38,099 bases of DNA from positions 1-38,099 of the forward strand of contig JAQUEX010000007.1 in assembly GCA_028684935.1 (NCBI GenBank), read 5' to 3'. How positions within the stretch are numbered: the stretch's first letter is position 1; every line of letters starts with the position of its first letter. Shown one piece after another: positions 1-38,099 of the stretch. Made by a program: the position numbers and the translations under genes. Below the pieces are notes generated by a model. That model ran no database searches. It saw nothing but the letters and a program-made list of their open reading frames with translations, and had not been told where the DNA came from. Source of the stretch: Kiritimatiellia bacterium (GTDB taxonomy: Bacteria > Verrucomicrobiota > Kiritimatiellia > RFP12 > UBA1067).

Positions 1-12
1 TTTAGGGTTTAA

Positions 13-89
13 TGGTGGGCGCTACAGGATTCGAACCTGTGACTTCTACCGTGTGAAAGTAGCGCTCTAACCAACTGAGCTAAGCGCCC
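13..89 (-). tRNA. tRNA-Val (anticodon CAC), CCA encoded
   Basis: Reverse complement folds as a full cloverleaf: GGGCGCT acceptor, GCTC/GAGC D-stem, CTACT-TTCACAC-GGTAG anticodon arm, ACAGG-TTCGAAT-CCTGT T-arm, AGCGCCC, A, CCA. Confidence 0.95.
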
Positions 90-159
90 GCACCGTCAGA
101 AAACGGGTGTACTTATATCATTGCGGGGCTCGCTGTGTCAAGCGGCAGCATCAAAAAAA

Positions 160-1245
160 TCACTCTGCCACGGGCCGTAGCGCGGTAGAACCGCCTGCCG
201 CAGCAAGCGGACAACCGGTCTCGGCGGCCATGTAGTCGCCGGTGGCGGCATAGGCGCGCGCCCGGCAGCCGCCACAGCCTTGGCGGAAGGCGCACACGCC
301 GCACGCGCCGGCGTAGCGGTCGGGCTGACGCAGATCGTTGAAGACCGGCGAGGTCTCATAAGCGCGACGGAAATCGAATCCGTGCTGCCGCAGATCGCCG
401 CTGGGCACGTCGAGAAAACCGCACGGCTGCAGGATGCCGGTGTGGGAGATGAAGACAAAGCCGCGTCCACCCATGCAGCCTGCAGGAGGCTGGCCCGGCC
501 GGCCCAGAGCGTGCCACATGCGCACGGCTTGCGGCGCGCAGGTTTCACGCACGTGGATCGGACCTTGAAGGTCCATCTCGAAGGCCCAGCGCAGGACGGC
601 TTCTGCCTCGTCCGCGGCCAGCGCGAGATCGCGCAGGCCTGCGCCGCGCCCGACCGGGACCAGAAAGAAGAGGTCGAGCGTGCGCGCGCCGCGCGCGATC
701 GCTTGCTCGCGGATGGCCGGCAGCGCGTCGCGATTGAGCCGCGAGACCGTGGCGTTCACCTGAAAGGGCATGCCGATCTCTTGCGCGATGCGCATGGCGC
801 GCGTCACGTTGTCGAACGCGCCGGCGACGCCGCGAAAGGCGTCATGGTCGGCGGCGCAGGCGCCGTCGAGGCTGAAGCTGCATGCCGTGACGCCGGCGTC
901 TTGAAGCGCCAGCAGACGGTCGCGGGTGACCAGCGTGCCGCACGGTGCCATGACCGAACGCAGGCCGCGCGTCGCGGCGGCGCGAACGAGGTCGAGAATG
1001 TCGGGCCGCGCCATCGGTTCGCCGCCGGTCCAGATGATCATCGGCCGGCCGAACGCGGCGAGAGAATCCAGCACGCGCAGGCACTCGCCGGTCGTCAGCT
1101 CATGGTCATACGCGCGGTCTTGGGCGCCGGCGCGGCAGTGGCGGCAGGCCAGCGGACAGCGGCGCGTGACTTCCCACGCGATCACGCGGGGCGAGACAGC
1201 GGGCTCTTCAGCGGCAATGGGGACGCGGGAGGGATGTGCGTTCAT
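160..1245 (-). CDS. ahbD: Radical SAM/SPASM protein, AhbD-like heme synthase (siroheme-dependent heme pathway)
   Basis: CPLACRHC radical-SAM motif, WTGGEP, C-terminal SPASM cysteines (CGVCAFRQGCGGCRARAYAATGD); adjacent to an AhbC-like gene. Confidence 0.8.
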   Translation of the reverse strand: MNAHPSRVPIAAEEPAVSPRVIAWEVTRRCPLACRHCRAGAQDRAYDHELTTGECLRVLDSLAAFGRPMIIWTGGEPMARPDILDLVRAAATRGLRSVMAPCGTLVTRDRLLALQDAGVTACSFSLDGACAADHDAFRGVAGAFDNVTRAMRIAQEIGMPFQVNATVSRLNRDALPAIREQAIARGARTLDLFFLVPVGRGAGLRDLALAADEAEAVLRWAFEMDLQGPIHVRETCAPQAVRMWHALGRPGQPPAGCMGGRGFVFISHTGILQPCGFLDVPSGDLRQHGFDFRRAYETSPVFNDLRQPDRYAGACGVCAFRQGCGGCRARAYAATGDYMAAETGCPLAAAGGSTALRPVAE

Positions 1246-2429
1246 GAGCGGGGGGACGCGATTTCGTCGTCAGTCAAATAACAGGCGGGGTCCACGCCCC
1301 AGAGATCGCCGGTGGCGGCTTCGGCGCGCGCGCGGAAGTTGCCGCCGCAGACGTCAAGAAAGCGGCAGGTCACGCAGCGTCCGGTGACGTGCTGTTTTTT
1401 GGCGCGCAATTGCGCGAGCAGGCTGTCCGGCGCGGGCTCGCCCCAGATTTTGCTGAAGGGGGTTTGCCGCACGTTTCCGACCGGTTTGTTGCGCCAGAAC
1501 TGGTCCGGGTAAACGGTGCCGTCCCAACTGACACAGCCGATGCCGTGGCCCGTGCTGTTGCCGCCGTTCATGCGCAGAAGCGTCATCACTTCGTCGGCCC
1601 GAGGATTTGCCTCGCGCTGCATGCGCAGGTAGAGGTAGGGGCCATCGCAATGGTTGTCCACGGTGAGCACCTCCACCGGGAAACCGCGCGCGTGCAGACG
1701 CGCGGTGCGTTCGATGATCAGATCCAGCGTGGCGCGGCGTTGCTCGGGCGCGAGGTCGTGTGAGGCGATATCGGCGCCGCGGCCGCAGTAGACCAAGTGG
1801 TAGAGGCAGATGCGCGGGATGCGTTCGGCTTCCATCAAATCAAAGATCGCCGGAATGTCGGCGATGTTGTCGCGGGTCATGGTGACGCGCAGGCCAACCT
1901 TGATGCCGGCCTCGCGGCAGGCGCGGATGCCGGCCACGGAACGACGGAACGCGCCGGGGCAGACGCGGAAACGGTCGTGCGTGGCTTCGCTGCCGTCGAT
2001 ACTGATGCCGACATACGAGACGCCGATCGCCTGGATCTGCGCGGCGAGCGCGGCATCGATCAGGGTGCCGTTCGTCGAGAAGACGACGCGCAGGCCCTTG
2101 CCGACGGCGTGGCGCGCGAGATCCAGAATGTCGGGCCGGATAAAGGGCTCGCCGCCCGAGAAGAGTAGGACGGGGCAGCCGAAGGCGGCCAGGTCATCGA
2201 TCAGGGCAAACGCCTCGACGGTAGTCAGTTCATCGGGGGTGCCCTGGGTCGCGGCATAGCAGTGGGTGCAGGCCAGATTGCAGGCAGATGTGACGTTCCA
2301 AACAACCACCGGCTTCTTGTCGGCGGAAAACTGCAGCAGGTGGCTGGGCAGTTTAGCGGAGTGACGGCCGTAGCGCAGCGGGTCCGACACTTCGACCTGT
2401 CCCATGTAGAGCTTGGAAATTCCGATCAT
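1242..2429 (-). CDS. ahbC: Radical SAM/SPASM protein, AhbC-like (12,18-didecarboxysiroheme deacetylase)
   Basis: N-terminus MIGISKLYMGQVEVSDPLRYGRHSAKLPSHLLQFSADKKPVVVWNVTSACNLACTHCYA is typical of AhbC; SPASM C-terminus. Overlaps ahbD by ATGA. Confidence 0.85.
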   Translation of the reverse strand: MIGISKLYMGQVEVSDPLRYGRHSAKLPSHLLQFSADKKPVVVWNVTSACNLACTHCYAATQGTPDELTTVEAFALIDDLAAFGCPVLLFSGGEPFIRPDILDLARHAVGKGLRVVFSTNGTLIDAALAAQIQAIGVSYVGISIDGSEATHDRFRVCPGAFRRSVAGIRACREAGIKVGLRVTMTRDNIADIPAIFDLMEAERIPRICLYHLVYCGRGADIASHDLAPEQRRATLDLIIERTARLHARGFPVEVLTVDNHCDGPYLYLRMQREANPRADEVMTLLRMNGGNSTGHGIGCVSWDGTVYPDQFWRNKPVGNVRQTPFSKIWGEPAPDSLLAQLRAKKQHVTGRCVTCRFLDVCGGNFRARAEAATGDLWGVDPACYLTDDEIASPRS

Positions 2430-4876
2430 GGATTCACCTTTTTGTCGCTGGGGGTTGAGGGGGCGGGGCCGGCGACACGTGCAACGGGCGTGTCGCGTGT
2501 CAGGGGCTCACGCACGGAGAAGGTCACAGGCGCGGAACCCACGACCAGGCCGTTCGATGTCGTGGCGGCGGCCCAGAGCGTGTAGCTGCCGGCGCTGAGG
2601 CGCGACTGCGGCGGGCCCTTTTCAACGGCGGCCGAACAGACGGGGGCCGTCGCGATGCCGAGGCGTTTGTGGTCGAGGAACAGCGTGAGACTGCCGATGC
2701 CCGCGGCGGCATCCGCCTCGGCCCGCGCGGTCACAAAAGCGGGGCCCTCGATCACGCTGTCCGGCACGGGCGCAGTGACGCGCACCTGAGGGACCGGCGT
2801 GCCGTCGGCCGAGACGCGGAACGCAACATCAAAACTTATGTCATGGTACCGGAGGTCGGCCGAGGTGGTGGACACGGTGACCAGCAACGTACCCTTCGCG
2901 TAGTCGTCGGCACAAGGCGCAAGCTGCACGGGGCTGCCGCTGTCATGGTCGGGGGAGAAATAGACCTCTTGCGTGAATCGGCCGTTCTGCGCGATGCGCA
3001 CGTGCACGATCTCGCACGGGCGCTCGGTCGGGCGCAGCAGCACGGTATAGCCGGTGCGGGGCGAGATCAGTGTCCGGTCAAATGCCAACGATCCTTGCGA
3101 GCGATCGTCGAAATTGAGCAGGAAGGGGCGCAGATCGTTGGCACCGTCGACGCTTTTATCTTCGGACTGCACGCTGGCCATGACATGGAAGAAGAGCGAG
3201 GGGGCGTTGGTGGCCGGAAGGATGCGGACCGTCTGTTCAATATCGAAGTTTTCCGGCGTGAAGATCAGCGATTCGCGCGAGAGTTGGGCGATGCCCGGGA
3301 TGTCGGTGGCGCAGAACACGCGGGCCTCGCGCGAGGGCCGGTCGAGCAGGCGGATGCCGACAAAGCCGGGCCTGTCGGCATCGATGCGGTAGGTGCCGCT
3401 GCTCATGAGGAGGGCGTTGACCGGTTCGCGCAGCGTGGCGAGTTGGCGCAGGGTCTCGAAGCCGATGCGGGCGCAGAGATCGTGGCGGCCGTGCGGATGG
3501 TCGGCATTGGCGTGGCGTGGCTTGGCCTTTTCCGGCGGCGGCAGGTAGCGGTCGGTCACTGTGGTGTAGAGCATGTTGGCCAGCATGTAGGTCAGCCAGT
3601 CGTTGACGCGTCCGGGGGCGGGCGGGCGGACGAGTGTGGCGTCAGTCTGATGTGCGCGGGCCCAGGCGATCGGGAAGGGGACAAAGACCATGCCGCGCGT
3701 TTTGGCGAACTCATAGCCTTCAATCGATATGGCTTCAAGGCGGCGCAGCGTCGCGAGCCCGTCAGGGTCGTCCGCAGGCAGGCGGCAAAAAACAGCGGTG
3801 CAGGGCGTCGGCTGATTCGTCGGGGGCAGGCTCAGCGACGTATAAAGCTGCGGATCGGCGTAGAGGCTCATCTGCTGCATGTCGCCGTACACCAGGTCAA
3901 AGGCCGATGCATAGCGGTCGAAGCCGTCCGTATACCATTCTGCGGGCGTTTTCCAAAACCACTCTTGGAACGCGGCGTCCAGGATGAACTGGAGGTTCTG
4001 ACGCAGCGGATCATCGGTGGACGTGTTGGGCACATAGATCTTGAGCCGCTGTTTGATGCGAGGCTCAATGCGCACGACACCCGCAAAAGGACCGCTGTAG
4101 TGACGGGCCGCGCGTGCGTTGGCGACGGCTTCACGCGCAGAGAGCGCGAGCGCTTCCGTGGTGCGCCGGGTCGTCCAATACGTTTCGAGCGCGTCTTTCG
4201 GGACGCGTTCACCGGCGAGTTGGACATAGACGGCAGCCGCGGTCAGGTACGCGCAGGATCGGGCCCGCACGGGCGAGGTGCCGGGCAGCCGGTTCCGGGC
4301 CAGGGTCTCTCGCCAGGCAAAGGCGGCGGGGATCACCTCCACACCGCAGCCGTCGCCCACGCGGTAGACCGCTTCGGCGATTGCGGGCAGGCGTTTGTCG
4401 CGGAAGGAGAGGCCGGGCCTGCTCATGACGGCAAGCGCCGTGCGAAGGCCTGCCGTGCGCGCCTGCGCGTTGATGGCGCGAACGCCTTCAAAGAAGAATT
4501 CGGGATAGTCGTTGACGCACGCGTCGTGTTCCGCGAGCACAAGCACATCGTACGCGCCGCTGAAAAGCTGTGCGCGCGCAGCCTGGGCGTCCGGGTGATA
4601 CCACCAGCCCATCAAGGTGCGGGTGAGCGTGACCGGCTCGAACGCGACCCGCACCGGTTTGCCGGGTTTGGCGGCTTTAAGCATGCTTTCGAGGTCGGAA
4701 CAGATGTCGGCGGCGTTGATGCCGCCGGCCTGTTGCGGCGCAGAGAGCCAGGCCACGCGGATAAAGCCGTCATTGTTGCGGTCGAGGTCGGCTGCCGCTG
4801 CCTGGGCGGGGCGCGGGACAGCCGCGGCCGCCAAGGCGGCCAGCCATCCGATCTTTTTCCACAGACCCAGGGTCAT
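2426..4876 (-). CDS. Secreted protein of unknown function with C-terminal Ig-like region
   Basis: Start at ATG 4876 (MTLGLWKKIGWLAALAAAAVPRPAQA signal peptide) overlaps holA stop by ATGA; stop overlaps ahbC start by ATGA. The ORF-track start at 5191 lies inside holA and is unlikely. Confidence 0.8.
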   Translation of the reverse strand: MTLGLWKKIGWLAALAAAAVPRPAQAAAADLDRNNDGFIRVAWLSAPQQAGGINAADICSDLESMLKAAKPGKPVRVAFEPVTLTRTLMGWWYHPDAQAARAQLFSGAYDVLVLAEHDACVNDYPEFFFEGVRAINAQARTAGLRTALAVMSRPGLSFRDKRLPAIAEAVYRVGDGCGVEVIPAAFAWRETLARNRLPGTSPVRARSCAYLTAAAVYVQLAGERVPKDALETYWTTRRTTEALALSAREAVANARAARHYSGPFAGVVRIEPRIKQRLKIYVPNTSTDDPLRQNLQFILDAAFQEWFWKTPAEWYTDGFDRYASAFDLVYGDMQQMSLYADPQLYTSLSLPPTNQPTPCTAVFCRLPADDPDGLATLRRLEAISIEGYEFAKTRGMVFVPFPIAWARAHQTDATLVRPPAPGRVNDWLTYMLANMLYTTVTDRYLPPPEKAKPRHANADHPHGRHDLCARIGFETLRQLATLREPVNALLMSSGTYRIDADRPGFVGIRLLDRPSREARVFCATDIPGIAQLSRESLIFTPENFDIEQTVRILPATNAPSLFFHVMASVQSEDKSVDGANDLRPFLLNFDDRSQGSLAFDRTLISPRTGYTVLLRPTERPCEIVHVRIAQNGRFTQEVYFSPDHDSGSPVQLAPCADDYAKGTLLVTVSTTSADLRYHDISFDVAFRVSADGTPVPQVRVTAPVPDSVIEGPAFVTARAEADAAAGIGSLTLFLDHKRLGIATAPVCSAAVEKGPPQSRLSAGSYTLWAAATTSNGLVVGSAPVTFSVREPLTRDTPVARVAGPAPSTPSDKKVNP

Positions 4877-6012
4877 CGCGCTCCTGCCGCGGCCGGGCGC
4901 GCGGGCCTGGCCTTCGAAGAGGGGTTGCCGATAATCCGCAACAGGGTGGTTTCCAGCAGAAACATTTCGGGCAGCGCACACGTCACGAGTTTCTCCCGCA
5001 GGTCCAAGATGCGATAGCGCGCCAGGCGCAGTTCCTGAAGCGTAAAGTTGAGGGCGTGGGGCAGTTTCTTTTTCAATGCCCACGTATTCATCGCGGTCGG
5101 GTTGACCGGCAGCGCACTGAGCAGCGCGGCGGCTTCGGGCGGCAGGTTCTTGTTCCAGCCGCAGGCTCCACCCGCACTGCCATAGACCCATTTGCGGTCG
5201 TGGGCCTCGCGCAGGATCAGCAGGTCACGCACAGTCTTTTCAAGCATCGCGGCCAGCATGACGCCGATGCCGCGCTGGCCGCTCAGGCGCTTGAGGGTGG
5301 TGAGGACGCCCAGCGCGTTGCGCTCGCCAAAAGCGTCGAGCAGATCCCAGGCCTCGGCCTCGCGGCCGATGGAGGTGATCTCGCGCACGTCGTCGACGGT
5401 CACACGGTTGCGGTCGCCCGCATAGAGGCGTAGTTTTTCGATCTCGCTGACCAAGAGCCGAGTGTCGCAGCCGACGCGCTTGAGGAATTCGGCGCGCGCA
5501 GCCGGATCAACAGCAAGTCCCGCCTTCACGAACAGGGCGTCCATGCGCTGACCGGCCAGTTTTTCAAGCTCCCACGCCTTCAGGCCGTTGCCGAAATCCT
5601 GGACCTCGCCGTGCTGCTGGCACGTTTTGAAAAACGTGGACGAGCGCAGCACTTTGGCCGCCGTGATGATCAACGTCTGGCCGTCGAGCAAGCCGTCTTT
5701 CAGCCACGTGACAAGCTTGTGGACCGCTTCTTTGGCGGCCGTCGTGTCTGCGCTGCGGCCGCCGCCGGTCAGAAACGTCACATCCCGGAACCAGGTCACT
5801 TTCGTGGCCCCGAAAAAGCCGGGAGTCTGCACCGATTCCATGCAGGCGTCAACGGCTTTTCGAATCTCATCGCCAGTGTCACGGTGCCCGTCCACAGTCT
5901 CGACGCCGAACGCGCGATCCGGCTCCGGCACGAGCTGACTGATCCGCTCGCGCGCAGCCGCATCGACGAGATAATCGTCGTCGCCGCAGATAAGGCACAG
6001 TTTCCCTTCCAT
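4873..6012 (-). CDS. holA: DNA polymerase III delta subunit
   Basis: N-terminus with GDDDYLVDAA; overall HolA length and features (VQTPGFFGATKVTWFRDVTFL, LVSEIEKLRLYAGD). Confidence 0.85.
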   Translation of the reverse strand: MEGKLCLICGDDDYLVDAAARERISQLVPEPDRAFGVETVDGHRDTGDEIRKAVDACMESVQTPGFFGATKVTWFRDVTFLTGGGRSADTTAAKEAVHKLVTWLKDGLLDGQTLIITAAKVLRSSTFFKTCQQHGEVQDFGNGLKAWELEKLAGQRMDALFVKAGLAVDPAARAEFLKRVGCDTRLLVSEIEKLRLYAGDRNRVTVDDVREITSIGREAEAWDLLDAFGERNALGVLTTLKRLSGQRGIGVMLAAMLEKTVRDLLILREAHDRKWVYGSAGGACGWNKNLPPEAAALLSALPVNPTAMNTWALKKKLPHALNFTLQELRLARYRILDLREKLVTCALPEMFLLETTLLRIIGNPSSKARPARPAAAGAR

Positions 6013-6060
6013 AAGCCCACCACTATAGTGAAAACCGTGGCGATTGGCGAGACGCCAATC

Positions 6061-6990
6061 TCACTTTTGCGCGGAAAGACGCACGGTGAGCGGGATGACG
6101 AAGGGCAGCCGGGAACCTTTGACGAACCAGCGCGTGCCCTCGACGGTGGCCTCGGCTCCGATGTGCGGTCCGTAGGTGATTTCCGGGGCCAGCAGGTTGC
6201 AGAGGGCCGCGGCATCGCCGTCCGGCTCACGGGTCACGAGGCAGAAGGGGGCTGATACCGGGTCCATGCCGCCCCAGTCCAACGTGCCGCGCAACGTCAC
6301 ACGCTCGCCTTGGGCAGCCGTTTCATCCAGCAGGAAGCCGGTCAGCTCGGGAGGCCGCGCAACAGCGCGGGGCGCAGCCGCCGGAGGCTCGACTTCAGGG
6401 GCGCGCGCTTCGGGCGGCGTGGCCGGCTCAGGCTGTTGTGCAGGCGGTTGGGTCAGGGCATCGATCAGCGCGCTGTAGAGGTCGGGCGGCGTCTGCGGCA
6501 CGGTGCTGTCCGGCGGCCATTCAGCGAGCGGCTCGACTTGGTCTCGCAGCACCCAGAACGTCATGCCGGGCGGCGGGACGATCTTGAGCCAGTCGCCGTA
6601 CATGCCGCGCACCTGGACGGGGGTGCCGCGCGCAAGGCTGGCGAGCGGCCGGAAGGTCGTGCCCGCACCGGCCCGCACCAAGCTTTTGTCGGCCAGCACC
6701 GCGCCGTCTCGGACTAGGTCGCGGTAGATCCACAGGGCGACGGTGTCAGGTGCTTCGACCGGCGTCCAGGGGGCATCGGTCAACTCGCCGACGACAACGA
6801 GTACTGTCTCAGCCGGCAACCAGGCGATCGCCTCAAGCGGCGGGTTGGTCGCGGCGTAGAGTGCAAGACGCCCTTGGATGCCGCGCACGCTGCTGCCGCC
6901 CCCTGTTTCGGCACATGCCATTTCGGCCGCAAGTGTCAATAGGAACAACGGCAGTAGCGCGTGTCGTAAACTGGACGTACGGGACGTCAT
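6061..6990 (-). CDS. Secreted SH3-like domain protein, function unknown
   Basis: Signal peptide from ATG 6990 (MTSRTSSLRHALLPLFLLTLAAEMACA); central segment VRGMYGDWLKIVPPPGMTFWVLRDQVEPL resembles SH3b. Confidence 0.65.
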   Translation of the reverse strand: MTSRTSSLRHALLPLFLLTLAAEMACAETGGGSSVRGIQGRLALYAATNPPLEAIAWLPAETVLVVVGELTDAPWTPVEAPDTVALWIYRDLVRDGAVLADKSLVRAGAGTTFRPLASLARGTPVQVRGMYGDWLKIVPPPGMTFWVLRDQVEPLAEWPPDSTVPQTPPDLYSALIDALTQPPAQQPEPATPPEARAPEVEPPAAAPRAVARPPELTGFLLDETAAQGERVTLRGTLDWGGMDPVSAPFCLVTREPDGDAAALCNLLAPEITYGPHIGAEATVEGTRWFVKGSRLPFVIPLTVRLSAQK

Positions 6991-7120
6991 GGTTGTTTCA
7001 GGTGCTGCGCCGTGATGGGCCTTTTGTCCAAAACAGAAAAACCGCCCGCATACGAATCCCCTGCGGGATGCCGATACACAAGCGGTTGGCGATGAAAAAA
7101 CGTGCAACCCGTCGGTACGA

Positions 7121-7276
7121 TTACGCGTCCGGCTTGGTCTTGCGCAGACCCAAACCGCGATCGCCATCTTTCCATTGGCCGCGCTTTTTCAGCAGGTTGA
7201 CACGTTCAAAACGTTTCAACACGTTGCGCTTTGCCGTAATTTTGCCTGAACCCTTTAAGCTGCTATGCTGACTCAT
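7121..7276 (-). CDS. Chlamydiae/Verrucomicrobia-type small basic protein (51 aa), putatively ribosome-associated
   Basis: Manual translation MSQHSSLKGSGKITAKRNVLKRFERVNLLKKRGQWKDGDRGLGLRKTKPDA; purine-rich SD upstream (GAGGAGAAGAAGG). Too short for the supplied ORF track. Confidence 0.85.
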   Translation of the reverse strand: MSQHSSLKGSGKITAKRNVLKRFERVNLLKKRGQWKDGDRGLGLRKTKPDA

Positions 7277-7330
7277 GTGACCTTCTTCTCCTCTTCGTAA
7301 CCGCCTTGGTCTGTCGGATGTAGAAACAAC

Positions 7331-7358
7331 AAAATAGCAAAAACCGGCGGCATTTCAA
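7331..7358 (-). promoter_or_regulatory. Sigma70-like promoter for the small basic protein
   Basis: Minus strand TTGAAA - 16 nt - TATTTT with TGC extended -10. Confidence 0.55.
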
Positions 7359-7477
7359 CCGCAATTTTAAGGTGAATAAAAAACGGGTGTTCCGTCGCTG
7401 GACTTTCAAGGTTGAAGATTGAGCAGCAGGCTGGCAATATAACGGTGTGTCGTGGTGTCGTTGAATCGGGGGGGCAG

Positions 7478-8065
7478 ATGGAGCCGCGCAAGTTGGACAG
7501 TCTGGAGCCGCAGGTCGGCGTGGGACATCGGGACGGCGATGTCGTCTACTTCCTCGGGCAGGCCTGCCGGCTGTGCGTGACGCATTCGGTCTGGAAGCGG
7601 GTCCGTCTGGAGGCGGATGTGCTGCACGTGGCGCTGGCTCATGACACAGATGGCCAGCGCGTTCAGAGGCTGGTCGACGAGTGGTTTGTGTGTCAGGCGC
7701 GCGAAGCCTTGCCGAACTGTTTCGCCGAGGCGGTAGCGCGGCATGGCTGGCGGTTGCGTCACGCGCGCGTACCGCTCGTGCTGCGCGCGCCCGGCCAGCC
7801 GTGCGGACTGCGGCTTACGGTGCGGTCGATGCGGTCGCGTTGGGGAAGCTGCTCCATGGATGGCCATGTGACGCTGAACGCCGAACTGGTGCGTCTGCCA
7901 CAGCGGCTGGTTGAGTATGTGGCGGTTCACGAACTGTGCCATCTGGTTCACCACAACCATTCGGCCGCGTTTTATTTTCAGGTGGCGACCTGTCTGCCGG
8001 ACTGGCGGCAACGGCGTGCCGAACTGAAAGCGGTCGCGCTCAGGAAGGCGCGGGAAAAAACGTGA
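7478..8065 (+). CDS. YgjP-like M48-superfamily metallopeptidase
   Basis: VHELCHLVHHNHSAAFYFQV (HExxH-type motif) and SRWGSC motif. Start chosen at ATG 7478; upstream TTG 7412 also possible. Confidence 0.8.
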   Translation: MEPRKLDSLEPQVGVGHRDGDVVYFLGQACRLCVTHSVWKRVRLEADVLHVALAHDTDGQRVQRLVDEWFVCQAREALPNCFAEAVARHGWRLRHARVPLVLRAPGQPCGLRLTVRSMRSRWGSCSMDGHVTLNAELVRLPQRLVEYVAVHELCHLVHHNHSAAFYFQVATCLPDWRQRRAELKAVALRKAREKT

Positions 8066-9201
8066 AAACGGTTCTGCAAGTTTTGGAGGCGACAGAGGGT
8101 GGCACGCGCCGCCACCTGCGTGATCTGGTCGGTGCGCTGGATCCGGCGGCCTTTCGCTGCGCCTTGGCGGTGTCGTGTCGGCGCGACCCCGACTTTCAGG
8201 CCGATCTTGCAGCTTGGCGCGCGCGTGGCTTGGCGGTCACTGAATTGGCGATGCGGCGCGGCGTGTCGCCGTTCGCCGACCTCGCCGCGCTCGCGGGGCT
8301 GGTCGGCTGCGTGCGGCGTGTCCGTCCGGACCTGATCCACGCGCATAGCGCCAAAGCCGGCGCGCTGGCGCGGGCGGCAGGGGCCCTCTGCCGCGTGCCG
8401 GTGGTCTATACCCCGCACGCTTTTCCGTTCCTGATGGAGGGCGGGCCGCGCCGCCGCGCGTTCTACCGCTGGGTCGAACGGCTAGCCCGTCGCGGGACAG
8501 CGGTGGTCATTGCGGTGTCCCGTGAAGAAGAGGCCGCCGCGCTGGCGCTGGGCTATGCGCGCGAGCGGGTGGTGCTGATTCCCAACGGTGTGGCGCCGTG
8601 TGAAGCAGGAGAGGTCGTCATCCGCGACACGGCTGCGCTGCGGGTTGGGTTCGTGGGACGGCTGACGCGCCAAAAAGGGCCAGATCTCTTGCTGGACGCG
8701 ATGCAGGAGGTGGTTGTTCATCTGCCGCACGTGCGAGTGGTCTTCTATGGCGACGGCCCGATGGCCGCGCCGCTGCGCGCACGGGCGGAACAGGGGCCGC
8801 TGGCCAACCCTGCACGGTTCGCCGGCCCCTTTGCGCAGTCGGACGCGGTCAGCCTGCTGCGCGGGGTGGATGTCGCGGTGGTGCCCTCGCGCTGGGAGGG
8901 GTGCCCGTATGTGCTGTTGGAGGCCTTTCAGGCCGGCGTGCCTGTGGTGGCCGCCGCCGTGGGCGGCGTGATCGATCTGGTCCGGCACGGTGAAAACGGT
9001 TTGTGCGTGCCGCCGGAAGATCCCGAGGCGTTGGGCGACGCGCTGCTCACCCTGCTGCGCGATGCCGTCCTGCGGCGGAAGCTGGCCGAACAGGGGCGCG
9101 CAACGCTCGCCGCTTTGACGCTGGCGCAGATGGTCAGCCGCGTGGAGCAGGTGTATCGCGGGGTGTGCGGCGAGCCGCCCACCGCGGCTGCAGCGCGGTG
9201 A
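8062..9201 (+). CDS. Glycosyltransferase family 4 protein
   Basis: GTG start overlapping the previous stop (GTGA); VLQVLEATEGGTRRHL N-terminus, GFVGRLTRQKGPDLLLDA, PSRWEGCPYVLLEAFQAGVPVVA. Confidence 0.88.
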   Translation: MKTVLQVLEATEGGTRRHLRDLVGALDPAAFRCALAVSCRRDPDFQADLAAWRARGLAVTELAMRRGVSPFADLAALAGLVGCVRRVRPDLIHAHSAKAGALARAAGALCRVPVVYTPHAFPFLMEGGPRRRAFYRWVERLARRGTAVVIAVSREEEAAALALGYARERVVLIPNGVAPCEAGEVVIRDTAALRVGFVGRLTRQKGPDLLLDAMQEVVVHLPHVRVVFYGDGPMAAPLRARAEQGPLANPARFAGPFAQSDAVSLLRGVDVAVVPSRWEGCPYVLLEAFQAGVPVVAAAVGGVIDLVRHGENGLCVPPEDPEALGDALLTLLRDAVLRRKLAEQGRATLAALTLAQMVSRVEQVYRGVCGEPPTAAAAR

Positions 9202-10018
9202 CAAGGGCAGCCGCGATCAGCAATGAGCCGGCCAGCAGGCCGGCAGCGCTGGCTTCTTCCCTGAACAGGCCGAGTGACACCACGACGCCCAGCGGAATTT
9301 TGAGGTTGTTCATGACGGCGAGCACGCCGCCCGGTACGCGCCGCGCGCCGCGGTTCCAGAAGAGATAACTCACGCCCGAAACCACTACGCCCAGATAGAG
9401 CAGAACGGCGGCCTGACGCATCGTGGGCACGGGCGCGGCAATCAGGGCGTCGCGCAGGCCGAACGGGAACAGGGCCGCAAAACCGCCCAGATAGAGCCAG
9501 AAACAAACGCGGTGGTCCGCCGGCGGGTGCGGCATGCGGGCCATCACTTCCCGGTAGGCGAGCTGGCCCAAGGCAAAACAGAGGTTGGAGACCTCGACCA
9601 ACAGAAAGCCGATCAACGGCGCTTCGGAGGAGACGCCACGCCAGACAATCACGCCGGCCCCGCCTACCGCCAGCAGCGCGGCCGCCAGGTTGGTGAGACA
9701 GAAGCGGCGCGCGATCAGATCGCTGGCGGCCGCGACATAGACCGGCGTCATGACGGTGAAAAGCGCCACTTCGTGCGATTTCAGGTAACGGTAACTCGTC
9801 ATGTACGCCAACGACATGAGACCGAATTGAAGCGCGCCCACCGCCGCAAGCGCCACGCCGCTGCGCACCGGCACGCGTGCGGCAAACGGCAAGAAAAGCA
9901 GGACGGCGATCGCCAAGCGGACCGCGGCCAGCCAAGCTGGCGGCAGGCCGGTCAGCAGGTTGCCGATCAGGCCGAACGAAAAACTCCAGATCAGAGAGGC
10001 TGCGACGAGGAAAAACAT
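9134..10018 (-). CDS. EamA/DMT-family transporter
   Basis: About ten hydrophobic helices from MFFLVAASLIWSFSFGLIGNLL; internal EamA repeats. C-terminus overlaps the convergent GT4 gene. Confidence 0.82.
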   Translation of the reverse strand: MFFLVAASLIWSFSFGLIGNLLTGLPPAWLAAVRLAIAVLLFLPFAARVPVRSGVALAAVGALQFGLMSLAYMTSYRYLKSHEVALFTVMTPVYVAAASDLIARRFCLTNLAAALLAVGGAGVIVWRGVSSEAPLIGFLLVEVSNLCFALGQLAYREVMARMPHPPADHRVCFWLYLGGFAALFPFGLRDALIAAPVPTMRQAAVLLYLGVVVSGVSYLFWNRGARRVPGGVLAVMNNLKIPLGVVVSLGLFREEASAAGLLAGSLLIAAALVTALQPRWAARRTPRDTPAPRG

Positions 10019-10079
10019 CGGGCGTATCGTAGCACCTCGGCCTGTCACCTGAGAACCGTAAAGTGCCGCCGTATTCTGG

Positions 10080-10108
10080 TTGTGCGCCGGAGGGCTCTTT
10101 TCTATAAT
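10080..10108 (+). promoter_or_regulatory. Sigma70-like promoter for argF
   Basis: TTGTGC - 17 nt - TATAAT, SD GGAG upstream of ATG 10131. Confidence 0.6.
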
Positions 10109-10130
10109 GATGACGATTGGAGAAGTCACG

Positions 10131-11135
10131 ATGTTGAACTGGAAACCTGAATTGTACGGACGCTCGCTCTTGCGGATGGCGGATCTGACCGATGTGGAAA
10201 TGCTGGATTTGATCGACCTGGCCGTTGCGCTCAAAGCGAGGCGGCGCGCGGGCATCCGCGGCGATTTGCTCAGGCGGCGGCAGGTTGCACTGATTTTCGA
10301 AAAAAGCTCGACCCGAACGCGCAATTCCGCCTCGGTCGCGATCCGCGACGAGGGCGGTTCGGCGGAATACCTGACCAAGAGCGACATCCATTTGGGCGCC
10401 AAAGAATCGGTGAAGGACACCGCCCGCGTGCTGGGGCGGATTTTCGACGGCATCCTGTTTCGCGGCTTTTCGCAGGCGACAGTCGACACGCTGGCGCGGT
10501 ACGCCGGCGTGCCGGTCTGGAACGGCCTGACCGATGAGTTCCACCCGACGCAGATTCTCGCCGACCTGATGACGATCCAGGAGACCTTTGGAAGGCTGAA
10601 GGGCATCAAGCTGGCGTATGTGGGAGACGGCCGAAACAACGTGGCGAACTCGCTGATGCTCGGCTGCGCCAAAGCCGGCGTCCATTATGTGAACTGCACG
10701 CCGCCCGAATTGTCGCCTGATCCGGTGCTGGTCAAAGAGGCGGTGGATGTCGCATCGCGCAACGGCGTGACGGTCGAGATCGTCAATGATCCCAAGCGGG
10801 GCGTGGCCGGAGCCAATGTGCTTTATACCGACGTCTGGGTCTCGATGGGCGAGGAATCCAAGAAAGAGAGCCGCTTGCGCTTGCTGCGTCCCTACCAAGT
10901 GAACATGGATCTGGTCAAGGCGACCGGCAACGCGAACGGCGAGCTGATCTTCCTCCACTGCCTGCCTGCCTTTCACGACCACGAAACCGCGGTGACGGCC
11001 GAGAGCGGTGCGCTGGAGGTGACCGACGAGGTTTTCGAGGCCCCCTTCTCCAAAGTGTTTGACGAGGCCGAAAACCGCATGCACACGATCAAGGCGCTGT
11101 ACGTGTCGGCCATGGCTGACCTGTCCGCGCTGTGA
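10131..11135 (+). CDS. argF: Ornithine carbamoyltransferase
   Basis: FEKSSTRTRNSASVA, DEFHPTQILADLMTIQE, FLHCLPAFHDHE motifs; start at ATG 10131 after SD. Confidence 0.92.
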   Translation: MLNWKPELYGRSLLRMADLTDVEMLDLIDLAVALKARRRAGIRGDLLRRRQVALIFEKSSTRTRNSASVAIRDEGGSAEYLTKSDIHLGAKESVKDTARVLGRIFDGILFRGFSQATVDTLARYAGVPVWNGLTDEFHPTQILADLMTIQETFGRLKGIKLAYVGDGRNNVANSLMLGCAKAGVHYVNCTPPELSPDPVLVKEAVDVASRNGVTVEIVNDPKRGVAGANVLYTDVWVSMGEESKKESRLRLLRPYQVNMDLVKATGNANGELIFLHCLPAFHDHETAVTAESGALEVTDEVFEAPFSKVFDEAENRMHTIKALYVSAMADLSAL

Positions 11136-11162
11136 CAGGGGTGGTTCGGAGCGGGAGGTGAT

Positions 11163-12245
11163 ATGTCGAAACGATTGGCGAACATCGCATGGGAAACCTT
11201 CAGCGCATTGCCGCTGACGGAAAAGACCCCTTACTTGATGCAGCCCGACGGCGTGCCGTATCACACGCTTTTCGCGCAGCAGTTTGATTACGCGTTGCTC
11301 GACCAGCTTGCAACGCTGGCGAACGAAATCCGAGCGATCGCCAAGACCCGTGTCGGCGCGGAGTTTCTGCGTCAGCAGGTCACGCATAAGCGCGCCATGC
11401 TCTACTTTTCCCAGCCCAGCTCGCGCACCTTCCTCTCGTTTGTGTCGGCGTGCCAGATCTTGGGGGTGCAGACCGGCGAGGTGCGCGACACCGCCATCTC
11501 GTCCGAATTCAAGGGCGAGTCCCGCGAGGACTCGGTGCGCACGTTCAGCTCCTACTTCGACCTGATCATCATGCGCACGCCGGAAAAGGGGCTGGCCGAG
11601 CATATGGCCTGGGTGCTCTCGAACTCCGACCGCCCCATCCCGATCATCAATGCCGGTTCGGGGCAAGACCAGCATCCGACCCAATCGCTGCTTGACATCT
11701 ACACCCTGCTGCGCAGCTTTGAACGCGGCGGCGGATTGCGCGACAAGACCATGGTCTTCTGCGGCGACCTGTTGCGCGGCCGCACGGTGCGCTCGCTCTC
11801 GTACCTGCTGACCAACTATCCCAACATCCGCCAGATTTTCGTGGCGCCCGAGCCGCTTCAAGTGGGCACGGACGTTCTGGCAATCCTCGAGCAGAAGGGC
11901 GTGCCGTTCTTGCGGACCGATAACTTCCATGCGGCGATTCGTGAGGCCGACGCGGTCTACATGACGCGCATCCAGGACGAGTGGGACAACGCCAAAGGCG
12001 AGAGCGCCGCGATCGACACCAGCCGCTTCAAGTTCGGGCCGGCCGAGCTCGCGCTGCTGCCCCCCCGTGCCATCATTATGCATCCGCTGCCGCGGCGTGA
12101 TGAAATCGCACTCGCTGTGGACAGTGATCCGCGCGCCATGTACTGGCGGCAAATGCGTAACGGCATGTGGATCCGCACCGCCTTGATCGCCATGACCTTC
12201 GGTTGCGAAAAACGCATCCACGACTATTTCCGGCACAACCATTAA
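11163..12245 (+). CDS. pyrB: Aspartate carbamoyltransferase catalytic subunit
   Basis: QPSSRTFLSF, GSGQDQHPTQSLLDIYTL, IIMHPLPRRDEIALAVDSDPRAMYWRQMRNGMWIRTAL. Confidence 0.88.
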   Translation: MSKRLANIAWETFSALPLTEKTPYLMQPDGVPYHTLFAQQFDYALLDQLATLANEIRAIAKTRVGAEFLRQQVTHKRAMLYFSQPSSRTFLSFVSACQILGVQTGEVRDTAISSEFKGESREDSVRTFSSYFDLIIMRTPEKGLAEHMAWVLSNSDRPIPIINAGSGQDQHPTQSLLDIYTLLRSFERGGGLRDKTMVFCGDLLRGRTVRSLSYLLTNYPNIRQIFVAPEPLQVGTDVLAILEQKGVPFLRTDNFHAAIREADAVYMTRIQDEWDNAKGESAAIDTSRFKFGPAELALLPPRAIIMHPLPRRDEIALAVDSDPRAMYWRQMRNGMWIRTALIAMTFGCEKRIHDYFRHNH

Positions 12246-12269
12246 GCGGCGCGCGGCGGGCTGATTTTT

Positions 12270-13598
12270 TTGTCGGATCGTTTTTTCATGACACTTGCCT
12301 TTGCATACAGAACATGCGCACACGCTCCGCGTACGATCGCGCCTGTTGTCGCCGGCACCCTTCTGGCATGCGCGGCAGCCCTTGCCGAGGCGCCCGCCGG
12401 CCGCACGCCGGATCATGTGGTCAGCCGCTTCCGGCTCGGCCCCTTTTTCGAATACAGCGCCACGCGCGACGGCGCGACTTTCTGGGCCGTGCGGCCGTTC
12501 TATTCAAAAGTCCAAGATCCGGTGATCGACACGCGCGTGACGGATGTGGTGTGGCCGCTCAGCACCTTTCACCGCGACCGCGAGCAGGCCTGGTGGCGTT
12601 TTCTGCTGGCTTACGGTTCGGATGATGACGTCACCCGCGACGAGTCTGCATGGAAATTCGCGTTGCTTCCGCTCTGGTTCCAGGGACGCCGCAGGCTGGG
12701 CGAAGAGTACTGGGCTCTTTTCCCAATCCACGGCCACCTGCCGCATCTGGCCTTGATGGACGATGTCGACTTTACGCTGTTCCCTTTTTACTTTAATTAC
12801 GAGGTCAATGGCGTCGAACGGGTCTACACGCCCTGGCCGTTCTATTCGCGCCTGACGGAAAACCCTCACCTGCGCGAAGAAGGGGTCTTCCCGCTCTGGT
12901 GCCGGCAAGTCAACGCCAAACGCCTGACGGACCGACGCTATGCCTTCTGGCCGTTTTGGACCTCGGCAGTCTACGGGGGCGAGCGCAACCCGGGGTCGTC
13001 GTTTCTGCTCTTTCCGGTCTACGGCGAAGTCAACCGCAGCAACGAGACCCAGCGCATGGTGCTGCCTCCTTTCTTTTCCTACGCGCGCACCGATTCGGCG
13101 GAGCGTTGGCGGATGCCGTGGCCTTTTTATCAAACGCATGAGACGTGGGCGACACCCACGACAAAGCCTTCGCTGAAACGCTCCTATTGGCCGTTTTACG
13201 GAGACGTGACCGGCGACGGCGACCGCCGCTGGTATGCGGCATGGCCGCTGATGTGGCATTCAAGCTCGGAGAGCCAAAGCCGCCGAGCCGAGCGTACGCG
13301 GTTTTTCCCGTTTTACGCGCATGAGACGGTCTGCAAGACCGATAGAACCGGAACAGAGTACGAGGCTGAACGCTATACGCGCGTCTGGCCCTTCTATGCA
13401 CGGGAGTCGACACCGGAACGCACGCGGCTGCGTGTGCTGGAACTCAATTTGATCCGGTACAGCGGAGGCGTCGAACGCAACTGGGCACCCTTCTGGACGC
13501 TCTATGAACGCTTCGGCGCGCCGGACGGGACTGCGCAACATGACCTTCTTTGGGGGACGGTGAAATGGACCACCGGAACAGCAGGCAAGGACCGATGA
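12270..13598 (+). CDS. Exported W-P-F-Y repeat protein of unknown function
   Basis: Signal-like N-terminus followed by recurrent (W/F)PF(Y/W) motifs (RPFYS, FPFYF, WPFYS, WPFWT, WPFYQ, WPFYG, FPFYA, WPFYA, APFWT). Start at TTG 12270 or ATG 12288. Confidence 0.75.
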   Translation: MSDRFFMTLAFAYRTCAHAPRTIAPVVAGTLLACAAALAEAPAGRTPDHVVSRFRLGPFFEYSATRDGATFWAVRPFYSKVQDPVIDTRVTDVVWPLSTFHRDREQAWWRFLLAYGSDDDVTRDESAWKFALLPLWFQGRRRLGEEYWALFPIHGHLPHLALMDDVDFTLFPFYFNYEVNGVERVYTPWPFYSRLTENPHLREEGVFPLWCRQVNAKRLTDRRYAFWPFWTSAVYGGERNPGSSFLLFPVYGEVNRSNETQRMVLPPFFSYARTDSAERWRMPWPFYQTHETWATPTTKPSLKRSYWPFYGDVTGDGDRRWYAAWPLMWHSSSESQSRRAERTRFFPFYAHETVCKTDRTGTEYEAERYTRVWPFYARESTPERTRLRVLELNLIRYSGGVERNWAPFWTLYERFGAPDGTAQHDLLWGTVKWTTGTAGKDR

Positions 13599-13652
13599 CG
13601 TGCTTGACTTGCATAACCCCGCACAGGCTGAACGGGGTGCAGGCGCCTCGCC

Positions 13653-13681
13653 TTGCCGCTTCACGCGTTTTTTGCTACTCT
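13653..13681 (+). promoter_or_regulatory. Putative promoter for the mla operon
   Basis: TTGCCG - 17 nt - TACTCT with TGC extended -10. Confidence 0.45.
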
Positions 13682-13751
13682 TCTTGTCACTCGGTGACAC
13701 ATGGGGAATGGCTCAAGCTAAGATGGTGAAGAACGACAGAGGAGGCCTGCC

Positions 13752-14570
13752 TTGATCACGCGTGAACCGGTCTATACCGACGCGGCGGCCACGGCATGGG
13801 ACGGTCTGTGGCGCGCAGCGCTGCTGGGCCTAGCGGATATCGGCCGCGCGGGCACGCTCACGGCGCAGGCGCTGGCAGGCATGCCGCTCATGCTTCTGGC
13901 GCGCCGGCGTCGCCACGAGTGGGTGCGGCAGATGTACCAAATGGGGATCAAGAGCCTGCCGGTCATTTCGGTGGTCGGCATGTTTACCGGGATGATTCTG
14001 GGATTACAGGTCGGCCTGGAACTGCGCCGGTTCAATCAGGAGATCTATATCGGCTCGGCGGTCATGGTTTCGCTGCTGCGCGAAATGGGACCTTTCATGA
14101 CCGCGCTGATTCTGGCAGCCTGCGTCGGATCCTCGATGGCCGCGCAGATCGGCACCATGACGGTCAACGACGAGGTCGCGGCGCTGGAGATCATGTCGAT
14201 CGACCCGGTGCGTTTCCTGATGACGCCGCGCATGGCGGCGATGGTCGTCATGACGCCGCTGCTCTCCTTTTACACCTGTGTGCTGGGCGTGATCGGCGGT
14301 GGCATCGTCGGGCTTACCCAGCTCAACGTGCCGTGGGAGCAATACATCTCGATGGCGATGGACATCGCGCGGATGCGCGACCTCTATGTGGGGTTGTTCA
14401 AAGCCCTGGTTTTCGGAATTGTCATTACCGGCGTCTCCTGTTACGAAGGGTTCACCACGCGGCAAGGCGCGGTGGGGGTGGGCCAAGCCACGCGGCGTTC
14501 GGTGATCACCTCCTTCCTGCTGGTTCTGATTCTCGGTTATACCATCACGCGCATGTTTTACGACCTATGA
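13752..14570 (+). CDS. mlaE: MlaE-family ABC transporter permease (lipid asymmetry/organic solvent tolerance)
   Basis: MlaE signature REMGPFMTALILAACVGSSMAAQIGTMTVNDEVAALEIMSIDP; TTG start with AGGAGG SD. Confidence 0.92.
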   Translation: MITREPVYTDAAATAWDGLWRAALLGLADIGRAGTLTAQALAGMPLMLLARRRRHEWVRQMYQMGIKSLPVISVVGMFTGMILGLQVGLELRRFNQEIYIGSAVMVSLLREMGPFMTALILAACVGSSMAAQIGTMTVNDEVAALEIMSIDPVRFLMTPRMAAMVVMTPLLSFYTCVLGVIGGGIVGLTQLNVPWEQYISMAMDIARMRDLYVGLFKALVFGIVITGVSCYEGFTTRQGAVGVGQATRRSVITSFLLVLILGYTITRMFYDL

Positions 14571-15319
14571 TCCGTTTTGACCATGTCACCAAGCAACTGG
14601 GCGGGCGCAACGTCCTCGACGACCTCACCTTCGACATCAAGAAGGGCGAGATCTTCGCGATTGTCGGCCCGTCCGGAACCGGCAAGAGTGTGACGCTCAA
14701 GCACATGGTCAGGCTGCTCACGCCCACGCGGGGCGCGGTGTGGATTGAAGAGGTCGAGATGAGCGCTGTGAACGGCGACGATCTGGCACGCGTGCGAGAG
14801 CGGTTCGGCTACCTGTTTCAGGGCGGCGCGCTGCTGGGCTGGATGACGGTCGAGGAGAACATTGCGCTGCCGCTGCGCGAAAAAACGCGTCTGACCGAGG
14901 CACAGATTGAGGAGCGCGTGATGAAAGCGCTGCGCGCGGTCGGCCTGGAACAGGACGGAGGCAAGTATCCCAGCGAAATCTCAGGCGGTATGCAGAAGCG
15001 GGCGGGGCTGGCGCGCGCCATCGTGCGCGAGCCGGAGATCGTCCTCTACGACGAGCCGACATCGGGTCTCGATCCGGTCACCTCGCGCACGATTGACCAG
15101 TTGATTCGCCGTTTGAACGAAGAACTGGGCATCACCAGCGTGGTGGTGACGCATGACCTGCAGGGGGCTCTGCTGATTGCAGACCGAATCGCCATGTTGA
15201 CTGGCGGCCGCTTCGTGGAGGTCAGCCAGCCGAAAACATTTGTTGCCACGGACCAACCGGATGTCCGCAGTTTTCTTGATGCCCAGTTCATTTCGAAAAA
15301 GGGGCTGGAAAGCTTTTGA
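14567..15319 (+). CDS. mlaF: MlaF-type ABC transporter ATP-binding protein
   Basis: Walker A GPSGTGKS, signature SGGMQKR, Walker B IVLYDEPTSGLDP; ATGA overlap with mlaE. Confidence 0.93.
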   Translation: MIRFDHVTKQLGGRNVLDDLTFDIKKGEIFAIVGPSGTGKSVTLKHMVRLLTPTRGAVWIEEVEMSAVNGDDLARVRERFGYLFQGGALLGWMTVEENIALPLREKTRLTEAQIEERVMKALRAVGLEQDGGKYPSEISGGMQKRAGLARAIVREPEIVLYDEPTSGLDPVTSRTIDQLIRRLNEELGITSVVVTHDLQGALLIADRIAMLTGGRFVEVSQPKTFVATDQPDVRSFLDAQFISKKGLESF

Positions 15320-15378
15320 GCGCACGGTTGAAGCGTGACGCGCGCGTGATCCGACAGGGAAGGGATGGGGAGCGACGT

Positions 15379-16491
15379 ATGAGTCTGAAAAACAACAAAG
15401 AGGTCTTTTCCGAAGTGATTGTCGGCCTGTTTATGGTCGCTGTACTGGGCTTGCTGGTCTATTTCACAATCATCATATCGGGGATCGATGTTCTGAACGG
15501 CAAGAGCAAGGTGCCGGTCACCGTGCGGTTTCACGATGTCGGCGGGCTCAAGGTGCGCGATTCGGTGATCTTGCGCGGCATGACGGTGGGATCGGTCAAT
15601 GACATGCGTCTGGAAAACAGCGGCGTGCGCGTGACGCTGCTGCTCGAAAGCGGTGTGCGCTTCAAAGAAGGGTACCGGATCTCGGTCAACACAGGCTCGC
15701 TGCTGGGCGGCAATTTTCTGCTGATCGAGGAGGGGAAGGGCGCCGAGATACCGCGCGGGACTGACCTGCACGGAGAGACGCCGACCAACTGGATGCGCGA
15801 TCTGGGCGAGATCGTGGCCAACCTGCGCGAGGCGACCGAAGGGGGGCACCTGAAAAACATCCTGACCAATCTGGACGCGACGGTCGTCTCGATCAAGGAC
15901 GCGGTCGCGCGTGTCGAGCAGGGGAAAGGCACGCTCGGGAAACTTTTCTCCGAGGACATGACGCTTTATAACGACCTGTCGAACGCGGTCGCGAGCCTGC
16001 GTTCCGTAGCGGTCAAGGTCGACAGCGGCGAAAATTCATTGGGGCGCCTGATTAACGACGACGGCAACGTCTACACGAACCTCAGCGCCTCGGTCGCGAA
16101 TCTGAAAGCCATTTCCGACCGGCTTGAAAAAGGCGAGGGCACGCTCGGCCGGCTGCTCTCCTCGGACGATACGGTTTACACCGACCTGCAGGCGGCCGTG
16201 GAAAATCTGAAAAAGGTCTCGGCTCGTCTGGAGAACGGCGAGGGTTCCCTGGCCAAGCTGCTCAAAGACGATAACGCGGTCTACAACGACTTGCAGGCGA
16301 CGGTTGCCAACCTGAAAGAGGTGACCGACCGGCTCGTTCAAGGCGAGGGCACGCTCGGGAAACTGTCCAAAGAGGATGAACTCTACACCGATGTCCAGGG
16401 CCTGATCAAAGACGTGCGTCAAACCGTCGACAATTTCCGCGACACCACGCCGATCAGCGCCTTCGCCAGCCTGCTCATGGGCGGACTGTAA
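15379..16491 (+). CDS. mlaD: MlaD/MCE-family protein with C-terminal 35-aa repeats
   Basis: N-terminal TM then MCE domain (VTVRFHDVGGLKVRDSVILRGMTVGSV); start at ATG 15379 with GGGGAG SD (alternative TTG 15316). Confidence 0.88.
   Translation: MSLKNNKEVFSEVIVGLFMVAVLGLLVYFTIIISGIDVLNGKSKVPVTVRFHDVGGLKVRDSVILRGMTVGSVNDMRLENSGVRVTLLLESGVRFKEGYRISVNTGSLLGGNFLLIEEGKGAEIPRGTDLHGETPTNWMRDLGEIVANLREATEGGHLKNILTNLDATVVSIKDAVARVEQGKGTLGKLFSEDMTLYNDLSNAVASLRSVAVKVDSGENSLGRLINDDGNVYTNLSASVANLKAISDRLEKGEGTLGRLLSSDDTVYTDLQAAVENLKKVSARLENGEGSLAKLLKDDNAVYNDLQATVANLKEVTDRLVQGEGTLGKLSKEDELYTDVQGLIKDVRQTVDNFRDTTPISAFASLLMGGL
15883..16404 (+). repeat. Five tandem 35-aa (105-bp) repeats inside mlaD
   Basis: Copies such as VANLKAISDRLEKGEGTLGRLLSSDDTVYTDLQAA / VENLKKVSARLENGEGSLAKLLKDDNAVYNDLQAT; last copy about 34 aa. 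Confidence 0.85.
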
Positions 16492-16494
16492 AGT

Positions 16495-16550
16495 TGGAGT
16501 GCGGGAGCTTGCTCCCGCTTTCCAAAGCGGCGGCTAGCCGCCGCACTCCA
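16495..16550. repeat. 56-bp double-hairpin extragenic palindrome (REP-like)
   Basis: TGGAGT-[GCGGGAGC TT GCTCCCGC]-TTTCCAAA-[GCGGCGGC TA GCCGCCGC]-ACTCCA: 6-bp terminal inverted repeat bounding two perfect 8-bp hairpins. Confidence 0.85.
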
Positions 16551-16568
16551 TACTGCGCGTGCACGGTT

Positions 16569-16955
16569 TCACCGAGACAGGTGAAGAACCCCGAAGTAAC
16601 CCACAGCAAAAAAGAGCGTACAGCCGATCACGGTCACCAAAAAATAGCCGGCGGCGTGCAGATATTGGGCGCCTTGAAGAAATTGGAATGTCTCGTGCGT
16701 AAACGTTGACATCGTCGTGAATCCGCCGCACAGTCCGGATGCCAACAGAAGACGCTGGTTCGGCGACAGGACATTCGTCGCAGAGGCAAACGCCGCGACG
16801 AGGCCAAGAAAGAGACAGCCGCCGAGGTTGGCCCACAGGGTGCCATGAGGAAAGGTGCCGGAAACACGCTGACCCAGCAGGCTGAGGGCATAGCGCAACA
16901 TCGAGCCGACGAAGCCGCCACAGCCGACCGTAAGAAATGAAAGTGTGAGTTGCAT
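16569..16955 (-). CDS. crcB: Fluoride channel CrcB/Fluc
   Basis: GCGGFVGSMLRYALS, GTLWANLGGCLFLG, GLCGGFTTMSTFTHE motifs; four TM segments. Confidence 0.92.
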   Translation of the reverse strand: MQLTLSFLTVGCGGFVGSMLRYALSLLGQRVSGTFPHGTLWANLGGCLFLGLVAAFASATNVLSPNQRLLLASGLCGGFTTMSTFTHETFQFLQGAQYLHAAGYFLVTVIGCTLFFAVGYFGVLHLSR

Positions 16956-16993
16956 GGGGAAATAGCGAGATGTTCTGTCTTTGTGGGCGGGTT

Positions 16994-17021
16994 ATTATAA
17001 CGCCTCCGATGAGTTCGTCAA
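16994..17021 (-). promoter_or_regulatory. Sigma70-like promoter for crcB
   Basis: Minus strand TTGACG - 16 nt - TATAAT. Confidence 0.65.
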
Positions 17022-17081
17022 CAAATCCACTCAAACCTTTGAGTTCTTGGTTCCCTGCATTCGGTTTGCTATGCTGGCCCT

Positions 17082-18149
17082 ATGTCTGAGCCCGCACAGT
17101 CCGATGCGTTCTGTCTGGCCCCGTTGCGCGGGGTCACGGTCAGGACTTTCCGTAACCTGCACGCACTGTGGTTTACACCGCCAGACTGCGCGGTGGCACC
17201 GTTCATCCCGACCTTTGCGGGCGAGAAAATTAAGCCGCTGCTGCTGAAGGATGTTGATCCCGAACTGGGGCAGGCCGTGCCGGTCGTGCCCCAGGTCATC
17301 GGCAAGGATCCCGCCCAGTTGCGCACGTTGTTGCGTGCGTTCAAGGCGATGGGGTATGACTGTGCCGACCTCAATGCGGGTTGCCCGTATCCGTTTATCG
17401 TCAAGAAAGGGCGCGGCGCCGGCCTGATGCGGGATGAAACGTCTTTCGCGCGTATGCTGGAAGCCGGCTGCGAAGAAATGCCGCATGGCTTTTCGGTGAA
17501 GGTCCGGCTGGGTATCGACCGGTCGGATTTGTTGGCGGCGCGCATGGCGCTGATCAACAGTTTTCCGTTGCGGGAGGTCACGATTCATGCGCGCACGGCG
17601 CGGCAGATGTACGAGGGTGCTGTCGATCTTCAGGCGTTTACCACAGCGTTGGAGGCATGCCGTCACCCGGTCGTTTACAATGGCGACCTGCGCACGCGCG
17701 CGGACTTCCTGCTGCTCAAAATGCGCTTGCCGCAGATCACGCGCTGGATGGTCGGACGCGCCGCCGCCGTCGACCCGTTCGTCTTTGCGCGCCTGACCTC
17801 GGAGATGCCGCCGCCGCGTGACCCGGTTCGTCTCAAGGGTTTTCTGGATGATTACCTCGCCGCCTGCGAGGAGGAGTTATACGGGCCGGTCTCGGTATTG
17901 GGACGCATGAAAGAGCTGTGGAGTTATCTGCATCAGTCGCTGGCGGACGGCGAACGGATCTGGAAAGGGGTGCGCGTATGCCGCGCGCTGCATGAGTATC
18001 GGCGCGTGGTGGACGCGGTATTCGCGTCGTTCCCGGGGTTTGTGTCGGACGTGGCTTTGCGCGGCCTGCACCCGGACGGAAACGACTCGACCTGTTTCTT
18101 GATCGAGGTGCCGCATGAAGGTTGCGATGATCACCATGAAAGGCCATGA
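17082..18149 (+). CDS. dus: tRNA-dihydrouridine synthase
   Basis: LAPLRGVT N-terminus, ADLNAGCPYPF, KVRLGID, VTIHARTARQMYEG, VVYNGDL motifs. Confidence 0.85.
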   Translation: MSEPAQSDAFCLAPLRGVTVRTFRNLHALWFTPPDCAVAPFIPTFAGEKIKPLLLKDVDPELGQAVPVVPQVIGKDPAQLRTLLRAFKAMGYDCADLNAGCPYPFIVKKGRGAGLMRDETSFARMLEAGCEEMPHGFSVKVRLGIDRSDLLAARMALINSFPLREVTIHARTARQMYEGAVDLQAFTTALEACRHPVVYNGDLRTRADFLLLKMRLPQITRWMVGRAAAVDPFVFARLTSEMPPPRDPVRLKGFLDDYLAACEEELYGPVSVLGRMKELWSYLHQSLADGERIWKGVRVCRALHEYRRVVDAVFASFPGFVSDVALRGLHPDGNDSTCFLIEVPHEGCDDHHERP

Positions 18150-21100
18150 GAGAGGGTTTGTCCGCCTGGTGCTGATCGCGGGCGTGCTGCTGGCGGGCCC
18201 GCTTCTGCGGGCCGCTCCCGCCATGGCGACGGCCTATGCCCTCAAGCTCTGGACGGTGGAGGACCGTCTGCCGGGCAGCCCGGTGGTGGGCTTGGCGCAA
18301 GCCGGCGACGGGTACCTGTGGCTGGTGACGCGCGTGCAGCTTATCCGTTTCAACGGCGTGGAATTCTACGAGGTGGCGGTGCCGGCCGCCGTGCGCGAAC
18401 AGACCGGCGAGTTGTCCGGTGTCTTCTGCGGACAGGCCAAAGGCGTGTGGGTCTATGGGCCGGACGGCGTGGCGCGCTATCTTTCCGGCACGTGGCAGGT
18501 CTGGGCGGCCGCATCTCTGCCAGGGACCGTCGGACATGTGCTGGGTATGGTCGAGACGCCGGACGGCGTGGTGCGCGCCGTGGCCGAGCGCGGCCTGCTC
18601 GAAGCGGTGACGGCCGAAGATGATGCGACGACGCAGTTCGCCGTCAAACTCTGCCCGGTGCCTCCGGATGACCGCGCGACACTGGGGGCCGTGACCGACG
18701 CCGCTGCGGATCAGGCGGGAAGCATCTGGATGACCGCGTGGAACGGGCTTGTTGAATACCGCGACGGGCGGTTTGACGACCAGAGCATGCGCCTGCCTGA
18801 TTTTCTGGTCGAGGCTGCCGATGGCGTGCATGCGGGCCGTTCGGGCCGCCTCTGGGTTTACGGCCCGAACGGGGTGGCATACCGCGAGAAGAACATCTGG
18901 ACGCCCATCGGATTTCCCGAAAACGCCGGCATGGCCACCGTCATGCTGGAGGTCTCGGATGGCGGGCTGTGGATCGGCAATCCGACTGGCATGTTCCGGT
19001 GGGAAGCGGGGCGTTGGCAGCGAATCGAAGAACAGGACACGCCGGGCAGCCTGTCGGTCAACACGCTGATTGAAGATCGTGACGGCACCCTTTGGGCGGC
19101 GTGTGACGGCGGGCTGCTGCGCATCCGGGCGAAGAGCGTCGGCACGCTCGTCGCGGAAGGGCGCGCCACCGCAGGCACTGCCTATGCGCTGCGCCGCCTG
19201 GCGGATGACAGCGTGTGGGTGGGGTACAAAGGGCGTGCGGTACGATTGACCGGCAAGGAGGGCCGTTTGCTTCAGACGCTCTACCTGGATGCCGACGTGC
19301 CGGTGAGCGCACTGCTGCAGGATGCCGCGGGACGCGTCTGGATGGGCACGCTGGGCGGGGGACTTTTCATGTACTACGACGGTGTGTTGACGCTGGTCAC
19401 GCAGAGTGACTACAGCATGCCGGTGGTGCATACGGTTTTCACCCTCTTTGACGATCCCGCGCTGGGCATTTTGGCCGGCACACCGCAAGGGTTGATGCGC
19501 GTTTCCGCCGCCGGCGAACTTGAGGCCGCGACCGTCTACGGCTCGCGCGTGGCTGAGCCGGTGCACGGCCTGCACCGCGATCCGGACGGGACACTCTGGC
19601 TGTGCAGCGAACGGCTTGGCCTGTTGCGCATCCGGCCGGACGGCGGCAAGCTGGTGATCGGTCAGGAGGCCGGGTTGGCCGGCTATCCGCGCGTGATGGC
19701 GCGCGACACGACCGGCAATCTCTGGGTCGGCACGACCGCCGGCCTGTTCCTGGTCTCGCGCGACGCTGTGGTGCCGATCGGCCATCATGTCGGCGGCTTC
19801 GATGACGCCGTGCTGCAGATCGCTGAAGACGCGTTCGGGCGGCTCTGGCTCGGCACAACCCGCGGATTGCTGTGTGTGTATCTCGAAGACCTTGAACGGT
19901 TGGCGCGAACGACGGCGAGCGATGAGGCGGTCGCGGTGCGCATGCTGCATCTCGGCCGTTCGGACGGCGTGCCCGGCGGGCGCTGCATGGGCGGTGCGGC
20001 CTCGTTCGGAGGGCCGCGCCGGGGCAACATCTGGTTCCCGTTTGAGAGCGGTGTGGCGGTGGTGGATCCTGCCAAGACCGAGTTTTCCGGACGGCCGCCG
20101 GTTGTGACGATCGAACGTGTGCGCGTCAACGGACAGCAGGTCTTTGACAATGCGGTGCCGCAGCCGCGCACGCTGACACTGGAGCCCGGCGCGCGCAACA
20201 TCGTCTTTCAGTTCGCCGCGCTGAAGCCCGGTGAATCCGATTCCGTGCGGTTTCGCTACCGGGTCGACGGGGTACGCCAGGGATGGTCGCCGGTTCAGGC
20301 GGAGAACACGGCGGTCTTTGAATGGCTGCCGCCAGGCGAGTACACGCTGCAGGTCGTGGCCGAGGCGGGCGGCATTTGGAATCTGGACGGCGACGCGCTG
20401 GCCTTCACCGTACGCGCCTATTTCTGGCAGACGGTGTGGTTTTATCTGCTGCTTGCGGTCGGACTGGCTGCCGTTGTTTTTCTGATCGCCCGCTGGATGC
20501 TCTGGCACCGCTATCAGTTGCAGATGGCTCTGCTCAAACGCGAAGAGGCGTTGGCGCTGGAACGCGCGCGCATTTCGCGCGACATCCACGATGAACTGGG
20601 CAACGGCCTTTCGGTGGTGGCCACGCTGAGTGAGCTGGCGCACAACGACGTGGAAAAGGGGACTGTCCACAAGCGGCTTGATCAGATCTACGATGTGGCC
20701 AATGAATTGGCGCGTAATGTGGATGAAACCGTCTGGGCGGTGAATCCGGCCAATGACGGTTGGGAGCCGTTCCTCAGCTATTTCGAGCAATACACCGAAT
20801 ATTTTCTGGGCAACTCCGGCCTGCGTTTCCACTTCACGCGCCCGGCCGAACTGGTGGAACGGCCGATCGCCTCGAAGACCCGTCATCACCTTTTGCTGGC
20901 TGTGCGCGAGGCGGTCGGCAATGTCCTCAAACACGCAGCGGCCAAACAAGTCCGGATCGCGATGCGCCTTGACGGCGAGGTCCTTGAGGTGAAGGTCGAG
21001 GACGACGGTGTCGGTTTTGACCCGGCTGTGCCGGCCGGTGTCGGCCATGACGGGCTCGGCAATATGGCGCGCCGCATGAAAGAGGCGGGCGGGACGCTTC

Positions 21101-21159
21101 TCATTCACAGCGTCCCCGGCCAAGGCACGCGGTTGACCTTCCGCGTGCCGTTGGGTTAG
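18115..21159 (+). CDS. Membrane sensor histidine kinase with beta-propeller (two-component regulator propeller), Y_Y_Y domain and HATPase
   Basis: Recurrent G-(L/I/V)W(V/M/L) propeller blades, Y_Y_Y region, TM at about 20430-20500, ISRDIHDELGNGLSVVATLSELA H-box, HATPase motifs (DDGVGFDP, GHDGLGNMARRMKEAGG). Start uncertain (18115/18130/18136). Confidence 0.88.
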   Translation: MKVAMITMKGHERGFVRLVLIAGVLLAGPLLRAAPAMATAYALKLWTVEDRLPGSPVVGLAQAGDGYLWLVTRVQLIRFNGVEFYEVAVPAAVREQTGELSGVFCGQAKGVWVYGPDGVARYLSGTWQVWAAASLPGTVGHVLGMVETPDGVVRAVAERGLLEAVTAEDDATTQFAVKLCPVPPDDRATLGAVTDAAADQAGSIWMTAWNGLVEYRDGRFDDQSMRLPDFLVEAADGVHAGRSGRLWVYGPNGVAYREKNIWTPIGFPENAGMATVMLEVSDGGLWIGNPTGMFRWEAGRWQRIEEQDTPGSLSVNTLIEDRDGTLWAACDGGLLRIRAKSVGTLVAEGRATAGTAYALRRLADDSVWVGYKGRAVRLTGKEGRLLQTLYLDADVPVSALLQDAAGRVWMGTLGGGLFMYYDGVLTLVTQSDYSMPVVHTVFTLFDDPALGILAGTPQGLMRVSAAGELEAATVYGSRVAEPVHGLHRDPDGTLWLCSERLGLLRIRPDGGKLVIGQEAGLAGYPRVMARDTTGNLWVGTTAGLFLVSRDAVVPIGHHVGGFDDAVLQIAEDAFGRLWLGTTRGLLCVYLEDLERLARTTASDEAVAVRMLHLGRSDGVPGGRCMGGAASFGGPRRGNIWFPFESGVAVVDPAKTEFSGRPPVVTIERVRVNGQQVFDNAVPQPRTLTLEPGARNIVFQFAALKPGESDSVRFRYRVDGVRQGWSPVQAENTAVFEWLPPGEYTLQVVAEAGGIWNLDGDALAFTVRAYFWQTVWFYLLLAVGLAAVVFLIARWMLWHRYQLQMALLKREEALALERARISRDIHDELGNGLSVVATLSELAHNDVEKGTVHKRLDQIYDVANELARNVDETVWAVNPANDGWEPFLSYFEQYTEYFLGNSGLRFHFTRPAELVERPIASKTRHHLLLAVREAVGNVLKHAAAKQVRIAMRLDGEVLEVKVEDDGVGFDPAVPAGVGHDGLGNMARRMKEAGGTLLIHSVPGQGTRLTFRVPLG

Positions 21160-21232
21160 CCGGTGCGAGCCTTTAGAAAAGGGCGATACGCGCAGACTTT
21201 TCTTCTCCGCCGGTGGCGGGGGCGTGAGGGGG

Positions 21233-21991
21233 TCAATGACCGTCGTCGAGAAGCGGACGCCGGGGGGAGAGGGGCGGCTCGAAGTCGAACATCAACGGCA
21301 GGTGGTCGGAGAGCCGCACGCGGGGGATTTTGAAACGAACCGGGGTGATGGAGGGGTCGTAGCAAATGAAATCCAGCTCGCGGCACGGCGCCCAACTCGG
21401 GAAGGTGGGGGCGTGGCGCGTGTTGGCGCTCTTGAGGCCGGTTGCGCGCAGGAACATGTGCATCTCCCAAACACCGGAGAGGGTGTTGAAATCGCCGGCC
21501 ACGAGGCGCGGCTTGGCGCAGCCTTGGATCAGATCGTGCAGGTCGCCGAGTTGACGCTGCCGGGCGCGCATGCCCAGAGCGAGGTGGACGAGAAAAATCG
21601 TGACGCTCTCCAGCTCCACCTCGATCGCCAGACTCTTGAAGCCGGTCTCGAAGTCGTGAAAGGTGGTGCGCAGGATCGGTTCGCGCGCGAGCACGGCATT
21701 GGCCTGCTTGTTGAGAACCGGCACGCGGCGGCCGAGGCCGTCGTCCGGATATTTCACGCGGTGGCAGTGAAAATAGTCGAGGTCGTTGGCCAACTCTTCG
21801 GCCTGGTTCTTGCGCTGTGTGCGGAAGGAGCCTGCATCCACTTCAACAAGTCCGATGATGTCGGGGTCCATGTGGCGCACGAAGCGCGTGATGTTGGGGA
21901 AGTGGCGCGTGCTGCGCACGAGGGTTTCCAGCCAGGCGAAGCGGCGCAGCCGTCCGGTTCCGTATTGGATGTTATGGAGCAGCAGGCGCAT
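21233..21991 (-). CDS. Endonuclease/exonuclease/phosphatase (EEP) family protein
   Basis: HNIQYGTG, DIIGLVEVD, LVAGDFNTL, RELDFICYD, RLSDHLPLMFDFE. Confidence 0.88.
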   Translation of the reverse strand: MRLLLHNIQYGTGRLRRFAWLETLVRSTRHFPNITRFVRHMDPDIIGLVEVDAGSFRTQRKNQAEELANDLDYFHCHRVKYPDDGLGRRVPVLNKQANAVLAREPILRTTFHDFETGFKSLAIEVELESVTIFLVHLALGMRARQRQLGDLHDLIQGCAKPRLVAGDFNTLSGVWEMHMFLRATGLKSANTRHAPTFPSWAPCRELDFICYDPSITPVRFKIPRVRLSDHLPLMFDFEPPLSPRRPLLDDGH

Positions 21992-21997
21992 GCGGGC

Positions 21998-24900
21998 TTA
22001 TTCCGGTGTTTCAAAAAGGGAGGCGGGCAGCAGGCAGGTGGCGACGGCGTGTCCTTCAAAGAGCGCGGTATGGATCGGATTCTTGCGCCCCTTGAACTGT
22101 TTGAAGGGCTCCAGCCACTGCCCGAGCAGTTCGATCTGGAGCTGGCCGGTCTCCGTGTCGACCGCCGTGATACGCAGATCCTGGGGACTGTAGCGGATGC
22201 CGGTGCCGAGCGCTTTAGAAATGGCCTCCTTGGCGCACCAGAAGCGCAGGACCGCCGTCGGGGCCTCGCCGGTGTGGGCGGCGAGTTCCAGTTCTTCGTG
22301 CGTGAAGACGCCGCGTGTGAAGTCGTCGCTGAGGGAGCGGCCGAGCACCTCGATGTCGATGCCGATGCGGGCGTTGGCGGCGACCGCGGCGATGATGAGC
22401 TTCGAGGTGTGAGTGATCGAGAGGTCGATTTTGGCGGCGGTGTGTTCGCGCCAGGGACCGAGCGGGTGGGGTTTGCCGGAGTCATCGGGCCAGATCGGAA
22501 TGTCGGCATCGGTCCAGCGCGCCTGGTGGTATTTGAACAAAAAACGGCGCACGGCTTCTTTGGCGGCGGCGCGTCCGAAGAGCCACTCGACGCGGCGGTT
22601 GGTGGCACCCTGCATCTCGAGCCACTCTTCGCGCTCGACCGGCGCGAGCAGCACGTGGGCGAGAGTCTTGAGCCAGAGCTCCTGATTGTTTTCGAAGATC
22701 TTGAACGGCACCTCGGTGGCGACTGAGGCGGCCACGGGCGTGGCGGGGTTGCCCAGCAGTTCCAGCGGCAGCTCGCGGGTCAGGTATTGTTCAGAAGGAC
22801 GCAGGATAAACTGGTGGTATTCAGGCGGAACGCGTTCGCACAGCTCTTCCCAGCCGCGGAAGTGGATGAGCAGGTTGCCGTTGCCGTCGGAGACTTGGAT
22901 GTCGGCCACGTGCGACCGCGGCGTGACGGAGATCAGCCGCAGATAGCCGCGCAAGCGGGCACCTTCGGTGAAGGTGTTGGCGTGGAAAACGATGCGCCGC
23001 GCTCGGAAGGGCATGGAGATGGCCCCGGCGAATTTTTCGTGCGAGCGCCACAGCGAGAAGGCGGAGACGATGCCGTCCAGCAACATCGGCCAGATGGAGA
23101 AGAGCGGGATCTTGGTGTAGCGCACGGCGTCGGCGCGGCCGGGCACCTCGACTTCAAAGTCGATACCCTCCTCGCTCCAGAGATCCACGTGGCGCACGAT
23201 GCGCAGGCTCTCGCCGTGAAAGAGGCGGTCGGGGTAGATGTCGTGGCCGGACCAATTGACCGGGCGCGCGTTGGCCAGCGGCGGCGGCTGGATCGGATGG
23301 TTGGCGGGGCCGGTGGCGGTCAGCAGGATGATTGCCTCGACGATCGGCCAGGTGAAAGCGCTGTTGGGCGAGTCGTCGCGGAGCTGTACGCGCACGGCCG
23401 TGTAGTGCGTGTCGGGCCAGGAGATACGCTCGGCGCGCAGGATGACGCGCAGCGAGCCGCGTTCGAAACCGACCCAGCGCTGGGCGTGCAGGTTGTCGAT
23501 CTGCGCCACGCGGCGGCGCGGCACCAGTTTGCGGGCGGCTTCGCACATCATCTCCAGACTGGAGACCAGGGAGAGCAGGGTCAGGCCTTTGAGCGCGGGC
23601 TTGGCGTAGGAAAGCTGCGACGTGCCGAGTGCGTAATCGCGCAGGAAGGGGTAATCTTCCAGCGTCAGGACTTTGGCGATCTCCATCATGACACCGGGCT
23701 CTTCTTCGAGGATCGCGGCGTTGGCGAGCATCGGGAAGTCGGCGCCGAAATCAAAGCTGCGCTTGTCGGTGATCACCGGCATGGCTTTGCGCGCCTGCTC
23801 GGAGGTGGCGCGCGAAGAGGTGAGAAATTCGCCGGGCGGGGCGAACAACGTGAGCGCGGGCAGCCGGGCCGTGAGGCGCAAGTCGTTCTCGGTGCGCGTC
23901 ACCACCGAGAGCGGGCGATTGAAGTCGAGCGAGCGGCTGCGGCGGTGGCGGTGGAGCATCGTGAGGTCGAGCTGCACCCCCTGTGCGGCCAGCAGGCCGA
24001 GGGCATGGTGGAGCTGGACCAGTCCGGAGCGGTGGATGCGGTTGATGGCGACGGCCTGGTGCGGTTGGTTCTTGAGTGTTTCGTCGATGGCATTGGTCAT
24101 GTTGCCGCGCGCGCCGAGTTCGATAAAGATGCGGAAGCCGTCGGCATGCATCTGTCGGATCGTGTCGTCAAACAGGATCGGCGAGGTCCATTGGTCGGCG
24201 GTGAGGTGCTGGATGGCGCGTGGCTGCGCCGGCAGGCGTTCGGCGGTTGCGCAGGAGTAGACCGGGATTTTGGGCACGTGTCGCACCCAGTGCGCGAGGA
24301 ACTGCTTGATGGGCGGCAGCACCTTGCTGCACCAGGGCGTGTTGAAGGGCCGGTCGATGGGCACGGTCATGGTCTTCACGCCGGCCTTGTGGAGCACTGC
24401 AGTGACCTCTTTCTGGATCGAGGGGGAGAGGGCGATGGTCTGCTGGCGCGGGCTGTGGAAAAAGGCCAGCGCAAGCCGTCCGGGATAAGCCTCCACCAAA
24501 GTGTCCAGCATTGCGCGCGGCGCGTCGATCACCGAGAGCATGACGCAGGCGGGCAGGTCGTCGCGCTCCGCCAGACGGCTCAGCATCTGATAACCCTCGC
24601 GCATGAAAACGATGCGTTTGTTGCGCGAGAGGTTGCCGTAGACCCCGGCGACCTCGAGCGCGGCAAAGTCGCCGCCGCTGAAGCCGGCCAAGCCGTCGGG
24701 GGCCACGCCCATGCGGTCGAAAAGCCGGAAGAGCGCGGTGTTGGCGGCATGGACGGCGATGAAAGATTCGGAAAAGGCCTGGGCCGAGAAGGCTCCGGCG
24801 TCGGTGCGGTAACAGGCTGCTGGCGGGAAGATATAGTCGGCCGGGGAGAAGGTTTCGGTATCTCGAGTCTGGAGCGCCTCCTCCAACTCGTCGAAGGCGC

Positions 24901-25309
24901 TGCGGCAATCCTCGAAGACTAGGCAAAGGTCACGCAGCATATCGGGATAAAACGAGACGGCGCCGGGGAAGAGGAAAGCGATGCGTCCGCGCGGGCAGAG
25001 ACGGTCACGGAAGAAGTAGGTGCCGCTTTTGTCGCGGATGCGTCCTGCATTTTCGGAGAGTTTCTTGTGGGCCTGTGCCAGGCGGTCACGCAGATCGGCG
25101 ACCGAGGCCGCTACGACCGCGAGCACGGCGGGCGTGCTGCGCGCGGAGCAGGCGCAGGTATAGGCGACGTCCTGCAGCGAGACATCCGGCGCGTGTTCAA
25201 GGAAATGGATGAGCCGCTTGACCTCTTCGGCCAACCGGGTGTCGTCGGGAGCGCCGACGAGGCACAGCTCGCAATCAAACGGATCATAAAGGTGGCGGCG
25301 ACCGGTCAT
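21998..25309 (-). CDS. PKS-like multidomain protein: acyltransferase-like, dehydratase (double hotdog)-like, C-terminal 4'-phosphopantetheinyl transferase
   Basis: AT-like FPGAVSFYPDML / GFSGGDFAAL / DRPFNTPW; DH-like YPFLRDYALG and MLLDGIVSAF; PPTase RIGIDIEVL, FTHEELELA, FWCAKEAISKALGTG. ATGA overlap with the upstream KS-like gene. Confidence 0.85.
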   Translation of the reverse strand: MTGRRHLYDPFDCELCLVGAPDDTRLAEEVKRLIHFLEHAPDVSLQDVAYTCACSARSTPAVLAVVAASVADLRDRLAQAHKKLSENAGRIRDKSGTYFFRDRLCPRGRIAFLFPGAVSFYPDMLRDLCLVFEDCRSAFDELEEALQTRDTETFSPADYIFPPAACYRTDAGAFSAQAFSESFIAVHAANTALFRLFDRMGVAPDGLAGFSGGDFAALEVAGVYGNLSRNKRIVFMREGYQMLSRLAERDDLPACVMLSVIDAPRAMLDTLVEAYPGRLALAFFHSPRQQTIALSPSIQKEVTAVLHKAGVKTMTVPIDRPFNTPWCSKVLPPIKQFLAHWVRHVPKIPVYSCATAERLPAQPRAIQHLTADQWTSPILFDDTIRQMHADGFRIFIELGARGNMTNAIDETLKNQPHQAVAINRIHRSGLVQLHHALGLLAAQGVQLDLTMLHRHRRSRSLDFNRPLSVVTRTENDLRLTARLPALTLFAPPGEFLTSSRATSEQARKAMPVITDKRSFDFGADFPMLANAAILEEEPGVMMEIAKVLTLEDYPFLRDYALGTSQLSYAKPALKGLTLLSLVSSLEMMCEAARKLVPRRRVAQIDNLHAQRWVGFERGSLRVILRAERISWPDTHYTAVRVQLRDDSPNSAFTWPIVEAIILLTATGPANHPIQPPPLANARPVNWSGHDIYPDRLFHGESLRIVRHVDLWSEEGIDFEVEVPGRADAVRYTKIPLFSIWPMLLDGIVSAFSLWRSHEKFAGAISMPFRARRIVFHANTFTEGARLRGYLRLISVTPRSHVADIQVSDGNGNLLIHFRGWEELCERVPPEYHQFILRPSEQYLTRELPLELLGNPATPVAASVATEVPFKIFENNQELWLKTLAHVLLAPVEREEWLEMQGATNRRVEWLFGRAAAKEAVRRFLFKYHQARWTDADIPIWPDDSGKPHPLGPWREHTAAKIDLSITHTSKLIIAAVAANARIGIDIEVLGRSLSDDFTRGVFTHEELELAAHTGEAPTAVLRFWCAKEAISKALGTGIRYSPQDLRITAVDTETGQLQIELLGQWLEPFKQFKGRKNPIHTALFEGHAVATCLLPASLFETPE

Positions 25310-26709
25310 GACTCCTCCGGGTACTCTTCGAGGATGGCGGCGGCGCAGGTGCCGGTGAAATCAATCGCGGAAACACAGGCGCGGCACGGGTTTTTCTTGT
25401 TGCCGCGCAGCCACGGGCGCGCGTCGGAGAGCAGGTAGACCGGTGACTTGGCCGAGAGGATACGGGTGTTGGGTTTGTCGACGGCGACATGCGGCGGCAG
25501 CACGCGGTGCGAAAGGGCGAGAGCGGTCTTGACGATGCTGGCGGCACCGGCCGCCCAGAGTGTGTGGCCGATGTTTCCTTTGACCGATCCGACACCGACC
25601 AATGGCTGCCCCGCGCGTCGTTCGCCGTAAATTTCCTGCATGACTTGGATTTCGGTCTGGTCGGAGTGAGGCACGCCGGAGCCATGCGCCTCGAGCAGAT
25701 GGACCGTGTCAGGCGTGACATCGGCGGCGTGCATGGCGCGGCTGACCGCGCGGGTCAGGCGTTCCGGCGTCGGCACGCGCTGGTGCTGGTCGAGCGAGGC
25801 CGCGGCGATGCCGGTGCTGCGGATGATGGCGTAGATGCGGTCGCCGGTGCGCAGGGCGTCTTTGAGTCGTTTGAGCACAAACACGGCGCCGCCCTCACCG
25901 GGTAGGGTGCCGTCCGCCTCGCGGCTGAAGGGCTGGAGGGTTTTTCCGCGTGAGAAAGGCAGTGTGCCGGCGAGGCCGAGCAGCACCGGCCGGTTGAGCG
26001 GCGGCTGAACGGCGCCCGCCAAGGCGATGTCGGCGCGGCGCATAAGCAGGTCGTCCATCGCGCCCTGCAAGGCCTGATGGCCTGAGACGGTGCCGGCGTC
26101 CACCACAAAAGCCGGCCCGGCGAATCCCAGCAGGTGCGCGGTCCAAGAGGCAATGACGCCGCCCAGCGCCGACAGAAATGCGTACGGGTTGGGAGCGGGC
26201 AGGGCTGCGGCGAGCTGCTGGCGGATCTCGATGAGTTGCTCGGGACCTGCGACCGGAAAAAATTTGGCGACGATATCCAGCGTTTGGTCGAGGAAGAAGG
26301 TGTGCTGCAGCCAGTTCACCGAGGCGGCGTTAAAGGGCGGCGCATACCCCAGACGGAAGGAAACGCGGTCCGTGGGCAGATTGTTGATGGTGCTGCCGCT
26401 GTCGCGCAGCGCGTCGATCGCGAGCTGGACGGTGAAGAAGACGTCCTGGTTTTCGCCGGCGTTGATCGTGCGCGGGAAATACTGGTCGGCCGGCGTGCAG
26501 GCGTAGAGGTCACCAAGCTGTGCGGCGGTCGTCGGATAGGGACGATCAAAGAGGGGCGTGGGCGGCGACTCGCCGGCGGGGAGGTCGCCGAGCGGGGTGA
26601 ACAGTGTGCGCCGCTTCATGACATTTCGCCAGAAAGCGGCCAGATTCGGCGCTTCTGCGAACCGGCACGACATGCCGGTAATCACGATGTCTTCACGTGA
26701 TGAACGCAT
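25306..26709 (-). CDS. Beta-ketoacyl synthase-like protein with substituted active-site Cys
   Basis: DIVITGMSCRFAEAPNLAAFWRNV N-terminus, LLEAHGSGVPHSDQTE, VGVGSVKGNIGHTLWAAGAASIVKTAL; VDAGTVSGHQAL at the nucleophile position. Confidence 0.88.
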   Translation of the reverse strand: MRSSREDIVITGMSCRFAEAPNLAAFWRNVMKRRTLFTPLGDLPAGESPPTPLFDRPYPTTAAQLGDLYACTPADQYFPRTINAGENQDVFFTVQLAIDALRDSGSTINNLPTDRVSFRLGYAPPFNAASVNWLQHTFFLDQTLDIVAKFFPVAGPEQLIEIRQQLAAALPAPNPYAFLSALGGVIASWTAHLLGFAGPAFVVDAGTVSGHQALQGAMDDLLMRRADIALAGAVQPPLNRPVLLGLAGTLPFSRGKTLQPFSREADGTLPGEGGAVFVLKRLKDALRTGDRIYAIIRSTGIAAASLDQHQRVPTPERLTRAVSRAMHAADVTPDTVHLLEAHGSGVPHSDQTEIQVMQEIYGERRAGQPLVGVGSVKGNIGHTLWAAGAASIVKTALALSHRVLPPHVAVDKPNTRILSAKSPVYLLSDARPWLRGNKKNPCRACVSAIDFTGTCAAAILEEYPEES

Positions 26710-26720
26710 GATGGCACCCT

Positions 26721-27527
26721 TTAGGGAGCGGTGGGGGCATAACAGTGTTCCGGTGCCGGGAAGGCACCGGTTTGGACCTCGGCTGCGTACGCGGCGAAGG
26801 CGGTGCGCATCGTCGCGGCGAGCGTGGCATACGGCTTGGCGAACTTCGGCGGGCGTTCAGTCAGGCCGAGCATGTCGTGCATGACCAGCATCTGCCCGTC
26901 GCAGGCGGGGCCGGCACCCACGCTGATGACCGGCACAGGAACCGCTGCCGTGACGGCGGCGCCGATGTCGGGCGGCGTACACTCCAGCACGATCGCAAAC
27001 GCACCGGCCTCGGCCAGTGCCTGCGCATCGTCGAGCAGGCGGTCGCAGGCCGCACGCGTCTTGCCCTGGACTTTGTAGCCGCCCAGCACGTTGACCGACT
27101 GGGGCGTGAGGCCGATGTGGCCCAAGACCGGTATGCCGTTTTCAGTGAGGGTCCTCACTAGCTCGGCACGGATAGCGCCGCCTTCGACTTTCACGGCGTC
27201 GGCGCCCGCCTCTTGGACAAACCGGCCCGCGTTGCGGAACGCCTCTTCGCGGTTGATCTGGTACGAGAGAAAAGGCATATCCGCTACGACCATGGCGTCG
27301 GTCGCGCCGCGAACCACCGCCGCCGTGTGGTGGAGCATCTCCGCCATGGTGACGGGAAGTGTCGAGTCATAGCCCAAAACCGTCATGCCGAGCGAATCGC
27401 CGACCAGCAGCAGAGCGATCCCCGCGGCGTCGGCCAGCCGCGCGCTTCCGGTGTCGTAGGCGGTGAGGCAGGCGAGCCTGCTCACCCCTTTCGAGGCCTT
27501 GACTGAGGCCGCATTCCACTTTTTCAT
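26721..27527 (-). CDS. panB: 3-methyl-2-oxobutanoate hydroxymethyltransferase
   Basis: LTAYD, VGDSLGMTVLGYDSTLPVTMAEMLHH, VKVEGG, HIGLTPQSVNVLGGYKVQGK. Confidence 0.95.
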   Translation of the reverse strand: MKKWNAASVKASKGVSRLACLTAYDTGSARLADAAGIALLLVGDSLGMTVLGYDSTLPVTMAEMLHHTAAVVRGATDAMVVADMPFLSYQINREEAFRNAGRFVQEAGADAVKVEGGAIRAELVRTLTENGIPVLGHIGLTPQSVNVLGGYKVQGKTRAACDRLLDDAQALAEAGAFAIVLECTPPDIGAAVTAAVPVPVISVGAGPACDGQMLVMHDMLGLTERPPKFAKPYATLAATMRTAFAAYAAEVQTGAFPAPEHCYAPTAP

Positions 27528-27533
27528 GCCCGC

Positions 27534-27561
27534 ATTTTAGCATAATCCGACCGTTGGGCAA
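27534..27561 (-). promoter_or_regulatory. Promoter of panB operon, apparently leaderless
   Basis: Minus strand TTGCCC - 16 nt (ending TGC) - TAAAAT - 6 nt - ATG. Confidence 0.6.
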
Positions 27562-27635
27562 CCTGTACAAATCAGGAATCGGAAGTCGTATGAAGAAACG
27601 GGTGATCGACGGACCGGGTTTGCTATACTGGCCGC

Positions 27636-28418
27636 ATGAATGACGTGTTGGGAAATATCCGGGTGGTGCTGGTCGGCACGCTGTATCACGGTAACGTGGG
27701 GTCGGCCTGCCGCGCCATGGCGAACATGGGCGTGAGGGAACTGGTGTTGGCCGGGCCGCGGCTTTGCGACGATGCCGGCGAGGCGGCCCGGATGGCGGTG
27801 CACGCGACTGATATTCTGGCGGCGCGGCGGGAGGTCGCTTCGCTGGCCGAAGCGGTGGCGGATTGTGCGTTTGTGGTCGGAACCACCGCGCGCGGCGGGC
27901 TGTATCGCCAGCATGTGAAGACGCCGCGAGACGTGGCGCCGGAACTGTTGCGTCTGGCGTCGAGCGGCAAGGTGGCTCTCGTCTTTGGCCGTGAGGACAA
28001 GGGCCTTTCCAATGACGAGATCGGGCTCTGTACCCATTTAGTGCGCATCCCCGTGCATCCTGCCTACACCTCGCTCAATCTGTCGCAGGCGGTGCTGCTG
28101 TGCTGTTACGAGCTGTACAGCGCGCTGGGGCTGTATGAGCCGCCGGTCGAAAAGTCGCCGCCGGCATTGGCGGCGCGCAAACACACGTTGGCCGACATGT
28201 GGCGCACGATGCTGCTGCAGATCGGGTTCATGAAGGCGGATAAGGCCGATCACATGATGCAGGGGGTGCAGCGCATCTTCTCGCGCGGCGTGTACTCGGA
28301 TGATGACGTCTCGATCCTGATGGGCGTGGCGCGCCAGGCCGACTGGGCCGCCCGTCACGGCGGCGGCGTGAAACCCAAAGGCAGCACCCAGTCCGTGGGC
28401 GGCGACGCGGCGCGCTGA
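27636..28418 (+). CDS. SpoU/TrmH-superfamily RNA 2'-O-methyltransferase (TrmJ-like)
   Basis: LVGTLYHGNVGSACRAMANMGVRELVLAGP, VFGREDKGLSNDEI, HPAYTSLNLSQAVLLCCYEL. Confidence 0.88.
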   Translation: MNDVLGNIRVVLVGTLYHGNVGSACRAMANMGVRELVLAGPRLCDDAGEAARMAVHATDILAARREVASLAEAVADCAFVVGTTARGGLYRQHVKTPRDVAPELLRLASSGKVALVFGREDKGLSNDEIGLCTHLVRIPVHPAYTSLNLSQAVLLCCYELYSALGLYEPPVEKSPPALAARKHTLADMWRTMLLQIGFMKADKADHMMQGVQRIFSRGVYSDDDVSILMGVARQADWAARHGGGVKPKGSTQSVGGDAAR

Positions 28419-28424
28419 GAGGCG

Positions 28425-29255
28425 TCACGGCGTCTGCGTGGTCTGCTGCCGTTTGGCATACGCCAGGCAGAAAAGCCCCAGACCCAGCAGGCCGATGCTG
28501 ATGGTCTGGCTGATGGATAAGGGGCCGACCGCCATGCGGGGATCGCCGCGCAGGTATTCGATGGTGAAGCGCAAAAGGGCATAACCGATCAGATAGCAGC
28601 CGGTGATGAAGCCGCGCGAGCGGTGCCGCGAGGGATAAAGCGTCGCGAGCAACGCAAAGAGCAGGGCGTTGGCAGCGGCTTCAATAAGCTGCGTGGGGAT
28701 GACGGGCAGGCTTTTCAACGCGGTGCGCTCAAGCAGGGGAGGAATGGCAGAAACCTGCTCCCACCAGGCGGGCGACTCCCGCGGAAAGCAGACGCCGATC
28801 CACGAATCGGTGATCTTGCCGTAGCAGCAGCCGTGCATGAAGCAGCCGATCCGTCCTAGGGCATGCCCGAGGGGGACCACCGCGAGAACCAGATCCGTGA
28901 CCTGGAACAGGTGCTGCCGATACACGCGCGTATACACAACCAGCACGAACGCGGCCGCGATCAGCCCGCCGTAAAACATGAGCCCGCCCTGGTCGACGCG
29001 CAGCACGGAGAACGGCTGCCGGGCGAATTCAGTGGACCAGTGCTCCAGCACATAGGCGGTACGGGCACCGACAACCGCCGCGAGCATCAGCCACGTGAGC
29101 AGGCTGGAAAGGGCATCGGCGTTTTGACCCGTCCGTTTGCAGAGGCGGACAGCGGCCAGCCAGCCCAACAGAAAACCGAGCGCCATACAGAGACCGTAGG
29201 TCCGCAGCGGTGGGAAAGAACCGAACTGAAGAAGAATCGAGTGCATGGCGGACAT
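28425..29255 (-). CDS. lgt: Prolipoprotein diacylglyceryl transferase
   Basis: LRTYGLCMALGFLLGW, VPLGHALGRIGCFMHGCCYGK, PTQLIEAAANALLF; start at ATG 29255 or 29246. Confidence 0.9.
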   Translation of the reverse strand: MSAMHSILLQFGSFPPLRTYGLCMALGFLLGWLAAVRLCKRTGQNADALSSLLTWLMLAAVVGARTAYVLEHWSTEFARQPFSVLRVDQGGLMFYGGLIAAAFVLVVYTRVYRQHLFQVTDLVLAVVPLGHALGRIGCFMHGCCYGKITDSWIGVCFPRESPAWWEQVSAIPPLLERTALKSLPVIPTQLIEAAANALLFALLATLYPSRHRSRGFITGCYLIGYALLRFTIEYLRGDPRMAVGPLSISQTISIGLLGLGLFCLAYAKRQQTTQTP

Positions 29256-29491
29256 ATTAGAGAGTCGTGAAGCCGTCTGCAACCCAAATGCGGCCGAAGC
29301 GACGCGCGCGGAATCACCCAGAAATCGCCGCGTTCTCGGCTTGACGATGGGTTTGCGCCGCTGGTACTATGGACCTCATTCTATTGCAGATTTTGTGACA
29401 CTGCGCGCGGGTTTAGACCGACTCACGGGATGAGACGGGTGCGTTCACCGCTTGCCCCCGAGTCTGCTGGAGACGGTTTAAGGAGAGAAAC

Positions 29492-30172
29492 ATGAACACG
29501 GTGATTCTAGTGGCGGCTGGCAAGAGCGAGCGCATGGGGTCCAATACGGACAAAGCGTTTTTAAGTTTGGGCCCTCGTCCGGTCATCGCGTGGTCGCTGC
29601 TCGCGTTTGAGCAGTGCCCCGTGATTGACCACATCATTCTTGTCGTGCGCAAGGACCAGATGCTGGCGGCCAAAAGCGTGGCGCAGATGTTCGGGATTTC
29701 GAAACTGCGTCATGTCGTTGCCGGCGGCGCGCGGCGGCAGGATTCCGTGCAGAACGGCATGAAGGAGATGGATCCCGAGACGCGCGTGGTGGTGGTGCAC
29801 GACGGTGCCCGGCCGTGCGTGACGCCAGAGCTGATTGACGAGACCATCAAGATGGCCAAGCGCAACGGGTGCGGCATCGCGTCGTCGCGTGTCTGGGACA
29901 CGATCAAGTATGTGGAGCGTGGCTCGACGGTGGACCATACGGTGGACCGGACGAAGCTTTGGGCCGTTCAGACGCCTCAGGCCTTCAAGGTGGAACTGCT
30001 GCAGCGCGCCTACAAGGCCGTGGAGGAACAGAAGGTGACGGTGACGGATGAGGCAAGCGCTGTCGAGTTGATCGGCGAGCCGGTTCGCTTGGTCGAATGG
30101 CCGCGTCATAACATCAAGATCACCACGGCGGAAGATTTGCCGATTGCGGCGGCGGTACTGAAAATCAACTGA
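29492..30172 (+). CDS. ispD: 2-C-methyl-D-erythritol 4-phosphate cytidylyltransferase
   Basis: VILVAAGKSERMGSNTDKAFLSLG, VVVHDGARPCVTPELID, AVQTPQAFKVELL, NIKITTAEDL. Confidence 0.93.
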   Translation: MNTVILVAAGKSERMGSNTDKAFLSLGPRPVIAWSLLAFEQCPVIDHIILVVRKDQMLAAKSVAQMFGISKLRHVVAGGARRQDSVQNGMKEMDPETRVVVVHDGARPCVTPELIDETIKMAKRNGCGIASSRVWDTIKYVERGSTVDHTVDRTKLWAVQTPQAFKVELLQRAYKAVEEQKVTVTDEASAVELIGEPVRLVEWPRHNIKITTAEDLPIAAAVLKIN

Positions 30173-30197
30173 TTCGGATGATCGGCTGCGTTGAATT

Positions 30198-30926
30198 ATG
30201 GATCGAAAATTTGCCATTTTGGGGGACATCCACGCAAATCTTGAGGCGTTGACGGCGGTGGTGGAAGACGCCCGCCGGCGGGGTGTGACGGACTTTGTCT
30301 CGGTCGGTGACGTGGTGGGTTACAATGCCAGTCCGTCTGAGTGTATCAAGCTGGTCCGTGAGCTGGGGTGTGTCACCGTGCGGGGCAACCACGATCACTA
30401 TTGCTCGTATAACGAGAGCCTTGATGATTTTCAGCCTCTGGCTGCGAGCGTGATCGCGTGGACACGGCGCCAACTGACGGAAGATGATGTCAAATGGCTG
30501 CACGATCTGCCCTTCCACAAGGCGTGCGGCGGATTTACGCTGGTGCACAGCACGCTTGACATGCCGGATCGCTGGGGCTATGTGTTCGACACGCTGGCGG
30601 CGGAGGCGAATTTCAGCTACCAGATGACCGCTCTCTGCTTTCACGGCCATACGCACGTGCCGATGATTTATGAGAAGCAGCAGGAGATCACACGCATCGA
30701 GCCCTGCAAAACCAAGATCACGTTCGGCAAAAAGTACTTCATCAACGTGGGTAGCGTCGGCCAGCCGCGCGATGGTGACTCGCGCAGCGCGTATGTCCTG
30801 TATGGCGCGAAGACCAAAGAACTTGAGTTTGTCCGTGTCGTCTACGATGTGCAGGCTGCCATGGAGAAAAACATGCGCGCCGGCTTGCCCGAACGGTTGG
30901 CGCTGCGCTTGGCGCAGGGGCGCTGA
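30198..30926 (+). CDS. Metallophosphoesterase (YfcE/Ap4A-hydrolase-like)
   Basis: AILGDIHANLEAL, VSVGDVVGYNA, VRGNHDHY, CFHGHTHVP, NVGSVGQPRDGD. Confidence 0.9.
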   Translation: MDRKFAILGDIHANLEALTAVVEDARRRGVTDFVSVGDVVGYNASPSECIKLVRELGCVTVRGNHDHYCSYNESLDDFQPLAASVIAWTRRQLTEDDVKWLHDLPFHKACGGFTLVHSTLDMPDRWGYVFDTLAAEANFSYQMTALCFHGHTHVPMIYEKQQEITRIEPCKTKITFGKKYFINVGSVGQPRDGDSRSAYVLYGAKTKELEFVRVVYDVQAAMEKNMRAGLPERLALRLAQGR

Positions 30927-30963
30927 AACGCGTTTCCCGTATTGAGACTTCGCCCGATTCCGT

Positions 30964-30992
30964 TTGTCAGTCCGCGCGATATTGTGTAAAAT
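30964..30992 (+). promoter_or_regulatory. Promoter for the NifU-like/GGGtGRT operon, superimposed on a terminator hairpin
   Basis: TTGTCA - 17 nt - TAAAAT. Confidence 0.55.
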
Positions 30993-31006
30993 CGCGCGGT
31001 TTTTTT
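30972..31006 (+). terminator. Rho-independent terminator of ispD/metallophosphoesterase unit
   Basis: CCGCGCGAT-(10 nt)-ATCGCGCGG followed by TTTTTTT. Confidence 0.85.
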
Positions 31007-31030
31007 CGTACACCTATGGAGGTCTATCAC

Positions 31031-31744
31031 ATGAGTTGTCCGTATCAATGCTCCCATGAAGTGGAGCAGATGTGCTGTGTGGCGAAGGGCGCCAAGCACG
31101 GGCCGGCACCGATCCCCGAAGAGGGCAAGTGGGTGCAGGTCAAGGAGATCAAAGACATTTCCGGTCTGACGCACGGCGTGGGCTGGTGTGCGCCGCAGCA
31201 AGGCGCCTGCAAACTGACGCTGAATATCAAGGACGGGATCATTCAGGAAGCGCTGGTCGAAACGATCGGCTGTTCAGGCATGACCCACTCGGCAGCCATG
31301 GCCGCCGAAGTGCTGACAGGCAAGACGGTGCTTGAAGCGCTCAACACGGACTTGGTGTGCGACGCGATCAACACGGCCATGCGCGAACTTTTCCTCCAGA
31401 TCGCGTACGGCCGCAGCCAGAGCGCCTTCTCTGAGGGCGGCCTGCCGATCGGCGCCGGCCTTGAAGATCTGGGCAAGGGCCTGCGCAGCCAGATCGGCAC
31501 GATGTACAGCACCAAGCAGAAGGGCGTGCGCTATCTCGAGATGGCGGAGGGCTATGTGAGCCGCCTGGCGCTCGACAAGAAAAACGAGGTGATCGGGTAC
31601 GAGTTTGTCCGTATGGGGCCGTTCATGGAACTGCTCAAGAAGGGTGAAGACCCGAAGAAGGCGCTGGAAAAATGCACAGGCACCTACGGTCGGTTCTCGA
31701 AAGAAATGGGCGCCGTCAAGTATATCGACCCGCGTCACGAGTAG
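31031..31744 (+). CDS. IscU/NifU-like iron-sulfur cluster scaffold-type protein
   Basis: VGWCAPQQGACKLTLNIKDGIIQEALVETIGCSGMTHSAAMAAEVLTGKTVLEAL resembles the IscU fold; Cys-rich N-terminus MSCPYQCSHEVEQMCC; GGAGG SD precedes ATG 31031. Confidence 0.8.
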   Translation: MSCPYQCSHEVEQMCCVAKGAKHGPAPIPEEGKWVQVKEIKDISGLTHGVGWCAPQQGACKLTLNIKDGIIQEALVETIGCSGMTHSAAMAAEVLTGKTVLEALNTDLVCDAINTAMRELFLQIAYGRSQSAFSEGGLPIGAGLEDLGKGLRSQIGTMYSTKQKGVRYLEMAEGYVSRLALDKKNEVIGYEFVRMGPFMELLKKGEDPKKALEKCTGTYGRFSKEMGAVKYIDPRHE

Positions 31745-31763
31745 TTGAAAGGAGTTTTTTCTT

Positions 31764-32762
31764 ATGGCACTGTTCGAAAGCTATGCGCGGCGCATCAAGC
31801 AGATTGACGCCGTGTGCAAAAAGTATGGGATCAAGGATCTCCAGGAGGCGCGCAAGCTGTGCGTGGCCCAAGGGTTCGATCCCTATGATATCTGCAACTC
31901 GATCCAGAACATCTGCTTCGAGAACGCGAAGTGGGCGTATGTGTTGGGCGCGGCGATCGCGTTGAAGAAGGGGTGTGTCAAGGCGGCGGAAGCGGCCGAG
32001 GCCATCGGCGAGGGCCTTCAGGCCTTCTGTATTCCCGGCTCGGTCGCGGATGACCGCAAGGTCGGCATCGGTCACGGCAACCTGGCCGCGATGCTGCTGC
32101 GCGAAGAGACCCGCTGCTTCTGCTTTCTCGCGGGACACGAGTCGTTCGCGGCGGCCGAAGGCGCGATCGGCATCGCGCTCAAAGCGAATAAGGTCCGCAC
32201 CGCCCCGCTGCAGGTGATTCTCAACGGGCTCGGCAAGGATGCTGCCTATATCATCAGCCGCATTAACGGCTTCACCCACTGCGAGACAAAGTTCGACTAC
32301 GCGACCGGCAAGCTCAAGGTCACGAAGACGACCAAATTCTCCGACGGCGCCCGCGCGGCGGTCCGCTGCTACGGTGCGGACGATGTGCGCGAGGGTGTGG
32401 CGATCATGTGGAAAGAGAAGGTGGATGTCTCCATCACCGGTAACTCCACCAACCCCACGCGCTTTCAGCACCCGGTTGCGGGCACCTACAAGAAAGAGTG
32501 CGTCGAGCAGGGCAAGAAGTACTTCTCGGTGGCTTCCGGTGGCGGCACGGGCCGCACGCTGCATCCCGACAACATGGCGGCAGGTCCGGCTTCGTACGGC
32601 ATGACCGACACCATGGGGCGCATGCACTCCGACGCCCAGTTCGCCGGGTCCTCCTCGGTGCCGGCGCACGTCGAGATGATGGGTTTCCTCGGCATGGGCA
32701 ACAACCCGATGGTCGGCGCGACCGTCGCGGTGGCCGTGTCGATTGAGGAGTCCTTCAAGTAG
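31764..32762 (+). CDS. GGGtGRT family protein (function unknown)
   Basis: Contains ASGGGTGRTLHPDN; AAAGGAG SD; 19 nt after the NifU-like gene. Confidence 0.88.
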   Translation: MALFESYARRIKQIDAVCKKYGIKDLQEARKLCVAQGFDPYDICNSIQNICFENAKWAYVLGAAIALKKGCVKAAEAAEAIGEGLQAFCIPGSVADDRKVGIGHGNLAAMLLREETRCFCFLAGHESFAAAEGAIGIALKANKVRTAPLQVILNGLGKDAAYIISRINGFTHCETKFDYATGKLKVTKTTKFSDGARAAVRCYGADDVREGVAIMWKEKVDVSITGNSTNPTRFQHPVAGTYKKECVEQGKKYFSVASGGGTGRTLHPDNMAAGPASYGMTDTMGRMHSDAQFAGSSSVPAHVEMMGFLGMGNNPMVGATVAVAVSIEESFK

Positions 32763-32790
32763 TCGGCGTCTGTGTGACACAGCTTGCCAA

Positions 32791-32827
32791 GCGCCGTCCC
32801 GCATCGCGCGGGGCGGCGCTTTTTTTT
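32791..32827 (+). terminator. Rho-independent terminator after the GGGtGRT gene
   Basis: GCGCCGTCCCGC-ATCGC-GCGGGGCGGCGC (12 bp incl. one G-T) then TTTTTTTT. Confidence 0.92.
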
Positions 32828-32911
32828 CATCCGTCACCGCGACCGCCGCGTGGTCGCGGTACGATTTTCCCCGTCCGGCGCCGGTGCCGTTCCAGCGCTT
32901 CAGGTGAAAAG

Positions 32912-33068
32912 GGAAGCAGGCGAGTCGGGCGCGGGCGTCCCCGCCCGCATTGGGGTTTCTGGTTCCGGGTTCCGGGTTGCACGGTGAAATGTTCGGTGAC
33001 TCCGCGCGAGACCCTTTGCGCGAAACGTTGTGGCGGGCGGGGACGCCCGCGCTCCCGACTGCGCTTCC
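32912..33068. repeat. About 157-bp MITE/REP-like element with long terminal inverted repeats
   Basis: AGTCGGG--CGCGGGCGTCCCCGCCCGC (32923-32948) is inverted at 33033-33060 (AGTCGGGAGCGCGGGCGTCCCCGCCCGC on minus); outer GGAAGC/GCTTCC. Confidence 0.75.
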
Positions 33069-33087
33069 GTCTCTGCGGCCAAGCATG

Positions 33088-33128
33088 AAAAAAAACAGGC
33101 GCCGGCGGGAAAAACCGCCGGCGCCTGT
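33088..33128 (-). terminator. Rho-independent terminator after nifJ
   Basis: ACAGGCGCCGGCGG-(6 nt)-CCGCCGGCGCCTGT perfect 14-bp stem with T-tract on minus strand. Confidence 0.92.
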
Positions 33129-33146
33129 CGTTCTGGATTGATCCCT

Positions 33147-36722
<3,576 letters not shown>

Positions 36723-36748
36723 GTGTGTATCTCCTTAAAAACGGTTCG

Positions 36749-36774
36749 GGCGCGTCCGGCTTGCCGAACGCGCC
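36749..36774 (-). other. Intercistronic stem-loop between fba and nifJ
   Basis: GGCGCGTTCGG-CAAG-CCGGACGCGCC (11 bp with one wobble) on minus strand, about 7 nt before a TTTTT run. Confidence 0.7.
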
Positions 36775-36784
36775 ACGTGGGGGG

Positions 36785-37729
36785 TTATTTCTTCAGCGCG
36801 GCGCGGCAGGCGTCGACCTGGCCGGCCGAGCCGAGCAGCACGTTCTTCGCGGCGATGAACTTCGCGTACTCCGGGATGAAAACCTTGCCGGGATCGCGCA
36901 GGTCGAACTTCTCGGGGTGGTCGCGGAAAAACTCGCGGTGCACGCGGCACCAGACCAGGCGGCCGTCGGTGTCGATGTTGATCTTGGTCACGCCGAGCTT
37001 CGCCGCGCCGAGGAACTGCGAGGCGTCCACGCCGCTGGCGCCCTTGATCGCGCCGCCGGCCGCGTTGATGCGCGCGACCTCGTCCTGCGGCACCGAGGAG
37101 GAGCCGTGCATCACCAGCGGGAAGCCGGGCAGCAATTTCTGGATCTTCTCAAGAATGTCGAAGCGCAGCTTCTGGTCGCCCTTGAACTTGAACGCGCCGT
37201 GCGAGGTGCCGATCGCGCAGGCCAGCGAGTCGCAGCCGGTCTGCTTGACAAAGGTTTCGGCCTCCTCGGGCTGGGTGTAGACGTGCTCGTCGGCCGAGAC
37301 ATCCTCTTCCACGCCTTTGAGCTGTCCGAGTTCAGCCTCGACCACGATGCCCTTGGCGTGGGCGGCGTCCACGACGCGCTTGGTGATCTCGATGTTCTTC
37401 TCGAACGAATAGTGCGAGGCGTCGATCATGACGGAGCTGTAGACGCCTGAGGCGATGCAGTCCATGCAGGTCTCCTCGTCACCGTGGTCCAGATGCACCG
37501 CGAAGACGGCATCCGGGAAGATCTTGTCGGCCGTGGTCATCATCATCTCGAGCATCAGCTTGTGCGAATACGAGCGCGCGCCCTTGGAAAGCTGCACGAT
37601 GAAGGGGGCTTTGCTCTCGACGTTGCCTTTGAACAGGCCCATGGTCTGCTCGAGGTTGTTGATGTTGTACGCGCCGATCGCATACTTGCCGTACGCCTGC
37701 TGGAAAAGTTCTTTTGTGGTGACGATCAT
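36785..37729 (-). CDS. fba: Class II fructose-bisphosphate aldolase family protein
   Basis: AVHLDHGDEETCMDCIASGVYSSVMIDASHYSFEKNIEITKRVV, VEAELGQLKGVEE, VMHGSSSVP, KINIDTDGR. Confidence 0.93.
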   Translation of the reverse strand: MIVTTKELFQQAYGKYAIGAYNINNLEQTMGLFKGNVESKAPFIVQLSKGARSYSHKLMLEMMMTTADKIFPDAVFAVHLDHGDEETCMDCIASGVYSSVMIDASHYSFEKNIEITKRVVDAAHAKGIVVEAELGQLKGVEEDVSADEHVYTQPEEAETFVKQTGCDSLACAIGTSHGAFKFKGDQKLRFDILEKIQKLLPGFPLVMHGSSSVPQDEVARINAAGGAIKGASGVDASQFLGAAKLGVTKINIDTDGRLVWCRVHREFFRDHPEKFDLRDPGKVFIPEYAKFIAAKNVLLGSAGQVDACRAALKK

Positions 37730-37883
37730 GGCTGACTCCTGTGGTTATCCCGGCCGGCCCGGCCTGCTACACACAGACGCGCCGATACCGCGAAAGAATG
37801 GCCTTATACTATACGGTTTACGGGGCTCGGCGGCAAGCCCAAACCAGGCCCAAACGGACCTTCCGTATTTTTTAAAATCGGCG

Positions 37884-37911
37884 TTGACGCCCGGCGTGAT
37901 TTTGGTATCCT
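37884..37911 (+). promoter_or_regulatory. Promoter for tRNA-Gly
   Basis: TTGACG - 16 nt - TATCCT. Confidence 0.55.
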
Positions 37912-37927
37912 ACCAACACTCTTTTTT

Positions 37928-38001
37928 GCGGGCGTAATTCAATGGCAGAATAGGAGCTTCCCAAGCTTCTTACGTGGGTTCGATTCCCATCGCCCGCTCC
38001 A
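37928..38001 (+). tRNA. tRNA-Gly (anticodon CCC), CCA encoded
   Basis: GCGGGCG acceptor, GGAGC-TTCCCAA-GCTTC anticodon arm, TGGGT-TCGATTC-CCATC T-arm, CGCCCGC, T, CCA. Confidence 0.94.
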
Positions 38002-38008
38002 TCGCTTT

Positions 38009-38044
38009 AGACAATTCCTTGCGGCGCAAGGCGTTGTCTTTTTT
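38009..38044 (+). terminator. Terminator after tRNA-Gly
   Basis: AGACAA..CCTTG-CGGCG-CAAGG..TTGTCT stem followed by T-rich tract. Confidence 0.8.
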
Positions 38045-38099
38045 GTCTTTCGAACGTCACGGGGTTTTGTAGGTGACCTTGCCCACAGTATCGACCGTG

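Follow-up and report, generated by a model that had tools for sequence, protein, structure and literature searches.

A decayed PUFA synthase-like protein pair as the probable main phosphopantetheinyl transferase in an order of Kiritimatiellia

Layout of the panB operon and its encoded proteins

ORF analysis of the 38,099-nt stretch of Kiritimatiellia contig JAQUEX010000007.1 examined here (the whole of which is referred to as the window) revealed four genes on the minus strand in the order panB, KS, AT-DH-PPT and EEP phosphodiesterase. The first gene, panB (26721–27527), encodes a ketopantoate hydroxymethyltransferase (PF02548, 3e-107; TIGR00222, E-value of 4e-100, above cut-off). It is followed by genes for a pseudo-ketosynthase (KS; 25306–26709; ketoacyl-synt and Ketoacyl-synt_C), a 1103-aa fusion protein (AT-DH-PPT; 21998–25309; Acyl_transf_1, PS-DH and ACPS) and an EEP-family phosphodiesterase/nuclease (21233–21991; PF03372 Exo_endo_phos), the Pfam matches of these three being above cut-off. 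The gene order and spacing agreed exactly with the original prediction, with 11 nt between panB and KS, a 4-nt ATGA overlap between KS and AT-DH-PPT, and 6 nt between AT-DH-PPT and the EEP gene. Because the 4-nt overlap was found again in 65 of the 75 loci measured, this layout is not a matter of chance.

A consensus scan, which is weak evidence for a promoter and found 2 sigma-70-like sites in the region versus 0.7 expected, placed a candidate sigma-70-like promoter (TTGCCC-16-TAAAAT with a TG; 27534–27561, minus strand) 5′ of panB. The panB-KS, KS-AT and AT-EEP junctions were scanned as well and contained neither promoter-like nor terminator-like sites. The scan thus revealed no separate promoter between panB and KS, and the predicted single-operon layout was borne out, panB probably being co-transcribed with KS and AT-DH-PPT in the window's clade. 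A large one-piece sensor kinase gene (18115–21159, plus strand; Reg_prop propeller, Y_Y_Y, HisKA_3 and HATPase_c) is convergent with the operon.

The predicted structure of KS (AlphaFold2, mean pLDDT of 89.6) had PKS ketosynthases as its best PDB folds, and its best NCBIfam match was PfaA, albeit far below cut-off. In KS, Thr207 (codon 26089–26091) occupies the position of the catalytic Cys that characterises Pfa-type synthases, while His342, Lys377 and His382 are retained. The predicted structure of AT-DH-PPT (mean pLDDT of 86.8) comprised AT, linker, double-hotdog DH and PPT regions; its closest solved folds were AT-containing PKS modules, with the AT part matching PKS AT domains. The pseudo-AT domain (23900–25012, minus strand) has kept Ser211 (24677–24679) and carries Asn323 (24341–24343) instead of the catalytic His, and in the pseudo-DH domain (22790–23737, minus strand) the HxxxG histidine is replaced by Tyr559 (23633–23635). 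KS, AT and DH of the window thus each lack a key catalytic residue, a point that the original prediction had overlooked. The residues of the C-terminal phosphopantetheinyl transferase (PPTase) domain (21998–22735, minus strand) are complete. This domain is an Sfp-like pseudo-dimer matching PF01648 (1e-15; 58 bits versus a 25-bit cut-off), in which the H, DxE, W and KEA/K residues are present (H967, D985, E987, W1024, E1028 and K1032) and of which the nearest solved sequences are AcpS enzymes. Pfam scans revealed no PF00550 carrier domain on the AT-DH-PPT protein and no ACP or KR in the operon, and a multidomain protein with ACP and KR that could act as a partner was found neither beside the pair, in the window or elsewhere in its order, nor in the window's genome (84% complete).

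Conservation of the pair and its neighbours

Close loci came from Kiritimatiellae/Verrucomicrobia MAGs sampled from the rumen and other gut sites, digesters and freshwater (habitats taken from isolate names). The order and family codes (e.g. f1–f6) were assigned by the search tool, and gene starts and neighbours in these relatives were called by a simple codon-usage script rather than a gene finder. Among 93 distinct loci of the order, the PPTase residues were invariant in all 90–91 copies containing the region. The KS Cys, however, was retained in only 5 of the 75 order copies versus 3/3 outgroups, and the DH His in none of 93 versus 4/4 outgroups, while the AT Ser and AT His remained in 27 and 8 of 93 copies, respectively. 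On the tree, the DH His is gone from every family and the other losses form a mosaic: family f6 has the KS Cys without the AT Ser, f2 and f5 retain the AT Ser-His pair mostly without the KS Cys, and the KS Cys is also present at loci L049, L050 and L060. Judged by these residues, phosphopantetheinyl transfer is the sole predicted catalytic function common to all members of the order.

KSQ- and CLF-type ketosynthases have the KS fold with the catalytic Cys replaced, and often keep the His and Lys. The KS of the order likewise retains the fold with a replaced Cys, and its Lys (73/75) and second His (71/75) are nearly always kept. Unlike in KSQ/CLF proteins, however, the replacing residue is not conserved (at least 11 different residues occur at the Cys position), and the first His position is variable too, being Asp in 45 of the 75 copies, so that no single substitute KS chemistry is apparent.

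Comparison of the window with four relatives yielded dN/dS values of 0.07–0.18 for KS, 0.09–0.16 for AT and 0.06–0.21 for DH, comparable to those of panB (0.08–0.15), with 0.10–0.28 for the PPT core. These low values indicate that the dead KS, AT and DH domains are being maintained rather than eroding. Moreover, both KS and AT-DH-PPT were found in 126 genomes and one alone in 12. In the four cases with both found (genomes G011, G035, G010 and G005) KS was not adjacent to AT-DH-PPT but located elsewhere in the genome (possibly owing to a contig break in G005), so that loss of KS was rejected for these genomes.

Besides KS, panB was the only recurrent neighbour. Of 41 loci, 18 (families f1, f2 and f5) had it immediately upstream of KS, mostly no more than 25 nt away. 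Genomes of the gut clade, f3 and f6 carry panB at another location. The link between panB and the pair that had been predicted from the window thus recurs in three families, but many homologue-bearing genomes have panB elsewhere, which by the prediction's own test makes the link clade-conserved and rules out panB as a universal partner. Because three families have the linkage and the gut clade, f3 and f6 do not, it is old or repeatedly formed, yet dispensable. Placing CoA supply by PanB and a CoA-consuming PPTase in one operon is a sensible pairing. The EEP gene occupied its operon position only in close relatives (including L075), and was therefore rejected as a conserved partner; it is a lineage-specific operon passenger. 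In gut relatives, a radical-SAM protein of 240–300 aa is encoded 3′ of AT-DH-PPT (L066:11839–12714, L128:11284–12183 and L098:5465–6190), and in many loci its gene overlaps the AT-DH-PPT 3′ end by ~10 nt.

Ancestry and census of the fused PPTase

Other families of the class encode homologous KS and AT-DH-PPT proteins with every catalytic residue intact. In genome G224 the homologous pair lies near a gene for a 2509-aa NMO(PfaD-like)-KS-AT-ACP-KR protein, in a genome that also has a separate stand-alone PPTase, and in G305 the homologous genes occur together with a KS-AT-ACP-KR protein. In a PPTase tree, fused PPT domains from the order grouped with those from these intact outgroup clusters (SH-aLRT of 92), separate from stand-alone Sfp-like and AcpS-like enzymes. 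Given the intact outgroup clusters and this grouping, the most plausible interpretation of the pair is that of a PUFA-like synthase's second subunit whose partner and catalysis have been lost. The predicted PUFA-type likeness was thereby substantiated, and the search for ACP, KR or PfaD neighbours that had been proposed along with it did find them near homologues in other families of the class, in one case as a PfaD/NMO fusion. Outside the window's class but within the same phylum, genome G180 encodes a full-length AT-DH-PPT relative whose catalytic residues are intact (L160:6787–10446).

Pfa-type secondary lipid (PUFA) synthases are encoded by pfaABCDE, and in Pseudoalteromonas sp. DS-12 the PPTase is reported to be integrated in PfaC (PMC3098273). 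The pair shares common ancestry with these synthases: it has the KS, AT, DH and PPTase modules, and its intact relatives in the class combine KS / AT-DH-PPT with KS-AT-ACP-KR. Unlike Pfa-type synthases, however, the window's pair has no adjacent ACP, KR or ER subunit, its catalytic residues have been lost, and its PPTase is the only detectable one of the genome.

AT-DH-PPT homologues were present in 133 of the 162 genomes of the order. PF01648 was found in 131 of these 133 genomes, with exactly one match in 126, and in the window's genome (84% complete) AT-DH-PPT was the only match. This profile recovered PPTases in 10/10 bacterial controls and in 48/48 good-quality genomes of the order; as most genomes are draft MAGs, the absence of a PPTase is a statistical finding across many genomes, and the Fisher test on the presence of the fusion and of a PPTase treats genomes as independent (relatedness ignored). 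Ten genomes outside family f4 in which AT-DH-PPT was not found, mostly incomplete, had no PPTase of any kind according to PF01648. KS and AT-DH-PPT are both missing from family f4, 15 of whose 19 genomes contain a stand-alone PPTase. These f4 enzymes form a divergent clade of stand-alone PPTases (L165–L168, L176 and L177), and the possibility that they are excised fused PPT domains was not supported, since this clade is long-branched and on its own. In G042 and G015, extra PPTases were encoded on contigs bearing genuine type-I PKS genes.

In the window's genome, ACPs are encoded by two small ORFs that stand alone. The genome encodes a canonical type-II AcpP (GADSLDTVEL), and therefore needs a PPTase; acpP adjoins fabG, fabD and a plsX-like frame, and the ACP and FabD domains at this locus were confirmed.

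Proposed role and alternative explanations

Formation of holo-ACP is essential, and the usual enzyme is small and stand-alone. In the order studied here, a decayed PUFA-type subunit has probably persisted on account of its PPTase, the main and usually the sole one of the cell, which would work in trans as the housekeeping holo-ACP synthase with the dead PKS part as its scaffold. The C-terminal PPTase would move 4′-phosphopantetheine from CoA onto the free-standing AcpP of fatty acid synthesis, and other carrier proteins of the cell may be substrates as well. KS, AT and DH would no longer run a polyketide cycle but remain as a folded, co-translated scaffold that probably serves assembly and docking of ACP beside the PPTase. 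In the window's clade, co-transcription with panB would tie synthesis of the CoA precursor to the step that consumes CoA, and so could co-regulate the two. Such strong purifying selection on KS, AT and DH could also mean that these domains have taken on a different catalytic or binding role and are not a passive scaffold. A more far-reaching version, in which the order has swapped its stand-alone holo-ACP synthase for a two-protein complex whose dead KS-AT-DH core is an ACP-docking or acyl-sensing platform, with panB in the operon, can be put forward only tentatively.

Such a role has known counterparts in part. Hppt and Sppt are ordinary single-domain, stand-alone PPTases. In Haemophilus influenzae (Hppt) and Synechocystis (Sppt), this sole group II Sfp-type PPTase serves primary metabolism instead of AcpS (PMC4103896), and one Sfp-type PPTase for primary metabolism is what we propose for AT-DH-PPT too; here, however, the PPTase forms the C-terminal end of a dead PKS protein that has a partner KS. 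Group III (PKS/FAS-integrated) PPTases of enediyne PKS and fungal FAS resemble AT-DH-PPT in that the PPTase is a domain of a PKS/FAS-like polypeptide, but they are described as acting on a carrier domain of that same polypeptide (PMC4103896), which counts against the proposed action of AT-DH-PPT on AcpP in trans. AT-DH-PPT differs from them in having no carrier domain, its likely target being the free-standing AcpP. In the literature searched, we found no report of a sole or fused PPTase in Kiritimatiellota, of panB linked with a holo-ACP synthase, or of a bacterium whose sole PPTase is a fused one.

The original prediction had seen the locus as an operon joining panB to an acyl-assembly-like protein pair, of which the operon layout, the PUFA-like ancestry and the recurrence of panB stood up. 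A function in acyl assembly was not supported: the catalytic residues of KS, AT and DH are gone and no ACP, KR or ER partner lies beside the pair. A working PKS/FAS operon was consequently rejected as the main reading. It might still be argued that the pair is a working lipid or polyketide synthase subunit with unusual residues, which uses free-standing ACP, FabD and FabG in trans and whose PPTase primes the ACP. The folds retained in the AlphaFold2 models, the strong purifying selection on every domain and the persistence of the KS Lys, the second KS His and, in 27/93 copies, the AT Ser would fit such an enzyme, but we consider it unlikely given that the DH His is lost in 93/93 copies, that the KS Cys position is so variable, that the AT Ser or His is mostly lost, and that PPT is the only catalytic step conserved throughout the order.

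Somewhat less likely still, the dead domains might form a sensor or regulator that would bind acyl-ACP or acyl-CoA and gate the PPTase or fatty acid synthesis, with panB co-regulated. Their low dN/dS, the co-retention of KS even when relocated in the genome and the panB linkage in three families are consistent with this idea, but there is free variation at the positions of the KS Cys and the first KS His. Homologous intact clusters do exist in the class, and the pair might accordingly be an ordinary PUFA-like remnant without a housekeeping role, with some other, unrecognised enzyme activating AcpP. This appears very improbable, however, in view of the purifying selection, the occurrence of AT-DH-PPT in 133/162 genomes and the lack of a second PPTase in the ten genomes without it.

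In the housekeeping reading that we favour, an enzyme of secondary metabolism seems to have taken over the essential formation of holo-ACP and subsequently given up its own catalysis, its dead domains staying under selection, which would make it a concrete case of biosynthetic enzymes turning into housekeeping scaffolds. The fused PPTase is the only activating enzyme detectable in most genomes of this uncultured lineage, often in an operon with the cofactor-making gene panB. The case also warns that annotation tools should not label KS / AT-DH-PPT loci as functional PKS clusters.

Away from the operon, contig C426 of the window's genome bears a 747-aa ORF with two tandem ketosynthase regions beside rmuC (L164:9091–11334). 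The window itself further contains a pair of neighbouring radical-SAM genes that overlap (160–2429, minus strand) and follow the gene for a 921-aa Ig-like protein; one of the two encodes a SPASM domain.
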